A program made the position numbers and the translations under genes. The notes beneath the pieces were generated by a model. The model was not told the DNA's origin and made no database searches. It was given only the letters and a program-made list of their open reading frames with translations. Below are positions 1-64,000 of a DNA stretch of 64,000 nt, one piece after another; position 1 is the stretch's first letter, and each line of letters starts with the position of its first letter. The DNA is from Pseudomonadales bacterium (GTDB taxonomy: Bacteria; Pseudomonadota; Gammaproteobacteria; Pseudomonadales; Ketobacteraceae). The DNA is taken from positions 62,001 to 126,000 of the forward strand of contig NZXG01000061.1 in assembly GCA_002701845.1 (NCBI GenBank). Direction: 5' to 3'.

Positions 1-1
1 T

Positions 2-406
2 GTGGTTTTCGGGGTCCAGTTCCAGGGGGCCGCCACTGCCCAGTGGCCGCTGGTGGGCAGCCACCGGCAAGGCCACTCCATCCGCTGGCTGCCCATGCCG
101 GAAGTGGTACATCTGGGTATTCACCAGTACACCGCCAGTGTGGCGGTGGAAGCCAGCGGCAAACGAGCCGCGGTGAGCTGCCCCCGGGGTAATCTGGTGG
201 CCTGCTGGGACCTGCCCAACGGAGAGTTCCTGGGCAAGCTGGCGGACAACGATGTGGCCGGTGTGCATCGCTGGGGATCCTCGGGCTGGCTCTGTACCAA
301 CGGCTATGGTGAGGTGGCAACCCTGACCGCCGATCGCTCGCGGCTGCAACGTCAACCGTTGCAACAGACCCCCTGGCGCTGGGATAACCACGTGCAGGTC
401 ATGTGA
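2..406 (+). CDS. DUF1513 family protein, C-terminal part (5' truncated)
   Basis: Only the last 134 or so residues are in the window; the reading frame is open to the left edge, so the true start lies outside. The fragment has repeated short strand-turn segments with Trp and Gly, as in a beta-propeller (for example RAAVSCPRGN and GSSGWLCTNGYG). This matches the C-terminal half of DUF1513 proteins, which usually sit beside imelysin and di-haem peroxidase genes in iron-uptake loci. The upstream partners cannot be seen. The function of the family is not established; a periplasmic role is usual for it. Assigned by recognising the family, with moderate confidence. Confidence 0.6.
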   Translation: MVFGVQFQGAATAQWPLVGSHRQGHSIRWLPMPEVVHLGIHQYTASVAVEASGKRAAVSCPRGNLVACWDLPNGEFLGKLADNDVAGVHRWGSSGWLCTNGYGEVATLTADRSRLQRQPLQQTPWRWDNHVQVM

Positions 407-579
407 ACGCCGTTGGTACTCTGCTTTTCTTAAAGCTGTTATCCACTGCTTTCCATTTCTTTAGCGAGCTCTGAACGGTCTAACTTCTGGCTTTACAGGT
501 GCCTGGGTCGTATATACTTAACAGGCTTGACCAATTGCTGATCAGCTGGGCTTTACAAACGTTCGCCGGACCTCTAGAG

Positions 580-608
580 TTGGAATTGTCGTATTGTCCT
601 ACAATAAT
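580..608 (+). promoter_or_regulatory. Candidate sigma-70 promoter for the di-iron protein gene
   Basis: TTGGAA (580-585), a 17-base spacer and AATAAT (603-608), about 40 bases before the chosen start at 650. The -35 box is good and the -10 box is weak. Read by eye, not scored. Confidence 0.3.
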
Positions 609-649
609 AAACTTATCAAACGGCCCCAAAGGCCGCAGAGGTGCAGCTG

Positions 650-1828
650 ATGATTCTTGATTCCATGCTTAAAGGGATGCCCGTGGGAGCCCGCAGTCGG
701 GTGGAGGAAGCCCTCGATAATATTTCCGTGGTATTGCAGATGCGCAATCCCAAGGTGTTCCGCTCCATGGCGCCCTCGGCAGTGCGGGGGTTGGCTCTCA
801 AGCAGGGCAAACGTAAATCCAGAGTGCAGATGAGCTCCGGGCACCCGGTGAGTTTCGATCTCACCTACGCCATGGACTTCCCGGAAATGCGACGCCTCTA
901 CCAGCGGGCCGTGGACAATCAGTGGAATGCGGACCGGGATTTGGACTGGCAACTGGACGTGGATCCCATGAATCCGGAAGTGGCCATTATCTCCAATGAG
1001 TTTTTCCCGGATGAATACATGCAGAAGCTGCCAGTGAAGCTGTCTCCCACCCAGCGCTTGGAGCTGAACTACAATATTGCCTGCTGGATGCTGAGCCAGT
1101 TTATGCATGGGGAGCAGGGGGCGCTGTACGCGTCGGCCCAGGTCACCGAAAGCGTCAGCTGGATGGAAGGCAAGTTCTTCGGCGGCACCCAGGTGATGGA
1201 CGAGGCCCGCCACTTGGAGGTGTTCAACCGTTACCTGATGGACAAGCTCAACAAGCGCTACGATGTGAACGATAACCTGTTCGTGATCCTGGACGACCTG
1301 CTCACCGATGCCCGCTGGGATTTCAAGTTTCTGGGCATGCAGATTATGGTGGAAGGGTTGGCGCTGGGGGCGTTCCGTACCATTCATAACATGAGTCAGG
1401 AACCGTTGCTGAAGAATCTTCTGAAATACGTGATTCGGGATGAAGCCCGCCACGTGCATTATGGCGTGCTGGCCCTGCGCGACCATTTTACCCGGGAATT
1501 AAGCGATGCGGAGCGCCGGGAACGGGAGGACTGGGCCTTTGAAGTGGCGGTGCTGATGCGCAACCGGTTTATGGCCCATGAAATCTATGAAGAATGGTTT
1601 GAGGGCACTATCAGCCGCCAGCAGTGGAACAATCTGATCTCCAATTCCCCCGCCATGCTGCAGTTCCGCCACAACATGTTCAGCCGCCTGATCCCCAATC
1701 TGGATTTTATCGGCCTGATGTCGCCGCGTATCCGCCCTCACTATGCCCGGTTCGGGATGCTGGATTTTCTCCAGGGCAAAAACGCCAGCCAGCTGTCCGA
1801 GCAGGATATGGTGGCGGATCTGCATTAA
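650..1828 (+). CDS. AurF/R2-like ferritin-fold di-iron protein
   Basis: 392 aa from ATG 650. AGAGG ends seven bases upstream, so I prefer this ATG over the GTG at 641 in the ORF track. The carboxylate/histidine pattern of ribonucleotide-reductase-R2/AurF-type di-iron proteins is complete: Glu155, Glu185-x-x-His188 (DEARH), Glu235 and Glu265-x-x-His268 (a second DEARH). This implies an oxygen-activating two-iron centre in a four-helix bundle. The family includes N-oxygenases and desaturase-like enzymes. The substrate is unknown, and the neighbours (DUF1513 upstream, a histone-like protein downstream) do not suggest one. There is no signal peptide, so it should be cytoplasmic. The fold is secure; the reaction is not. 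Confidence 0.75.
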   Translation: MILDSMLKGMPVGARSRVEEALDNISVVLQMRNPKVFRSMAPSAVRGLALKQGKRKSRVQMSSGHPVSFDLTYAMDFPEMRRLYQRAVDNQWNADRDLDWQLDVDPMNPEVAIISNEFFPDEYMQKLPVKLSPTQRLELNYNIACWMLSQFMHGEQGALYASAQVTESVSWMEGKFFGGTQVMDEARHLEVFNRYLMDKLNKRYDVNDNLFVILDDLLTDARWDFKFLGMQIMVEGLALGAFRTIHNMSQEPLLKNLLKYVIRDEARHVHYGVLALRDHFTRELSDAERREREDWAFEVAVLMRNRFMAHEIYEEWFEGTISRQQWNNLISNSPAMLQFRHNMFSRLIPNLDFIGLMSPRIRPHYARFGMLDFLQGKNASQLSEQDMVADLH

Positions 1829-1969
1829 CTTTGTTCCCCTGGAGCTTGTAATTTGCTGCTTATGACTGAAATTAGATTGCAAGCTCTAAATTAAATTGCG
1901 ATAAAGTGAAATTGATAAGGGCGCCACAGTCGCCCGGCTCAAATTTGCTTATCACATGGGGACAAACAC

Positions 1970-2677
1970 ATGGCGAATGCTTTTGGGAATCTGAATGCCG
2001 AAACGGCCAAGCAGTGGGTTGAGAAACTGGAAGCTCAGTTGCGTAAAGCACAGGAACGGGTCGGTTCCGCCCGCACCCGGTTGCTGGCAGCACAGGAGCG
2101 CTGGCGCATCAAGGCCACCGCCGCCGCCCAAGTGGCGGTGGAGCAGGCGCAGGAAACCCTGGAGTCGGCCATGTCCGCGGTGGAGGACACCCGTAAGGAA
2201 CTGACCCAGGCCAAATTGGAGGCCCAGGTGGCGCAGTTGCGGGAGCGGTTTTTACAGACCGAGCAGAAACTGCGGGAAAAGGTCATCGCCCGGGAGGAGG
2301 AGCTGCGCCAGCGGCTGGAGAAAGAGCTGGAGGACGCTTACGCCAAAGCCCGCAAGCAGGTGGATGCGGCACTGGAAAGCAAATACGCGAAACAGGTTCG
2401 CGAGTACAGCAAATCCGTGGAAAAGAAAATCAAGCAAACCGCCAAGGACTTTGAAAAGCGGGAGCAGGAACTGCTCAAGCGCCACGGCCTCAGCATCAGT
2501 AAAAAGCAGTCAGCGGGGCGCACCTCCGCCAAGGCCAAAGCCAAGGCTCCGCCGGTGAAGAAGCGCAGCCCCGCCAAGAAGGCGTCTGCGAAAAAAGCCG
2601 CCAGCAAAAAGGCCTCGCCCCGTAAGGCCGCCACCAAGCGTGCAGTGAAAAAGTCGCCGGCCAAGAAAACCTCCTGA
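1970..2677 (+). CDS. Coiled-coil protein with histone H1-like Lys/Ala-rich tail (AlgP-like)
   Basis: 235 aa starting MANAFGNLNAE, with GGGGAC upstream as ribosome-binding site. Residues 10-175 are strongly helical and heptad-like, rich in Glu, Gln, Arg and Lys. Residues 178-235 are a low-complexity tail of KKAS/KRSPAKK-type repeats, like eukaryotic H1 and Pseudomonas AlgP. Such tails bind DNA without sequence specificity and vary in repeat number between strains. The N-terminal coiled coil probably oligomerises. A nucleoid-associated or regulatory role is likely but unproven. It stands alone between the di-iron gene and the thiolase. Confidence 0.6.
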   Translation: MANAFGNLNAETAKQWVEKLEAQLRKAQERVGSARTRLLAAQERWRIKATAAAQVAVEQAQETLESAMSAVEDTRKELTQAKLEAQVAQLRERFLQTEQKLREKVIAREEELRQRLEKELEDAYAKARKQVDAALESKYAKQVREYSKSVEKKIKQTAKDFEKREQELLKRHGLSISKKQSAGRTSAKAKAKAPPVKKRSPAKKASAKKAASKKASPRKAATKRAVKKSPAKKTS

Positions 2678-2750
2678 CCTCAGCCGCCTGCGCCGGGCCC
2701 TGAAGGCAGTTTTGCCGGCCCGGATTTCGGTGTGGCCGCAATCTCCTTAG

Positions 2751-2780
2751 GGGGTCGCCGTCAGTGATGGCGGCGACCCC
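2751..2780. terminator. Strong hairpin after the histone-like gene
   Basis: Perfect 10-bp inverted repeat GGGGTCGCCG / CGGCGACCCC around a 10-base loop, in the gap between the coiled-coil gene and the thiolase. There is no T-run on either side, so it is not a canonical Rho-independent terminator. It may pause or stabilise RNA ends. Confidence 0.4.
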
Positions 2781-2854
2781 GATTCATGGATGTTGAAAAA
2801 TAACGACCTATCAGTCACTATTGCCGCATTATTCGGGCAAGTAAGGAGAACAAC

Positions 2855-4033
2855 GTGGCTGCTGCCTATATCGTAGATGCTGTTAGAACGGCCGGTGGGC
2901 GCCGGAATGGTCGGTTGAGCCAGGTCAGCCCGGCGGACCTGGGCGCGGTGGTTATTGATGCGCTGTTGGAACGCAATGATATCGATCCGGCCCTCATCGA
3001 AGACGTTATTTTTGGCTGTGTCAGCCAGATCGGCCCGCAGACGTTTAACCTGGCCCGTACCTCCATCCTCGCCTCCCGTCTGCCGGTGGATGTGCCTGGC
3101 GTCACCATAGATCGCCAGTGCGGCTCCGGCCAGCAGGCCATTCATTTCGCGGCCCAGGCAGTGATGTCCGGCAACCAGGATGTGGTGATCGCCGGCGGGG
3201 CGGAAAATATGAGCATGACCCCCATCGGCTCACCCATGGATCTGGCCGCCAAGGCCGGCATGCGCCAGCCATTTGATGGTAAAGCCATTTCCGAGCGCTA
3301 TCCCGGGCAGGATTTCAGCCAGTTTATGGGGGCTGAGCGCATGGCGCAGAAATACAAAGTGAGCCGGGATGAGCTGGATGAATTTGCTTATCAGAGCCAT
3401 ATGAAAGGCGCGGCCGCCTATGACGCCGACCGCTTCGCCGACGAGATCATCCCGATGACGGTGGAAGTGGAAGGCAAGCAGGTGGTGCACGACGTGGACG
3501 AGGGGCTGCGCCGCAACGCCGATCTCGACGCCATCAAAGGCCTGGAGCCGCTGCAGGAGGGCGGGTTGATCACTGCCGCTTCCGCCAGTCAGATCTGTGA
3601 TGGTTCCGCCGCCACCCTGGTGGTCAGCGAGCGGGCCCTGAAGAAATTCGGTTTCACCCCACTGGCGAAGATCCACGATATGGTGGTGGTGGGCTCGGAT
3701 CCCACCATGGTGCTGGAAGGCCCCATTCCCGCCACTCACAAGATTCTGCAACGCACCGGCCTGAAGATGGATGATCTGGCGGTGTATGAGGTCAACGAGG
3801 CTTTCGGCTCTGTGCCCCTGGCCTGGCAGAAGGCCCTGGGGGCCGATTTGGAGCGCCTGAATGTCAACGGTGGCGCCCAGGCGTTGGGGCATCCGCTGGG
3901 GGCTACCGGTGCCAAGCTGATGGCCACCCTGGCCTATGAGCTGCGCCGGCGCAAGCAGCGTTACGGGCTGCTGGCCATCTGCGAGGGCCTGGGTACCGCC
4001 AACGCCACCATTATCGAAAACCTGCAGCTCTAA
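2855..4033 (+). CDS. Acetyl-CoA C-acyltransferase (thiolase)
   Basis: 392 aa, the normal length for thiolases. The GTG start is preceded by TAAGGAG at good spacing. The catalytic triad is visible: nucleophile Cys89 in DRQCGSGQQA, His346 in ALGHPLGATGAK and Cys376 in ICEGLG. It cleaves 3-ketoacyl-CoA or condenses acetyl-CoA, in beta-oxidation or ketone/PHA metabolism. It is not next to a FadB-type gene, so FadA or PhaA/AtoB identity cannot be decided from context. Cytoplasmic homotetramer by family. Transcribed alone towards the convergent cryptochrome unit. Confidence 0.88.
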   Translation: MAAAYIVDAVRTAGGRRNGRLSQVSPADLGAVVIDALLERNDIDPALIEDVIFGCVSQIGPQTFNLARTSILASRLPVDVPGVTIDRQCGSGQQAIHFAAQAVMSGNQDVVIAGGAENMSMTPIGSPMDLAAKAGMRQPFDGKAISERYPGQDFSQFMGAERMAQKYKVSRDELDEFAYQSHMKGAAAYDADRFADEIIPMTVEVEGKQVVHDVDEGLRRNADLDAIKGLEPLQEGGLITAASASQICDGSAATLVVSERALKKFGFTPLAKIHDMVVVGSDPTMVLEGPIPATHKILQRTGLKMDDLAVYEVNEAFGSVPLAWQKALGADLERLNVNGGAQALGHPLGATGAKLMATLAYELRRRKQRYGLLAICEGLGTANATIIENLQL

Positions 4034-4078
4034 CTGCAAAACCCTGGCCGCCGGCCACTCCGTCACTGGCGGGGTGGC

Positions 4079-4225
4079 TCAGGGGGCGGGCTTCTGCCGC
4101 TGCCGGCGGCATCTTTCCGAGCAGTATTTCACTTCAGGCCAGTTTCTTTCCCATTTTTTGCGCCAGACGAAGGGCCGGTTGCACACCCCACATATTTTCT
4201 GATCCAGATAAGGCTTTCGGTGCAT
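4079..4225 (-). CDS. DUF2256 zinc-ribbon microprotein (48 aa, missing from ORF track)
   Basis: Found by reading the minus strand below the 60-residue cut-off. ATG (complement of 4223-4225) opens a 48-residue frame starting [15 protein letters not shown] and ending at TGA 4079-4081. It has two Cys pairs, CGVC (12, 15) and CSERC (35, 39), and the Trp/Arg-rich [11 protein letters not shown] segment typical of DUF2256. It begins four bases after the cryptochrome stop, so the two are probably translated as a coupled pair. DUF2256 genes commonly accompany DASH-type photolyase/cryptochromes. The biochemical role is unknown; a zinc-binding accessory protein is the obvious guess. Confidence 0.88.
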
Positions 4226-4229
4226 GCGG

Positions 4230-5579
4230 TCAGGCCCGATCATTCAGCGCCGGCGCCAGAGGCCAGCCCACCGCATCCATGGAATCGGCTTCCAGGCAGG
4301 TCTCAGCACCGCCCCAACGCCGGATAAAATCGCCTTCAGGATCATGGGTCTGCGTCTGCTTATCGAGATTAAACTGGCGTGAACCCCGGGGATCGGCGCC
4401 TACACCCGCAAGATACTGCCAGTTGCCCCAGTTGGAGGCCACATCATAATCCACCAGTTGCTCCTCGAAGTAGGCGGCCCCATAACGCCAGTCAAGTTCC
4501 AGCTCGTTCACCAGACAACTGGCCACCAACTGGCGGCCCCGGTTGGACATGTAGCCGGTAGCATTCAGCTGTTTCATGCAGGCGTTGACGACAGGGAACC
4601 GGGTGCTGCCTTCGCACCACTGCCGGAAGCGTTCCGGGTAGAAACTGGTGAGCGGCTTATGCTCCCTAAGACCCTGGAATCGGAACAGCTTCCGCCCGTG
4701 GCAGCGGGCATACCACTGAAAATCCTCCCGCCACAGCAATTCAAAATAAATCCAGTAAGTGGATTCGTTCGCTCCCTGGTCTTGCTCGTGGCGCCGCAGA
4801 TGGGATACCACCCGGCGTGGGGAAATACAGCCCTGGGCCAGCCACGGGGAAAAGCGGGTGGACGCGGTGGGGTCATCCAGCGCATTGCGGGTGGCCTTAT
4901 AGGTTTGCGCATAACCGTGCTGGAAATACTCTGTCAGGTGGCGCAAGCCCCGGGTTTCACCGCCATTGAACAGGGTTTCTCCAGAGGCGGATGGCCCGGG
5001 AATGCGCGCGCGCCAGTCTCGGGACTCTATACCGGACTTTATAAAGGGGTTACCCAGAAATTCCGGTGCCGGCAGGGGCGTCGCCACACTATTTCCACGG
5101 CTCTCGAGTTGGCGACGAAACTGGGAGAAAGTGGCTGGCAACTCGCCCAGGGGAAAGGGCAAATCCCCCTGACTGAACAAGGTGTGGGTATGAATTCCAA
5201 CAAAATCCGTGTTGGGTAACCGCTCCCGCAATTCGCCAATGATCATGTTCTCGTTATAGCCAGCCTGCACACTGTAAAAAACTTTATCAACGGCATGTTC
5301 ACGACACAGCCGCGCCAGTACCTGCAAAGGATTTTGGTAATAAACGTTGAGACACTGGCCTCTGGACTGCAGGCGGGCGTCCAAATCCTCCAGGGCTTCC
5401 ACAATGAACCGATATCGCCGTGAACCCAGGGAACGGCAATGATAACGGCCAGCATTGAACAGACCAGGATCAATGCAATAAACAAAGCTCAGCTCGGTTT
5501 GCCGGGCCAGTGCCTGACACAGGGCGGGGTTGTCCGCTAAGCGTAAATCGTTGGTAAACCAGAACAGGGTTTTAGACAA
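4230..5579 (-). CDS. DASH-family cryptochrome/photolyase
   Basis: 449 aa from TTG 5579, chosen because GGGAG sits eight bases upstream and the product then begins [17 protein letters not shown] as in other cryDASH proteins. The ORF-track start at 5636 is also TTG and adds 19 unconserved residues; GTG 5588 is a third option. The N-terminal part is the Rossmann-like antenna domain. The C-terminal helical FAD domain carries [41 protein letters not shown] and the DASH-typical [10 protein letters not shown]. It should bind FAD and a folate antenna and repair CPDs in single-stranded DNA or act in light sensing. Co-transcribed with the DUF2256 gene. Confidence 0.92.
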
Positions 5580-6293
5580 GGTATACACTCCCGCAAGCAC
5601 CGTTATGCCCTCATTATAAGAAGCTGGACATCTCAAGGGGCGCGCTGTCTAGGTGCGGGTTCGTTTTGGTGTGAATGATGGGGCATTGGGCTCGGGAGGC
5701 TTTGCAGACATTGCCTGACGCTGAGTGGCAATGTGCTCTGAACTTTGATTGTTTTATGCGATCGGTGGGGATGGGACCGGTGAAAGTACTACTGATAAAC
5801 CTGTTAACGATCACTAAAGACAGCGTTGTCAGTTGCTATCACGCCTGCGTCACTATTCAAGTTGTAAATTTTGAAGCAGTATCAGCCAGTCCGGTATTGA
5901 TGAGATGATATGGACGCTTTTTATCAGCGGCCAATCTCGTCAAGATCTATCGAGGTAATAAAGCACTACAATCGGTACGCAATGACAAGCCTGTGATATC
6001 AACGTGTCTGTCGTTGTAGTACTAATAGACTGGGGTTTCACTTATTCAATTAGTTTGGGGTGACAGAGAGCAGCGCCAAACACCGTAAGAGACTGTGAGA
6101 TATATCTGCATTTTCTATCAGAGTATTTCCACAAGATATGGCCTGTGCTACCGTCATTGCCAATACTGTTTTGGGGTGCTTTGAAAAGAACAGTATTCAA
6201 AAATAAAAACAGGACAATCAGGATAACAACATGGAATCACATCAGTGTCTGGGGTCTTTATTACGCGCCTTCCTTTCTCGGTTTTCTCGTTAC
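5580..6293. other. AT-richer, largely gene-free stretch
   Basis: About 700 bases with visibly lower GC than the flanks and only short, unconvincing frames (for example 5675-5908 + and 6145-6426 +). I recognise no transposase, RNA gene or terminator in it. With the truncated frame at 6294-6641 it looks like a decayed or imported segment. Confidence 0.4.
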
Positions 6294-6641
6294 TCAGGTA
6301 AAAGACAGCATGGGTTGCCGTTCCAGCAATGGTAGTACCGCTGCATATTCAGCCGATGCCACTGAAAAATCGAATAAGGCGAAATCGCAGTTATTGGCTC
6401 GAATAGCGCATAAACCACTGTCGTGAGACAGCAATAGTGCCCTCGACTCGTACACGCGGCCATCGGTGAATTCAACTTCGAATGGCGCGCTGCACCCGAG
6501 CATCAATCGAATAGAGTGGCGCCCGTGAGTACGATCACCTGGCTCCGCGACGAAATTGCGTGCCAGTACCAATATGCCGCGCTGACGGTAATAGACAGAA
6601 CCCTCAAAATCCTCTGATCCCGAAATATCACTATTGATCAA
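6294..6641 (-). pseudogene. Possible N-terminal fragment of an AraC-type regulator
   Basis: 115-residue frame starting MINSDISGSEDFEGSVYYR. It contains cupin-like strands (RGILVLARNF, HGRHSIRLMLG, VYESRALLLSHDSG) that resemble the ligand-binding half of AraC-family regulators. It ends abruptly at PMLSFT with no helix-turn-helix, and I could not pick up the rest in another frame downstream. Best read as a truncated remnant; an intact small protein of unknown function is the alternative. It lies in the AT-richer islet. Confidence 0.3.
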
Positions 6642-6677
6642 GCTCTTCGTTTCCTAAACCGATGCGTCTGAACAAAG

Positions 6678-8552
6678 TCAATCTGCTTGCTGTGAAAAAG
6701 CAAATTCCAGCAATGGCCGCATCACATTGGATGCCTGTGAGGGCGAATTGACGGCTTCAAACATCGGGTCCAGATGGCTGTAACCGGGAATTTCCGTCTT
6801 GATCTGGTTGGGCACTTCTAGCTGGGCACCGGAATTGATCGGTTGTACCCCCTGGGAGCCGGTAAACACGATGGAAGCAATGTTCGCTACTCCGTCGGGG
6901 TGGAGGATGTCCAGACCGTAATCCGGCGCGAAGGAACGGCTCGCCACGAAGCTGTCGATCATGATACGGGTGGGGAAATACCATTCCGTCAGATTGGTGG
7001 GGCCTATATACAGTGCGCGAACGAAATCGGCCATGTTCGCCGGTTCGTTGCCCAGATAAGTAAAGCGTCGGGTGCCATTGACGTCCATAAAATCCGGATC
7101 GGCGAGATCACCGATTTCATCCCGGTGTGCCCAGCGGTAGAGCGGCCCCTGTCCCAGTTGGTTCAGGTTCGGGCCGGCATCGGACCCGATATAAAGATCA
7201 GTCACGCCCAGCAGTTGTTGCAGTAGATCATCCACGCCGGGGATTTTTCCCAGGCTGTCCAGCAACGTCCATTTGCGCACGATGGGCCCATTGTCCAGGA
7301 AACCCAGGCCCACCTGCAACAGACCCAGGGGTTCGAAGTCATCATCGAACACCAGTCCGATGTATGCTTCATTGGTGAGGTTGAAATCCTCCATCTGCGG
7401 GCGCGCAGCCATGCGAAGAACATAACGGGAATGAATCACGTTGGTGATATTATTGATTGCCGCGCTCTGGGGAATCCGCTGTAGCAGGTTGTCATTCTCA
7501 TCGGGTGCAATAGCGGCGGCAAGTGCCATAAATTCCGGTAGCGCCAGTACCTCCGGTGTAAACAATCCGGGAATATCCACACTGCGGGGCAGCAAACCTG
7601 ACTTCAGTGCGGCCAAGTCTATTTTATAGGCTTCCAGCATCCGCCCATCGCTGTTGCCGGCGGCAGCCACCTGCAACTGTTCCGTGGCGGTTTGGGGGAG
7701 CATTGGCGGTGTCCTGAAGAAATAGCCGTCGGCAACCGGCGTGACCTGGGTGTCCAGGCCAAAGGCGCCGGCGACCTGTTTGTATCCCGCATCTTCCTCC
7801 GTGGCGGGATCAGCATCAAAATCCCACGCCAGAAACACCGACGCGTGGACGCCTCCCAGAGAATGGCCCCCCACAAATACTTTCTCTCGGCTCAACCCCG
7901 GGGTCGGCATCATATGCTGAATGATGGCGTGCATGTCCAATGTGGTCTGACGCAGGCCGAACTCCGCCAGAAACGGTAAATCCGCGCTGCTTTTAAAGCC
8001 GGCAAAGGTATTGCCGTCAATGGCCTGTTGGTCGTAATAATAACCCACCACCAGGTCGATGCCTTCGTCCACACTCATACCCTGGTTCAAGCCATATTCT
8101 GCCGCCTGTACCCCAGTGAGATCCTCCAGGCAATTGGCGCGCCGGTCCATGGCCCAGACTTCAATGTGTTTGCCATATTCCTGTTGGGCCATGTACACCA
8201 TTTGGCGGCCCATATACTCAAAACCGTTGGCGCCTTCCAGGACACCGGGAACCATCAGAAAGGCCGCATCAGCCTGTTCCGCATTTTTCGGCGCGGCGGT
8301 GCTATTGAAGCGCGGAAAACTGACGTTGTCACAGCCGGCTGGTGCTCCCAGTTGCGAAACCGGTTCGCCGCCGGGGATGGTAATCAGCTCCATGCTCACC
8401 ACCTGATCCACATCCGCGTCAGTCCAGAGTTTTGTTTCCCGGGGTTTGCGGGACTCGGGGATATCACCCTGGGGGCTGTAACAGCCGCCCAGCAGGAAGG
8501 TGCCCAGGCCCAAGAGGGCCGCCGTTGCCAGGGTGCTAAATGCCGGCTTCAT
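6678..8552 (-). CDS. Lipoprotein alpha/beta-hydrolase, 624 aa
   Basis: The type II signal peptide MKPAFSTLATAALLGLGTFLLGGC gives lipidated Cys24. An alpha/beta-hydrolase core follows, with nucleophile Ser231 in GGHSLGG and an oxyanion-type segment AFLMVPGVLEG near residue 98. At 624 aa it is much longer than a minimal lipase, and the C-terminal half is an extra domain with no motif I recognise. GGAGATA precedes ATG 8552. Probably an envelope-anchored esterase, lipase or depolymerase. The substrate is unknown; the fold is fairly sure. Confidence 0.65.
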   Translation of the reverse strand: MKPAFSTLATAALLGLGTFLLGGCYSPQGDIPESRKPRETKLWTDADVDQVVSMELITIPGGEPVSQLGAPAGCDNVSFPRFNSTAAPKNAEQADAAFLMVPGVLEGANGFEYMGRQMVYMAQQEYGKHIEVWAMDRRANCLEDLTGVQAAEYGLNQGMSVDEGIDLVVGYYYDQQAIDGNTFAGFKSSADLPFLAEFGLRQTTLDMHAIIQHMMPTPGLSREKVFVGGHSLGGVHASVFLAWDFDADPATEEDAGYKQVAGAFGLDTQVTPVADGYFFRTPPMLPQTATEQLQVAAAGNSDGRMLEAYKIDLAALKSGLLPRSVDIPGLFTPEVLALPEFMALAAAIAPDENDNLLQRIPQSAAINNITNVIHSRYVLRMAARPQMEDFNLTNEAYIGLVFDDDFEPLGLLQVGLGFLDNGPIVRKWTLLDSLGKIPGVDDLLQQLLGVTDLYIGSDAGPNLNQLGQGPLYRWAHRDEIGDLADPDFMDVNGTRRFTYLGNEPANMADFVRALYIGPTNLTEWYFPTRIMIDSFVASRSFAPDYGLDILHPDGVANIASIVFTGSQGVQPINSGAQLEVPNQIKTEIPGYSHLDPMFEAVNSPSQASNVMRPLLEFAFSQQAD

Positions 8553-9039
8553 AGCGTATCTCCGAATTGTTATTGTAATAAACCGCTAATCAGTTTCTGT
8601 GCTGATAATAATCAACCAAATCGTGATCTGCTTGTACCATGCGGCTGAACATGGGTCCGTCTGGGTATAACCCCACTGCCGAACAAGTGCAACAGTTCGC
8701 AAAGTGCTGGTGTGGCTTTAGGGTAACAAGCTTGATCACACTGCGATTGGCGGTTATCCACCAGGGGGGCCGGTTGAATGCAGCGTAAATCTCTACGAAT
8801 CACTGCTGCTTCCGATGGGGGGCTTAACGATGGCTTCTCTGTTCAATGGCTTTTATAAGCCTATTAATAACGGCTTCTAGAGCGTGACTCTATGCCTGAC
8901 TCAGTCCCCGACCCGGGTCCGGTCATCTCCCATTCATCATTAACCGTTACAAATCATAACCTTCCCCCTGTGAATACTACAGATTTTAAGCCGGCAGTAG
9001 CGCCTTTCGCCCCGGGCGTCCCGCGCCTATAATGAAATT
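8553..9039. other. Divergent intergenic region, no gene seen
   Basis: 487 bases between the divergent lipoprotein-hydrolase and FHA genes. It holds a small hairpin GGCTT-TTAT-AAGCC (8848-8861), an imperfect TAATCAG/CTGATAA repeat near the hydrolase start, and a TATAAT box abutting the FHA gene. No coding frame is convincing. Confidence 0.4.
9028..9033 (+). promoter_or_regulatory. TATAAT -10 box, candidate leaderless promoter
   Basis: A consensus -10 hexamer ends six bases before ATG 9040, which would put the transcription start on or next to the A of the start codon. There is no Shine-Dalgarno sequence between the box and the ATG. The corresponding -35 region (TTTCGC) is poor. Confidence 0.4.
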
Positions 9040-10020
9040 ATGAATTCGGATAATGCCTCGTATATGCCTATGGCCGATAGCCCTGTGAGCCCATCAAGGG
9101 TGGGCGGCTTCAAATTACGCTCTCTGCAGGATGGGCGGGAATTCGTGTTGCCGGCGGGCGAGGCGCTGGTGGGCCGCGAGGTTGAGTGCGGCATCACCCT
9201 GGATAGCGGCCATATTTCCCGCTATCACGCCAAGATCACCGTGGTGAACCAGGATGTGATCGTGGAGGATCTGCGCTCCACCAACGGTACGTTCATCAAT
9301 GGCCGCCGCATCACCGCGCCCCAGACCCTTAGTGTGGGCGATGAAGTACGGTTCCATGAGATGTCGTTTAGGCTGGTGTCCAGCGAACAGGGCTCCGGTG
9401 ACGCCGATGCCACGGTGTTTCAGGGCATGGATACCCGGATCGGTGGCGTGGTGGAGGCACCAGCCGCGGCTGGCAGGCCTGCACCCCGGGCGCCGGAACC
9501 GGAAGAGGAGGAGGATGGCACCCGGCTGCTGAGCGGCGAAGACCTCGACCGGTTACAGGGCAAAGCGGAGCGCATTTCCGCCAATGTGGATCATGGCAGT
9601 GGCCCCCGGCTGGTCATGCTTACCGCGCCTATCCGGGGCAAGGTATTTTCGCTGCTTTCCCGCAATCGCAACGCCTGGGTCATTGGTCGTGGTTCGGAGG
9701 CGGATTTCCAGGTGTCCGACCGCACGGTATCGGCGCTCCACGCCCGTATTCGCAAGTTGGGCGATGAATGGGTGCTGGAGTCCTGTGAGGGGCGCAATCC
9801 GATTTTTATCAACAACCGGGCGGTGGAGTTCACTTCCCTGCATCCCGGAGATGTGGTGCGGGTGGGGCGGATGGAGCTGCTGTTCCGCACCGATGAGAAA
9901 AAACTGGGTGCCGCTTCCAAAGGCGCCCGGCCCCGGCTGGCGGCGTCCACCACTAATATTGCGCTGCTGGCCTTTGGGCTGATCGTGCTGGGGGTGGTGA
10001 TCGGCATTATTCTGATGTAA
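9040..10020 (+). CDS. Two-FHA-domain, C-terminally membrane-anchored protein
   Basis: 326 aa. FHA domain 1 covers about residues 25-110 (GREVECGITLDSGHISRYHAKI and LRSTNGTFINGRRI). An acidic linker follows (EPEEEEDGTR). FHA domain 2 covers about 190-285 (GRGSEADFQVSDRTVSALHARI and NPIFINNRAVEF). The last 20 or so residues are one hydrophobic helix (LLAFGLIVLGVVIGIILM), making it a tail-anchored, cytoplasm-facing protein. FHA domains bind phosphothreonine, so a Ser/Thr kinase partner is expected but none is in the window. Domain 1 keeps the SxxH and STNG core; in domain 2 the second motif is degenerate (GRNPIF). Convergent with rdgC, six bases apart. Confidence 0.82.
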   Translation: MNSDNASYMPMADSPVSPSRVGGFKLRSLQDGREFVLPAGEALVGREVECGITLDSGHISRYHAKITVVNQDVIVEDLRSTNGTFINGRRITAPQTLSVGDEVRFHEMSFRLVSSEQGSGDADATVFQGMDTRIGGVVEAPAAAGRPAPRAPEPEEEEDGTRLLSGEDLDRLQGKAERISANVDHGSGPRLVMLTAPIRGKVFSLLSRNRNAWVIGRGSEADFQVSDRTVSALHARIRKLGDEWVLESCEGRNPIFINNRAVEFTSLHPGDVVRVGRMELLFRTDEKKLGAASKGARPRLAASTTNIALLAFGLIVLGVVIGIILM

Positions 10021-10026
10021 TCCGGT

Positions 10027-10959
10027 TCAGACCACCCGGGTGCGCTCCAGGCCACCGAAAGCCTTGAACAAATCCTTGCAGAAGCGCGATAACTCCAGGC
10101 TCATGACGGCAAAATCCTGATCGAACTGCTGCGCCTGATCTTCAATATTACCCTCGCTGGCCTGTTCCAGCAGTTCGTCGGCAAACCGCAATCGCTTCAC
10201 CGACAAGTCATCCTGCACCACGCACTGCAGGCAGTCATTCCAGGTCATAGCCAGTTTGGTACAGCGCTTGCCGCTTTCCAGCATGGTCTGCACCTCATCG
10301 GCTTCCAGCTCCTGGGCCTTGCAGCGGATCACATTGGCGCTGTCGGCGGGGTTGCTGAGTTCGCAGTCCTTTTCCAGTACAAAGGGAGAGGGCGCCTGCT
10401 GCTGGGTGAGCCACTGGGTCATGGCGTCCACCGGGGCCTGCTTACTGGCGGGGAGAATGATGGGCAGGGTGCCCAGGCTGTCCCGCAGATGACTGGTGAA
10501 CAGTTCCGCTTTGCTGGCGCTGGCGGCATCAATTAACAACAGTTTTTCCCGGGGGGCGATGTAACCGAAGATCCGCTGGGATTTGCTGAACGCCCGGGGC
10601 AGCAGTTCCAGCATGACCTCATCCTTAATCTGGTCCCGTTCCTTGCGGAACACTTTGCGGGCCTGTTGCTGTTCGATCTGGCGGCAGCGCTCGGTCACCG
10701 CGTCCCGCACCACGGCGGCGGGCAGTACTTTATCCTCCCGTTGCAGGCACAGCATCAGGTAGCCGTTGCAGGCATGCACAAACTGTGGCTCCTGATCTGC
10801 CGTCAGCGCCACCGGCAGCGGCGGCACCCAGCCATAACGAAACAGTTCCTGGCGGCCACAGGGGTGAAATGCTTTTTCCTGCAACTGTTCCTGCAATTCC
10901 GCCGCACCCAGGGTGAACGGTTGGGTGAAACGAAACAGGCGTAAATTTTTAAACCACAT
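10027..10959 (-). CDS. rdgC: Recombination-associated protein RdgC
   Basis: 310 aa from ATG 10959, giving MWFKNLRLFRFTQPF, the conserved RdgC N-terminus; the ORF-track start at 11040 adds 27 unconserved residues. Family length is about 300. Further recognisable segments include FHPCGRQELFRYGWVPPL and EKDCELSNPADSANVIRCKAQEL. RdgC is a ring-forming, non-specific DNA-binding protein that limits RecA filament formation. Nucleoid-associated. Divergent from the hydrolase at 11052. Confidence 0.93.
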   Translation of the reverse strand: MWFKNLRLFRFTQPFTLGAAELQEQLQEKAFHPCGRQELFRYGWVPPLPVALTADQEPQFVHACNGYLMLCLQREDKVLPAAVVRDAVTERCRQIEQQQARKVFRKERDQIKDEVMLELLPRAFSKSQRIFGYIAPREKLLLIDAASASKAELFTSHLRDSLGTLPIILPASKQAPVDAMTQWLTQQQAPSPFVLEKDCELSNPADSANVIRCKAQELEADEVQTMLESGKRCTKLAMTWNDCLQCVVQDDLSVKRLRFADELLEQASEGNIEDQAQQFDQDFAVMSLELSRFCKDLFKAFGGLERTRVV

Positions 10960-11051
10960 ACTGATCTGCTTCCAGCCAACGGGGGGCCGATTATGAGACA
11001 ATGGGTTTTTGATTCCAAGCCTGTTTGATTCCAAGCTCAAGAGGAAGACCG

Positions 11052-11687
11052 TTGCACTGTTTGATCGACCCGGCCCCCCAGCCGAAAAGCCCGTTGACTT
11101 TAGTGTTGGCCCACGGCGCCGGCGCCCCCATGGACAGTGATTTTATGGCGGCCATGGCCGCCGGGATCAGCCAGCGGGGCATTACCGTGGCCCGGTTCGA
11201 ATTTCCTTACATGGAGCAGCGGCGACTCACCGGCAAAAAAAGTCCGCCTAACCGGATGCCGGTACTGCTGGAGCATTTTGCCGCGGCGGTGGAGCAGTGT
11301 GGCGGGCCCGGACATTGTGTGGTGGGCGGTAAATCCATGGGCGGCCGCGTGGCCTCGGTGTTGCTGGCAAAGATGAACCTGCCAGGGGCGGTTTCTCTGG
11401 GTTATCCATTCCATCCGCCAGGCAAACCGGACCGGCTGCGGGCCGATCACTGGCCTGATATTCGTGCCCCCTGGTTAATCGTACAGGGCACCCGGGACCC
11501 TTTCGGCAAGCCCCAGCAGGTGGCGGACTACCCTTTGCCCCCCAGCGCCCGGGTTCGCTGGCTGGAGGATGGGGATCATGATTTCAAACCCCGCAAGGCC
11601 AGCGGTCTGACCCAGGCGCAACACTGGGAGCAGGCCTGTGACTGGGTGGCGGAATTTGTGGCGGAGCTTCCGGAGGGCCTGGCATGA
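11052..11687 (+). CDS. Small alpha/beta-hydrolase (KANL3/Tex30-like)
   Basis: 211 aa from TTG 11052, preceded by AGAGGAAG at proper spacing; the ORF-track TTG at 11025 lacks a good ribosome-binding site. The hydrolase core is visible: VLAHGAGAPMDSDFM (oxyanion loop), GGKSMGGR with nucleophile Ser, LIVQGTRDPFG with the acid, and DGDHDFKP with the final His. It is cytoplasmic, with no signal peptide, and of unknown substrate; family annotations often say dienelactone-hydrolase-like. Its stop overlaps the next start by ATGA, so the two are translationally coupled. Confidence 0.75.
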   Translation: MHCLIDPAPQPKSPLTLVLAHGAGAPMDSDFMAAMAAGISQRGITVARFEFPYMEQRRLTGKKSPPNRMPVLLEHFAAAVEQCGGPGHCVVGGKSMGGRVASVLLAKMNLPGAVSLGYPFHPPGKPDRLRADHWPDIRAPWLIVQGTRDPFGKPQQVADYPLPPSARVRWLEDGDHDFKPRKASGLTQAQHWEQACDWVAEFVAELPEGLA

Positions 11688-12130
11688 AACCCGTGGGATT
11701 GCTGGCGATAATGTGGCTGCTGGCCGGTTGCGACCAATGGGCTGTGACCCCGGAGGATATCAGTGGTCAGCCCATCATTGGCCACTGGTATTACGCCGAA
11801 CGGGTGCGGGAGGGTGACACGGCGTTTTTCCAGCGTCTTTATCTGCACGTGCGCGGTGATGGCCGGGTGCTCTATGCCAATCTGTTGTGCCGGACCGCTC
11901 TTGATGGCGGCATCGACAGTCACAGCCGGCTGGTGCTGGAATATATGCCCATCAAACGGATCAGCGTCAAAACCATGGTGCTGCAGCAATTTCCGTTGAC
12001 ACCCAAGTTTCAGCTTAAGCTGGGGGCCTGGCCGGATCAGGGGGACGGGGTGTTTGAGGTGGACGGACTGCCGCTGGAGCCCATCACCGCTGAGGCCGCC
12101 CCGGATTATTCCGCCTGGGACTGTGACTGA
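11684..12130 (+). CDS. Small putative lipoprotein
   Basis: 148 aa with lipobox LLAGC (Cys16) after a short hydrophobic segment. The mature part is beta-rich (IIGHWYYAERVREGD, LYLHVRGDGRVLYAN) and contains two further Cys. No family recognised. It overlaps the upstream hydrolase by four bases (ATGA) and runs 25 bases into the convergent PRPP-synthetase-like gene. Probably an outer-membrane lipoprotein of unknown function. Confidence 0.6.
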   Translation: MKPVGLLAIMWLLAGCDQWAVTPEDISGQPIIGHWYYAERVREGDTAFFQRLYLHVRGDGRVLYANLLCRTALDGGIDSHSRLVLEYMPIKRISVKTMVLQQFPLTPKFQLKLGAWPDQGDGVFEVDGLPLEPITAEAAPDYSAWDCD

Positions 12131-12999
12131 TCCAGCTCCGCCACCGCGGCTGCCAGCAGCGGGCTTAAATCAATGCGATTGCTGGGATGGGGAATGCTGT
12201 TGCAACTGATGATTTCCGTGATGCCCGCATCAGTTAGCGCCGCCTCGGCCCCCGGCGCGAACAGGGCGTGGGTACAGGCGGCATCCACCCGTTGGCAGCC
12301 GGCCTGGCGCAGGGCCATAGCCGCCTGTTTCATGGTATGACCGGAGCTGATCACGTCGTCCAGTAAAATGGCGTGGCGATCCCGGTAGTTTCCCGCCGGC
12401 AGGCTCACCGCCACGTTACGGTCGCCGTGGCGTACTTTTTCCGCCACCGTATAACCCAGGCCGCTGCTGCCGGCGGCGGCCGACACCCATTGCTCCGATT
12501 CCGCGTCCGGCCCCACCAGCAGGGCGTTCGGGTACCATTGCGCCAGACGTTGCCCCAGCAGCGGAGCCGCCGACAGGCTCCTTGCCTGGCAGTGCGGTAG
12601 CGCCTGCCCCAGGTGCTGAATGCGATGCAGATGGGGATCCACGGTAATCACCGCGCTAAAATGGCGGGACAGGAGCTCACCGATAATGCGCTGACTCACT
12701 GCCTGGCCGGGTTCGAATTCCTTGTCCTGACGCATGTAGCATAGGTAAGGAGCCACCAGAATGGCCCGTTCACAGCCATGAGCCACCGCCGCGGCCCGGG
12801 CCAGCAGCAATTCCACCAGTTTGGCATTGGGATGGTGCAGGCTGAGGTAAAAAATCACCGTGGCCGGTAACCCCGTGGGCACCCGGACCGATGATTCTCC
12901 ATCGGGGAAATGATGCACTTGGATACTTTTCGCGGGTACTTTCAAAGCCGCCGCCAATGCCCTGGGGGCGGCATCCTCGCCAAAGCCCAGTATCAGCAT
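12106..12999 (-). CDS. Ribose-phosphate pyrophosphokinase-like protein
   Basis: 297 aa, slightly shorter than housekeeping Prs (about 315). It has the tandem PRT-fold layout: YLSLHHPNAK and LVAPYLCYMRQDKEFEPGQ (ATP-side flexible loop region), VDPHLHR and the PRPP-binding loop AILLDDVISSGHTM near residue 215. The housekeeping TYMPYARQDR-type segment is altered to PYLCYMRQDKEF. It begins inside the stop of the phosphorylase gene (TGATG, one shared base), so the two are coupled. Context suggests making or using PRPP from phosphorylase products, rather than replacing housekeeping prs. The family is secure; the exact substrate is open. Confidence 0.8.
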   Translation of the reverse strand: MLILGFGEDAAPRALAAALKVPAKSIQVHHFPDGESSVRVPTGLPATVIFYLSLHHPNAKLVELLLARAAAVAHGCERAILVAPYLCYMRQDKEFEPGQAVSQRIIGELLSRHFSAVITVDPHLHRIQHLGQALPHCQARSLSAAPLLGQRLAQWYPNALLVGPDAESEQWVSAAAGSSGLGYTVAEKVRHGDRNVAVSLPAGNYRDRHAILLDDVISSGHTMKQAAMALRQAGCQRVDAACTHALFAPGAEAALTDAGITEIISCNSIPHPSNRIDLSPLLAAAVAELDQSQSQAE

Positions 13000-14570
13000 C
13001 AGGATGCCTCCGTGGGGGCTGAAACCAAGGGGGCTGAAATCCCTTCCCGGTCACCGGTAACTTCACCAATCCGAAAACCCGGATCGCGGCTGGCCAGATT
13101 GCGGGCGAACTGAAAGTCCGCGTTAAACTCTGAATAAATGCGGTACAAGGGTTCGCCCTCCTTAACCAGGTCGCCCACCCGCTTCAACAGGTAGACCCCA
13201 GCGCCTTTATCCATAGGGGCTCCCGCCAGGCGGGCAATGCGCGCCATGGTCAGATTATTGATGGCCGTCACCGTACCGGATTGGGCGGCGCAGACCTCTT
13301 GGGTCAATTCCCCCAGGGCAAAGGATTGGGTCTGCTTGCCCTGGGCTTCGATAATCTGGTCCATCTTGTAACGGGCGCGGCCGGAATCCAGGATGTCGCG
13401 GGCGATCTCATAACCTTCGCCGCCGCGTACGCTGTTGTCGAATTCAATAATCCTGCCGGCCAGTTGCAGGGATTTTTCCCGCAGATCGTGGGGCGCGTCC
13501 GGGTCGTTGTCCAGCACCCGCATTACATCCCGGGCTTCCAGCACCGGTCCGATACCACGGCCGATGGGCTGAGTGCCATCGGTGACAATGACCTCCGTCA
13601 CCAGGCCGATACGGTCCCCCACGTATTCAAACAGCTTACGCAGATGCATGGCCTCTTTCATGCTGCGCACCTTGGCGGAGGGTCCGGCGGGAATATCGAT
13701 CAAGAGATGGGTGGAGCCGCAGGCGCGCTTTTTCGACAGGATGGACGCCACCATCTGCGCCTGGGAGTCGATGGCCAGGGGCCGTTCCACGGAAATCAGC
13801 ACATCGTCCGCCGGGGCCAGCCGGGCGGTGCCGCCCCAGGCCAGACAGCCCCGCTGCTGGCGTACAATCTGGTGCATTTCTTCCACGGGTAAATCCACCT
13901 GGGCCAGCACCTCCATGGTATCCGCAGTCCCGGCGGGGGAGGTGATGGCGCGACTGGAGGTTTTGGGAAACAGCAGGCCAAAGGCAGCCACAATGGGCAC
14001 CACCAGCATGGACGTGCGGTTGCCGGGAATGCCGCCAATGCAGTGTTTGTCCACCACCCGCTTTTCCTCCCAGTCCAGCTGCTGGCCCGAAGCCACCATG
14101 GCGTTAGTGAGATAAAGCACCTCGTCACGGTCCAGTCCGGCTTCGGATACCGCCACCAGAAACGCGGCGATCTCCGGCTTGGAGTAGCGGTTGTGGGCGA
14201 TGTCCTGAATGATCTGATGGAACTTGCGCTGATTGATGCGCTCACCGGACAGCTTCTCCCGCACATATTCCATGGAGAGCGGCGGCTCCGCGTGATTGAC
14301 ATGAACGCAGCTGTTTTCAGCCAGTCCCAGGTGGTCGAAAGCCTGTTCCGACAACCCCAACTGGCCGGGCATGACGATATTGCTGTCATCCACCACATTG
14401 AGTACCGCCAGGATTTGCCGGCCATCTTCCCGGATCTCAATTTTACTGAGGGCCTGGAAACCCTCGGCTTTGTACGTGGGACAATCCCGATGCATGTAGG
14501 CCACGTTTTCGTGGTAAGTATCAATGGCCACGCGTTTCAAGTGCAGCACGGGTTGCGAATTGACTGCCAT
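12999..14570 (-). CDS. Thymidine/AMP phosphorylase family protein (type 2)
   Basis: 523 aa from ATG 14570 ([19 protein letters not shown]); the 14645 start adds 25 unconserved residues. At about 500 aa with an extra N-terminal domain, it matches the archaeal AMP-phosphorylase/type-2 thymidine phosphorylase group rather than the 440-aa DeoA. Signature pieces: [51 protein letters not shown] and [15 protein letters not shown]. Archaeal members phosphorolyse NMPs to base plus ribose-1,5-bisphosphate. Its coupled neighbour is a PRPP-synthetase-like protein, which fits nucleotide salvage. It lacks the usual deoC/deoB neighbours. Confidence 0.83.
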
Positions 14571-14832
14571 TCCGGGCGAATCTCCGTTTGTTTGATGATT
14601 ACTATGATAGAGCCACGGGCAGCAGCGGCCCAGGGCCTGGATCAATTTCTTGCTTTATCGTTGGTGCTGTATAAAAATACAGTTCGCGTGCGGGTCGGCC
14701 GTCCATGCTTTCAAGCGCTGGCCCGAAGCGCCGCGCCACGGAGGGAAATTTGGGGCGGAGGTGGAGGATACCAGGGGCTGCAGCGAATGGGCTGTCGTAG
14801 AGCAGTAAGCCGGGCGGACAGGAGGCACGGGT

Positions 14833-15933
14833 GTGAAACATAAAGGACGGGGCGCGGTCAGCAACCGAAGCAGCCGCTTTATGCCGTTTCAGAGTGAGCC
14901 GGACGGCGGTAGTGCCGAGGGCAAGCCCGCCAGCGTATTCTATCGCGAGCAGGCGGTCAGCATTATCACCCGCAACCAATCGCCGGACGTCCCCTTCGAC
15001 TATTCCATCAATCCCTATCGGGGCTGTGAGCACGGCTGCATCTATTGTTTCGCCCGACCTAACCACGCCTATGTGGATTTGTCGCCGGGGCTGGACTTCG
15101 AGACCCGGATTTTCGTCAAAGAGAATGCCGCGGAGCGTCTGGAGCGCAGTCTGCGGCGGCCGGGATATCGCCCCAGCCCCATTACCCTGGGTACCGCCAC
15201 CGATCCCTACCAACCGGTGGAGGCGGAACGCCGGATCACCCGCCAGTTGCTGCAGGTGCTCGTGCGTTACCGGCATCCATTCAGTTTGATCACCAAGAGC
15301 ACCCTGGTGACCCGGGATCTGGATCTACTGGCGGAAGCGGCGCGCCACGATCTGGTGTCCGTGGTATTGAGTATCACCACCCTGGACAACCCGTTGAAAG
15401 CGCGGCTGGAGCCCCGCACTGCCTCTGGTGAGGGTCGGTTACGGGCGGTGGCGGCGCTGGCTGGGGCGGGGGTTCCCGTGGGGGTGATGGTGGCTCCGCT
15501 GATTCCCTGGATTAATGACGGCGAACTGGAAACCATTCTGGAGCGGTCGCGGCAGGCCGGAGCTGGATGGGCCGGTTACATTTTGTTGCGGCTGCCACGG
15601 GAAGTGGCGCCATTGTTTGAGGAGTGGTTACAGGCGCACTATCCACAGCGGACCCAGCGGGTGCTGAATACCCTGCGGGAGTGTCGTGGCGGGCAGCTGT
15701 ATCGCAGTGAATTTGGCAGCCGTATGCGCGGGGAGGGGGTCTATGCCCGGCTGCTGGGGGATCGCTTCAGGCGCGCCTGTGAACGCCTGGAACTGAGTCC
15801 CGCCACCCGGCCGCAGCCGGCGGCCCACCGGTTTCGGATACCGGTATCGGCACTCACACCAGAACAGGAACCGGGGCTTAAACCGGACACGGCTGACAGT
15901 CCGCAATTGACCCTGTTCGACAATGTCCCATAG
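14833..15933 (+). CDS. PA0069-family radical SAM protein
   Basis: 366 aa from GTG 14833, with AGGAGG about eight bases upstream. The SAM cluster motif is CX3CX2C (Cys65, Cys69, Cys72 in RGCEHGCIYC), the spacing of SplB-like and PA0069/Rv2578c proteins. A (beta/alpha) barrel follows, with TLGTATDPYQPVE, ITKSTLVTRDLDLL and APLIPWIND. It is predicted to bind a 4Fe-4S cluster and generate a 5'-deoxyadenosyl radical. The substrate is unknown; photoproduct-lyase-like DNA repair has been guessed from similarity only. Divergent from the phosphorylase gene. Confidence 0.85.
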   Translation: MKHKGRGAVSNRSSRFMPFQSEPDGGSAEGKPASVFYREQAVSIITRNQSPDVPFDYSINPYRGCEHGCIYCFARPNHAYVDLSPGLDFETRIFVKENAAERLERSLRRPGYRPSPITLGTATDPYQPVEAERRITRQLLQVLVRYRHPFSLITKSTLVTRDLDLLAEAARHDLVSVVLSITTLDNPLKARLEPRTASGEGRLRAVAALAGAGVPVGVMVAPLIPWINDGELETILERSRQAGAGWAGYILLRLPREVAPLFEEWLQAHYPQRTQRVLNTLRECRGGQLYRSEFGSRMRGEGVYARLLGDRFRRACERLELSPATRPQPAAHRFRIPVSALTPEQEPGLKPDTADSPQLTLFDNVP

Positions 15934-16025
15934 CGGGAAGCTGGACAGCGGTTTGCGTTCGCAGCCCGGGCACCGGACAATCGGGGAATTGGCTTAACAC
16001 ATTCTCAGGTGACAGGAGTGGCAGC

Positions 16026-17003
16026 ATGGGATTACTGGTAGACGGCAACTGGGTGGATCAATGGTACGACACGGAATCCAACCAGGGGCGTTTTGAGCGT
16101 AGCGAATCCCAGTTCCGCCACTGGCTCACCGCCGACGGCAGCCCGGGCCCCCAGGGCCAGCAGGGCTTCCCCGCGGAACCGGATCGTTACCATCTGTACG
16201 TGTCCCTGGCTTGCCCCTGGGCCCACCGCACCCTGATTTTTCGCAAATTGAAACAGCTGGAGGATCTGGTGACTGTGTCCGTGGTCAATCCCCTCATGTT
16301 GGAGCACGGCTGGACCTTTGCCCCCGCGGAAGGGGTCACCGGGGACCCTTTATACCAGGCGGATTATCTGTACCAGATCTATCTGCGTGCCGATGCCCAT
16401 TACAGTGGCCGGGTCACGGTGCCGGTGTTGTGGGACAAGCACAACCACACCATGGTAAGCAACGAATCCGCGGAAATTATCCGGATGTTTAACCAGGCAT
16501 TTGATCAGCTGGGGGCCGCCGAAGGGGATTACTACCCGGCCGACCTGCGGGAAGAAATCGACGCAATTAACGCCCGGGTCTATGACAACGTGAACAACGG
16601 CGTTTACAAGGCCGGATTTGCCACCACCCAGGAAGCCTATGAAGAGGCGGTTTATCCGTTGTTTGAGACCCTGGACGCTCTGGAACAGCAACTGGGAGAG
16701 CGTCGTTATCTGGCTGGCGATCGTATCACCGAGGCGGATTGGCGACTGTTTACCACCCTGATCCGCTTTGACCCGGTCTATCACGGTCATTTCAAATGCA
16801 ATCTGAAACGGATTGTGGACTACCCCCATCTATGGGGTTATCTGCGGGAGCTGTATCAGTGGCCCGGGGTGGCGGACAGCGTCGATTTCGCCCATATCAA
16901 ACGCCATTACTATGGCAGTCACCGCACCATCAATCCCACCGCCGTGGTGCCAGTGGGGCCGGCGCAGGATCTGACGGCTCCCCATCAACGGGACCGGATC
17001 TGA
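16026..17003 (+). CDS. yqjG: Glutathionyl-hydroquinone reductase (Xi-class GST)
   Basis: 325 aa, the usual length. AGGAG precedes ATG 16026. The catalytic Cys63 lies in LACPWAHRTL, the signature of Xi-class GSTs (YqjG/ECM4/PcpF). The N-terminal half is the thioredoxin-like GSH site (VPVLWDKHNHTMVSNESAEIIRMF). The C-terminal helical half has GDRITEADWRLFTTLIRFDPVYHGHFKCN. It reduces glutathionyl-hydroquinones back to hydroquinones with GSH, a quinone maintenance and detoxification role. Cytoplasmic; stands alone. Confidence 0.9.
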   Translation: MGLLVDGNWVDQWYDTESNQGRFERSESQFRHWLTADGSPGPQGQQGFPAEPDRYHLYVSLACPWAHRTLIFRKLKQLEDLVTVSVVNPLMLEHGWTFAPAEGVTGDPLYQADYLYQIYLRADAHYSGRVTVPVLWDKHNHTMVSNESAEIIRMFNQAFDQLGAAEGDYYPADLREEIDAINARVYDNVNNGVYKAGFATTQEAYEEAVYPLFETLDALEQQLGERRYLAGDRITEADWRLFTTLIRFDPVYHGHFKCNLKRIVDYPHLWGYLRELYQWPGVADSVDFAHIKRHYYGSHRTINPTAVVPVGPAQDLTAPHQRDRI

Positions 17004-17098
17004 GGTGGTTCCGGGGCGTTGGGGCCGGTTTCACTTGCATTGTTCGTAATTTGCGTGAAGATTAGCCTTATGTAAGTTCTGGTTTTTAGGGAGCGGTT

Positions 17099-18238
17099 AT
17101 GTCCGATTCGCAACATACCAACCCATGGCGCAGTCTGAATGATGCTGACACCATTGCCGAAAAGCTGAAGCTGATACATGAGGTGATGGTGCCTCATATG
17201 CCGCATATCACCCGCATTGCGGTGGCGCTCTATGATCCGGAAACGGATTATCTGCGTACCTTTGTCTATAGCAGCAAAGAAGAGAGCCCCCTGACCCATT
17301 ACGAGGCCAAACTGGCGGAGTGTGTGTCCCTCGGTGAGATTGCCGCCAGTGGCGAACCCCGGGTGGTGAACGATCTCAGTGTGTTCAATCGTTACGGCGA
17401 GGAGCACCAGCACACCCAGCGAATCTACGACGCCGGCTTGCGATCCAGTTATACCCTGCCCATGCAGTGGAATGGCCACTTTTTCGGTTTCGTTTTTTTT
17501 AATGGTGACGAGGAAGGCGTGTTCGAGGAGCGACTGCTCACCGAACTGGACGTTATTGCCCAGATGATCACCCTGCTGATCTACAACGAGCGCAATAACG
17601 TGCGGGTGTTGCTGGCCACCATCAAGTCGGCCCTGGATTTCAGTCATTCCCGGGATCCGGAAACCGGCGGCCATCTGGAGCGTATGTCCCGTTATGCTCA
17701 GTTAATCGCCCAGGCCCTGGCCCCGGCGCACGGCCTGGATGATCAATATGTGGAACATATTTACCTGTTCGCGCCGTTACACGATTTGGGCAAACTCTCC
17801 ATCCCCGACCGGATTCTCATGAAGGAGGGGCCGCTGTCAGAAACGGAACTGGAGGTAATGCGTACTCACGCGGAGGAGGGTCGTAACCTGATCGACAAGC
17901 TGCTGTTGAATTACGGTCTGAATGGTGTGACCCATGTGGAGATGTTGCGCAATATCGCCCTGCACCACCACGAAGCCCTGGACGGTACCGGTTATCCGGA
18001 TCGCCTGGTGGGCAGCGCCATCCCCCTGGAAGCGCGGATCGTGGCGGTGGCGGACGTGTTTGATGCCCTAACCAGCCGCCGCCCCTACAAGGACGCCTGG
18101 AGCAATCACCGGGCCTTCGAGGAGCTGCGTAATCTGGCGGGGGTGAAGCTGGATCCGGAATGTGTGGAGGCGTTGATCCAGCGCAGTGATCAGGTGGAGG
18201 AAATCCAGCGACTGTTCAAGGAGAACCGTTTCGGTTAA
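17099..18238 (+). CDS. GAF-like sensor with HD-GYP phosphodiesterase domain
   Basis: 379 aa with GGGAGC as ribosome-binding site. The N-terminal 25-165 region is GAF-like (HITRIAVALYDPETDYLRTFVYSS, SSYTLPMQWNGHFFGFVFF). The catalytic part has PLHDLGKLSIPDRILMKEG (HDxGK) and HHHEALDGTGYPDRL (HHExxDGxGYP), followed by RIVAVADVFDALTSRRPYK. This is the full HD-GYP signature, predicting cyclic-di-GMP hydrolysis. With no transmembrane segment it would be a soluble, ligand- or redox-responsive enzyme. The ligand is unknown. Confidence 0.87.
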   Translation: MSDSQHTNPWRSLNDADTIAEKLKLIHEVMVPHMPHITRIAVALYDPETDYLRTFVYSSKEESPLTHYEAKLAECVSLGEIAASGEPRVVNDLSVFNRYGEEHQHTQRIYDAGLRSSYTLPMQWNGHFFGFVFFNGDEEGVFEERLLTELDVIAQMITLLIYNERNNVRVLLATIKSALDFSHSRDPETGGHLERMSRYAQLIAQALAPAHGLDDQYVEHIYLFAPLHDLGKLSIPDRILMKEGPLSETELEVMRTHAEEGRNLIDKLLLNYGLNGVTHVEMLRNIALHHHEALDGTGYPDRLVGSAIPLEARIVAVADVFDALTSRRPYKDAWSNHRAFEELRNLAGVKLDPECVEALIQRSDQVEEIQRLFKENRFG

Positions 18239-18325
18239 CCCGTTTTCACTCGATTTCCCATCTAAATCATTGGAAATAAGGGAAATATTTGGCTGTCTTC
18301 CTGGCCCGTTAAACTGCGGCGCTGA

Positions 18326-18354
18326 TTTACTTTTACGTAAACGTCAACTATGAT
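18326..18354 (+). promoter_or_regulatory. liu promoter with LiuR-type operator between -35 and -10
   Basis: TTTACT (18326-18331), a 17-base spacer and TATGAT (18349-18354). The spacer holds TTTACGTAAACGTCAA (18332-18347), which contains the perfect palindrome TTTACGTAAA. From memory this matches the published LiuR motif of gammaproteobacteria (TTGACGTTTACGTAAA on the other strand). An operator inside the spacer is typical of MerR-family control, and LiuR is the first gene downstream. Confidence 0.72.
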
Positions 18355-18393
18355 GGGCCGCTGCTGAATAACAAGAACGACGGTATCGTTGCC

Positions 18394-18834
18394 ATGGTTT
18401 CTGCGGGCTCCGGGAAAAAACAGACTACTTACTCCATTACCGACCTGTCACGGGAATTCGATATCACCACCCGCGCCATCCGCTTTTATGAGGACCAGGG
18501 CCTGCTGAATCCACGGCGGGAGGGTCAAAAGCGGATCTACAGCCCCCGCGACCGCACCCTGCTGAAACTGATCCTGCGGGGCAAACGGTTGGGGTTCACT
18601 CTGGCGGAAAGCCGTGTCCTGTTCGACATGTACGATCCCGACTCCGGCAACACCCGCCAACTGGAGCAGTTCCTGGCCATGCTGGATGAGAAGGAAGCGG
18701 TGCTGGATCAGCAACTGAAAGATATTGAAATCATGAAAATCGAATTGCGGGAGGCCCGCCAGCGGTGTCTGGATGCATTACAACCGGACACCGAAACAGA
18801 ACCGGATGCCAGCCCGCAGGGAGGCCGCTTATGA
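18394..18834 (+). CDS. liuR: LiuR, MerR-family regulator of leucine/isovalerate catabolism
   Basis: 146 aa. An N-terminal winged helix-turn-helix of MerR type ([30 protein letters not shown], then [24 protein letters not shown]) is followed by a dimerisation helix and a short Glu/Asp-rich tail. No metal-binding Cys cluster, as expected of LiuR. It heads the liu operon and its stop overlaps liuA by ATGA. The palindrome in the upstream promoter is its likely autoregulatory site. Inducer by family knowledge: a branched-chain acyl-CoA intermediate. Confidence 0.88.
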
Positions 18835-20000
18835 GTACTTTTTACCCTTCACTGAATTTTGGTTTCGGCGAGACTCTGGATGCCCTGCGGGACACGGTGC
18901 AACGTTTCGCCCAGGCGGAGATCGCCCCGCAGGCGGCGACCATCGATCAAAACAATGAGTTTCCCATGGCGCTGTGGCCCCGGCTGGGAGCGTTGGGCCT
19001 GTTGGGGATGACAGTCTCCGAAGAATACGGTGGCAGCGATCTTGGCTACCTGGCCCATGTACTGGCCATGGAGGAAATCAGCCGCGCCTCGGCCTCCGTG
19101 GGTCTCAGCTACGGCGCTCATTCCAACCTCTGCGTCAATCAGATCTATCGCAACGGTAACGCCGACCAAAAGGCCCGTTACCTGCCTCGGCTGGTGAGTG
19201 GCGAACATATCGGCGCCCTGGCCATGAGCGAGCCCAATGCCGGCAGTGACGTGGTGAGCATGCGCCTGCGGGCGGATAAAAAAAGCGATCGTTATGTGCT
19301 CAACGGCAACAAGATGTGGATCACCAACGGCCCCGACGCCAACGTCTATGTGATCTACGCCAAAACCGAACCGGAGCAGGGGCCCCGGGGAATTACCGCC
19401 TTTATTGTGGAGCGGGGCAGCAAAGGCTTCTCCCAGGCCCAGAAGCTGGACAAGCTGGGAATGCGTGGCTCCAACACCTGCGAACTGGTGTTCGAGGATT
19501 GCGAGGTGCCGGAAGAAAACGTGCTGGGTCAGGTGAACCAGGGCGTTAAAGTATTGATGAGTGGACTGGATTACGAGCGGGTGGTGCTGTCCGGCGGCCC
19601 CACCGGCATTATGCTGGCCTGCCTGGATGTGGTGATGCCCTATGTGCACGAGCGCAAACAGTTCGGCAAGGCCATCGGCCAATTCCAGTTGATGCAGGGC
19701 AAACTGGCGGATATGTACACCATCACCAACGCCAGCCGGGCCTATTTATACGCCGTGGCTCAGGCCTGTGACCGGGGCGAGACCAGCCGCAAGGACGCTG
19801 CCGCCGTAATTCTCTATACCGCAGAAAACGCCACCCGCTGTGCCCTGGAAGCCATCCAGACCCTGGGCGGTAACGGCTATATCAACGATTATCCCACCGG
19901 CCGCCTGTTGCGGGACGCCAAGCTCTACGAAATTGGCGCCGGCACCTCGGAAATTCGCCGTATGTTGATCGGCCGGGAACTGTTTAACGACACCGTTTAA
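18831..20000 (+). CDS. liuA: Isovaleryl-CoA dehydrogenase
   Basis: 389 aa from ATG 18831; the ORF-track start at 18765 lies inside liuR and adds 22 unconserved residues. Acyl-CoA dehydrogenase landmarks: [52 protein letters not shown] and [18 protein letters not shown]. Catalytic base Glu249 lies in [12 protein letters not shown], the position that marks isovaleryl-CoA dehydrogenases. It oxidises isovaleryl-CoA to 3-methylcrotonyl-CoA and passes electrons to ETF (etfBA is at 35.9 kb). Second gene of the liu operon. Confidence 0.94.
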
Positions 20001-20026
20001 ATCCATCGGCAATACGGACCACGACC

Positions 20027-21634
20027 ATGGCCATATTGGAATCCAAGATCAACCTTCAGGCGCCGGAGTGTGAAGCCAACCGCGCCGCCATGGAGGAGCG
20101 GGTGGCAGCATTGCGCGAGCTGACCCGGACCATCAAACAGGGGGGCGGCGAACAGGCCCAGCGCAAGCACCTGGACCGGGGCAAGCTGTTGCCCCGGGAG
20201 CGGGTGCGGCAGCTGCTGGATCCCGGTTCGCCGTTTCTGGAGATCGGCCTGTTGGCGGCTCACGATGTCTATGGTGAATCCGTTCCGGCGGCGGGCACCG
20301 TGGCCGGTGTGGGACGGATCCACGGCCTGGAGTGCATGGTGGTGGCCAACGATGCCACGGTAAAAGGCGGCAGCTATTACCCATTGACGGTGAAGAAACA
20401 CCTGCGGGCACAGGCCATTGCCGATGAAAACAATCTGCCCTGTATTTACCTGGTGGATTCCGGCGGCGCCAATCTGCCCCGGCAGGATGAGGTGTTTCCG
20501 GACCGGGAACACTTTGGCCGGATTTTCTTTAATCAGGCCAATATGTCTGCCCGGGGGATACCTCAGATCGCCGTGGTGATGGGTTCCTGTACCGCCGGCG
20601 GTGCCTATATACCGGCGATGGCGGATGAAAGCATTATTGTTAAGGAGCAAGGCACCATCTTTCTGGCGGGTCCGCCGCTGGTGAAGGCGGCCACCGGTGA
20701 GGAGGTTTCGGCGGAAGACCTGGGTGGCGCGGACGTGCACTGCCGGACCTCCGGCGTGGCGGATCACTACGCTGAAAACGACGAGCATGCCCTGCAACTG
20801 GCACGCAACGCGGTGCAGCGATTGAACCGGCGCAAGATTCAGCAAATGGATCTGGCGGCACCCAAGCCCCCCCGTTATCCGGTGGAGGAGATATACAGTG
20901 TGGTGCCCCCGGATCTGAAAACCCCTTACGATGTGCGGGAAGTGATTGCGCGGATCGTGGATGATTCCGAGTTTGATGAATTCAAGGCGCTGTACGGCAC
21001 CACGCTGGTGTGCGGTTATGCCCGCATCTGGGGAATCCCGGTGGGCATCGTGGCCAACAACGGTGTGTTGTTCAGTGAATCCTCGGTGAAGGGCGCGCAC
21101 TTTGTGGAGTTGTGCGCCCAGCGCAAAATTCCCCTGGTGTTCTTGCAGAACATCACCGGTTTTATGGTGGGTCAGCGCTATGAATCCGAAGGTATTGCCA
21201 AGCACGGCGCCAAGATGGTGACCGCCGTGGCCTGTGCCCAGGTGCCCAAGGTCACTTTGATCACTGGTGGCAGCTTTGGAGCCGGCAACTACGGCATGTG
21301 TGGCCGGGCCTACGATCCCCGTTTTATGTTTATGTGGCCCAATGCCCGCATTTCGGTGATGGGGGGTGAGCAGGCGGCCGGCGTCATGGCGCAGATTAAA
21401 AAGGACGGCATGGCCAAGCGCGGCGAAAGCTGGGATCCGGCGGAAGAGTCTGCCTTCAAGCAGCCGATTATCGACACCTACGAGGAGCAGGGCCACCCAT
21501 ACTATGCCAGTGCCCGGCTCTGGGATGACGGCGTGATTGATCCGGCACAGAGCCGCGATGTTCTTGGGCTGGCCATCAGCGCCGCTCTTAATGCACCCAT
21601 ACCGGACACCCGGTTCGGCATCTTCAGAATGTGA
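20027..21634 (+). CDS. liuB: Methylcrotonyl-CoA carboxylase, carboxyltransferase (beta) subunit
   Basis: 535 aa, the normal length. Crotonase-like carboxyltransferase halves are visible: N-terminal [21 protein letters not shown] and [20 protein letters not shown]-terminal [24 protein letters not shown] and [18 protein letters not shown]. It transfers carboxylate from biotin to 3-methylcrotonyl-CoA, giving 3-methylglutaconyl-CoA. It sits between liuA and the biotin-carrying subunit, as usual. Confidence 0.95.
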
Positions 21635-21648
21635 GGAGAGGAATTCCC

Positions 21649-23634
21649 ATGCAACAAGATCGAATCCACATTCGTAAAGTATTGGTGGCCAACCGGGGTG
21701 AGATTGCCTGTCGGGTGATGCGCACTCTGCGGCGGATGGGTATTGAATCAGTGGCGGTGTACTCCGATGCCGATGCCGAGGCGCAGCATGTGCTGGCCGC
21801 CGATGAGGCCCACTGGATCGGGCCCGCGCCGGCCACGGAAAGCTATCTGGATATGGCGCGTATTCTGGCGGTAGCCGAACAGGCCGAAGTGGACGCCATT
21901 CACCCCGGCTACGGTTTTTTGTCGGAAAACGCGGAGTTTGCCCGACGCTGTGCCGCCGCCAATATCCGCTTGATCGGGCCACCGCCGGAAGCCATGGAGG
22001 CCATGGCGTCCAAATCCCGGGCCAAGGCCATCATGGGGGAGGCGGACGTGCCACTGGTGCCCGGTTATCATGGTGATGACCAGACCCCGGAACGACTGCT
22101 GGAGCACGCCCGGGAAATCGGTTTTCCGGTGCTGTTAAAAGCGGCGCTGGGGGGCGGTGGCAAGGGGATGCGGCTGGTGCCTCAGGAGGCGGAATTTATG
22201 GACGCCCTGGAAGCCTGCCAGCGGGAGGCCAGAGCCGCCTTTGGCGATGATCATATTCTGATTGAAAAATATATCACCCAGCCGCGGCACGTGGAAATTC
22301 AGGTGTTTGCGGATATGCACGATAACGCGGTGTATTTATTCGAGCGGGACTGCTCTATTCAGCGCCGCCACCAGAAAGTGGTGGAAGAGGCGCCGGCCCC
22401 CGGGCTGGATGACGCCACCCGCCGGGCCATGGGTGAGGCCGCGGTGCGGGCCGCCAGGGCCATCGGTTATGTGGGTGCTGGTACCATTGAGTTCCTGCTG
22501 TCCGCCAGTGGTGAATATTACTTTATGGAAATGAACACCCGGTTGCAGGTGGAGCATCCGGTGACCGAAATGATCACCGGCCTGGACCTGGTGGAATGGC
22601 AGGTACGGGTGTCGGAGGGTCAGCCCCTGCCCCAGGCTCAGGAGCAACTGACCCGCCAGGGCCATGCCATTGAAGTCCGGATTTACGCCGAAGATACTGC
22701 CCAGGGCTTCCTGCCCTCCACCGGCACGATTGAGCATCTGCACATGCCGGCGGCATCGGAATATGTACGCATTGACTCCGGCGTGGTGGCCGGGGATGAG
22801 ATCAGCGTGTACTACGATCCCATGATCGCCAAACTGATCGTCTGGGGCGATAGCCGGGAGGCCGCCATCCGCCGTATGCTGCGGGCTTTGCAGCAGTGCC
22901 ATCTGGCGGGGGTGGCCACCAATATCGGCTTTCTGCGCAGCCTGATCGAGCACAGCCATTTTCAAAGTGGCGCGGTGAGTACGCATTTTATTGAGGATCA
23001 CGCTGCGGACCTGGCCTATGACCCACCGCAGCCGGCTGCCCGGGAATATATTCTGGGGGCGCTGTTGATCAGTACCTTACCCCTGGCGGGCAGCGGTGAG
23101 CCCTGGCAGGAACTCAGTGGCTTTCAGCTAAACGACTTTCCCGCACAACGGGTGCTGTTTGAAGCCGCCGATGGGCCGCTGGCAGTGGACCTGGAGTTAC
23201 AGGGTGGCTCTGTGACCGCGCGTTGTGGGGAGGAAACCTATCGGCTGGACGTGCGCCGGGATGGGGATGAACTGGATGTGGCCGGTGATTTTAATCTGCG
23301 GGTCAGAGGCTATTGCGACGGCGACCGGGTGGCGTTGTTCACCGCTGCAGGTCTTATTCGTCTGGTACGTTATCAGTATCGCCACGCCCAGCAGGATTCG
23401 GATTCCGACCAGCATCTGAAAGCGCCCATGAACGGCCGGGTGGTGCATATTGCCGTCACCGAGGGCCAGCAGGTCGCAAAAGGAGACTTGCTGGTAACCG
23501 TGGAGGCCATGAAAATGGAACACAGCATCCGCGCCCATAAACCCGGGCGGGTCAAGGCGGTGTTTCACCAGGCGGGAGATCTGGTCAGCGCGGATGCCGA
23601 ACTCATCGAACTGGAAATCGACGAAGAGGAATAA
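21649..23634 (+). CDS. liuD: Methylcrotonyl-CoA carboxylase, biotin carboxylase/BCCP (alpha) subunit
   Basis: 661 aa from ATG 21649, preceded by GAGGAGAGG; the ORF-track start at 21631 overlaps the liuB stop. Biotin carboxylase region: IRKVLVANRGEIACRVMRT, AALGGGGKGMRLV, CSIQRRHQKVVEEAP and EMNTRLQVEHPVTEMITG. The C-terminal biotinyl domain has Lys622 in VEAMKMEH. It carboxylates its own biotin with ATP and bicarbonate. liuC, which usually lies between liuB and liuD, is missing; only 14 bases separate the two genes. Confidence 0.95.
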   Translation: MQQDRIHIRKVLVANRGEIACRVMRTLRRMGIESVAVYSDADAEAQHVLAADEAHWIGPAPATESYLDMARILAVAEQAEVDAIHPGYGFLSENAEFARRCAAANIRLIGPPPEAMEAMASKSRAKAIMGEADVPLVPGYHGDDQTPERLLEHAREIGFPVLLKAALGGGGKGMRLVPQEAEFMDALEACQREARAAFGDDHILIEKYITQPRHVEIQVFADMHDNAVYLFERDCSIQRRHQKVVEEAPAPGLDDATRRAMGEAAVRAARAIGYVGAGTIEFLLSASGEYYFMEMNTRLQVEHPVTEMITGLDLVEWQVRVSEGQPLPQAQEQLTRQGHAIEVRIYAEDTAQGFLPSTGTIEHLHMPAASEYVRIDSGVVAGDEISVYYDPMIAKLIVWGDSREAAIRRMLRALQQCHLAGVATNIGFLRSLIEHSHFQSGAVSTHFIEDHAADLAYDPPQPAAREYILGALLISTLPLAGSGEPWQELSGFQLNDFPAQRVLFEAADGPLAVDLELQGGSVTARCGEETYRLDVRRDGDELDVAGDFNLRVRGYCDGDRVALFTAAGLIRLVRYQYRHAQQDSDSDQHLKAPMNGRVVHIAVTEGQQVAKGDLLVTVEAMKMEHSIRAHKPGRVKAVFHQAGDLVSADAELIELEIDEEE

Positions 23635-23636
23635 TT

Positions 23637-25598
23637 GTGGAACAAGTATTGTGGCAGCCGGATCAGCACTGGATTGAGCGAACCAACATGCATGCCTTTA
23701 TGACCCTGGTGGCCAGGGAATATGGCATCGATGCCACAGACTATGCCTGCCTGCAGCGTTGGAGCTGTGAACAGAGCACCCGCTTTTGGCCGCTGCTGGC
23801 GGAGTTTGCCGGCGTCCAGTGGCAGGGTGAGCCGGAACCGGTGGTGGACGATGCCGAGCGCCTGCCGGGGGCCAATTGGTTTCCCGGCATACGGCTGAAC
23901 TTTGCGGAAAACCTGCTGGCGGCGGCCCGGGATCCACAGCGGGCGGAAGCGGTGGCGCTGGTGTTTCGCGGCGAGAACGGCCGCCGTGACAGCGTTACCT
24001 ACGCCCAGTTACAGCAACAGGTCGCGCGCCTGGCGGCGTTTATGGCGGGACAGGGTGTGCAACAGGGCGACCGGGTGGCGGCAGTGATGCCCAATTGCAT
24101 CGAAACCGTGGTGGGCATGTTGGCGGCCACCAGCCTGGGGGCCATCTGGAGTTCCTGTTCGCCGGATTTTGGCATCAATGGCATTGTGGATCGGTTTGCC
24201 CAGATTGAGCCCAGCCTGTTACTGGCGGTGGATGGTTACTATTACAGTGGTAAAAAACTGGACATCATGCCGCGTCTGCAGAAAGTGCAGCAGGCCATAC
24301 CTTCCCTGCGGCACACGGTTTTGGTTCCGTTTCTAAATTCGGCACCGGATACCGCCGGGTTAACCGCGGTCACTCTTTATCCCGAGATTGACGACAGCGA
24401 CCGGCCTCTGACTTTCACCCAGGTGCCGTTCAATCACCCGCTCTACATTATGTACTCCTCCGGTACCACCGGTGTGCCCAAATGTATCGTGCACTCAACA
24501 GGCGGCACCCTGTTGCAGCACCGCAAGGAACACCTGCTGCATGCGGATCTGAAATCCGATGATGTGTTTTTCTATTTCACCACCTGTGGCTGGATGATGT
24601 GGAACTGGCTGGTGACCGGGCTGGCCAGTGGTGCCACCCTGGTGCTGTTCGACGGTTCGCCGTTTCACCCGGCGCCGGCGGCGCTGATGGATATGATTGA
24701 CGAGGAGGGTATTACCCTTTTCGGCACCAGTGCCAAATACCTGGCGGCGCTGGAGAAAGCCGGGCTGAAACCGGCGCAAAGCCATCGCCTGGAGGGCCTG
24801 CGGGCAATCTTTTCCACCGGCTCGCCGCTGACCCACGAAAGTTTCGATTACGTGTACCGGGATATCAAAGCGGACCTCTGTCTGTCATCCGTTTCCGGGG
24901 GTACCGATATCATCAGTTGTTTCGCCCTGGGTAATCCGGTATTGCCGGTGGTGCGGGGTGAACTGCAATGCATTGGTCTGGGTATGGACGTGCACATCTA
25001 TGATGAATCCGGGCAGCCGGTGGTTGGCCAGAAAGGCGAACTGGTCTGTTGCCGGGCGTTTCCTTCATGCCCCATTGGTTTCTGGAACGATCCCGGCGAC
25101 GAAAAATTTCACAGCGCCTATTTCGAGCGCTTTCCCGGGGTCTGGGCCCATGGCGATTACGGCGAGATCACGGAACGGGGCAGCATGATTATTTACGGCC
25201 GCTCCGACGCGGTGCTCAATCCCGGTGGGGTACGCATTGGCACCGCGGAGATCTATCGTCAGGTGGACCAACTGGATTTTATCCTGGAAAGCGTGGTGGT
25301 GGGTCAGGACTGGCAGGATGACGTGCGGGTGGTGTTGTTTGTGCGGCTGCGGGATGGACTCGCCCTGGACGACGACAACATCAAAACCATCAAGTCCACC
25401 ATTCGCGCCAACACCACCCCGCGCCACGTACCGGCGAAAATCATTCAGGTGGCGGATATCCCCCGCACCATCAGTGGCAAGATTGCCGAACTGGCGGTGC
25501 GCAAGGTGATTCATGGGGAGGCGGTGAAAAATACCGATGCCCTGGCGAACCCGGAATCCCTCGATCTGTACCGCGATCTGGCAGAACTTCAGGACTGA
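23637..25598 (+). CDS. Acetoacetate--CoA ligase
   Basis: 653 aa from GTG 23637, with GAGGAA at good spacing and two bases after liuD. It is an ANL superfamily enzyme with [20 protein letters not shown] (ATP loop), [38 protein letters not shown] and the A10 lysine in [13 protein letters not shown]. Length and motifs fit acetoacetyl-CoA synthetase (AacS). It activates acetoacetate, the end product of leucine breakdown, which explains its place at the end of the liu operon. It overlaps the convergent MMPL pseudogene by ten bases. Confidence 0.92.
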
Positions 25599-26632
25599 GG
25601 CTGGGCCTGAGTTTGGGCTTCGGCCCCCGGCCTGCGCCGATCGGTGAGCATCACCAGGGGCAGTAACAGGAACACATCGATCACCAGCGCCAGGGCCAGC
25701 ACCGTGGCGCTTAGGAATCCCAAATCAGCATTGGGCGTGAAGTGGGAGAAGGCCAGCACCCCAAAACAGATCACCAGGGTCAGGGTGGTGGTGAACAGGG
25801 CCTTGCCGGTGGTGGCCAGGGCCTGGCGCGCAGCCTCCTGAGGGCTGGCGTTGCCCCGGGCCCGTTGATATTTGGTTAGCAGATGGATGGTGTCATCCAC
25901 CACCACCCCCAGTGTAATCACCGCCACGATGGATACGGCCAAACCGATCTGGCCATCCACCAGCCCCCAGACCCCAAACCCCGCCAGCGCCGGCAGACAG
26001 TTGGAAAGCAGGCTGATCACACCCAGGCGGAGAGAACCCAGGGTAAAACACAACAGAATGCCGATAATCACAAAGCCCAGAAAAGTACCCTGCAACAGAC
26101 TCTTGCTGTTATCCAGATTCAACTGGGCAAAAGCCGCCTCCAGAGAGATGGCTGATGTTTGTAAGGGCTTGGGCCAGTGCTCCTGAATCCAGTGCTCGGC
26201 CCGCTGCCGGAATGCCAGTAATTCGCTGGAACTGGCGGAGTGCAGCACTACCGTGAGCCGGGTGGCACTGTTATCAAAATTCACCCGTTGCTCCAGATCC
26301 GCGCCATAGGGTAACGACAATTCATAAAGCAGCAGGTATTGGCTATTCAATTCTGCATCCCGGGGAATGCGATAGTAGGACCTCTGATCATTGTTCATTT
26401 GCCGATGGATGGTTTTAATAACCTGATCGAATCCGGCCACTTGCGCCACCTTGGGTTGGGCTCGGGCCCACTGGGAGAATGCGTCCAGAGCATCCAGATA
26501 GGCGGGGGAGGTAATGCCCAGGTCGCCGCTGGCGGGCACCCGAAAATCCAATTTATGGACCCCGGTCAGTTTGGCATTTACCAGCGTGTTGACCCGCTTG
26601 ATCTCCCAGGTGTCGTCAAAAAAGCGGTCCAT
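25589..26632 (-). pseudogene. MMPL/RND transporter, C-terminal half (after internal stop)
   Basis: 347-residue open frame that continues the upstream half in the same frame after a TAG codon; the ATG at 26632 is just the first internal Met. It holds a periplasmic loop, then the second set of transmembrane helices with VISLLSNCLPALAGFGVWG, VITLGVVVDDTIHLLTKYQ and LALVIDVFLLLPLVML. The Asp-Asp in GVVVDDT is the proton-relay site of RND/MMPL proteins. Without the N-terminal half it cannot form a normal transporter. See the entry for the N-terminal half. Confidence 0.85.
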
Positions 26633-26668
26633 GCGTTCATCCAGGTAATTATTGCCCAGAGGAATCAG

Positions 26669-27889
26669 CTAACCCACCAGTGCGACGGTGACCACAGTAA
26701 AAGAAAGCCGGGGATAACTCAGTAAGTGTCGGGCCAATGTCTGTTGCGGTTTGGGTGGTAACGGTCGCAGGGGCATCAGAGTCATCCAGCCGGGCAGCCA
26801 GAACACGGTCAGCACAAACGCGAATACCGTCCCGGCCGCTATCAGGTTGCCCAGCTGCTGGTACGGTGGTGACTGCGAAACATTAAGACAGAGAAAGCCC
26901 ACCACTGTGGTCAGCGTGGTGATGGTCATGGGCTTGAAGTTATCAGCCAGCGACTGGCGTACCGCCTGCCGTGGTGTCAGGCCCTGATTCACCTGATGGC
27001 GATAAGCCGTCAGTAAATGGGCCGCATCCGCCAGCACAATGGCAATCAACGAAACCGGGATAAATGCCGTAATGGGGGTGACCGGCAGTTGCCCCCAGCC
27101 CGCCAGCCCCAGGGTCAGCAGATTGGTTAACAGCATCAGATAGAAAGTGGCGGCCACCAGCCAGCCACTGCGGAAGATCACCAGCAGTACCAGTAGCATG
27201 AGCCCCAATACCCAGGGCAGCTTTTCCCGAAACTCCGTCTCCGTGGCCTGGGTCAGGGCATGGGAGTAGGCCACCGTACCCGCCAGATGCACCTGGAATT
27301 CTGCGTTATTCTGATTTAATGCCTGCTGCAGTTCCCGGGCCCAGGCCATTACGGTTTGTACCTGCTCGCGGTCGGCCCGTTCAATGTCCAGGGTGGCCGC
27401 CACGGCGGTAACGTCAAGGTCCGGTCCCAGCAGGCCACCCACCAGTCGGGGTTCCCCCGCGCTGTAACGTTCCAGCTCCGCCAGGGCCGGGTCGCTGATG
27501 GGCCCACCCTCATACAATGGCCGGGTTTCCAGAGTGTCGTCCAGCGACCGGGTGCGGTTGAAGTTGGTCAGGGATTCCACCCGGGTCACGTGGGGCTGCG
27601 ACCACAGTGTTTGGGTCAACCGGTGAATGGGCGCCAGCAGCTGCCGCCGGAATACCGAGCCGCGGTTGGATTCAAACACAAAAATAATGGAGTTATTGGC
27701 GGTGAACTCAGCTTCCAGGGCCTGTACCTGTTGATAGGCCTGGCTCTTGGCATCGAAAAATACCCTGGGATCACCATTCACTTTGAGCCGGCTGATGCCG
27801 CCGTAGGCGAAGGCCAGTATCAGCGCGCTGATCACCAGCAACCAGAGCCAGCGGCCACCGGTCCCCGTGGGCAGATAAACCCGGTTCAC
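26669..27889 (-). pseudogene. MMPL/RND transporter, N-terminal half (in-frame amber stop)
   Basis: 406 aa from GTG 27889, whose GTGA overlaps the stop of the upstream acyltransferase. One N-terminal helix, a large periplasmic loop (SKSQAYQQVQALEAEFTANNSIIFVFES) and a helix bundle with SLIAIVLADAAHLLTAYRH. At 26671-26669 the frame meets TAG (VALVG-stop), after which the same frame continues without a gap into the C-terminal half (LIPLGNNYLDERMDRF). The joined product of about 766 residues is normal MMPL length. One base change (for example CAG to TAG) explains it; suppression or a sequencing error are alternatives. It would probably have exported a lipid made by the operon. Confidence 0.88.
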
Positions 27890-28986
27890 AGCCGCGCCAC
27901 TTCAAGATACAACGGCAGACCGGCGTTCAGTTGGGCCCGACAATCCGGCCCATGGCTCACCAGGAAGTGCTGGCTGCCCATGCGCCGGCGCACAAAGCCT
28001 TTGAGAGCCGGCTCCAATGGGTCCCCCTGACTCAGGGCCAACACCATGGTGGCTTCACCGCGCTGGCGCAGTTCGCGGCGGGCGGCTTGCAGCAGACTGT
28101 TCAGGATCGCCGGTTCCTCATCACGCACCAGCACCGAATGCAGATTGACATACTCCGCCACCTGGCCCCTGGCGGGCAACGGAAATCCGCCGGCCACTGA
28201 GCACCAGAGGTTATAGAGTGGTCGCAGCCAGTGCATCCAGCGGGGGTAGTCCACCACCTTGGTCTGCTTAAAGGCTTTCTGTTTCCACAGGCCGCAGATT
28301 CCGATCACCTGACCCCTTTCGCGCACCAGGAAAAAATCCTTCAGTCGAATGTCGCGGTAATAGGGGTCATCACTGCCCACACGGTCAAAGTGGTACAGTG
28401 GATAAAACTGACGCTTGGGCGCCTGCTGGTCGAAGAAAGCCTGCATGGCCGGCACATCGTTGGGCCGGGCCTGGCTCACCCCATACTGGGGCCGGGAACT
28501 GAAATCGTAAGCGGTGGCGATCAGATAGGTGTTAAGCCGGCCGTAGGGATAATAGTGGGGCATACCACCGCGGCCGCTGGCCACGGTTCCCAGCGAGGCG
28601 GCATTCTCATCCAGGATTACGGTCTGGGAAAATTCATCATCGGGTTGAAACTGGCGGCTGTGGCGGAACAATTTCAGTAACAGACGTGAACCCCGATAGT
28701 GGTTGCTGATACGCAGGTCGTTGGCATAGCCGATGCGGCGGGGCCGGCCGTTGATGAAAACCTCACGAAAGCTGAGGCTGGAAACGCCGTCCAGGGCACC
28801 GGTTTCGCGACTCTCCGCCACCACTACATAAGACTGTTGGCCCACCACGGCGCTGCCGTGAAAGAAATCCGGGTGGCGCTCGAAGTTGAGGGTCACCAGA
28901 CCCTGCTGGGGTGTACTGTCCAGTAGCGCCAGTAATGCCTGATTATCAGCCTCCGTGGCCAGACGAATATGGTGACCGGAACTCAT
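27886..28986 (-). CDS. GNAT-type acyltransferase-like protein (intact)
   Basis: 366 aa from ATG 28986, whose ATGA overlaps the stop of the GH3 remnant. The ORF-track start at 29082 lies inside that gene. N-terminal HIRLATEADNQALLALLDSTP and RPRRIGYANDLRISNHYRGSRL resemble the acyl-CoA-binding core of GNAT proteins. A second GNAT-like segment is PLYHFDRVGSDDPYYRDI...FFLVRERGQVIGICGLW, so it may be a double-GNAT protein. The substrate is unknown. It is the only undamaged gene in a four-gene operon, consistent with recent inactivation of its neighbours. Confidence 0.65.
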   Translation of the reverse strand: MSSGHHIRLATEADNQALLALLDSTPQQGLVTLNFERHPDFFHGSAVVGQQSYVVVAESRETGALDGVSSLSFREVFINGRPRRIGYANDLRISNHYRGSRLLLKLFRHSRQFQPDDEFSQTVILDENAASLGTVASGRGGMPHYYPYGRLNTYLIATAYDFSSRPQYGVSQARPNDVPAMQAFFDQQAPKRQFYPLYHFDRVGSDDPYYRDIRLKDFFLVRERGQVIGICGLWKQKAFKQTKVVDYPRWMHWLRPLYNLWCSVAGGFPLPARGQVAEYVNLHSVLVRDEEPAILNSLLQAARRELRQRGEATMVLALSQGDPLEPALKGFVRRRMGSQHFLVSHGPDCRAQLNAGLPLYLEVARL

Positions 28987-30351
28987 TGGCTGATTTCCGG
29001 CATCAATGCCGGAGATTTTTCCTGCCGGGTGGTAGCCGCGCGGAGACACGCAGCCAGCTCGGGTTGAAGGTCGGTATTCCACAACACCAGCGGCTCGATC
29101 TTGACGTTACCCTCCGCCATGCCCCGGCGCTGGCAGCGATAGCGGTAGATCTCACTGGCCCGGGGGGTTACCAGCACCCGGGCAGGAGCCAGTTGTTTTA
29201 ACTCCCGGGCCAACTGGTAATGAAACTGCTGGGACAGGATTTGTTCCAGTATGCGATCCAGTTGCGGGTTGCAGCTCCCAGGCAGGCAAAATTCGGTTAT
29301 TGGCAAGGTCCTGAAACTCGTAAAAGTGACTCTGGGCCGCCAGAGGGAAACTGCCCTCCAGGGGAATGGTGACCGCGCCCTCGGTGGCCCATAGACCTTT
29401 GCCCTCCACTTGGGCGTGGGCAAAGCGGCGGCCCAGACGTTGGGCCCAGCTGGCGCTGCTGGCGGTGTCCCAGCAGCTGATCAGGGTCAGGTCCGGCCAC
29501 AGCGCCTGCAGAAAAGCGGGATCATCCACCGAGCCCCCCTGGCGCAGCAGGGCGGCCCGTTGCGGCGCCCGGGGGCAGGGAGTGTCCCCCAGGGCCCCGG
29601 CTCGCTGCAGCCAGGCGCCCTGTTCCAGCACCCGGGCCAGTGCCTGTTGGTGCGCCTGTAACACCTGTAACAGGGACAGGGCGAAGGTGGGGCTCCAGAC
29701 TGACAGCAAACTCAGGTCCTGGCGCGCCACCAACCAGGCCACCGAGGCAAAAAAAGTGTCGTCCGAAGTGGCCGCCCGGGCCACTGTATCCGGCACCGCC
29801 ATATACTGAGCGGCGATCCAGCGCTCCCACCAGGGCAACACTCGCAAATCGTCATTGACATTATCGTCCACGGTGGCTCTTAACTGCTCAGGAATCCAGG
29901 AGACTGACCAGTAGTGAAAGCCCCGGCGAATACCCGGATAACGTTGATACAGATCGCCAATCCACACCATCAGGGCGCGATTGATTTCCTGCAGGAACTG
30001 GCGGGTGTAGGGAATCCACTTGACCGCCGAGGTGGAGCCGCTGGTGGGCTGGTGACGGACGATAGGGCTGCTGCTCAGCTTGCCCGGCTGATCCTGCAAT
30101 TGCCGCTCAATCCAGGGCTCCCAACTCAGATAATCAGTGACGGGCACCCGCTCGGCAAACGCCTGCCAGTCCATGTCCGGTCGCAGGTTGCCGGCCTGAT
30201 GGGCCGGCGCCGGCGCGGCGGTACTCAGGATCTGCGCCAGGCGCTGCTCCTGCAGGTGGCGGCAGTGATGGCTGTCGCGGATAAACTGGCGCTTTTGCCG
30301 ATACGCCCAGAGTCCGGTGGCGCCATGGGCGATTCGATTCAACAGGGTCAT
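28983..30351 (-). pseudogene. GH3-family adenylating enzyme, broken by internal deletion/frameshift
   Basis: The N-terminal frame (30351 to 29152) has GH3 landmarks: HQPTSGSTSAVKWIPYT (ATP loop), KGLWATEGAVTIPLEGSFP and FYEFQDLANNRILPAWELQP. After WELQP the frame turns to nonsense. The true C-terminus resumes one frame over, NPQLDRILEQIL...EIYRYRCQRRGMAEGNVKIEP, and stops at 28983 overlapping the next ATG. The roughly 100 residues normally between these blocks (TTxxGLxRY...GD, C-terminal hinge) are absent. So an out-of-frame internal deletion is inferred. GH3 proteins adenylate carboxylic acids and conjugate them to amines. Non-functional as read. Confidence 0.82.
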
Positions 30352-30359
30352 GGAGGGCT

Positions 30360-31068
30360 CTATGAGGTTTGCAGGCTTTCTTTACGGGAGCGCTGCCTTC
30401 CACCCAGTTTTTCCCGTGAGATTTTTTGAATGAATTTCCACAGTACCGGAACTTCCAAGACACTGACACAAGGTAACTCGGTGCCCCGGCGCCAGTCCGG
30501 ATTACGTTCCTCGAAAAAGCGAATCTTGGGCTGACTTTTGCGCAGATCCTCTCCGATCTCCGCCACGTGTCCCTGCAGGTTCTGGTAACCATCGCCAAAG
30601 TCCAGGATCCGTCGCTGGGGATCGTAGTGATCCGGGTATAATTGCGTACAGTACGCATCCACCACTTTGGCCAGCTCTGGATCCTCCTTGTCGATGCGGG
30701 GGGTAATAATTGATAAAGTTATTGGCCATCAGCATATAGGTCTTGTAGCCCTTACTGATCAACAGCCAGAAAAAAGGAGTACGGGGGTTGGCCAGCTTCA
30801 GGCGCAGACAGAACAGTCCCCAGGTCAGCTGCCAGCGGCGGGAACCCCAGTATTCCCGTTCCAGGATAGTGTCGCCGCTGAACAAGCCCAGCACCTTGCG
30901 CCCCTGGTATTCGAGATCCAGCAGGGCGATGGTACTGAAGCCGACGATACGTCCGGTGTCCGGCGCCCGCATTAACAGCACGTATTGCTTTTTGCTGATG
31001 TCCTTGAAGAAGTTCTCAAGATGGGCGTTGTTGTAATATTTCAGGAACACCTGATGCATCTCGAACAC
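30360..31068 (-). pseudogene. Unknown GNAT-like gene, frameshifted at a C-run
   Basis: The frame from 31068 (MFEMHQVFLKYYNN...GYKTYMLMANNFINYYP) hits a run of six C at about 30701-30706 and then reads out of frame. Removing one C restores RIDKEDPELAKVVDAYCTQLYPDHYDPQRRILDFG..., which runs to the stop at 30360, nine bases before the GH3 start. The product would be about 235 aa, with a GNAT-like segment (GRIVGFSTIALLDLEY). Upstream, ATGCCAGCC opens in the same frame but meets TAA after ten codons, so the original start may also be damaged. Function unknown. A homopolymer sequencing error is possible for this lesion alone. Confidence 0.75.
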
Positions 31069-31361
31069 CTCGAGTGCGGTCAGGTTGGCTACTTTTTAAA
31101 CGCTGGATTTGGGTTCGGTGGCTGGCATCACGGTTCACTTCTTATGGTTGTTGTGGCGATGTGATTTTGAATTAACCAAGCGTGTTGCATCAGTTGCGGG
31201 AATTCTCGCACGTTACCTTAGCCACCGATTGTATTCGACGGACGCCAGGTTCATTTAAGTGGCCTTTTGTGAACATTGTTGTATTTGGGTTTAAATTTGC
31301 CAAAATGACAGCAAAGTCACAGCGGGCCCGGCCATGGGCTCCCCCGACCGGGATTGATAGC

Positions 31362-32042
31362 ATGATAAATTGGAAACTTGGCAACCGCTTCAAAAACCAG
31401 TTGCCCTCCGTCGAAGAAGCCCTGCCCGGGCGTACCGAGCCCCTGGCAGTAAGTGGGCCCCATACGGTGTTGGGCACCGAGTTGAAAGGCCCATATCCGC
31501 CGGATACCGAAGTGGCCTATTTTGGAATGGGTTGTTTCTGGGGCGCTGAAAAGCTGTTCTGGAACAGCCCTGGGGTGTATACCACCGCAGTGGGGTACGG
31601 TGCGGGTATCACCCCCAACCCCACTTATGAGGAAGTCTGTTCCGGTCGTACCGGTCACAATGAAGTGGTGCGGGTGGTGTACTGGTCGCAGCAGGTGAGC
31701 TATGCACAGTTATTGAAATTGTTTTTCGAGAACCACAACCCCTGCGAAGGCATGCGCCAGGGCAACGATGTGGGTACCCAGTACCGGTCTGGCATTTATC
31801 CGGTCAGCGCCGAGCAGGAGACCTTGGCACTGCGGGCCAAAGCCACCTACGACGCAGCGCTGCAGGCCGCTGGTGCGCCGGTTACCACCACCGAAGTGGT
31901 GGCGGATGCTCCGTTTTACTTTGCTGAGTCCTATCATCAGCAGTATCTGGCGAAAAATCCCCTGGGTTATTGCCCCAATCACAGCTGTGACGCCACCGGC
32001 TTGCCCCCTATGCCTGCCGACCCGTTGTTGTCACCGGACTGA
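31362..32042 (+). CDS. msrA: Peptide methionine-S-sulfoxide reductase MsrA
   Basis: 226 aa from ATG 31362 ([16 protein letters not shown]); the ORF-track start at 31182 adds 60 unconserved residues. Catalytic Cys58 is in [14 protein letters not shown]. Further motifs: [26 protein letters not shown] and [12 protein letters not shown] resolving Cys lies near the C-terminus ([15 protein letters not shown]). It reduces methionine-S-sulfoxide in proteins. No MsrB partner is adjacent. Confidence 0.95.
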
Positions 32043-32094
32043 CACCCAACTGTTATAAATTTGCGGTTTTGGTACTGACAGGAGTTGCTGGCCG

Positions 32095-33129
32095 TTGACA
32101 CTGATTCGCTCAGACCGGGTTTTAAAGGGGTTGCCAGAGCTGTATCAAATGGATCGCTGGCTGGAGCAGGTGGATCTGCCAGCCCGGGTCCACACTTTGG
32201 CGGCGGTGGAGTTTGGCGACGAAGGTCTGCCCCTGTATTGCTTCGAAATGGGGACCCGCGACCCCACCGCTCCGGCGGTCATCTTTACCGGTGGCGTCCA
32301 CGGGGTGGAGCGAATTGGCACCCAGGTGGTGCTGTCGTTTATGAATACGCTGCTGCAGCGCATGAGTTGGGATGATAGCCTCAACCAGCAGCTACAGCAA
32401 TTGCGCCTGGTGTTCGTACCCCTGGTTAACCCCTTGGGCATGTTAAAACGCACCCGCAGTAACGGTTCCGGGGTGGATCTGATGCGTAACGCGCCTATTG
32501 ACGCCACCGGTAAGGTGCCCTTTCTACTGGGTGGCCAGCGTTTCAGCAAACACCTGCCCTGGTATCGCGGACGCAAGGGCGATGCCATGGAGACCGAGGC
32601 GGCGGCAGTGGTGGAACTGGTGACGGAGATTGTGCAGGAAGCGGCGTTTGTTATTTCCCTGGATTGCCATTCGGGCTTCGGTCATCAGGACCAGGTGTGG
32701 TTTCCCTACGCCTATACCGCCGACCCCTTCGATGATATCGGTGAAATGTTTGCCTTGCGGCTGCTGTTCCGCCGCACCCATCCCACCTTCAGTTTCTATC
32801 GGATCGAACCGCAATCCCGGAATTACACCACCCATGGTGACCTGTGGGATTATATCTACCGCCAGACCCTGCACCAGCGGCGGGGCACTTATTTGCCACT
32901 GACGCTGGAGATGGGATCCTGGCTCTGGGTGAAGAAAAACCCCATGCAGATGTTCAACGCATTAGGGGTGTTCAACCCTCTGCTGCCCCACCGTCATGAA
33001 CGGGTGCTGCGCCGGCACCAGTGTTTAATGGAGTTTCTGATGCGGGCAGTGGCCAGCTTTAAAAACTGGCTGCCCCGTCCTCTCGAGCGGCGGGAGTGGA
33101 TGCATCAGGCCATTGAGTATTGGTATTAG
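32095..33129 (+). CDS. M14-like zinc carboxypeptidase/deacylase
   Basis: 344 aa from TTG 32095, with ACAGGAG a little upstream. Zinc ligands of the M14 fold: His and Glu in TGGVHGVERIG (HxxE) and a later His in SLDCHSGFGHQD. A probable catalytic Glu is in LTLEMGSW. No signal peptide, so cytoplasmic, unlike most M14 peptidases; the AstE/aspartoacylase-like branch is possible. The substrate is unknown. The 3' end overlaps the convergent olsA by 71 bases. Confidence 0.72.
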   Translation: MTLIRSDRVLKGLPELYQMDRWLEQVDLPARVHTLAAVEFGDEGLPLYCFEMGTRDPTAPAVIFTGGVHGVERIGTQVVLSFMNTLLQRMSWDDSLNQQLQQLRLVFVPLVNPLGMLKRTRSNGSGVDLMRNAPIDATGKVPFLLGGQRFSKHLPWYRGRKGDAMETEAAAVVELVTEIVQEAAFVISLDCHSGFGHQDQVWFPYAYTADPFDDIGEMFALRLLFRRTHPTFSFYRIEPQSRNYTTHGDLWDYIYRQTLHQRRGTYLPLTLEMGSWLWVKKNPMQMFNALGVFNPLLPHRHERVLRRHQCLMEFLMRAVASFKNWLPRPLERREWMHQAIEYWY

Positions 33130-33889
33130 TACCGGCCTGTCGGTGGTGGTCCGCCACACTGGCCGCCACTTCCCCCTGGACCTGGGCCACGAAGTGCTCC
33201 AGTGCTGTGGGTTCCAGGCTGCGCAACGGCAGAAACTGCACCCGGGCCTGGATTTTCCGGTGCCTTAATACGCGCCAGAGATGGTGGGTAAATTCGTCAT
33301 CATCAATAAAGGCCACGGGATTGTCCCCGCTGGCCGGCACGCAATAATGAATAGCAATGGGGCACATCTGGACCGCGGTATGTTGCCCCGCCTGAAACAG
33401 GCGTTTGTGGAAGCGACCCACGCTGCTGCCGTCACTGGTGGTGCCCTCGGGGAAGAACAGTACTGAGCGCCCCTCATCCAGATAATCGGCGATGGCTTTG
33501 GCCACCCGCCCGGCGTCCCCGGACCCCCGTTGGATAAACAGGGTGCCCGTGCCCTCCGCCAGTTTTCCGATCAGGGGCCAGCCCCGGACTTCGGCCTTGG
33601 ACAGAAAGTTCAACTGGGTCAGGCCGCCGATCAGGGGGATGTCCACCCAGGAGATATGATTGCTGACGTAAAGCAGGCCCCGGCCGGGTTCCGGTTGGGG
33701 CACCTCACCATGAACCTCCACATCAATTCCCAGCAGCTGTACGATTCCACCCAACCACCACTGCTTGGTGCGTTTCACCAGAGAGCTTTTGTTATTCCAC
33801 AGGGCTCCGGTGAGGACCAGCAAAACAATGCCCGCCAGGACATGCAGAAACAGGCGGGCAGCGGCAATGCTTTGTCGCAGCAGCATCAT
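33059..33889 (-). CDS. olsA: 1-acylglycerol-3-phosphate-type acyltransferase, probably OlsA
   Basis: 276 aa PlsC-family protein. An N-terminal membrane helix (LFLHVLAGIVLLVLTGALW) is followed by the acyltransferase motifs NHISWVD (HX4D), FLSKAEVRGWPLIG, FPEGTTSDGSS and a Pro-containing block CPIAIHY. It starts four bases inside the stop of the OlsB-like gene (ATGA). OlsA acylates the hydroxyl of lyso-ornithine lipid; position next to olsB is the reason for this name over plsC. Inner-membrane associated. Confidence 0.83.
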   Translation of the reverse strand: MMLLRQSIAAARLFLHVLAGIVLLVLTGALWNNKSSLVKRTKQWWLGGIVQLLGIDVEVHGEVPQPEPGRGLLYVSNHISWVDIPLIGGLTQLNFLSKAEVRGWPLIGKLAEGTGTLFIQRGSGDAGRVAKAIADYLDEGRSVLFFPEGTTSDGSSVGRFHKRLFQAGQHTAVQMCPIAIHYCVPASGDNPVAFIDDDEFTHHLWRVLRHRKIQARVQFLPLRSLEPTALEHFVAQVQGEVAASVADHHRQAGTNTNTQWPDASTPAAREDGAASF

Positions 33890-34671
33890 GCGGCAACCGG
33901 CTCCTTGAGAAAGTGCCGGGCGTAGCGGTTGGCCACGTTATTGACGTCCAGCAGAACAAACAGGTCCGCCACGTTAAAATCCGGATCCCAGCAGGCGTCA
34001 CCGCAAATCTGCGCGCCCATACGGGTGTAAGCCTTGAGCAACGGAGGGAAACTGGGTTTCAGATCCGTGTGTTTGTCCGCCCCGGGAAAGGGCACTTTGG
34101 GAAATACCCGGTATTCCTCGTCCGCCATGAATTTTTCCCGGATAACCGGCATCAAAGCGGCCAGCATGGCGCCGCCATCGTCCAGGGAAACGCTGGCACA
34201 GCCGAACAGGTAGCGGTAGTCGTTTTCCTGCATGAATCTGGCAAGAAATGCCCACAATACCGCAATGGTGGCGCCGTTGCGGTGCCGGGGATGAATACAG
34301 GTGCGGCCAATTTCCAGAAACCGTCCAGGGCGCTTGATAATGTTGTTGATTTCAAATTCATGGCTGGAGTAATAGTGACCCACTTTCGCCGCCTGCTCAC
34401 AGGTCAATACCCGGGTATAGCCGATGATATCGCCGCTGGCGGCATCCCGCACCACCAAGTGAAGACAGTGATCGTCCAGATCATCCACGTCCACCGGTTG
34501 GCCATTCCAAACCATGTTGACCGGTAATTCCACTTTGTATTCAGCGCAGAATACCTGATAGCGCATTTGCTGCACCTGGCGGATTTCCTGCTCGGAATGG
34601 ATAAACTCCGCGAAGATGCGCGGACTGGCTTTGCCATTACTAACAGCGGCAGGGCGTTGGGTTCGAAGCAT
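33886..34671 (-). CDS. olsB: OlsB-type ornithine N-acyltransferase
   Basis: 261 aa GNAT-fold protein. The OlsB signature region GRFLEIGRTCIHPRHRNGATIAVLW is followed by YLFGCASVSLDD and a C-terminal DVADLFVLLDVNNV-like block (here FNVADLFVLLDVNNVANRYARHFL). It joins a 3-hydroxyacyl group from ACP to the alpha-amino group of ornithine, the first step to ornithine lipids. Coupled to the OlsA-like acyltransferase, so the pair is sufficient for ornithine-lipid synthesis. Confidence 0.85.
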   Translation of the reverse strand: MLRTQRPAAVSNGKASPRIFAEFIHSEQEIRQVQQMRYQVFCAEYKVELPVNMVWNGQPVDVDDLDDHCLHLVVRDAASGDIIGYTRVLTCEQAAKVGHYYSSHEFEINNIIKRPGRFLEIGRTCIHPRHRNGATIAVLWAFLARFMQENDYRYLFGCASVSLDDGGAMLAALMPVIREKFMADEEYRVFPKVPFPGADKHTDLKPSFPPLLKAYTRMGAQICGDACWDPDFNVADLFVLLDVNNVANRYARHFLKEPVAA

Positions 34672-34809
34672 CGTGGCCTCCAGGAAATGTGAAACCTCGA
34701 TGTTGAATCTATGCCATGACTGTTTCTTATAGGTGACGAAATGATGAATAAATTAAGTCAGGGCTGTGCCCGCTGGGCCGGGGGTTCAGCACCGGCGGTA
34801 CCCTATTGT

Positions 34810-35379
34810 TTAGCCGTGCCTGCCCAGCATATCCCGTTTCAATGACTTCTGCGCCGGTTTATCGGAGAGCCAGATACCGAACAATGCCTGTTTGAAGGCC
34901 AACTCGCATTCCACCAGCATGTACTCGGCGCCGTTTTTCATTATATGAATACCTTTTCCCGGTTCATAAATGAACGCAAAGATGTCCCCTTCCTTGATGG
35001 CCTCGTCAAAGGCCGCCAGAAAAGCTTTGATATTCACATCCAGCGCATCCACATTACCGCCGGTGGAGTTTTCGAAGCCCTCCATGGTGGCGTTCACCAT
35101 TTTCTCACTGGTAATCATGCCGGACACAATATGCAGGCGGATGGCCATGGGCTCGTCGGCGCTAAGAATGGTGTCCGGATCGGCGCTGGGTTGCAGCAGA
35201 TACAGCCCGCCCACGTACAGATCCATAAACCATTTTTCCCGTATGCCTGCACCATTGAGGTGCAGAGTGGCGCCATCGCTGGTGGTGAGGGTCTCCGGCA
35301 TGGTGATGCCGCCCAGTTCGAGGGCATGGACAGTGGCACTGAGCCACAATCCAAGTAGCAGGGTGCTTACAAACTTCAT
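34810..35379 (-). CDS. Periplasmic chalcone-isomerase-like protein
   Basis: 189 aa with a cleavable signal peptide (MKFVSTLLLGLWLSATVHA). The mature part has the CHI-like pattern: LHLNGAGIREKWFMDLYVGGLYL, AIRLHIVSGMITSEKM and GDIFAFIYEPGKGIHI. The bacterial CHI-like family (PF16036) lacks flavonoid chemistry and is thought to bind or handle lipids. It is transcribed alone, with olsBA further downstream on the same strand. Function unknown beyond family. Confidence 0.78.
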   Translation of the reverse strand: MKFVSTLLLGLWLSATVHALELGGITMPETLTTSDGATLHLNGAGIREKWFMDLYVGGLYLLQPSADPDTILSADEPMAIRLHIVSGMITSEKMVNATMEGFENSTGGNVDALDVNIKAFLAAFDEAIKEGDIFAFIYEPGKGIHIMKNGAEYMLVECELAFKQALFGIWLSDKPAQKSLKRDMLGRHG

Positions 35380-35894
35380 TCAGGTAACTCCTTAACAGGT
35401 CCATTCGTTCGGGCGCGAAGCACGCCGGAAGGCGTTGCCGCTGCAAGCGGGTGAAGCGGCCGCGGCCGTAGTGTAACTTATCCCGGCCGGAGACTGGCGG
35501 ACTCCGGTCCCATTGCCATATCATTGAGGGGTCAGTAAGGGCCCCGGTATTCAGAAGTTTCCTAGACTCTCGGCCGCGCTTCCCCAGACCCATGCAGAAC
35601 CGGGTTCAGCCAGCCAGGGTCTTTAGGGTCGCCGCTAAGCCCATGTTTAAAAAAGGGAAAACCAGGGTCGCCCGGTTGGGATATTGGCACTGGGGACCGG
35701 GTTTGGCGGCCCATCCGCTATTGACCTGCCTGCCATAAAACGGCAAGATACATCGCGCTCTGGACGAGGGCGGTCGACGTTCGACACTGTTCCAACATTC
35801 ACGAAGATCGCAGGGTATTGCGGCCTGATCCTGAACAATACGGGTCTTGAGTGATACCTTAAATCCACATTTCATTATCTAAGCCGAGGGTTCC
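35380..35894. other. Intergenic region before etfBA, no gene seen
   Basis: 515 bases. The minus-strand frame 35606-35875 has no family features and probably is not coding. CGAGGG sits before the etfB ATG. TTGAGT at 35847 is a possible -35 box but has no well-spaced -10, so I do not call a promoter. Confidence 0.35.
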
Positions 35895-36641
35895 ATGAAG
35901 GTTCTTGTTGCTGTCAAACGAGTAGTTGACTACAACGTTAAGGTCCGCGTTGCTGCTGATAACAGCGGTGTCGACCTGAATAACGTCAAGATGGCCATGA
36001 ACCCCTTCTGTGAAATCGCTGTTGAAGAAGCTGTGCGTTTGAAGGAGAAGGGGGTTGCCACCGAAATCGTAGCGGTGGCGGTAGGTCCTAAGCAGGCCCA
36101 GGAGCAGATTCGTACCGCACTGGCACTGGGTGCTGACCGCGGTATCCTGGTGGAGGCGGAAGATGTGCAGCCACTGGGGGTTGCCAAACTGCTGAAAGCC
36201 ATCGTTGATGAAGAAAAGCCTGACCTGGTGATTCTGGGCAAACAGGCCATCGACGGTGACAACAATCAGACCGGCCAGATGCTGGCGGCGCTGGCGGGCA
36301 TGGGGCAGGGCACCTTTGCTTCAGAGGTGAACGTGGCCGAGGGCAGCGTGAAGGTCACCCGTGAGATTGATGGCGGCCTGCAGACCGTTGAGTTGAAACT
36401 GCCGGCGGTGGTTACCACGGACCTGCGCCTGAACGAACCCCGCTATGCCTCTCTGCCGAACATCATGAAGGCCAAAAAGAAACCCCTGGATACCAAGGCT
36501 CCCGGCGATTTCGGTGTTGATGTATCTCCGCTGGTGAAAACCGTCAAGGTTGAGCCCCCCGCCGAGCGTCAGGCTGGCGTGAAAGTGGCTGATGTGGCGG
36601 AGCTGGTTGACAAGTTGAAGAACGAAGCGAAGGTGATCTAA
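35895..36641 (+). CDS. etfB: Electron transfer flavoprotein beta subunit
   Basis: 248 aa, standard length, starting [17 protein letters not shown]. It has [21 protein letters not shown] and the ETF-beta signature around [25 protein letters not shown], which binds AMP. It accepts electrons from acyl-CoA dehydrogenases such as LiuA. The stop TAA shares its last base with the etfA ATG (TAATG), so the subunits are translated in step. Confidence 0.96.
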
Positions 36642-37570
36642 TGAGCGTATTAGTCTATGCAGAACACGACAATGCAAGCCTGAAGGGCGTTACCCTGAAC
36701 ACTGTGGCGGCCGCTCAGCAGATCGGTGGCGATATCACTGTGTTGGTGGCCGGCAGCGGCTGCAGCGCGGTAGCGGAAGAAGCCGCCAAGATCGATGGCG
36801 TCGCCAAAGTCCTGTTGGCTGACAACGCCGCCTACGAACATCAACTGGCGGAAAACGTGGCTGACCTGGTGGCTGAGGTCGGCAAAGGCTACAAGTACAT
36901 TCTGGCGGCAGCCACCACCACCGGCAAGAATTTCCTGCCCCGGGTGGCGGCGCTGTTGGACGTACAGATGATCTCTGAGATTTCCGCAGTGGTGGATGCC
37001 AACACCTTCCTGCGTCCTATCTATGCCGGTAACGCCATTGCCACCGTGCAAAGCGATCAGGAAACCAACGTGATCACCGTGCGCGGCACGTCCTTTGATC
37101 CGGTGGCGGCCGAGGGTGGCTCCGCCTCGGTGGAGAATCTGGATCTGGCCAAGGACGCTGGCGTGTCCTCTTTCGTGGGTGAGGAGCTGGCCAAGAGCGA
37201 TCGTCCGGATCTGACCGCGGCCGATGTGGTGATTTCCGGTGGCCGCGGCATGCAGAACGGCGACAACTTCGAGATGCTGTATAAGGTGGCCGACAAGCTG
37301 GGCGCCGCAGTGGGCGCTTCCCGCGCCGCGGTGGATGCCGGCTTCGTGCCCAACGATATGCAGGTGGGCCAGACCGGTAAAATCGTGGCGCCTCAGCTTT
37401 ATGTCGCTGTGGGTATTTCCGGAGCCATTCAACACCTGGCCGGTATGAAGGACAGTAAGGTGATTGTCGCCATTAATAAGGACGAGGAAGCCCCGATTTT
37501 CCAGGTGGCGGACTATGGGCTGGTGGCGGATCTGTTCGAGGCCGTGCCGGAGCTGGAAAGCAAGCTCTGA
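36641..37570 (+). CDS. etfA: Electron transfer flavoprotein alpha subunit
   Basis: 309 aa. The C-terminal FAD site is clear: [42 protein letters not shown] and [33 protein letters not shown]. It pairs with EtfB and passes electrons to ETF-ubiquinone oxidoreductase, which is not in the window. A canonical terminator follows directly. Confidence 0.96.
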
Positions 37571-37601
37571 TCGCTCTCTCTATAGCCATTTGCTCCGCAA
37601 A

Positions 37602-37631
37602 AAGCCCGGCTATCACGCCGGGCTTTTTTTT
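37602..37631 (+). terminator. Rho-independent terminator after etfBA
   Basis: Stem AAGCCCGGC / GCCGGGCTT with loop TATCAC, followed by a run of eight T (37624-37631). Textbook structure, 31 bases after the etfA stop. Confidence 0.92.
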
Positions 37632-37677
37632 GGCAATATGTTCCAGCTGAAAATACAAACAAAAAAGAAGGGTAGTA

Positions 37678-38445
37678 ATGAAAAAACGATTTAGTTTTGG
37701 AGTGCTGTTGGGAGTTTTATTAGCGACTTCTGCCTACGGGGCTGAGCGCGGGTTTTCCAATTCCGGTCTGATTTATTTTGGCGGTAGTCTGGGCCAGTCC
37801 AGCTATGACGAACTGGATGACCTGGCGGTGGAGGGCGACGCGGTCACCGATGTGTCCGTCAGCAAGGATGCTATCGGCGTCGAGTTGTTTGCCGGCCTGA
37901 GCCTGCTGGAGGTATTGGCGTTGGAGATGGCGATCATTGATCTCGGTGATTTTCGGATCAAAGAGGAATACGTTAATGGCGCTGATCGGTTGGATAGCAA
38001 ACTCACTGGCCAGACCCGAGCTGCCGGAGGGCTTATCAAACTTGCCCTGCCGGTCAATGCGGATGTGGATGTTTACGCCCGCCTTGGTGCCATGTATTGG
38101 AAAACAGAGGTTGATATCAGCTCCAAATCCTACAGCAGCGGTGTGTACCAGGGGTTGGTCTCGGATTCCATCGATGCAGACGGCGTGGCGCCGTTCGTTT
38201 CCTTGGGCACTGAATATCGGGTCAATGCCAACTACGCGCTCACCCTGGAATACAAGTATCTGGATGCTGAGATCGATGATGACGGAGTGACCTCGGACCA
38301 GCCGGTTTCAGGCATTTATGCTGGCTTCAAATATTATCTTGGGGGGACTAAATTGTCCCGATCATACGAAAAGCGGCGCCGAATCACCGCTTGTGATGAA
38401 GAGTTTCGGGATGTATCGGGCCTGATCTGCGACGAAGCGGACTGA
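37678..38445 (+). CDS. Outer-membrane beta-barrel protein with Cys-containing tail
   Basis: 255 aa with signal peptide MKKRFSFGVLLGVLLATSAYGA and ribosome-binding site AAGAAGGG. It has alternating amphipathic strands (SGLIYFGGSLGQSSYDEL, VDVYARLGAMYWKTEVD, ALTLEYKYLDAEID) and an eight-strand OmpA/OprF-like closing strand (GIYAGFKYYLGG). After that strand comes an unusual basic extension with two Cys (KLSRSYEKRRRITACDEEFRDVSGLICDEAD), which would face the periplasm. No specific family named. Confidence 0.72.
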   Translation: MKKRFSFGVLLGVLLATSAYGAERGFSNSGLIYFGGSLGQSSYDELDDLAVEGDAVTDVSVSKDAIGVELFAGLSLLEVLALEMAIIDLGDFRIKEEYVNGADRLDSKLTGQTRAAGGLIKLALPVNADVDVYARLGAMYWKTEVDISSKSYSSGVYQGLVSDSIDADGVAPFVSLGTEYRVNANYALTLEYKYLDAEIDDDGVTSDQPVSGIYAGFKYYLGGTKLSRSYEKRRRITACDEEFRDVSGLICDEAD

Positions 38446-38476
38446 CGCTGAACATGATGGATATACGTTGGCAAGA

Positions 38477-38507
38477 CTAAAAAAGGGGCGTTAAGCCCCT
38501 TTTTTAG
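38477..38507. terminator. Bidirectional Rho-independent terminator
   Basis: Perfect 13-bp inverted repeat CTAAAAAAGGGGC / GCCCCTTTTTTAG around a five-base loop GTTAA. A-run and T-run on both sides let it stop the barrel gene and the convergent ydcH-like gene. Confidence 0.92.
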
Positions 38508-38530
38508 TTAACGCCGAGTCGACTGACTGA

Positions 38531-38782
38531 TTAACTCTGCGACTCGTGCTCCTTAATCATGCGGTATAGTTCGTCTTTTAATTTCAGCCGTTCTTTCTTA
38601 CGGACTTCAAGATAGTCGTCGCTGGTATTTTCCGCGCCGGTTTCAATCCGGTGCACCTCGTGGTCTTTATTATGGTACTGATCGAACAGTCTGGCGAAAT
38701 GACTGTTATTCATCTTTAGATCATGAATGGTGTCCCGGCTTTCGGGAAATTCATGCAACAAATCGTGCTTTTCCAGACTCAT
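38531..38782 (-). CDS. YdcH family protein (DUF465)
   Basis: 83 aa, a typical small charged helical protein: LEKHDLLHEFPESRDTIHDLKMNNSHFARLFDQYHNKDHEVHRIE, then VRKKERLKLKDELYRMI. This is the YdcH/DUF465 pattern. AAAGGAAA precedes the ATG. Function unknown. It ends at the shared bidirectional terminator. Confidence 0.9.
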   Translation of the reverse strand: MSLEKHDLLHEFPESRDTIHDLKMNNSHFARLFDQYHNKDHEVHRIETGAENTSDDYLEVRKKERLKLKDELYRMIKEHESQS

Positions 38783-38980
38783 TTAATTTCCTTTCGATAA
38801 TTGTGGTTAAAAGCCCTTAATTTAATACCAGCATAGCGTAAACCCAGGGCTTCGATTTGACGCATATCAAGGTCGCTGATTTTGGTGCAAATTGTCAAAG
38901 CCAGCGGGTAATTTGGTCATTTCCCCGGAGCCCTGAACTTGGGTAGACTCGAACAATGTCAATCCGATTACAATAATCAA

Positions 38981-39607
38981 ATGGATCTGAAACCCGTCTC
39001 CAGCTCGTTGCTACGGGACCTCACCGGGCATTTGCAGCCCCTGTCCCGGCGCCGTTTTGTGGCCAACAGCATGCGCTTGCTGCTGCTGGCTGGCAGCGGG
39101 CCCCTGCTGGCGGCCTGCTCCGGGCCGTCCCGCCCCCCGATTCAATCCATGCAGTATCTTGATGCCGGCCAGGCTGAGTTGTTTCAGCGCCTCAGTGAAG
39201 TGTTATTGCCCACCGAGGGCACCGCTCTCACGTCTCGCACAGAGGTGCCGGTGGTTGCCAATGTGGATACTCTGTACGGCTATTTGCCCCCTCAGACCCA
39301 GGCGGATCTGAGTACCGCCATGGACTTGTTTGAGCACGCAGGCCTGGTACTGGGCCTGCATTTTTCCCGTTTTACCCGCATGACCGATAGCGCCGCCCAT
39401 TCCTATATTGAACAATGGCAACAGGGCCATTCCCTGCAACAGGGGATAATCATGGTGTTAAAGAAACTGGTGTATGCCTCCTACTGGCGGGACGAACAGA
39501 CCTGGGGGCCGCTGCAATTCCCGGGGCCGGTATCCGAGCGCTGGGGGCTGACATCACTGGGGGAGACCCCGCTGCCCGGCAATGAACCCATTGGGGGTAA
39601 AGCGTAA
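38981..39607 (+). CDS. Tat-exported lipoprotein, gluconate-dehydrogenase subunit 3-like
   Basis: 208 aa from ATG 38981; the TTG at 38939 would add 14 unconserved residues. The N-terminus has a twin-Arg motif (LSRRRFVANS), a hydrophobic stretch and a lipobox LLAAC (Cys46), so it looks like a folded, Tat-exported lipoprotein. The mature domain (LFQRLSEVLLPTE...LFEHAGLVLGLHFSRFTRM) resembles the small subunit of membrane gluconate/alcohol dehydrogenases. It overlaps the GMC gene by one base and is probably its escort for piggy-back export. Confidence 0.75.
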   Translation: MDLKPVSSSLLRDLTGHLQPLSRRRFVANSMRLLLLAGSGPLLAACSGPSRPPIQSMQYLDAGQAELFQRLSEVLLPTEGTALTSRTEVPVVANVDTLYGYLPPQTQADLSTAMDLFEHAGLVLGLHFSRFTRMTDSAAHSYIEQWQQGHSLQQGIIMVLKKLVYASYWRDEQTWGPLQFPGPVSERWGLTSLGETPLPGNEPIGGKA

Positions 39608-41184
39608 TGATGTTGAAGGTGACCACCGCCGCGGATTTACAAACCGAACGTTTGGAACTGGAAGCGGACGCCGTGGTGGTGGGCTCCGGCGCCGGGGGTG
39701 CGGTAATGGCCTACGAACTGGCCGCCGCCGGTAAACGGGTGGTGGTGCTGGAGGCGGGGCCCTATGTCCCCTCCAGCCGCTTCAACGAAAAATTCCCGGA
39801 TATGCTGGAACTGCTGTACGAAGAGCATGGCAACCAGGCCAATAAGGCCGGCGACCTGCTGGTGCTGCAGGGGCGCTGTCTGGGTGGGTCCACGGTGGTG
39901 AATGGCTGTGTGGCATTCCGGGTGCCGGACTTTATTCTGGAAAAGTGGGGCCGGGAGTTCGGCCTGACCAATCTCACGCCGGAATCCCTGGCGCCGTACT
40001 TTGACAAGGTGGAGCGCAATCTCAGTATTCACACCAACCAGCCCCATGAGATCAATCGCAATAGTCAGAAGCTGCAGGCAGGGGCGGAAACACTCGGCTG
40101 GTCGGTAAAACCGCTAAACCGCAATATTCGCGACTGCGCGCTCACCGGGCATTGTCTTTCCGGCTGTAAAACCGATCGCAAACAATCCATGCTGGTGACT
40201 TATCTGCCCTGGGCCAGTCATTACGGGGCGAAGATCTACAGTGATACCCGGGTAACCCGTATCCTGGCAGAGCAGGAGCATGGCCAGGTGAATGCGCAGG
40301 CAAATCGGTACGGAAAGGTGCAGGGGGTCGAGGCGGAAACCATTGATCCGCTCACCGGGCGTAAGGTGGCGGACGTGCGGGTCAAAGCCCCCCTGGTGGT
40401 GGCGGCGGCGGGAGCGGTGCAGACGCCCCTTCTGTTTTTGCACAGTCAACTGGGCAACGCCAGCGGTCAGGTGGGTCGGAATTTTGCCTGCCACCCTTCC
40501 ACCATGATCGTGGCGGAGTTTGCGGAGGAGATATTCACCTGGCAGGGGGCCATGCTGGGGGTGTATGTGGACGAGTTTGAACACCCGGATAAAGGCGGTT
40601 TCGTACTGGAGGGCGGCGGTGCCGGCCCGGTGGAACTGGGCATGGCAACGGAACCTGGCACCGGTGCGGCCTACCTGGATTTTATGTCCCGGGCCAAACA
40701 CTATGCGTCCTGCGTGTCCTTGATCCACGATCACAATGTGGGCCGGGTCAGTCTGGTGGACGGCCAAAAACGCATTGAATACGCCATCGATGAGCGGGAT
40801 TTCCCGGCCATTAAAGCGGCCTTCAAAGCCGCCGCCCGCATATATTTTGCCGCCGGAGCGGAGCGGGTGTTTTTGCCCACGGGGGATAAATGGGTGATCG
40901 AATCTGTGGAGCAGATTGATGCGGTGGTGGACCCCATCGAGAATCATCCCTTTGCTCTGCGCATGGTGTCCTACCATCCCCAGGGCACCATGCGTATGGG
41001 GTCGGATCCAGCCCGGAGCGTGGTTAATCCGTACGGTGAGAGTCACCAGGTCAAGGGCTTGTTTGTCAGTGATGCCAGCCTGTTCCCCACGTCCATCATC
41101 GTCAATCCCCAGGAAAGCGTGTATGCGCTGTCCCACTACATTGCCGAGCATATTCTGGCCCGGGCAGAGCATTACTTTGCCTGA
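39607..41184 (+). CDS. GMC family oxidoreductase
   Basis: 525 aa with no signal peptide of its own. N-terminal FAD-binding GSGAGGAVMAYELAAAGKRVVVLEAGP, then GRCLGGSTVVNGCVAFRVPDF. The C-terminal GMC block has YHPQGTMRMG, containing the catalytic His, and SDASLFPTSIIVNPQESVYALS. It should oxidise an alcohol group, with electrons leaving through the partner subunit or the quinone pool. Coupling to a Tat-lipoprotein suggests a periplasmic dehydrogenase rather than a cytosolic oxidase. The substrate (long-chain alcohol, sterol or sugar) cannot be told. Confidence 0.87.
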   Translation: MMLKVTTAADLQTERLELEADAVVVGSGAGGAVMAYELAAAGKRVVVLEAGPYVPSSRFNEKFPDMLELLYEEHGNQANKAGDLLVLQGRCLGGSTVVNGCVAFRVPDFILEKWGREFGLTNLTPESLAPYFDKVERNLSIHTNQPHEINRNSQKLQAGAETLGWSVKPLNRNIRDCALTGHCLSGCKTDRKQSMLVTYLPWASHYGAKIYSDTRVTRILAEQEHGQVNAQANRYGKVQGVEAETIDPLTGRKVADVRVKAPLVVAAAGAVQTPLLFLHSQLGNASGQVGRNFACHPSTMIVAEFAEEIFTWQGAMLGVYVDEFEHPDKGGFVLEGGGAGPVELGMATEPGTGAAYLDFMSRAKHYASCVSLIHDHNVGRVSLVDGQKRIEYAIDERDFPAIKAAFKAAARIYFAAGAERVFLPTGDKWVIESVEQIDAVVDPIENHPFALRMVSYHPQGTMRMGSDPARSVVNPYGESHQVKGLFVSDASLFPTSIIVNPQESVYALSHYIAEHILARAEHYFA

Positions 41185-41387
41185 TTCCTGGTGATTCGAA
41201 GCCCCTAATCCAGCCCGTAATCCCGAATCGTAAAGCCCCGAAGCCCATAGCTTCGTACCCCTTTGCGCCAAACCCCGTGGTTCCTAAACCCCATGGTTCC
41301 TGCCTCCGCTGCTCCCACCCCTATTGAAACGTCACCGCAGATGGGTTTCCATGGACTCAATGTATCCAGCGTAAGTCAGGGAGGCCC

Positions 41388-42170
41388 ATGACCCAATTGA
41401 TCGACAGTCACTGTCATCTGGATTTCCCGGCTCTGGATGCTGAGCGCGAAGAGATTCTGCAGCGCTGCAGCGAAGGTGGCATGGCCGCTATAGTGATTCC
41501 CGGTGTCAGCCGCAGCCAGTGGCCTAGGCTGCACCAGTTGGTGGCAAGCCACGCTCAGTACCAGCCTCGATTATTCGCTGCCTATGGGCTGCACCCGTAC
41601 TTCACCGCCGAGCATCAACCGGGGCATGTGGAGGAACTGGATCAATGGCTGGACAACGATGCCATCGCCGTGGGTGAAATCGGGCTGGATGCCCAAGAGG
41701 ATGATTCGGATCTGCCGCAGCAGATCGAGTTGTTTCGCCAGCAACTGTCAGTGGCCAGAAACCATCGCCTGCCGGTGATCGTCCACGCCCGCAAAACCCA
41801 GGACCTGGTTCTGAAGTATGTGCGCGAAAGCCACCTGGAAACCGGGGGTATTCTGCACGCCTTTTCCGGCAGCCTGCAACAGGCTGAGCGGGCCGTGGAT
41901 ATGGGGTTCAAGATTGGATTTGGCGGTGCCGCCAGCTATGAACGTGCGCACAAACTGCATCGGATTTTGCGGGCTCTGCCCAAGGAGGCCATCGTGTTTG
42001 AAACCGATGCCCCGGATATCCCGCCCCCATTTGCGCAGGGGGAATACAATCGCCCCGATCACCTGTTTCGTATTGTCGAGCTGTTGGCGGATGTGCGTCA
42101 GGAACCGGTGGCCGAGTTATGGCGCAACAGCACAGAAAATGTGTGTAAGCTGTTTGGTTTAAATCTTTAG
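41388..42170 (+). CDS. TatD-family metal-dependent hydrolase
   Basis: 260 aa. TIM-barrel metal ligands: IDSHCHLDFPALD (HxH), AVGEIGLDAQ (Glu), PVIVHARKTQD (His), ILHAFSGSLQQAE (His) and VFETDAPDIPPP (Asp). GGGAGG lies just before ATG 41388. Family members are Mg-dependent 3'-5' DNases or deacylases. Cytoplasmic; housekeeping-type. Confidence 0.92.
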   Translation: MTQLIDSHCHLDFPALDAEREEILQRCSEGGMAAIVIPGVSRSQWPRLHQLVASHAQYQPRLFAAYGLHPYFTAEHQPGHVEELDQWLDNDAIAVGEIGLDAQEDDSDLPQQIELFRQQLSVARNHRLPVIVHARKTQDLVLKYVRESHLETGGILHAFSGSLQQAERAVDMGFKIGFGGAASYERAHKLHRILRALPKEAIVFETDAPDIPPPFAQGEYNRPDHLFRIVELLADVRQEPVAELWRNSTENVCKLFGLNL

Positions 42171-42277
42171 TGGCCACTGCCGCCTTCAAGCGCACCTGAC
42201 CGGTTCATGACAGGTTGGTGGAATGTGGTAGAATAGCCAGTCTGACTGAACCGTATTTGTAATACCTGGAGTGAATC

Positions 42278-42526
42278 ATGAGCAGGTCAGTGACCGGCCG
42301 ATTACCCGAAGACCCGGTTGTGATCCTGGAGCGCTTGAACGAACTGGCGGCGGAACACAATGTGGAATTCGAGGGGGATCATGAAAGCGGCTACGCCCGC
42401 GGCAAAGGCTTTCACATGGAATACGTGGTGGAAGGGGAATTCTGTACCCTGACGGTGACCAAGAAACCCATGTTGATTCCCTGGACCCTGGTGGAGCGCC
42501 AGATGGAAAAACTGTTTAACGACTGA
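42278..42526 (+). CDS. Small protein of unknown function
   Basis: 82 aa, ribosome-binding site CTGGAG before ATG 42278. Acidic, with two predicted strand pairs (HMEYVVEGEFCTLTVTKKP) and a helical C-terminus (PWTLVERQMEKLFND). Codon use looks like that of real genes. A TAGAAT box at 42229-42234 may be its -10 element. I do not recognise a family. It lies just before the MaoC gene on the same strand. Confidence 0.65.
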   Translation: MSRSVTGRLPEDPVVILERLNELAAEHNVEFEGDHESGYARGKGFHMEYVVEGEFCTLTVTKKPMLIPWTLVERQMEKLFND

Positions 42527-42557
42527 AGCAATAATAAAGCACAAGCGAGGATACTGT

Positions 42558-43019
42558 ATGACAACGGTTGCGCCTGCCGCGCTGCAGGATTACGTGGGAA
42601 AGTCCATGGGGGCCTCTGACTGGTTCCAGATCGACCAGGATCGGATTAACGGTTTTGCCGACACCACCCTGGATCATCAGTTTATCCATGTGGACCCGGA
42701 GCGGGCCAAGGATACCCCTTTTGGTGGTACCATCGCCCATGGTTTTCTGACCCTGTCTCTGCTGCCGCACCTGCAAACGCAAATGAGTGAGCAGGTGGTG
42801 CCGGAAGGTACGCAGATGGCCATGAACTATGGTTTTGACAAGATCCGGTTTCTGGCCCCGGTGAAAACCGGCGCCCGGGTGCGGGCCACGGCGGTACTGA
42901 AAGACGTCACCGAGAAAAAGCCCGGCCAGTTGTTGCTGACCGCGGAATACACGGTGGAAATCGAAGGGGAGAGCAAACCGGCACTGATCGCAGACTGGCT
43001 GGTTATGTATTTCGTCTAG
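42558..43019 (+). CDS. MaoC-type (R)-enoyl-CoA hydratase
   Basis: 153 aa, single hot-dog domain. The hydratase-2 motif with Asp and His is in FADTTLDHQFIHVDPERA, followed by PFGGTIAHGFLTLSLLP. It hydrates trans-2-enoyl-CoA to (R)-3-hydroxyacyl-CoA, feeding PHA synthesis or an alternative beta-oxidation. NodN-like subgroup by length. 31 bases after the unknown small gene, possibly co-transcribed. Confidence 0.87.
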   Translation: MTTVAPAALQDYVGKSMGASDWFQIDQDRINGFADTTLDHQFIHVDPERAKDTPFGGTIAHGFLTLSLLPHLQTQMSEQVVPEGTQMAMNYGFDKIRFLAPVKTGARVRATAVLKDVTEKKPGQLLLTAEYTVEIEGESKPALIADWLVMYFV

Positions 43020-43072
43020 CCGGTACCGGTTTCACTGCCGGGGCGTTTGACTGAAGCCCCGGCAGCCTGTGA

Positions 43073-45217
43073 TTACAACAGAATTTCAGAGCCGTCAGAA
43101 AGCCTAAGTACGAGGCTGCCATTGAGCGGCGTCACTGTGCCGTAGGCGGTGCCGTTCAGCATCAGCGAGCCGGCAACAGCGCCATCCTCCACGCCCAGAT
43201 CCAGATCCATGATCACGCCGTCCTGGTTCTCCACCCGAATGCCGTGGAATGGCGCGTGAAAATACATGATGTCATACTGTTTGCCGCCCCAACTCAGAGA
43301 CAGATCGTTGATCTGACCCTGGGCCAGTTGTTCCCGGGTGCTTTCCAGGTGAATCACGGCCTGGTCAGTGAAGTCCGGCAGATCCGTGATAAATTGCAAC
43401 TGCACGCCGCTGTCAGCGCCGCCGGTGAGTTCGATGGAACCCTGGAAACTGTCTCCCATCAGGGATTCGAACAGGCCATCGGCGGACAGGGCCATGGTGA
43501 TGCTGTCGAGCTCGGAGACGGGGGTTGTGTTGTCATCACCGGTTTGGCTGACCCCGCTAAGGTCCACGTTAACACTGAGATCGCCGCTGAACGTAGTGGG
43601 GTTTTCCAGCCCCACATCGTGAAATTGGGCATAATTCACGCTCAGAGTACCGGCGGCGGATTCCGGCAGTTTGAGGTTGCGCAGATCGATGCCGCCGTCA
43701 AACTGCAGGCTGAACTGACCCTCGCTGATGGTCAGGCTGCCGGTGTCCGATGTCACCTGACCGCTGAGACCAAAACCATAGCTGCCCTGTTGGTTGCCGG
43801 CGCTGGTAAAGGTGAGGTCCACTTCCATGCCATTGCTGGTTCCGTAAATTCGTGCCACTCCGTCCCAAAGGGCAAAATGCCCCCGCAGGTCACTGCCCAG
43901 GGGCAGTTCCAGGTCATTGAGGACGTCACACAGGGAGCGATTGAACAGTACCAGGTTCAGGTTGCCGTGACAGATATCCTCCAGGGATTTGCCGGAGATC
44001 AGCAGGCGGCAGGTGAGGCGGTACAGGGCGGTGCTCAGGCTGTCACAGGCGGCGCTCAATGCGGCGTCCGGCAGGGCCACCACCGGACCGTATTGGCCGG
44101 CGATGGCCACTGCCTGCAGCATGTTACCGAGATCGGTACCGGTGGAAACCCCCACCGCCGACACCACGCCGGCGAAGGATGACTGGTCCGGGTTCAGGCT
44201 CAAGTAGCCCTGCCAGGTTTGCAGATCGCTGACAAAAGCCTCAATGACGGCGGCATTGTCGCCACCGGCGGTGGGCGAGGGCACCGCCTCGGTGAGGTTG
44301 CCTGCCGGGGTCAATTCCAGGGCAGCCAGTTCACTGGTGAACGCCTGCCCCAGTTCAGTCAGGGATAGTCGCTGGCTGGTGGCGAGCGCCTCCTGTACCA
44401 GCTGCGCCAGAGTGGGTACCGAGCTTTGGCTGTCCCGGGTTACCAGCTGTCCCCCCTGAAGCTGCAGCTGCTCGGTGAGCTGGGCCAGCACCTGGGGCAG
44501 GCTGGCGCCATCGGTCAGGCCGGCCAGCGCGCCGGCCAGCACACTGTAGCGCAGCTCATCCACAGTGGCCGCAGCCACCGCTTCCGGGTTGGTGAGATCC
44601 AGCGCCTGGGTCTGACTCAGGCTGGCCACCTGAAACAGGTTTTCAATCTGGGATTGGGCCACCGCAATGGAGACTGCATTGAGTCCCTGGGGCAGTGACT
44701 GAGCCAGAGCGGCTGCCAGGTGGGTCAGTACCGTGACGCTCACCGGGCTTTGGGGCGTCTCACTCACCACCGCGCTGAGCTGGAAATCCGCCGGTGCCGG
44801 ATAGGCTTCGCCAAAATCCACCCGGCCGTTGTTGTTGCTGTCAGCCTCGGTAACGCCGGTGAAGCTGCCGCAACCGCTGGCGCTGTCACACAGCAGAGTG
44901 GTGGCCCCGGGTTGGGTGGTGACTTCCAGGTACAGCGGCCCCTGATAATCCCCCAGCGCCAGCCGATACTGACCGTTGGCATCGCTGCGGGTACTGGCCA
45001 GCAGTGCTCCCGCAGTGCCGTCGGTAACGGCATAGACCGAGACGTTGGCCTGGCGCACCAGGCCTTTTACCACGGCCCCCTGCACCGTGGCGGCGGCAGT
45101 ACCGGAACTGGAGGCGGCGGCGCTGTCCTGGCTGGAGGAACCACCACCACCGCCACAGGCAGCCAGACTGAGGACGGCGATGGCGAAGGCGAACCGGGGA
45201 AACATCAGTTTGAACAT
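43073..45217 (-). CDS. Large surface lipoprotein, 714 aa
   Basis: Signal peptide with lipobox SLAAC (Cys21), followed by a Gly/Ser-rich spacer (GGGGGSSSQDSAAASSSG). Residues about 45-110 look like a carboxypeptidase-regulatory/CNA-type fold (VVKGLVRQANVSVYAV...ANGQYRLALG). A Ca-binding-like DSNNNGRVDFGE follows. The middle is helical, and the C-terminal third has repeated beta strands (GSLTISEGQFSLQFDGGIDLRNL, LSVNVDLSG). No enzyme motif seen. Probably outer-membrane anchored and surface or periplasm facing. Function unknown. Confidence 0.65.
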   Translation of the reverse strand: MFKLMFPRFAFAIAVLSLAACGGGGGSSSQDSAAASSSGTAAATVQGAVVKGLVRQANVSVYAVTDGTAGALLASTRSDANGQYRLALGDYQGPLYLEVTTQPGATTLLCDSASGCGSFTGVTEADSNNNGRVDFGEAYPAPADFQLSAVVSETPQSPVSVTVLTHLAAALAQSLPQGLNAVSIAVAQSQIENLFQVASLSQTQALDLTNPEAVAAATVDELRYSVLAGALAGLTDGASLPQVLAQLTEQLQLQGGQLVTRDSQSSVPTLAQLVQEALATSQRLSLTELGQAFTSELAALELTPAGNLTEAVPSPTAGGDNAAVIEAFVSDLQTWQGYLSLNPDQSSFAGVVSAVGVSTGTDLGNMLQAVAIAGQYGPVVALPDAALSAACDSLSTALYRLTCRLLISGKSLEDICHGNLNLVLFNRSLCDVLNDLELPLGSDLRGHFALWDGVARIYGTSNGMEVDLTFTSAGNQQGSYGFGLSGQVTSDTGSLTISEGQFSLQFDGGIDLRNLKLPESAAGTLSVNYAQFHDVGLENPTTFSGDLSVNVDLSGVSQTGDDNTTPVSELDSITMALSADGLFESLMGDSFQGSIELTGGADSGVQLQFITDLPDFTDQAVIHLESTREQLAQGQINDLSLSWGGKQYDIMYFHAPFHGIRVENQDGVIMDLDLGVEDGAVAGSLMLNGTAYGTVTPLNGSLVLRLSDGSEILL

Positions 45218-45562
45218 TGCGACCTATACTCAAGCAAAGGAAGACCCGGAGACAGCAAAAAATAATCTGCCCGTGGCGCTTCACTGGGGGAATCTGTGAA
45301 TAACCGTAACCCCTGAGGGAATTACAAAAATAAACATAGCTGCAAATTCACAGAATTCACTGAGGGTCTGAGGCAGGGATCACAAAATGCGCAATTTAGT
45401 CGGACAGGCTGTCCGAGCTGGGGCCGTTCAGTCAGGTGAAAAGCGGCCGATGGGAGGCTGAAGTGAAAGGTGCAGGGGTTTGACCCCCAGGATTGGGAAT
45501 GGTCAAACCCTCAGCCCACAGAGAACCTGGGCCGACGCCGTCAACACTTCATGTCTAAACTG
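45218..45562. other. Intergenic region with an inverted repeat
   Basis: 345 bases between the FadL-type gene and the 714-aa lipoprotein, both minus strand. No coding frame is convincing. It contains the hairpin at 45476-45510, listed separately. Confidence 0.4.
45476..45510. repeat. Perfect 10-bp inverted repeat with nested 4-bp stem
   Basis: GGGTTTGACC (45476-45485) pairs with GGTCAAACCC (45501-45510). Inside, CCCA/TGGG pairs around GGAT. It lies 53 bases past the FadL-type stop. There is no T-run, so it may be an RNA 3'-end stabiliser, an attenuator or an operator for the lipoprotein gene. Confidence 0.6.
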
Positions 45563-47248
45563 TCAGAACTTTTTATCGAAAGAGATGGCACCGATATAGG
45601 CGGTGGTCTCGGTTTCAAAGGGCATGGAGTAGTAGGGGTTGTACACCACATCGCCTTCCTGACAGCGGTTAGCGTTTAAAGATTTACAGGCATCAATGGA
45701 CTGCTCCGAGTAGAGCACACCCAGTGCAGCGTCCACCCGGGCGGTGCTGCTGAGCTGCCAGCCAAAGCCTGCGGTGAACAGGTCCGCCTTGCCAATGGGG
45801 AACAGCAGGTCCGCGGAGGAATCGGAAATGGCCCCTTCCCGGGGTTCAAAGCCCACCCGCAGTACCAGGTTGTCGTCCCACTGGTATTCGGCGCCAAAGG
45901 CCAGGGACCAGGTATCATCATAGCCCCGGCGAATGCGCATGGCGTCCGGATCGGCGTTGTCTTTCAGGCCGTAACCACTGGACAGGGTGTAAATCACGCT
46001 GGACAGGTTCAGGTAATCCACGTTATTGCTGAATTCAAACTCCAGTTCATCCCAGACGCTGTATTCCACCCAGCGCAGGTCCACATTCACTTTCAGCCGC
46101 GGCAGGACCTTGATGGAGGTACCGAAGGCCACGTTCTGGGGCATGATATATTCCAGTTCCACCTCCCCTTTCTCCACCCGGGTGGCATTGAACGGCGCGC
46201 CCCCCACAACTCCCAGTATCGGGCCCGCCGGCGCCAGATCCTCTGTGGTGTGCAGGAATTCCTCACTGTTCACCATCTTATAGTCGCCGGACATCTGGGC
46301 GGTGGCCTCACTCTGGTACAGGAAGCCGAAAGACAGCCAGTCGGTGGCCTGATACAGGATCCCGAAGTTAAAGCCCACCGACAGAAAATCCTCCATCTCC
46401 ATGGACAGGCGGCCGATGTTGTCATAGGGGGCAATAATGCTGAGTTCGGCTTCCGCTGGCAGGAGGTCGTTGACGCTGCCCAGCCACTGGGTGGTTTGCA
46501 GCGGTGCCCGGATGTAGGTATCCACAGCCAGACCCTGATAGGAGAAGTTCATGCCCACGCCCACCGACAGTTTATCGGTAACCGGAATGGCCACGGTGGG
46601 GGAGAAATAGGTGAGCCGGGTGACCCCCACTTCGGTGCCCTGATAGGCGCCGGGGGAGCCGTTTCCGGTGGTGGGGTCGGCGTCATCCCGGGTATAGCCA
46701 ATACCCTGGGGGGAGTAGACCGCGGTACCGAAGGTCCAGCCCATGCTGGGATCCTCGAAGGCCACGCCGCCGGCGGGGAAGGCCAGGATGGGCAGCTCAG
46801 TGAAACCGAAAAAGGGCAGCATCAGCCCCGGGCCATCCATGGAGGAACTGGAGTTGGCGATGGGGTCGACGCCCCAGCAGTCATCCAGCTCCTGCTGGGT
46901 GGGGGTGGCCCCGGCCGCGCTACACTGGTCCAGGCGCCCTTCATTAAAGTCGAAATAGGTCTGTTTGGTGTTGTTATCCGGGCGAATAGGGGCGCCGAAT
47001 TCGCTGTCGCTGGTGAGGTGGGCGGCAATCAGCTTGACATTGAACTGACGCCCCTTGATCTGGGCCAGACCCGCCGGGTTGAAATGTATGGAATCAATGC
47101 CCGGGGGGTCGGCGGTGACCGCATTACCCAGGGCCAGGGCCTTGGCATTGCCGATGGTCAAATTATGCAGTAACTGGGCGTTGGCGCCGCTTCCGATCAA
47201 GGTTAGGGCCGCCGCCAGTGAGGCGTAGCGTAGTGGTTTTGAATACAT
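45563..47248 (-). CDS. OmpP1/FadL-type outer-membrane fatty acid transporter
   Basis: 561 aa from ATG 47248, where a signal peptide begins (MYSKPLRYASLAAALTLIGSGANA); the ORF-track start at 47350 adds 34 unsuitable residues. The mature N-terminus has the FadL hatch signature NAKALALGNAVTADPPGIDSIHFNPAGLAQIKGRQF. The C-terminus ends in Phe (ISFDKKF), as outer-membrane barrels do. It takes up long-chain fatty acids or other hydrophobic compounds. It lies between a TolC-family protein and a large lipoprotein, on the far side of an NRPS that begins with a fatty-acyl-AMP ligase. Confidence 0.88.
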   Translation of the reverse strand: MYSKPLRYASLAAALTLIGSGANAQLLHNLTIGNAKALALGNAVTADPPGIDSIHFNPAGLAQIKGRQFNVKLIAAHLTSDSEFGAPIRPDNNTKQTYFDFNEGRLDQCSAAGATPTQQELDDCWGVDPIANSSSSMDGPGLMLPFFGFTELPILAFPAGGVAFEDPSMGWTFGTAVYSPQGIGYTRDDADPTTGNGSPGAYQGTEVGVTRLTYFSPTVAIPVTDKLSVGVGMNFSYQGLAVDTYIRAPLQTTQWLGSVNDLLPAEAELSIIAPYDNIGRLSMEMEDFLSVGFNFGILYQATDWLSFGFLYQSEATAQMSGDYKMVNSEEFLHTTEDLAPAGPILGVVGGAPFNATRVEKGEVELEYIMPQNVAFGTSIKVLPRLKVNVDLRWVEYSVWDELEFEFSNNVDYLNLSSVIYTLSSGYGLKDNADPDAMRIRRGYDDTWSLAFGAEYQWDDNLVLRVGFEPREGAISDSSADLLFPIGKADLFTAGFGWQLSSTARVDAALGVLYSEQSIDACKSLNANRCQEGDVVYNPYYSMPFETETTAYIGAISFDKKF

Positions 47249-47390
47249 GGGTTTCGCCAATTCCAACTTGCAATATTTAATCATATCAATGTGTTCCGGA
47301 TCTTTCGCGGCGCCTGGGATTATGCCGAAACTTCGAACCGAAACCCCCATTATTTGTTGTTGTTGGTATGTGTTTCAGTCTGGCCGGGGG

Positions 47391-48995
47391 CTAGTTCCCT
47401 TCCCGCCAGGCTTTGAACGCATCGTAGAGGCTTTTGTGGGACTTGGTTTCGTCTTTCTTCTCATCCTCGAACGACTTCAGTTCGCGCTCAAATTTCACAT
47501 CATCCACCTCCTGGAGGTAGCTTTCACTCTCATCCAACACCGAGCTGACGGTGTCGGAGGGGCTGTCCAGCCAGCTATTGAGCGTTTGTAAATCATCAGG
47601 GCTCAGAACTCCAGCGGCTTTCTTTAGCTTTAGTGTGTTAAGTATGTAATCGTACCTTGACGTGGCATACTCCTTCCGGGCCTGGAACACCTTGCGTTGG
47701 GCGGTGATGGCGTCGGTGAGGGTGCGGATGCCGTTCTCCCAGCCGTCGCGGATGGCGCGCAGGGAGCTGTTGTTGGATTTCACCGCCCGCAACCGGGCCT
47801 GCACCGTGGCCACGTTGGCTTTGACCTGGGTGTGGTACTGGCGGGTTTCCCGCAGGGCGTTGCGCCGGGCCAGTTCCAGATTATGCCGGGCCTCCTGCAG
47901 CCGGTGATCCGCCTCCCGCACCTGGGAGGAGGTAATGCCGCCGCTGTACAGAGGCACTGATACCCGCACGCCGATGGTCGTCCTATCAAATGAAGGGATA
48001 AAGCCGCCGCCCACTTCTCTTTTCTCATGCTGCAAAAACAGATCCGCGGTGGGGGCGTGGCCTGCTTTTTTCTCGCTCAGCTCTTTCTCCGCCGCGTCGG
48101 CGGCATACTGGGCGGCAATTAGCTGATAATTGGTGCGTTTGGCAAAGTCCTCCCATTCCGAGAGGGCATAGGGTTGGGGTGGTTCAATGGGAATATCCTG
48201 GGGCAGGGGATTGATCATATCGATATACACGCCGGTCAGCAGAGCGAGGTTTTCCTTCATGACCTCCAGCTGGCTTTCCGCCACAATCACCGCCGCCTTG
48301 GCCATATCGTGCTGGGCCTGCAGTTCGAACACATCGGTATCCCGCAACAGCCCCAGCTTGTACCGGTTCTTGACCCCGCTGAGCTGGGTGTGCAGGGTTT
48401 TTTCCTCGGCCCTCGCCAGCCGTAGTTCCTCCTGGGCCCGTAGTACGCCGAAATAGGCTTCCGCGGAGCGGATCATCAGCGCCTGCTGGGACAGGGCCAG
48501 CTGGGCCTTGGCGGCGTTGTTGGCGCTTTTGGCCCGCTTATAACGATTCCAGCGCTCCAGACGAAACAGGGGTTGTGCAACGGTAATATCATACAGAGTG
48601 GCAGTGTAATCTTCCGTCCGATCTACTTCGTTGGCAAAGCTTTCGTCACAAGCCTCCAGTAAAGGAAAAATGTCGCCCGCAGTGAGATCATCCAGATTTC
48701 CCGGAGCCTCGGTAAGCAAACAATTTATACCGCCATCAACGTCCCATACAGCAGTGCTTCCCTTGTAATACTGTTTTCCCCAACTACCGGTGAATTCGGC
48801 ATTGGGCAGCAGAGTGCCAAAAGCCTGCTCCACCTTTTCGCTGTCCGCCAGGTATTTCTGCTTCTGGGCCGCCCATTCCGGGTCGTTCTTGCGGGCAAGG
48901 GCAAAGATCTCTTCCAGATTTTCCGCGAAGAGGTTGGTGCTCAGCAGGCAGGTAACGATCAATGCCAGGCCGGATACAGCGCTTGTTATTCTCAT
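47391..48995 (-). CDS. TolC-family outer-membrane efflux protein
   Basis: 534 aa with signal peptide MRITSAVSGLALIVTCLLSTNLFA. It has two long alpha-helical repeats typical of the TolC tunnel (LARKNDPEWAAQKQKYLADSEKV; QQALMIRSAEAYFGVLRAQEELRLARAEEKTL; RNALRETRQYHTQVKANVATVQARL) and barrel-type strands between. The C-terminal tail beyond the second repeat is long and charged (FEDEKKDETKSHKSLYDAFKAW). No adaptor or inner-membrane pump gene is adjacent. Divergent from the NRPS with 569 bases between, so it may serve lipopeptide export; this is only inference. Confidence 0.87.
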   Translation of the reverse strand: MRITSAVSGLALIVTCLLSTNLFAENLEEIFALARKNDPEWAAQKQKYLADSEKVEQAFGTLLPNAEFTGSWGKQYYKGSTAVWDVDGGINCLLTEAPGNLDDLTAGDIFPLLEACDESFANEVDRTEDYTATLYDITVAQPLFRLERWNRYKRAKSANNAAKAQLALSQQALMIRSAEAYFGVLRAQEELRLARAEEKTLHTQLSGVKNRYKLGLLRDTDVFELQAQHDMAKAAVIVAESQLEVMKENLALLTGVYIDMINPLPQDIPIEPPQPYALSEWEDFAKRTNYQLIAAQYAADAAEKELSEKKAGHAPTADLFLQHEKREVGGGFIPSFDRTTIGVRVSVPLYSGGITSSQVREADHRLQEARHNLELARRNALRETRQYHTQVKANVATVQARLRAVKSNNSSLRAIRDGWENGIRTLTDAITAQRKVFQARKEYATSRYDYILNTLKLKKAAGVLSPDDLQTLNSWLDSPSDTVSSVLDESESYLQEVDDVKFERELKSFEDEKKDETKSHKSLYDAFKAWREGN

Positions 48996-49564
48996 ATTTA
49001 TTAATATGTTGATTTATTATGCCCTTAATTCAGGTGTTCAACTCTACGCCAGAAACCGGTTCAAGAAAAGCCTCAAACTTGGCTGAATGGGCGGTCACAC
49101 CGGCGCCTGGACAAAGTGGTAATAACGCTGATGGTATGAGGCAATTAGTCTGGTAGATTGTTGCATGGCCGCGCGGAAGTCACAGGGCTTCTTGTGATAC
49201 TTTGTAAGGCCCCGTAAAGCATTGTAAACAAACGTTTGAATGATGCTGTCGGATGTGGAAGGGTTGTGTAGTCAGGCACTTAGACGATTGATTTAATTCA
49301 GGCTCAAGGTTATGTAATCGCGCTCTTGCGAATGTATACGCCGGGTCTATCTTTATTAAAAGTGCGAATTTGAATAAAGTATCAGGCCCCTGAGAGTTCT
49401 ATACTTTCAGGGATGCGTAAATTACTGACTTTATTCGCCAGCTCAAACCGCCGTCTGCCGTTTGTGGTCTGTTGCACAGGACATGCTGTTGGGCGCCGCA
49501 GGAGGCCGTCAAGCCCTCAAGGGTTAGATCGCATAATAAGAATAAACAAGCAGGATAATTCTTT
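48996..49564. other. Divergent TolC/NRPS intergenic region
   Basis: 569 bases without a convincing gene. AT-rich next to the TolC start. Contains the palindrome CAAACGTTTG (49229-49238) and the stem-loop at 49388-49412. I could not find a well-spaced sigma-70 promoter for the NRPS. Confidence 0.4.
49388..49412. promoter_or_regulatory. Inverted repeat upstream of NRPS1
   Basis: CCCTGAGAGT / ACTTTCAGGG around a five-base loop TCTAT, matching 9 of 10 pairs (a G-U wobble in RNA at the other). It lies about 150 bases before the NRPS1 ATG. Candidate operator or 5'-leader hairpin. Confidence 0.45.
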
Positions 49565-52500
49565 ATGTCGCTAGAAGTTGGGCTTAACTCCTTCGATCCC
49601 GCCAACTGTTCCTCGTTGTTGGAGCTGCTGGAACGGCGTGCGGAATTGCATCCGGACAAGGTGGCGTTCACCTTTCTGCCCGATGGCGAGGATCAGGGTG
49701 TCCAGGTGACCTACGGCCAGTTGCGGGATCGTGCCCGCAGCAATGGCGCCCGCTTTGCCGCCGCCGGTGTCCCCGGCAGTCGCGCCCTGATGCTGTTTCC
49801 CTCCGGACTGGAGTTTATTTTCGCGTTTTTTGGCTGCCTGTATAGCGGCATTATTGCGGTGCCCGCGTATCCGCCGCGCCGTAATCAGAACCTGGGCCGC
49901 CTGCAGGCCATTATCGATGATTGTGATCCCGGGTTTGTATTGACCACGTCCCGGGTGCTCAGTGTCGCCGAGCCCCTGTTTGCCGAATCCGAACACCTCA
50001 AGCAGCTGCCTTTTGCTACCGTGGATCTCGATGATCCCCTGGCGCCAGAGTCCTGGCAGGACCCGGGGGTGGGTCCGGATACTCTGGCTTTCCTGCAATA
50101 CACTTCCGGTTCCACCGGGAATCCCAAGGGGGTTATGGTCAGCCATGGCAACCTGCTTTACAACGAGGCCATGATCACCTCCGCGTTCCGCAGCCACAGC
50201 GAGGATGTCTCTGTGAGCTGGTTGCCCATGTTCCACGATATGGGGCTGATCGGTACCACCCTCCAGCCCCTGTACGTGGGGGCAACGTCGGTGTTTATGT
50301 CGCCGGCGTCCTTCCTGCAGAAACCCCTGCGCTGGTTACAGGCCATTTCCGAATACGGCGGCACTGCCATCTGTGCTCCGAACTTTGCTTATGAGCTTTG
50401 CGTCAATCAGGTGACCGAGGAGCAGAAGGCGAGCCTGGATCTTTCCACGTTGCGTATTGCCTTGTCCGGGGCTGAGGCCGTGCGGGCCGAGACTCTGGAA
50501 CACTTTATCGATGCCTTTGCCGGCTGCGGCTTTCAGCGTCGGGCCTTTACCCCTACCTTCGGTCTGGCGGAGGCAACCCTGCTGGTGACCTGCGCCCGGG
50601 AGGAAAACCGGCCCCATTACCTGACGGTGGATGCCGCTGCCCTGGCGCAGAACCGGGTTGAAACCCTGGCGGACTCCCAGGCCCGGGGTCAACGCCTGGT
50701 CTCCAACGGCGTGGCGCCGCTGGATGCCAGCGTGATCATCGTGAACCCGGAATCCCGCGAGTCCGTGGCGGAAGGGCAGGTGGGGGAAATCTGGAGCGCC
50801 GGCGCCCATATCGCTCAGGGCTACTGGCAGAACCAGGCGGCTACGGAAGAGACCTTCCGCGCCTTTACCGCAGCGGGTGACGGCCCTTACATGCGCACCG
50901 GTGATCTGGGTTGTCTGCTGGACGGCGAACTCTATATCACCGGCCGGCGCAAGGATGTCATTATCATCCGTGGTCGCAACCATTACCCACAGGATATCGA
51001 ATTTACCGTGCAGCAGAGCCACGTGGCGCTGAAGGCCGACGCCGGAGCCGCGTTTGCGGTGGAGATCGATGGCGAGGAACGCCTGGTGGTGGTGCAGGAG
51101 GTGGAGCGCAAATACCGTATGCGGCTGGTGACGGAAGTGGTGAGCGCCGCCATCCGCCAGGCCGTGGCGGAGAATCATGAGCTGCAGGTGCATACCATTG
51201 TTTACCTGAAGCCGGGGGCCATCCTCAAGACTTCCAGTGGCAAGATCCAGCGCAGTGCCAATCGGCAGGCGTTTCTGGAGCAGGCCCTGGCGCCCATCGC
51301 CATCAGTTCACTGCAGGCGGAAGAACAGGGCGAAGAGGCGCAAAAGGCCATCGAATCCGCTCTGGCGCTGACCCGGGAACAGTGGCTGCAGTTACCGGCG
51401 GATCAGAAAGAGCCACGCCTGGTGCTCTATCTGAAAGCCGCCATTGCCAATGAAATCGGCGACAGCATTGATCGCATTAAAGACGATGTCAGCCTGATGG
51501 GCCTGGGTATCGATTCCCTGCAGATCACCCAGTTGTTTACCCGCCTGCGGGACCGGTTTGAAGTGAACCTGGAATTGCCGGCCCTGTTTGACGCCCGGGA
51601 TTTCCGGGCCCTGGCCGCCACCCTGGCGGATGCCCTGGAAGGCAATGCGCGGCCCGCGCTGCCGCCGCTGGAGGTGGTGGAACGCACTGAGCTGATGCCC
51701 ATGTCCTTCTCCCAGAAGCGCATGTGGTTTATGGACAAATTGCGGCCCGACAGCGTGGCGTACAACCTGCCTTTTGCCCTGAAAATCCAGGGGGCTCTGG
51801 ATATCAGTGCGGCGGAGCAGGCATTTCAGAGCATGATCAACCGGCACGAAGTGCTGCGCACTGTGTATGTGGAGCAGGACGGCCACGCCTATCAGCAGAT
51901 TCTGCCACCGGTGCACTGGCAGTTCAGTCGGGAGGATCTCACCTATCTGAAAGAACCGGCCCTGTCCAAGGCGGTGCGGGATCGCATTGATGCGGAGGCG
52001 CGCAAACCCTTTAACCTGGCCACCGGCCCGGTGATTCGCACCCACGTGCTGCGGCTGCCCGATCAGCAGGCGGATGCCTTGAAAGGACGCGCCGCGGAAC
52101 AGTATTTATTGCTGGTGACCATGCACCATATCGCCGCCGATGGCTTCTCCCTGAAAGTCATCACCGATGAGATCTCCCTGGCGTACGAAGCGGCGATTTC
52201 CGATGGCGCGAGCCGCCTGCCGAATCTGGAAATCCAATATGCCGACTATGCCCAATGGCAGAAAAACCTGTTTGACAGCGGCCTGTTGAACGACCAGCTG
52301 GATTATTGGCTGACGCATCTGCGGGATGTACCGGTACTGGATCTGCCCCTGGATCATCCCCGTCCCCCGGAACAAAGTTTCCAGGGCAGTAATTATTACT
52401 TCCAGATTCCCAAAGAGCAGGTGACGGCGCTAAAGCAACTGGCCCGCTCCCAGGGGGTAACCCTGTATATGGCGTTGCTGTCGGCGTTTAAAGTACTGTT

Positions 52501-55500
52501 GCATCAGTATACCCAGTGTGAAGATATCTGCGTCGGCACGCCCATCGCCAACCGCACCACACCGGAACTGGAAAAACTGATTGGTTTCTTCGTCAATACC
52601 CTGGCCCTGCGCACGGATCTGTCCGGCAACCCCAGCTTTGCCGAGCTGTTGCAGCGGGTGCGCAAAGTCACCCAGGGTGGTTTCGCCAACCAGGAGATGC
52701 CGTTTGAACGGGTGGTGGAGCACCTGGGTGTGCCCAGGGATCTGAGCTATTCGCCGGTGTTTCAGGTGATGTTTGTGTTGCAGAACAGCACCATCGATGA
52801 AGAATTCAACCTGGCCGGGGTCAACGTGGAAAGCCTGCACACGGCACCGGGCACCGCCAAATTTGATATTACCCTGGAGCTGTCGGAAGAGTCCGGCGTA
52901 CTCTATGGTGATCTGGAATATGCCACGGACCTGTTCGAGGAAGCCACCATCGAACAGATGATGGCCCACTACCAGCAGGTGATCCGCAACGCTATCGAAC
53001 AGCCGGAGCAGGCCGTGGGCAACCTCAGTATGCTAACCGCCAACGACCAGCGGCAGTTACTGCAGGAATTCAATGCCACGGATGCCGATTTGCCGTTGAA
53101 TGATTGTATTCACAGTCTGTTTGAGCGCCAGGTACAGCAGGCCGGCGATTCGGTGGCGCTGGTCTGTGGTGAACAGCGCCTGACCTACGCGGAACTCAAT
53201 GCCCGCAGTAACCGGCTGGCCCATTATCTGCTGGGCCGGGGCGTGACGCCGGAGACCCTGGTGGGCGTCTGTCTGGGACGGGAAGCCGATCTGGTGGTGG
53301 CGCTGATGGCCATCCTCAAGGCCGGTGGCGCCTATGTGCCCATCGATCCCAATTACCCGGCGGATCGGGTGGCCTATATGCTGACGGATGCCAGTGCCCC
53401 ACTGGTGATTTCCCACAGCTCCCTGGCGCCCATGCTGCCGCCGGCCACCGCGGCGTTCAAGCCGGTGATGCTGGATCAGCTGGCGGGCGAGTTGGCACAA
53501 CAACCGGATTCTGATCCGGCGCTGGAGGCCCGTGCCGATCACTTGGCTTATGTGATCTACACGTCCGGCTCCACCGGAAAACCCAAAGGGGTCATGATCA
53601 GTCACGGCAATGCCACTGCGTTGATTCATTGGGCCCATAGCCAATATTCCAGCGCGGATCTGAACGGTGTGCTGGCGGCCACCTCGATCTGTTTCGACCT
53701 GTCTGTGTTTGAATTGTTTGTAACGCTGGCTGCCGGCGGCAAGGTGATTCTGGCGGAGAATGTGCTGGCGCTGCCACAATTGCCGGCCCGGGACGAGGTG
53801 GTGCTGATCAACACCGTGCCCTCGGCCATTGCCACTTTGTTGCGGGAGCAGGCTATCCCCGCCAATGTCAAAGTAATCAATCTGGCGGGGGAGGCGCTGC
53901 CCGCCAGCCTGGTGGACAGCCTCTACGCCGATACCGCGGTGGAGCGGGTTTACGATCTGTATGGTCCATCTGAGGACACCACCTATTCCACCTGCGCTCT
54001 GCGTCGACCTGGCCTGCCAGCCACTATAGGCCGGCCTATCAGCAATACCCGGGCCTACGTGTTGAACCAGCACGGTACTTTGGTGGCGCCGGGGCTGGCG
54101 GGAGAACTGTACCTGGCCGGTACCGGCGTGACCCGGGGCTATCGCAACCGGGAAGCGCTGACCGCGGAGAAATTCCTGCCCAACCCCTTCGAACATGACG
54201 CAAAGTTCGCCCGTATGTATCGTACTGGAGATCTGGTCCGGTACCAGACGGAAGGTCAGCTGCAGTACCTGGGTCGGATTGATCATCAGGTGAAAGTGCG
54301 GGGCTTCCGTATTGAGCTGGGGGAGATTCAGGCGGTGATCAACAGCGTGGACAGTGTCCGCGACAGCCTGGTACTGACCCGGGAGGATGCCGCCGGCGCC
54401 AGGTGTCTGGTGGCTTACCTGGAGGCTCCCGCTGCGGACAAGGAGCAGGTGATCAGCGCGGTGCGCGGCGTTATTCGCGCTCAGCTACCGGAATACATGC
54501 TGCCCTCGGCTTTTGTGCTGCTGCCGGCATTTCCCCTGACACCCAATGGCAAGGTGGACCGGGCCGCGCTGCCCGAGCCGTCGGTGACGGATCTGCTGGG
54601 GGACCAGTTTGTGGCGCCGCGGGATGATAATGAGCGGCGCATGGCGGCCATCTGGTGCGACGTATTGAAACTGGATCAGGTGGGCGTTAGCAATAACTTT
54701 TTCGAACTGGGTGGGCATTCCCTGCTGGCCACCCAGGCGGTGTCCCGCATTCGGGATGAGTTCGGAGTGGAACTGCCGGTTAAACTGTTGTTCACCAATC
54801 CCACCATCGAGACGTTGTGCCAGCAGCTGGAGCAAGCGGATCAGTTATCTGATCTGATGCCGCCGCCGGTGCAACGCATCGATCGGGATGGCGATCTGCC
54901 CCTGTCGTTTGCCCAGATGCGATTGTGGTTTCTCAATCAACTGGAATCCGGTAAATCCGAATACAACATCAGCACGTCCTATAATATGCCGGCCGCCATC
55001 CGGCTTACGGGCGAGTTGAATGTAAACGCCCTGCGCAAGGCCTTTCAGGTGCTGGTGGAGCGACACGAAGCACTGCGAACGTCTTTTCTGATCGATGACG
55101 GCCGCGCTACCCAGGTGATCCGCGAGCCCAGTGACTGGTTCATGGACGTGCGTGATCTGCGTCATCTGGATGGCGAAGAGCGGGCAGCGGAAGTGATTCG
55201 GCTGGCGGAAGACGAAGCCACGCGCTCCTTTGATCTGGTGTTGGGTTCCCACACTAAGGCCCGGCGTATTCGCCTGATGCGTACCCGGTTGTTGCAGACG
55301 GCTGATCAGGATTACGTTTTACTGCTGACCATGCACCACATCATATCCGATGGTTGGTCCCTGGGCATCCTGATCGACGAAGTGGGCGAACTGTACCGCG
55401 CCATGGTGGGTGGTGAAGAGCCGCAATTGCCCGAGCTCCACATCCAGTACGCGGATTACGCCGCCTGGCAGCGACAGTGGATGGATGGCCCCGTATTCGA

Positions 55501-58201
55501 CCATCAACTGAACTACTGGCGCCAGCACCTGGATGGGGTGCCGGTACTGGAACTGCCCACGGACCGGCCCCGGCCGCCGTTGATGACTTTCAACGGCAGT
55601 TTTGAACCGGTGCGAATCGATCACGAGCTGACGCAGAAGCTCAATGCCTTAAGTCGTGAACAGGGGGTTACTCTGTTCATGACCCTGATTAGCGCCTTCT
55701 ACACCCTGTTGCATCGTTACACCGGTCAGTCGGACATCTGCGTCGGTACTCCAGTGGCCAATCGGGCCCGGCCGGAGTTCGAAAAACTGATCGGCTGCTT
55801 TGTTAACAGTCTCGCCCTGCGGGTACAGCTGGAGGACGACCCCAGCTTCTTGCAGCTGCTGTCACGGGTGCAGGACGTAACCCTGGCGGGTTACAGTCAC
55901 CAGGATCTGCCCTTTGAACGACTGGTGGATGCTTTGGGTGTGGCGCGGGATAAGAGTCACTCGCCCCTGTTCCAGGTGATGTTCACTTTACAGAACGCTT
56001 CCAATACGCTGGACGTGCAGATGCCTGGCGTGGCGGTGGAGATGCTGCCTTCGGTGGCCAGGACCGCGAAATTCGATCTGACCCTCAATCTGGAGGAAGG
56101 GCCCAAAGGCCTGGAGGGCATGATTGAGTTCAACACCGATCTGTTCGACCGGGAAACCGTGCACCGAATGGTGGGCCACCTGGAGCAGATTCTGGAAACC
56201 GTGGGGGAACATCCCCACGTCAGGATCTCGGAAATCGAACTGCTCAGCGCCCATGAGCGACAGCTGGTATTGCACGAGTGGAACCATCAGCCGGAGGCCT
56301 ATGCCTGTGACGACACCATTCACCAGCGCTTCGAGCGGCAGGTAGCGGCGACGCCGGAACGCGTCGCGTTGACCCTGGGCTCCAGCAGCCTCAGTTATCA
56401 GGAATTGAACAGCCGCGCCAATCGCCTGGCTCATTTGCTGCGCCAGGAAGGGGTGGTGGCCAATCAGCTGGTGGGTATCTGCCTGCAACGGTCTCTGGAC
56501 ATGGTGGTGGCGATTCTGGCGGTGTTAAAGGCCGGTGGCGCCTATGTGCCTTTGGATCCTGCCAACCCCCAAGAGCGCATCCGCTTTATCATGGAGGATG
56601 CCGGGTTGGAACTGCTGATTACCGAGCAGACGGTACAGGATACCCTGCCCACAGAGCAGTCGGTAAAAACACTGGTGTTGGAAACCCTGGCCGCCGCTCT
56701 TGGCCAACAGCCGGTGGCCAATCCGCCCACCGTGGTCGGACCCGATGATCGCGCTTATGTGATCTATACCTCCGGCACCACCGGCAAGCCCAAGGGGGTG
56801 CTGATTCCCCATTCCAATGTGATCCGGCTGTTTACCGCCACAGATCAGTGGTTCGGTTTTGACCAGGAAGATGTGTGGACACTGTTTCACTCTTTCGCCT
56901 TTGATTTCTCGGTGTGGGAGCTCTGGGGCGCGTTGTTCTATGGTGGCCGGGTGATCATTGTGCCCACCGCCGTGGCCAAGTCCACGGAGGATTTTTACCA
57001 GCTGGTGTGCGATGAAGGGGTGACCATTCTTAATCAGACCCCCTCAGCGTTCACCCAGTTTATCCGCATGGATGAGTTTGCCCGTGACGGGCTGGCCCGC
57101 CAAAACCGGCCGCTGGCCCTGCGCTGCGTTATCTTTGGCGGTGAGGCGCTGGATTTTGCCGCCCTGCAAAGCTGGAATGAGCACCATGGACTGGAGCATC
57201 CGCAGCTGATCAACATGTACGGCATCACGGAAACCACGGTCCATGTCACTTATCACCGGATCAGTGAGCAGGATCTGGAGCAGCGTCAGAGCCTGATCGG
57301 CCGACCCATTCCCGACCTGGATCTGTACATACTGGACCAACATATGAATCCGGTGCCCATTGGGGTGCCCGGGGAGCTTTATGTGGGGGGCCAGGGTCTG
57401 GCGCACGGTTACCTGAACCGGGACGAACTGACCAGGCAAAGGTTTATTGAAAGCCCCCTGAGCGCCGGTGGCCAGCGCCAGGGTTTCCGTTATCAATGCC
57501 TGTATAAAACCGGCGACATCGGCCGCTATCTTGCCAATGGCGTAGTGGAATACCTGGGACGGGCGGACGATCAGGTTAAAATCCGCGGCTACCGGATCGA
57601 ACTGGGAGAAATTGAATCCGCCCTCAATCAATATGCGCCGGTGCGGGATGCCGTGGTATTGGCGCGGGAGGATGTGCCCGGTGATCGTCGGCTGGTGGCC
57701 TATGTGCTGGGGGATGACAGCCTGCAAAGCGGCGAGCTGAAATCCTTCCTCGGGCAGATGTTGCCCGAATATATGGTTCCCAAAGCCTACGTCGTGCTGA
57801 ACCAGTTTCCCCTGACAGCCAACGGCAAAGTGGACAAACGGGCCTTACCGGCGCCGGATGACACGGCAGTGGCCAAGCAGGAATACGTGGCGCCGCGCAA
57901 CGATACCGAAGAGGCACTGTGTGAGATCTGGAAAGAAGTATTGGGGCTGGATCGGGTTGGCGTAACCGACAATTTCTTTGATCTTGGCGGCCATTCGCTG
58001 CTGGCCACACAAGTGGTATCCAGGGTGCGAGAGCATTTCAACGTGGAACTGGCGCTCAGCGCGTTGTTCGAAGAGCCCACCATCGAAAATGTGGCGTTGC
58101 ATCTGCTACAGGCGGAGATCGCCTCCGCCGATGATCTGGAGATGTCGGAACTATTGGCGGAAATCGAGGGCTTGTCGGAAGAGGATCTGCGGAATATCTA
58201 G
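49565..58201 (+). CDS. NRPS 1: FAAL-PCP-C-A(Ala)-PCP-C-A(Thr)-PCP
   Basis: 2878 aa. Fatty-acyl-AMP ligase, residues about 1-590 (FLQYTSGSTGNPKGVMVSH, PAYPPRRNQN). PCP1 has Ser651 in GIDSLQ. C1 has HH854-855 and DG859-860 (HHIAADG). A1 covers about 1190-1670; pocket residues read by eye are D-L-F-N-N-A-L-T-Y-K, remembered as an Ala code. PCP2 has Ser1719 in GGHSLLA. C2 has HH1924-1925 (HHIISDGWS). A2 covers about 2260-2760; pocket D-F-W-N-I-G-M-V-H-K, the classical Thr code. PCP3 has Ser2811. The acidic tail (EMSELLAEIEGLSEEDLRNI) looks like a docking element. It activates a fatty acid and builds acyl-Ala-Thr on the enzyme. There is no thioesterase. AGGA is nine bases before the ATG. Confidence 0.94.
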   Translation: MSLEVGLNSFDPANCSSLLELLERRAELHPDKVAFTFLPDGEDQGVQVTYGQLRDRARSNGARFAAAGVPGSRALMLFPSGLEFIFAFFGCLYSGIIAVPAYPPRRNQNLGRLQAIIDDCDPGFVLTTSRVLSVAEPLFAESEHLKQLPFATVDLDDPLAPESWQDPGVGPDTLAFLQYTSGSTGNPKGVMVSHGNLLYNEAMITSAFRSHSEDVSVSWLPMFHDMGLIGTTLQPLYVGATSVFMSPASFLQKPLRWLQAISEYGGTAICAPNFAYELCVNQVTEEQKASLDLSTLRIALSGAEAVRAETLEHFIDAFAGCGFQRRAFTPTFGLAEATLLVTCAREENRPHYLTVDAAALAQNRVETLADSQARGQRLVSNGVAPLDASVIIVNPESRESVAEGQVGEIWSAGAHIAQGYWQNQAATEETFRAFTAAGDGPYMRTGDLGCLLDGELYITGRRKDVIIIRGRNHYPQDIEFTVQQSHVALKADAGAAFAVEIDGEERLVVVQEVERKYRMRLVTEVVSAAIRQAVAENHELQVHTIVYLKPGAILKTSSGKIQRSANRQAFLEQALAPIAISSLQAEEQGEEAQKAIESALALTREQWLQLPADQKEPRLVLYLKAAIANEIGDSIDRIKDDVSLMGLGIDSLQITQLFTRLRDRFEVNLELPALFDARDFRALAATLADALEGNARPALPPLEVVERTELMPMSFSQKRMWFMDKLRPDSVAYNLPFALKIQGALDISAAEQAFQSMINRHEVLRTVYVEQDGHAYQQILPPVHWQFSREDLTYLKEPALSKAVRDRIDAEARKPFNLATGPVIRTHVLRLPDQQADALKGRAAEQYLLLVTMHHIAADGFSLKVITDEISLAYEAAISDGASRLPNLEIQYADYAQWQKNLFDSGLLNDQLDYWLTHLRDVPVLDLPLDHPRPPEQSFQGSNYYFQIPKEQVTALKQLARSQGVTLYMALLSAFKVLLHQYTQCEDICVGTPIANRTTPELEKLIGFFVNTLALRTDLSGNPSFAELLQRVRKVTQGGFANQEMPFERVVEHLGVPRDLSYSPVFQVMFVLQNSTIDEEFNLAGVNVESLHTAPGTAKFDITLELSEESGVLYGDLEYATDLFEEATIEQMMAHYQQVIRNAIEQPEQAVGNLSMLTANDQRQLLQEFNATDADLPLNDCIHSLFERQVQQAGDSVALVCGEQRLTYAELNARSNRLAHYLLGRGVTPETLVGVCLGREADLVVALMAILKAGGAYVPIDPNYPADRVAYMLTDASAPLVISHSSLAPMLPPATAAFKPVMLDQLAGELAQQPDSDPALEARADHLAYVIYTSGSTGKPKGVMISHGNATALIHWAHSQYSSADLNGVLAATSICFDLSVFELFVTLAAGGKVILAENVLALPQLPARDEVVLINTVPSAIATLLREQAIPANVKVINLAGEALPASLVDSLYADTAVERVYDLYGPSEDTTYSTCALRRPGLPATIGRPISNTRAYVLNQHGTLVAPGLAGELYLAGTGVTRGYRNREALTAEKFLPNPFEHDAKFARMYRTGDLVRYQTEGQLQYLGRIDHQVKVRGFRIELGEIQAVINSVDSVRDSLVLTREDAAGARCLVAYLEAPAADKEQVISAVRGVIRAQLPEYMLPSAFVLLPAFPLTPNGKVDRAALPEPSVTDLLGDQFVAPRDDNERRMAAIWCDVLKLDQVGVSNNFFELGGHSLLATQAVSRIRDEFGVELPVKLLFTNPTIETLCQQLEQADQLSDLMPPPVQRIDRDGDLPLSFAQMRLWFLNQLESGKSEYNISTSYNMPAAIRLTGELNVNALRKAFQVLVERHEALRTSFLIDDGRATQVIREPSDWFMDVRDLRHLDGEERAAEVIRLAEDEATRSFDLVLGSHTKARRIRLMRTRLLQTADQDYVLLLTMHHIISDGWSLGILIDEVGELYRAMVGGEEPQLPELHIQYADYAAWQRQWMDGPVFDHQLNYWRQHLDGVPVLELPTDRPRPPLMTFNGSFEPVRIDHELTQKLNALSREQGVTLFMTLISAFYTLLHRYTGQSDICVGTPVANRARPEFEKLIGCFVNSLALRVQLEDDPSFLQLLSRVQDVTLAGYSHQDLPFERLVDALGVARDKSHSPLFQVMFTLQNASNTLDVQMPGVAVEMLPSVARTAKFDLTLNLEEGPKGLEGMIEFNTDLFDRETVHRMVGHLEQILETVGEHPHVRISEIELLSAHERQLVLHEWNHQPEAYACDDTIHQRFERQVAATPERVALTLGSSSLSYQELNSRANRLAHLLRQEGVVANQLVGICLQRSLDMVVAILAVLKAGGAYVPLDPANPQERIRFIMEDAGLELLITEQTVQDTLPTEQSVKTLVLETLAAALGQQPVANPPTVVGPDDRAYVIYTSGTTGKPKGVLIPHSNVIRLFTATDQWFGFDQEDVWTLFHSFAFDFSVWELWGALFYGGRVIIVPTAVAKSTEDFYQLVCDEGVTILNQTPSAFTQFIRMDEFARDGLARQNRPLALRCVIFGGEALDFAALQSWNEHHGLEHPQLINMYGITETTVHVTYHRISEQDLEQRQSLIGRPIPDLDLYILDQHMNPVPIGVPGELYVGGQGLAHGYLNRDELTRQRFIESPLSAGGQRQGFRYQCLYKTGDIGRYLANGVVEYLGRADDQVKIRGYRIELGEIESALNQYAPVRDAVVLAREDVPGDRRLVAYVLGDDSLQSGELKSFLGQMLPEYMVPKAYVVLNQFPLTANGKVDKRALPAPDDTAVAKQEYVAPRNDTEEALCEIWKEVLGLDRVGVTDNFFDLGGHSLLATQVVSRVREHFNVELALSALFEEPTIENVALHLLQAEIASADDLEMSELLAEIEGLSEEDLRNI

Positions 58202-58294
58202 CATCGACCCGGACACTTCGCCATCCGCCGGCTACTACAATTTTCAAACAGCATCCGTTCGTCATGCGATTAATCGGAATGGGCAAATCTCTGA

Positions 58295-61200
58295 ATGACT
58301 GATAAGAAGTTACTGAGCCGCTTGGCCAGTTTGAGTCCTGAGCAAAGAGAAGCGTTGCTGAAGCAACTGAAAAAGAAGAAATCACAGGGCGAGCAGACTG
58401 GCAAAGATCAAATCACGGCCTACAAGCGCGACAGCAACCGCGTGCTTATGTCCTACGCCCAGCAACGGCTCTGGTTTATCGATCAGCTGCAGTCCGGCAG
58501 TGCCAGCTATAATATCTCTGCCGCGTTGCGTTTGCGGGGTGCGCTGGACGTTGAAGCCCTGCGACTCAGCTTCGAGGAGATCATTCAGCGTCATGAAGTG
58601 CTGCGCACCACCTTTGTCACCGAGGAGGGCCAGGGTCGTCAGGTCATCAATCATCTGCAGCGCTGGGAATTGCCCACCATCAGTCTCGAGCCGCTGGATG
58701 CCGAAGAGCAGAATGAAGTGGTGCGGGACCGCTTCCGGGGTGACGCCCACACCTCATTTGATCTGATCAATGGGCCCTTGCTGCGCACCCGGCTGATCCG
58801 TCTCAGCAGTACTGAGCATGTGATTATTGTCACCATGCACCACATTATTTCCGACGGTTGGTCCATGGGTGTGTTTATCCAGGAAATAGCGCTGCTTTAC
58901 GACGCCTTCCGCCAGGATAAGCCTTCACCGCTGCAGGATCTTAAAATCCAATACGCTGATTATTCACTGTGGCAGCGGGAGTGGCTCTCCGGAGACCGTC
59001 TGGAACGTCAGCTGAGTTATTGGAAAACCCGTCTTGATGGGGTGCCGGTGTTGGAGTTGCCCACGGATTTTCCCCGCCCGCCGGTACAGAGTTACGAAGG
59101 CAGTAATCTGCATTTTGGGCTGGATGCGGAGCTGACCGCGCAGTTGCAGCAACTGGCCAAGCAGCAGGGTGTCACCCTGTTTATGGTGTTGTTCGCTGCG
59201 CTCCAGGTGTTGCTGCACCGGTACAGTGCCCAGGACGATATCTGTGTGGGTACTCCCATTGCCGGTCGGGTCCGACCGGAAGTGGAAAAGCTCATTGGGT
59301 GTTTCGTTAATACCCTGGCCATCCGCAGTGACCTGGAGGGCAATCCCAGCTTCATTGCCCTGTTGAAGCAGGTGCAGCAAAATCTCACCGGGGCCTACGA
59401 TCATCAGGATATCCCCTTTGAGCGCCTGGTGGACGAACTGGGCGTGGCCCGGGAGATGAGTCATACCCCGCTGTTTCAGGTGATGTTCGTGTTACAGAAT
59501 GCCACCGACAGCAATCTGTCGCTGCCGGGGTTGGATATCGAGTTGCTACCCGCGGAATCCAACACCTCCAAGTTTGATATTACCATCAATATGCGGGAGG
59601 AGTCCGGTCGCCTGCGGGGGGACTTTGAATACTGTACCGCTCTGTACAGTCATCAGACTATCGAACGCATGGTCGCTCATTTCCAGCGTCTGCTGCGGCA
59701 ATTGGCGGGTAACCCTCAGCAGGGGATTGATGAGGTGGATTATCTGTCGGCCAGCGAAACCCGCCTGCTGTTGGAGGACTGGGCCGGTGCCCGTCCGGCC
59801 TATGAACGGGATGGGGATATACTCAGCGTCTGGCAGGCGATGTTGTCCCGTCACGGCAGCCGTCCCGCGGTGGGGTTTGCCGAGCAGGCTCTGACGTATG
59901 CCCAGTTGGACGCCATGGCCAACCATATTGCCCATGGGCTGCGGGAGCATGGCGTCCAGCCCGGGCAGCGGGTGGGGCTTTGCGCCGAACGTAGTCCCGA
60001 AGTCATTGCTGCAATGCTGGGCATATTAAAAGCCGGTGGTGCTTATGTACCACTGGATCCGGCCTATCCGCAGGACCGGCTTGCCTATATGTTGCAGGAC
60101 GCGGCGCTGAACCTGGTGCTGTGTCATGACCAGCTACGGGATAAGTTGCCGGCCGAGCCGGCTCACCTGTTGTCCCTGAACGGGTTTGCCGGCTTGACCT
60201 CGCCCATCGCCGCGCTCCCAATTGAGCCCGGCCCGTCGGCAGCGGCCTATGTGATGTATACCTCTGGTTCAACCGGCAAGCCCAAGGGCATTGAAGTCTG
60301 TCATCGCAATGTGGTGCGGTTGGTGCGTAATACCAACTTTATGGACATGAATGCCAGCCTGTGCTTCCTGCAATACGCACCCATTTCATTCGATGCGGCC
60401 ACTCTGGAAATCTGGGCGCCGCTGTTGAACGGCGGTAAAGTGATGGTGGCGCCTCCGGGCCAGTTGACTCCGGAGGAGATCGGCGTGGTGATAGAGCAAG
60501 GGCAGGTGAATACCGCCTGGTTCACCGCTGCGCTGTTTCATGTGATCGCGGAGTACCACCTGGACCTTTTGCGCCCACTGCGCCAGTTGCTGGCGGGGGG
60601 GGATGTGCTGGGGCCGAAGCTGGTGCGCAAGGTGCTGGAGGAAATACCGGGCATCCGACTGATCAATGGTTATGGTCCCACTGAAAACACCACCTTTACC
60701 TGCTGTTACCCCATCACTCAGGTCAGTGAAGTGCGCCACACCGTGCCCATCGGTCGGCCCATTGCCAATACCACGGTGTATATACTCGATCGTCAGCGTA
60801 AGCCGGTACCCGTGGGCATTCCGGGGGAACTATACACTGGCGGCGATGGGGTGGCCCACGGCTATCTTAACCGCGATGAACTCACTGCAGAAGTATTCCT
60901 GCCCGATCCCTTCAGTACCGAACCGGGGGCACGCCTGTACAAGACCGGTGACCTGGTGCGCTATCTGGATGACGGTAATATTGAATACCTGGGGCGGGTG
61001 GATCAGCAGGTAAAAATCCGCGGTTTCCGCATTGAGCTGAGCGAAGTGGAAACCGCCCTGGGCCGGATCAACACCGTGCGCGAAGTGGCGGTGCTGGCGC
61101 GGGAGGATATTCCCGGGGTGAAGCGTCTGGTGGCCTATTTTGTTCCGGTGGCCGGCGCCAATCCCACCACCGCGGAACTGCGGGTGGAGCTGAAACAATC

Positions 61201-64000
61201 CCTGCCGGAATACATGATTCCCTCGGCCTTCGTGGCAATGGAAACCCTGCCCGTCACCGCCAACGGCAAACTGGATCGCCGTGCGCTACCCAAGCCACAA
61301 CTGGAGGCGGATGTGGCGCTTAAACGGTTGCCGCCGCGCACGGAAAAAGAAATCATTCTGGTGGATATCTGGAAGCAGGTCCTCAATCTGGACGACGTGG
61401 GTATTCGCGATAATTTCTTCGAGATGGGGGGCGACTCCATACTCAGCATTCAGATTATCAGCCGGGCCAAACTGGCGGGCTTGCATCTCACCACCAAACA
61501 GATTTTCGAGAACCAGACCATTGAAGAGCTGGCGCTGGTGGCCAGCGAAGTGGAGTCGCCGATTCTGGCAGAGCAGGGCGCGGTTACCGGTGATGTTCTG
61601 CTGTCCCCCATTCAACACTGGTTCTTCGATCACGATTTTGAAGCTGAACAGCATTGGAATCAGTCCGTATTACTGGACATAAAACCCGGACGGTTGATTA
61701 GCGAACCGCAACTGCAAACCGCCTTAGCCGCGCTGATATCCCAACATGATGCATTGCGGTCCCGATTTGTTCGGGCGCACGAATCCGTGCGGCAGTATCT
61801 GGCGGATCCAGAGCCGGCGCATCAGCATTATCTGTTGGACACCGTGGTAATGGACTCCTACGACCCGGCCAGCGATGCCGGACTGCTGACGGAACAGTGC
61901 AACCGTATTCAAGCCAGCCTTAATCTGCAGCAGGGCCCACTGGTGGCGGCCGGGCTGTTCCAGTTGGGGAAAGGTGGTTACAAGCTACTGCTGGTGCTGC
62001 ACCACTTGGTGGTGGATGGAGTATCCTGGCGCGTGCTGATTGAAGATTTCAACAAAGCCCTGGAACAGGCTGCCAACGGTGGGCCGGTGGCTCTGGGCTA
62101 TAAAACCACGGCCTATCAGCAATGGGTGGCAGCGTTGCAGGAAAGCGTGGAATTGGGGCATTTCAACGCTGAGATTGATTACTGGGAGCAAGTGATCGAA
62201 CGGGACAAGCCGGTGATTCCCCTGGACAACGCCGCAGTACCCCATCAGGTGGCAGACAGCGTTATTCATAGCGAACGTCTGTCGGCGTCACTGACCCAAT
62301 CATTGTTGCGCGATGTACATCATGCGTTTCGTACTGAGATCAATGATCTGCTGTTGTCCGCTCTGGCCCGGGTGATTTCGGACTGGAGTGGCAATGCGGA
62401 GATATACCTGGAACTGGAGGGCCATGGCCGGGAAAGCTTCAGTGAAAAAATCGACTTGAGCCGCACTGTGGGCTGGTTCACTTCGGTGTACCCGGTACGC
62501 CTGAAATATGAAAACGGCCAGTCGTTGCAGGACAACCTGAAATCGGTCAAGGAGCAGCTGCGGCGTATTCCCAATAAAGGCTTTGGTTATGGCGCTCTGC
62601 GTTACCTGGGGCAGCCGCGCCAAAACCGTTTATTGAGGCAGGCCCCGCGGGCGGATATCGTCTTCAACTATTTAGGTCAATTTGATGCCCTGCTGGAAAA
62701 CAACCCCTGGTTCCAGCTGGCGGCGGAGCATCGCGGTCAGGAACACAGCTCCGGCAGCGTGGATCCCCACCCAATCAGTATTAACAGCCATATTGCCGGT
62801 GATAGTCTGCAGGTGGACTGGATTTTTTCCCAGCGGCAGCTGCGTCTGGATACAGTGGCCAAGCTGGCCCAGCAGTTTATGGCGGCACTGGAGCAGTTGA
62901 TTGCCCACTGCGTGCAGCCCAATGTATTTGGTTACACACCATCTGACTTCCCCCTGGCGGGGCTGGATCAACCCCAGCTGGACCGCCTGGTGGGTACGCA
63001 ACCCAATATTGAATCGGTTTATCCCCTGTCCCCCATGCAGGAGGGGATGTTGTTCCACAGCCTGTTTGATAATGATGACGGGGTTTATTTCGAGCAGCTT
63101 AGCGTTGAAGTGTTGGGGGGCGTTAACCGGGATACCCTGAAACAGGCCTGGCTGTTGGTGGTGCGGCGGCATCCGGCGTTGCGCAGTGCGTTTTTCTGGC
63201 AGGACATAGATCGGCCCCTGCAGATTGTCTACCGGGACATTGATATGGAGATCAGTGAACTGGACTGGCGCCACCTGGGGGAGAGCCAGGTGCAGGACCG
63301 GTTGGATACCTGGCTGGCCAAAGACCGCCAGCGCGGCTTTGATTTTGAACGGCCCGGTCTGATGCGCCTGACCTGGGTGGATCTGCCCGGAAACCGCGCC
63401 CGCCTGATATGGAGCTTCCACCATATCGTACTGGATGGCTGGTCGCTGCCATTGGTTATGGGCGAGGTATTCCAGACCTATGGTCTGCTGACCAAGGGTG
63501 AAGAGCCAATTCTGCCACAGGCCGGTTGCTACGAGGATTTTATTTCCTATCTGGAACAGGTGGACAAGGGCGATGCGCTGCAGTTCTGGAAATTGTATCT
63601 GGCCGGGTTCGAGGCGGCCACCGCGCTGCCCAATCAGCGTGCGGCGGTGGAGTCTGCGGATAAGCTGTTCCTGGAAAACGAGTTTGTGCTCAATCTGGAT
63701 TTTACCGGCCGTCTGCAACAGTTTGCCCGGGAACAGCATGTCACCCTGAATACGGTGGTGCAGGCGGCCTGGGGCGTGCTGCTGGCCCGCTACAGCGGCG
63801 ACCGGGATGTGGTATTCGGCACCACCGTTTCCGGCCGGCCCGCGGATTTGCCCAACGTGGAAAATATCGTGGGGCTTTTCATCAATACCTTGCCACTGCG
63901 AATTCGTTTGGATCGGGATACCACGATTTTGCCGTTACTGAAATCCATGCAGGATGAACAACTGGATTTGCGGCGGTTTGAATTCACACCTCTGGTGGAC
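58295..64000 (+). CDS. NRPS 2: C-A(Val)-PCP-E-C..., 3' truncated by window
   Basis: Not in the ORF track because it has no stop in the window; 1902 codons are open from ATG 58295 to the end. The N-terminus LLSRLASLSPEQREALLKQLKKKK is a basic linker, a plausible partner for the acidic tail of NRPS1. C1 has HH182-183 (HHIISDGWS). A covers about 520-1010 with pocket D-A-L-W-L-G-G-T-F-K, a Val-type code. PCP has Ser1048 in GGDSILS, the GGDS form seen before epimerases. The E domain has HH1236-1237 (HHLVVDGVSW), with FNYLGQFD later. A second C has YPLSPMQEGMLFHS and HH1709-1710 (HHIVLDGWS), and should accept the D-residue. More modules follow outside. Confidence 0.93.
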   Translation, partial: MTDKKLLSRLASLSPEQREALLKQLKKKKSQGEQTGKDQITAYKRDSNRVLMSYAQQRLWFIDQLQSGSASYNISAALRLRGALDVEALRLSFEEIIQRHEVLRTTFVTEEGQGRQVINHLQRWELPTISLEPLDAEEQNEVVRDRFRGDAHTSFDLINGPLLRTRLIRLSSTEHVIIVTMHHIISDGWSMGVFIQEIALLYDAFRQDKPSPLQDLKIQYADYSLWQREWLSGDRLERQLSYWKTRLDGVPVLELPTDFPRPPVQSYEGSNLHFGLDAELTAQLQQLAKQQGVTLFMVLFAALQVLLHRYSAQDDICVGTPIAGRVRPEVEKLIGCFVNTLAIRSDLEGNPSFIALLKQVQQNLTGAYDHQDIPFERLVDELGVAREMSHTPLFQVMFVLQNATDSNLSLPGLDIELLPAESNTSKFDITINMREESGRLRGDFEYCTALYSHQTIERMVAHFQRLLRQLAGNPQQGIDEVDYLSASETRLLLEDWAGARPAYERDGDILSVWQAMLSRHGSRPAVGFAEQALTYAQLDAMANHIAHGLREHGVQPGQRVGLCAERSPEVIAAMLGILKAGGAYVPLDPAYPQDRLAYMLQDAALNLVLCHDQLRDKLPAEPAHLLSLNGFAGLTSPIAALPIEPGPSAAAYVMYTSGSTGKPKGIEVCHRNVVRLVRNTNFMDMNASLCFLQYAPISFDAATLEIWAPLLNGGKVMVAPPGQLTPEEIGVVIEQGQVNTAWFTAALFHVIAEYHLDLLRPLRQLLAGGDVLGPKLVRKVLEEIPGIRLINGYGPTENTTFTCCYPITQVSEVRHTVPIGRPIANTTVYILDRQRKPVPVGIPGELYTGGDGVAHGYLNRDELTAEVFLPDPFSTEPGARLYKTGDLVRYLDDGNIEYLGRVDQQVKIRGFRIELSEVETALGRINTVREVAVLAREDIPGVKRLVAYFVPVAGANPTTAELRVELKQSLPEYMIPSAFVAMETLPVTANGKLDRRALPKPQLEADVALKRLPPRTEKEIILVDIWKQVLNLDDVGIRDNFFEMGGDSILSIQIISRAKLAGLHLTTKQIFENQTIEELALVASEVESPILAEQGAVTGDVLLSPIQHWFFDHDFEAEQHWNQSVLLDIKPGRLISEPQLQTALAALISQHDALRSRFVRAHESVRQYLADPEPAHQHYLLDTVVMDSYDPASDAGLLTEQCNRIQASLNLQQGPLVAAGLFQLGKGGYKLLLVLHHLVVDGVSWRVLIEDFNKALEQAANGGPVALGYKTTAYQQWVAALQESVELGHFNAEIDYWEQVIERDKPVIPLDNAAVPHQVADSVIHSERLSASLTQSLLRDVHHAFRTEINDLLLSALARVISDWSGNAEIYLELEGHGRESFSEKIDLSRTVGWFTSVYPVRLKYENGQSLQDNLKSVKEQLRRIPNKGFGYGALRYLGQPRQNRLLRQAPRADIVFNYLGQFDALLENNPWFQLAAEHRGQEHSSGSVDPHPISINSHIAGDSLQVDWIFSQRQLRLDTVAKLAQQFMAALEQLIAHCVQPNVFGYTPSDFPLAGLDQPQLDRLVGTQPNIESVYPLSPMQEGMLFHSLFDNDDGVYFEQLSVEVLGGVNRDTLKQAWLLVVRRHPALRSAFFWQDIDRPLQIVYRDIDMEISELDWRHLGESQVQDRLDTWLAKDRQRGFDFERPGLMRLTWVDLPGNRARLIWSFHHIVLDGWSLPLVMGEVFQTYGLLTKGEEPILPQAGCYEDFISYLEQVDKGDALQFWKLYLAGFEAATALPNQRAAVESADKLFLENEFVLNLDFTGRLQQFAREQHVTLNTVVQAAWGVLLARYSGDRDVVFGTTVSGRPADLPNVENIVGLFINTLPLRIRLDRDTTILPLLKSMQDEQLDLRRFEFTPLVD

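Follow-up and report, generated by a model that had tools for sequence, protein, structure and literature searches.

What does a lipopeptide assembly line produce when it opens with a fatty acyl-AMP ligase (FAAL) and runs off the end of the analysed DNA, and how is the rest of it built? The window, that is the whole 64-kb stretch that was analysed, corresponds to C24:62001-126000 of genome G000 and lies inside a contig of 307,735 bases. Since the contig extends past the window, the unfinished part of the line could be read.

Extent and domain order of the assembly line

The original prediction had placed FAAL-T-C-A-T-C-A-T in the first NRPS gene and C-A-T-E-C in the second, and this arrangement was borne out by Pfam and phmmer. 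The main domains of the window gave Pfam E-values below 1e-80, which rules out chance. The first domain, proposed to be a FAAL start, proved to be a true fatty acyl-AMP ligase: the PDB structures that it matched include 3kxw/3lnv and FadD32. The epimerase expected after the valine module was also found, as an E domain with both motifs in place followed by a DCL-type C domain (Table 1). As had been stated, the line is unfinished at the window edge, where gene 2 is interrupted at position 64000.

The complete line occupies C24 111565-171632 and consists of five NRPS proteins (19,296 aa in sum) with 14 modules and a single terminal thioesterase (TE). An N-terminal FAAL is followed by a carrier and a C domain, and collinear C-A-T modules lead to the TE; TubC_N docking domains stand at the start of g3, g5, and g6. 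In modules 6, 7, 8, 11, and 14 an extra condensation-fold domain, here called Cx, lies between C and A and gives the order C-Cx-A-T. The domain order, codes, E domains, docking domains, TE and conservation of the line are read directly from sequence, and the locus is almost certainly a 14-module, five-protein, FAAL-initiated lipopeptide assembly line. A strict search for HHxxxDG had marked C8 and E2 as inactive; this was dropped, since alignment gave HHIISDA and HHLVVDV with the catalytic residues intact.

Table 1. Features of the window (positions of the 64-kb stretch) and the five NRPS genes of the line (positions on contig C24).
Feature	Description	Position	Strand	Evidence
TolC-type gene	Outer-membrane efflux protein, divergent neighbour	47391..48995	-	Pfam OEP; synteny
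NRPS gene 1	FAAL-T-C-A(Ala)-T-C-A(Thr)-T, 2878 aa	49565..58201	+	
FAAL	Fatty acyl-AMP ligase, putative lipid loading in cis	49619..51334	+	PDB matches; Pfam DIP2-like AMP domain
T after FAAL	Carrier domain	51440..51634	+	
C1	LCL type, HHIAADG	51686..53068	+	
A1	DLFNNALTYK (Ala)	53114..54568	+	
T, module 1	Carrier domain	54629..54838	+	
C2	LCL type, HHIISDG	54884..56272	+	
A2	DFWNIGMVHK (Thr)	56324..57844	+	
T, module 2	Carrier domain	57905..58114	+	
NRPS gene 2	First 1902 of 4175 aa, C-A(Val)-T-E-C...; then A-T-E-DCL-A-T outside window	58295..64000	+	
C3	LCL type, HHIISDG	58430..59779	+	
A3	DALWLGGTFK (Val)	59831..61285	+	
T, module 3	Carrier domain	61343..61549	+	
E1	Epimerisation domain, HHLVVDG and EGHGRE intact	61595..62884	+	
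C4	DCL type, HHIVLDG; end outside window, position 64264	62915..64000	+	
g1	FAAL-T-C-A-T-C-A-T	C24 111565-120201		
g2	C-A-T-E-C-A-T-E-C-A-T, 4175 aa	C24 120295-132822		
g3	TubC_N-C-Cx-A-T-C-Cx-A-T	C24 132819-141986		
g5	TubC_N-C-Cx-A-T-C-A-T-C-A-T	C24 143997-155099		
g6	TubC_N-C-Cx-A-T-C-A-T-C-A-T-C-Cx-A-T-TE	C24 155166-171632		

Adenylation codes and the predicted peptide

The codes were read by alignment to GrsA, whose reference sequence gave the code expected for it, DAWTIAAICK. On this alignment, A1-A3 had exactly the three codes proposed earlier. The codes DAFFLGATFK (A4) and DAFFLGVTFK (A5) we take to specify branched aliphatic residues, since they are similar to codes for Val and Ile. 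The A10 code, DPRHGGFQVK, starts with DPRH, which resembles the D-Glu code of McyE; its residue is left as X.

Seven modules carry homoserine (Hse) codes of the DLKN type: DLKNVGSDVK in A6 and A8, DLKNIGSDVK in A7, DLKNFGSDVK in A11, and DLKNFGSDIK in A9, A12, and A13. DLKNVGSDVK has been found in Hse/Hsl domains (PMC12283262), and DLKNFGSDVK is the Hse code of the cyanobacterial laxaphycin/scytocyclamide lines, which nevertheless involve other residues, belong to another phylum and, in the available text, come without mention of C-Cx-A-T (PMC7524897). In family f1, among modules 6-9 and 11-13, the Hse codes after Cx mostly end in DVK and those without Cx in DIK, which may hint at slightly different substrates or at co-evolution.

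The A14 code, DIWEMTADDK, differs in a single residue from DIWELTADDK, the code of the third A domain in a PvdL-like, FAAL-led protein of P. mendocina (L068) whose gene adjoins a Dab aminotransferase gene. That PvdL-like module presumably takes Dab, as known from pyoverdine. On account of this near-identity and of the adjoining aminotransferase gene, we read A14 as Dab; in the line itself, an EctB-type Dab aminotransferase gene overlaps g6 by 4 bases. PvdL, which initiates pyoverdine synthesis, thus shares the FAAL start, the closely similar code and the nearby aminotransferase with our line, but it serves a siderophore product, has three amino-acid modules and is devoid of Cx.

The Hse and Dab assignments are probably correct. 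In both E domains the catalytic His and EGHGRE are retained, and a DCL domain follows each, which predicts the D form for residues 3 and 4. With residues, stereochemistry and protein order predicted in this way, the peptide should be acyl-Ala-Thr-D-Val-D-(aliphatic)-(aliphatic)-Hse6-Hse7-Hse8-Hse9-X10-Hse11-Hse12-Hse13-Dab14. A free fatty acid would be adenylated and loaded in cis by the FAAL, the chain would grow over the 14 modules, and the TE of the last protein would release the peptide. The acyl-Ala-Thr-D-Val start put forward at first is supported, but it covers only three of the 14 residues; what is more unusual about the line, namely the seven Hse modules, the Dab module, and the five C-Cx-A-T modules, lies outside the window. 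No product matching the predicted peptide was found in the literature searched, and the line is large and apparently uncharacterised.

The Cx domain and its possible role

Cx matches Pfam Condensation, and its AlphaFold model (pLDDT 93.7) is a confident condensation fold. The five Cx of the line share 22-34% identity with one another; against its remaining C and E domains the figure is 13-22%. In a FastTree analysis of 433 C-type domains Cx was monophyletic (support 1.0), and so it was in an IQ-TREE analysis of 107 domains (UFBoot 100), with a long stem. It fell outside the LCL, DCL, and E clades in both trees and, with IQ-TREE, apart from interface-like domains. The catalytic His is present in 98% of Cx (lost in 1/53) and the Asp in 100%; there are also Cx-specific residues not found in LCL, DCL, or E domains. 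The Foldseek matches listed were NRPS condensation-superfamily domains of many subtypes (rhizomide, AmbE, and others in PDB) at 13-21% identity; their scores were alike, so the fold does not separate subtypes. Judged by its sequence, Cx is a deep and distinct subtype of condensation domain that belongs to none of the groups used for comparison (LCL, DCL, E, and interface-like).

With a threshold of E <= 1e-40, Cx was detected in 28 of 392 genomes of the order, half of them (14) outside the family. Three further genomes turned up among 369 drawn from the class; two of these share one family, and in one of the two, NRPS ORFs are about 12,000 aa long. Among 299 genomes drawn from the phylum, Cx was found in none other than this genome, and a plasmid search returned just remotely related C domains, the best matches listed being 23-28% identical. 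The relatives include a BD1-7 clade bacterium (L016) and MAGs labelled Gammaproteobacteria (L090, L091). In G507, a genome of 2.6 Mb, contigs C30, C34, and C15 carry NRPS ORFs of about 12,100, 12,000, and 6,900 aa, each with Cx. At L165:18499-19998 (G035), an ORF open at the locus end begins with Cx, with no C before it, directly after an MFS exporter gene.

The codes that follow Cx were Hse, Ser, Thr, Dab, and a Lys-like DAESIGTVVK (our reading), plus one without assignment. When all modules were counted, Hse, Ser, Thr, Dab, or Lys-like codes occurred in 86/87 modules after Cx versus 56/140 without it, a count weakened by orthologues and by co-inheritance of Cx with A, which could inflate it; the figure with one observation per family and residue type, 14/15 versus 11/49 (p = 1e-6), is the safer one. 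Modules 9, 12, and 13 carry Hse codes without Cx, so Cx is not needed for Hse use.

As the catalytic residues are retained and nearly all partners have a nucleophilic side chain, we prefer acylation of the side chain as the role of Cx. The ordinary C preceding Cx would make the backbone peptide bond, and Cx would transfer an acyl group, with acyl-CoA or a carrier as candidate donor, to the side-chain O or N of Hse or Dab in the same module; the product would be a lipopeptide acylated on multiple side chains. That Cx is an unrecognised C subtype which acylates side-chain hydroxyls or amines, giving lipopeptides with several acylated Hse and a modified Dab, is a tentative proposal, possible but still doubtful. 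The broader statement, which joins a family-ancestral 14-module line with side-chain acylation by Cx as its conjectured chemistry, may hold, at a little under an even chance. If predictive of side-chain modification, a distinct subtype such as Cx would alter product prediction for many NRPS clusters and could serve to decorate peptides.

The main rival to side-chain acylation is internal initiation as in icosalide, for which a two-lipid mechanism has reportedly been described. Cx would then be an internal starter C that puts a hydroxyacyl group onto the alpha-amine of the residue, and the preceding C would join the upstream peptide to the acyl hydroxyl, so that several lipids would come to lie in the backbone. 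The order C-Cx-A-T fits the one C-C-A-PCP module, at Ser, of the Burkholderia icosalide synthetase, although that enzyme, compared by its description, has four modules and no FAAL is listed in the available text (PMC9581180). The trees differ on this point: FastTree placed Cx beside two starter-position C domains, whereas IQ-TREE placed it basal to LCL plus DCL and apart from starters. Five separate lipid insertions would be needed, and since this chemistry requires no nucleophilic side chain, it leaves the side-chain association unexplained. We consider this reading unlikely.

Cx could instead be a non- or weakly catalytic recruiter of a tailoring enzyme, like the interface domains of beta-hydroxyaspartate siderophore NRPSs, which are likewise extra C-fold domains directly upstream of A; Cx does sit between C and A. 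In two Halomonas loci (L027, L037) a C-fold domain precedes an Asp A domain directly, and we take these to be interface domains. However, the examples so assigned belong to Asp modules, lack HHxxxDG and form a separate clade, whereas Cx keeps its His and Asp and does not group with them. No hydroxylase was present among the genes examined around the cluster; none of the genome's three TauD genes shares a contig with it, and two lie close to a second FAAL gene on C34. A recruiting role seems rather improbable.

A different modification of the residue, by dehydration as in the CmodAA domain of AmbE (7r9x) or by lactone or heterocycle formation, is quite improbable. Loss of water is chemically conceivable for Ser, Thr, and Hse, and AmbE is a known case of a condensation-fold domain with such activity; dehydration is impossible for Dab and Lys, though, and the AmbE domain, represented by a fragment only, grouped with DCL domains and away from Cx. 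That Cx is a functionless relic of duplicated modules is very improbable, since a few copies have degenerate motifs (Cx6 of G006) but the catalytic residues are near-invariant and the same five positions are retained across the genera of the family.

Conservation of the line and neighbouring genes

The FAAL gene was present in 14 of the 15 family genomes searched, the exception being 54% complete. Five other species of the genus have the same 14-module order, and members of three further genera follow it as far as their contigs go, with some residues exchanged, for instance for Gly at position 9 or 13; protein identity to the relatives falls from about 80% to about 50% or less. The 14-module line was apparently already present in the ancestor of this bacterial family. 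Specialised-metabolite lines usually differ between strains, so family-wide retention is unusual, and the keeping of all 14 modules suggests a basic role, for example in surface activity or defence. In g5 of G006 (L113-L114), and in L164 and L167, there are modules apparently without an A domain (C-T or Cx-T), which are possibly degraded or loaded in trans.

The original prediction had also suggested looking past position 64000 for further modules, a thioesterase, transporters, and MbtH. A search of the whole genome found no MbtH gene; the others were all there, the release and export functions comprising the terminal TE, a stand-alone TEII, and MFS and RND exporters. The genes 3' of g6 encode the EctB-type aminotransferase, a divergent stand-alone condensation-fold protein, the MFS exporter, the TEII, and the RND pump with its fusion protein. 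Upstream and divergent are TolC and FadL homologues; a TolC-type gene adjoins the cluster in relatives too, and its product is likely the export partner of the line. The stand-alone condensation-fold protein (L007:12955-14220, minus strand; motif HHAVSDG) is conserved in the genus beside the cluster and is a possible acyltransferase candidate. It grouped with Cx, but on a very long branch, and its kinship with Cx was discounted.

Between g3 and g5 (C24:142091-143872, L009), inside the NRPS operon, lies a gene for a membrane-anchored 7TMR-DISM GGDEF diguanylate cyclase, which may link production to c-di-GMP. This 593-aa ORF had been considered as an ABC transporter, a reading rejected in favour of the 7TMR-DISM GGDEF protein. 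The gene is found at the same place across the genus and in G009, and G006 and G008 have other genes there. In G006 the slot is filled by a gene with type I restriction R-subunit domains (ResIII, EcoEI_R_C; L113:16602-19061), so that its NRPS operon is interrupted. Elsewhere in genome G000, the second FAAL/NRPS region (C34:33787-54605), with two TauD hydroxylase genes close by, might be a beta-hydroxyaspartate siderophore cluster.
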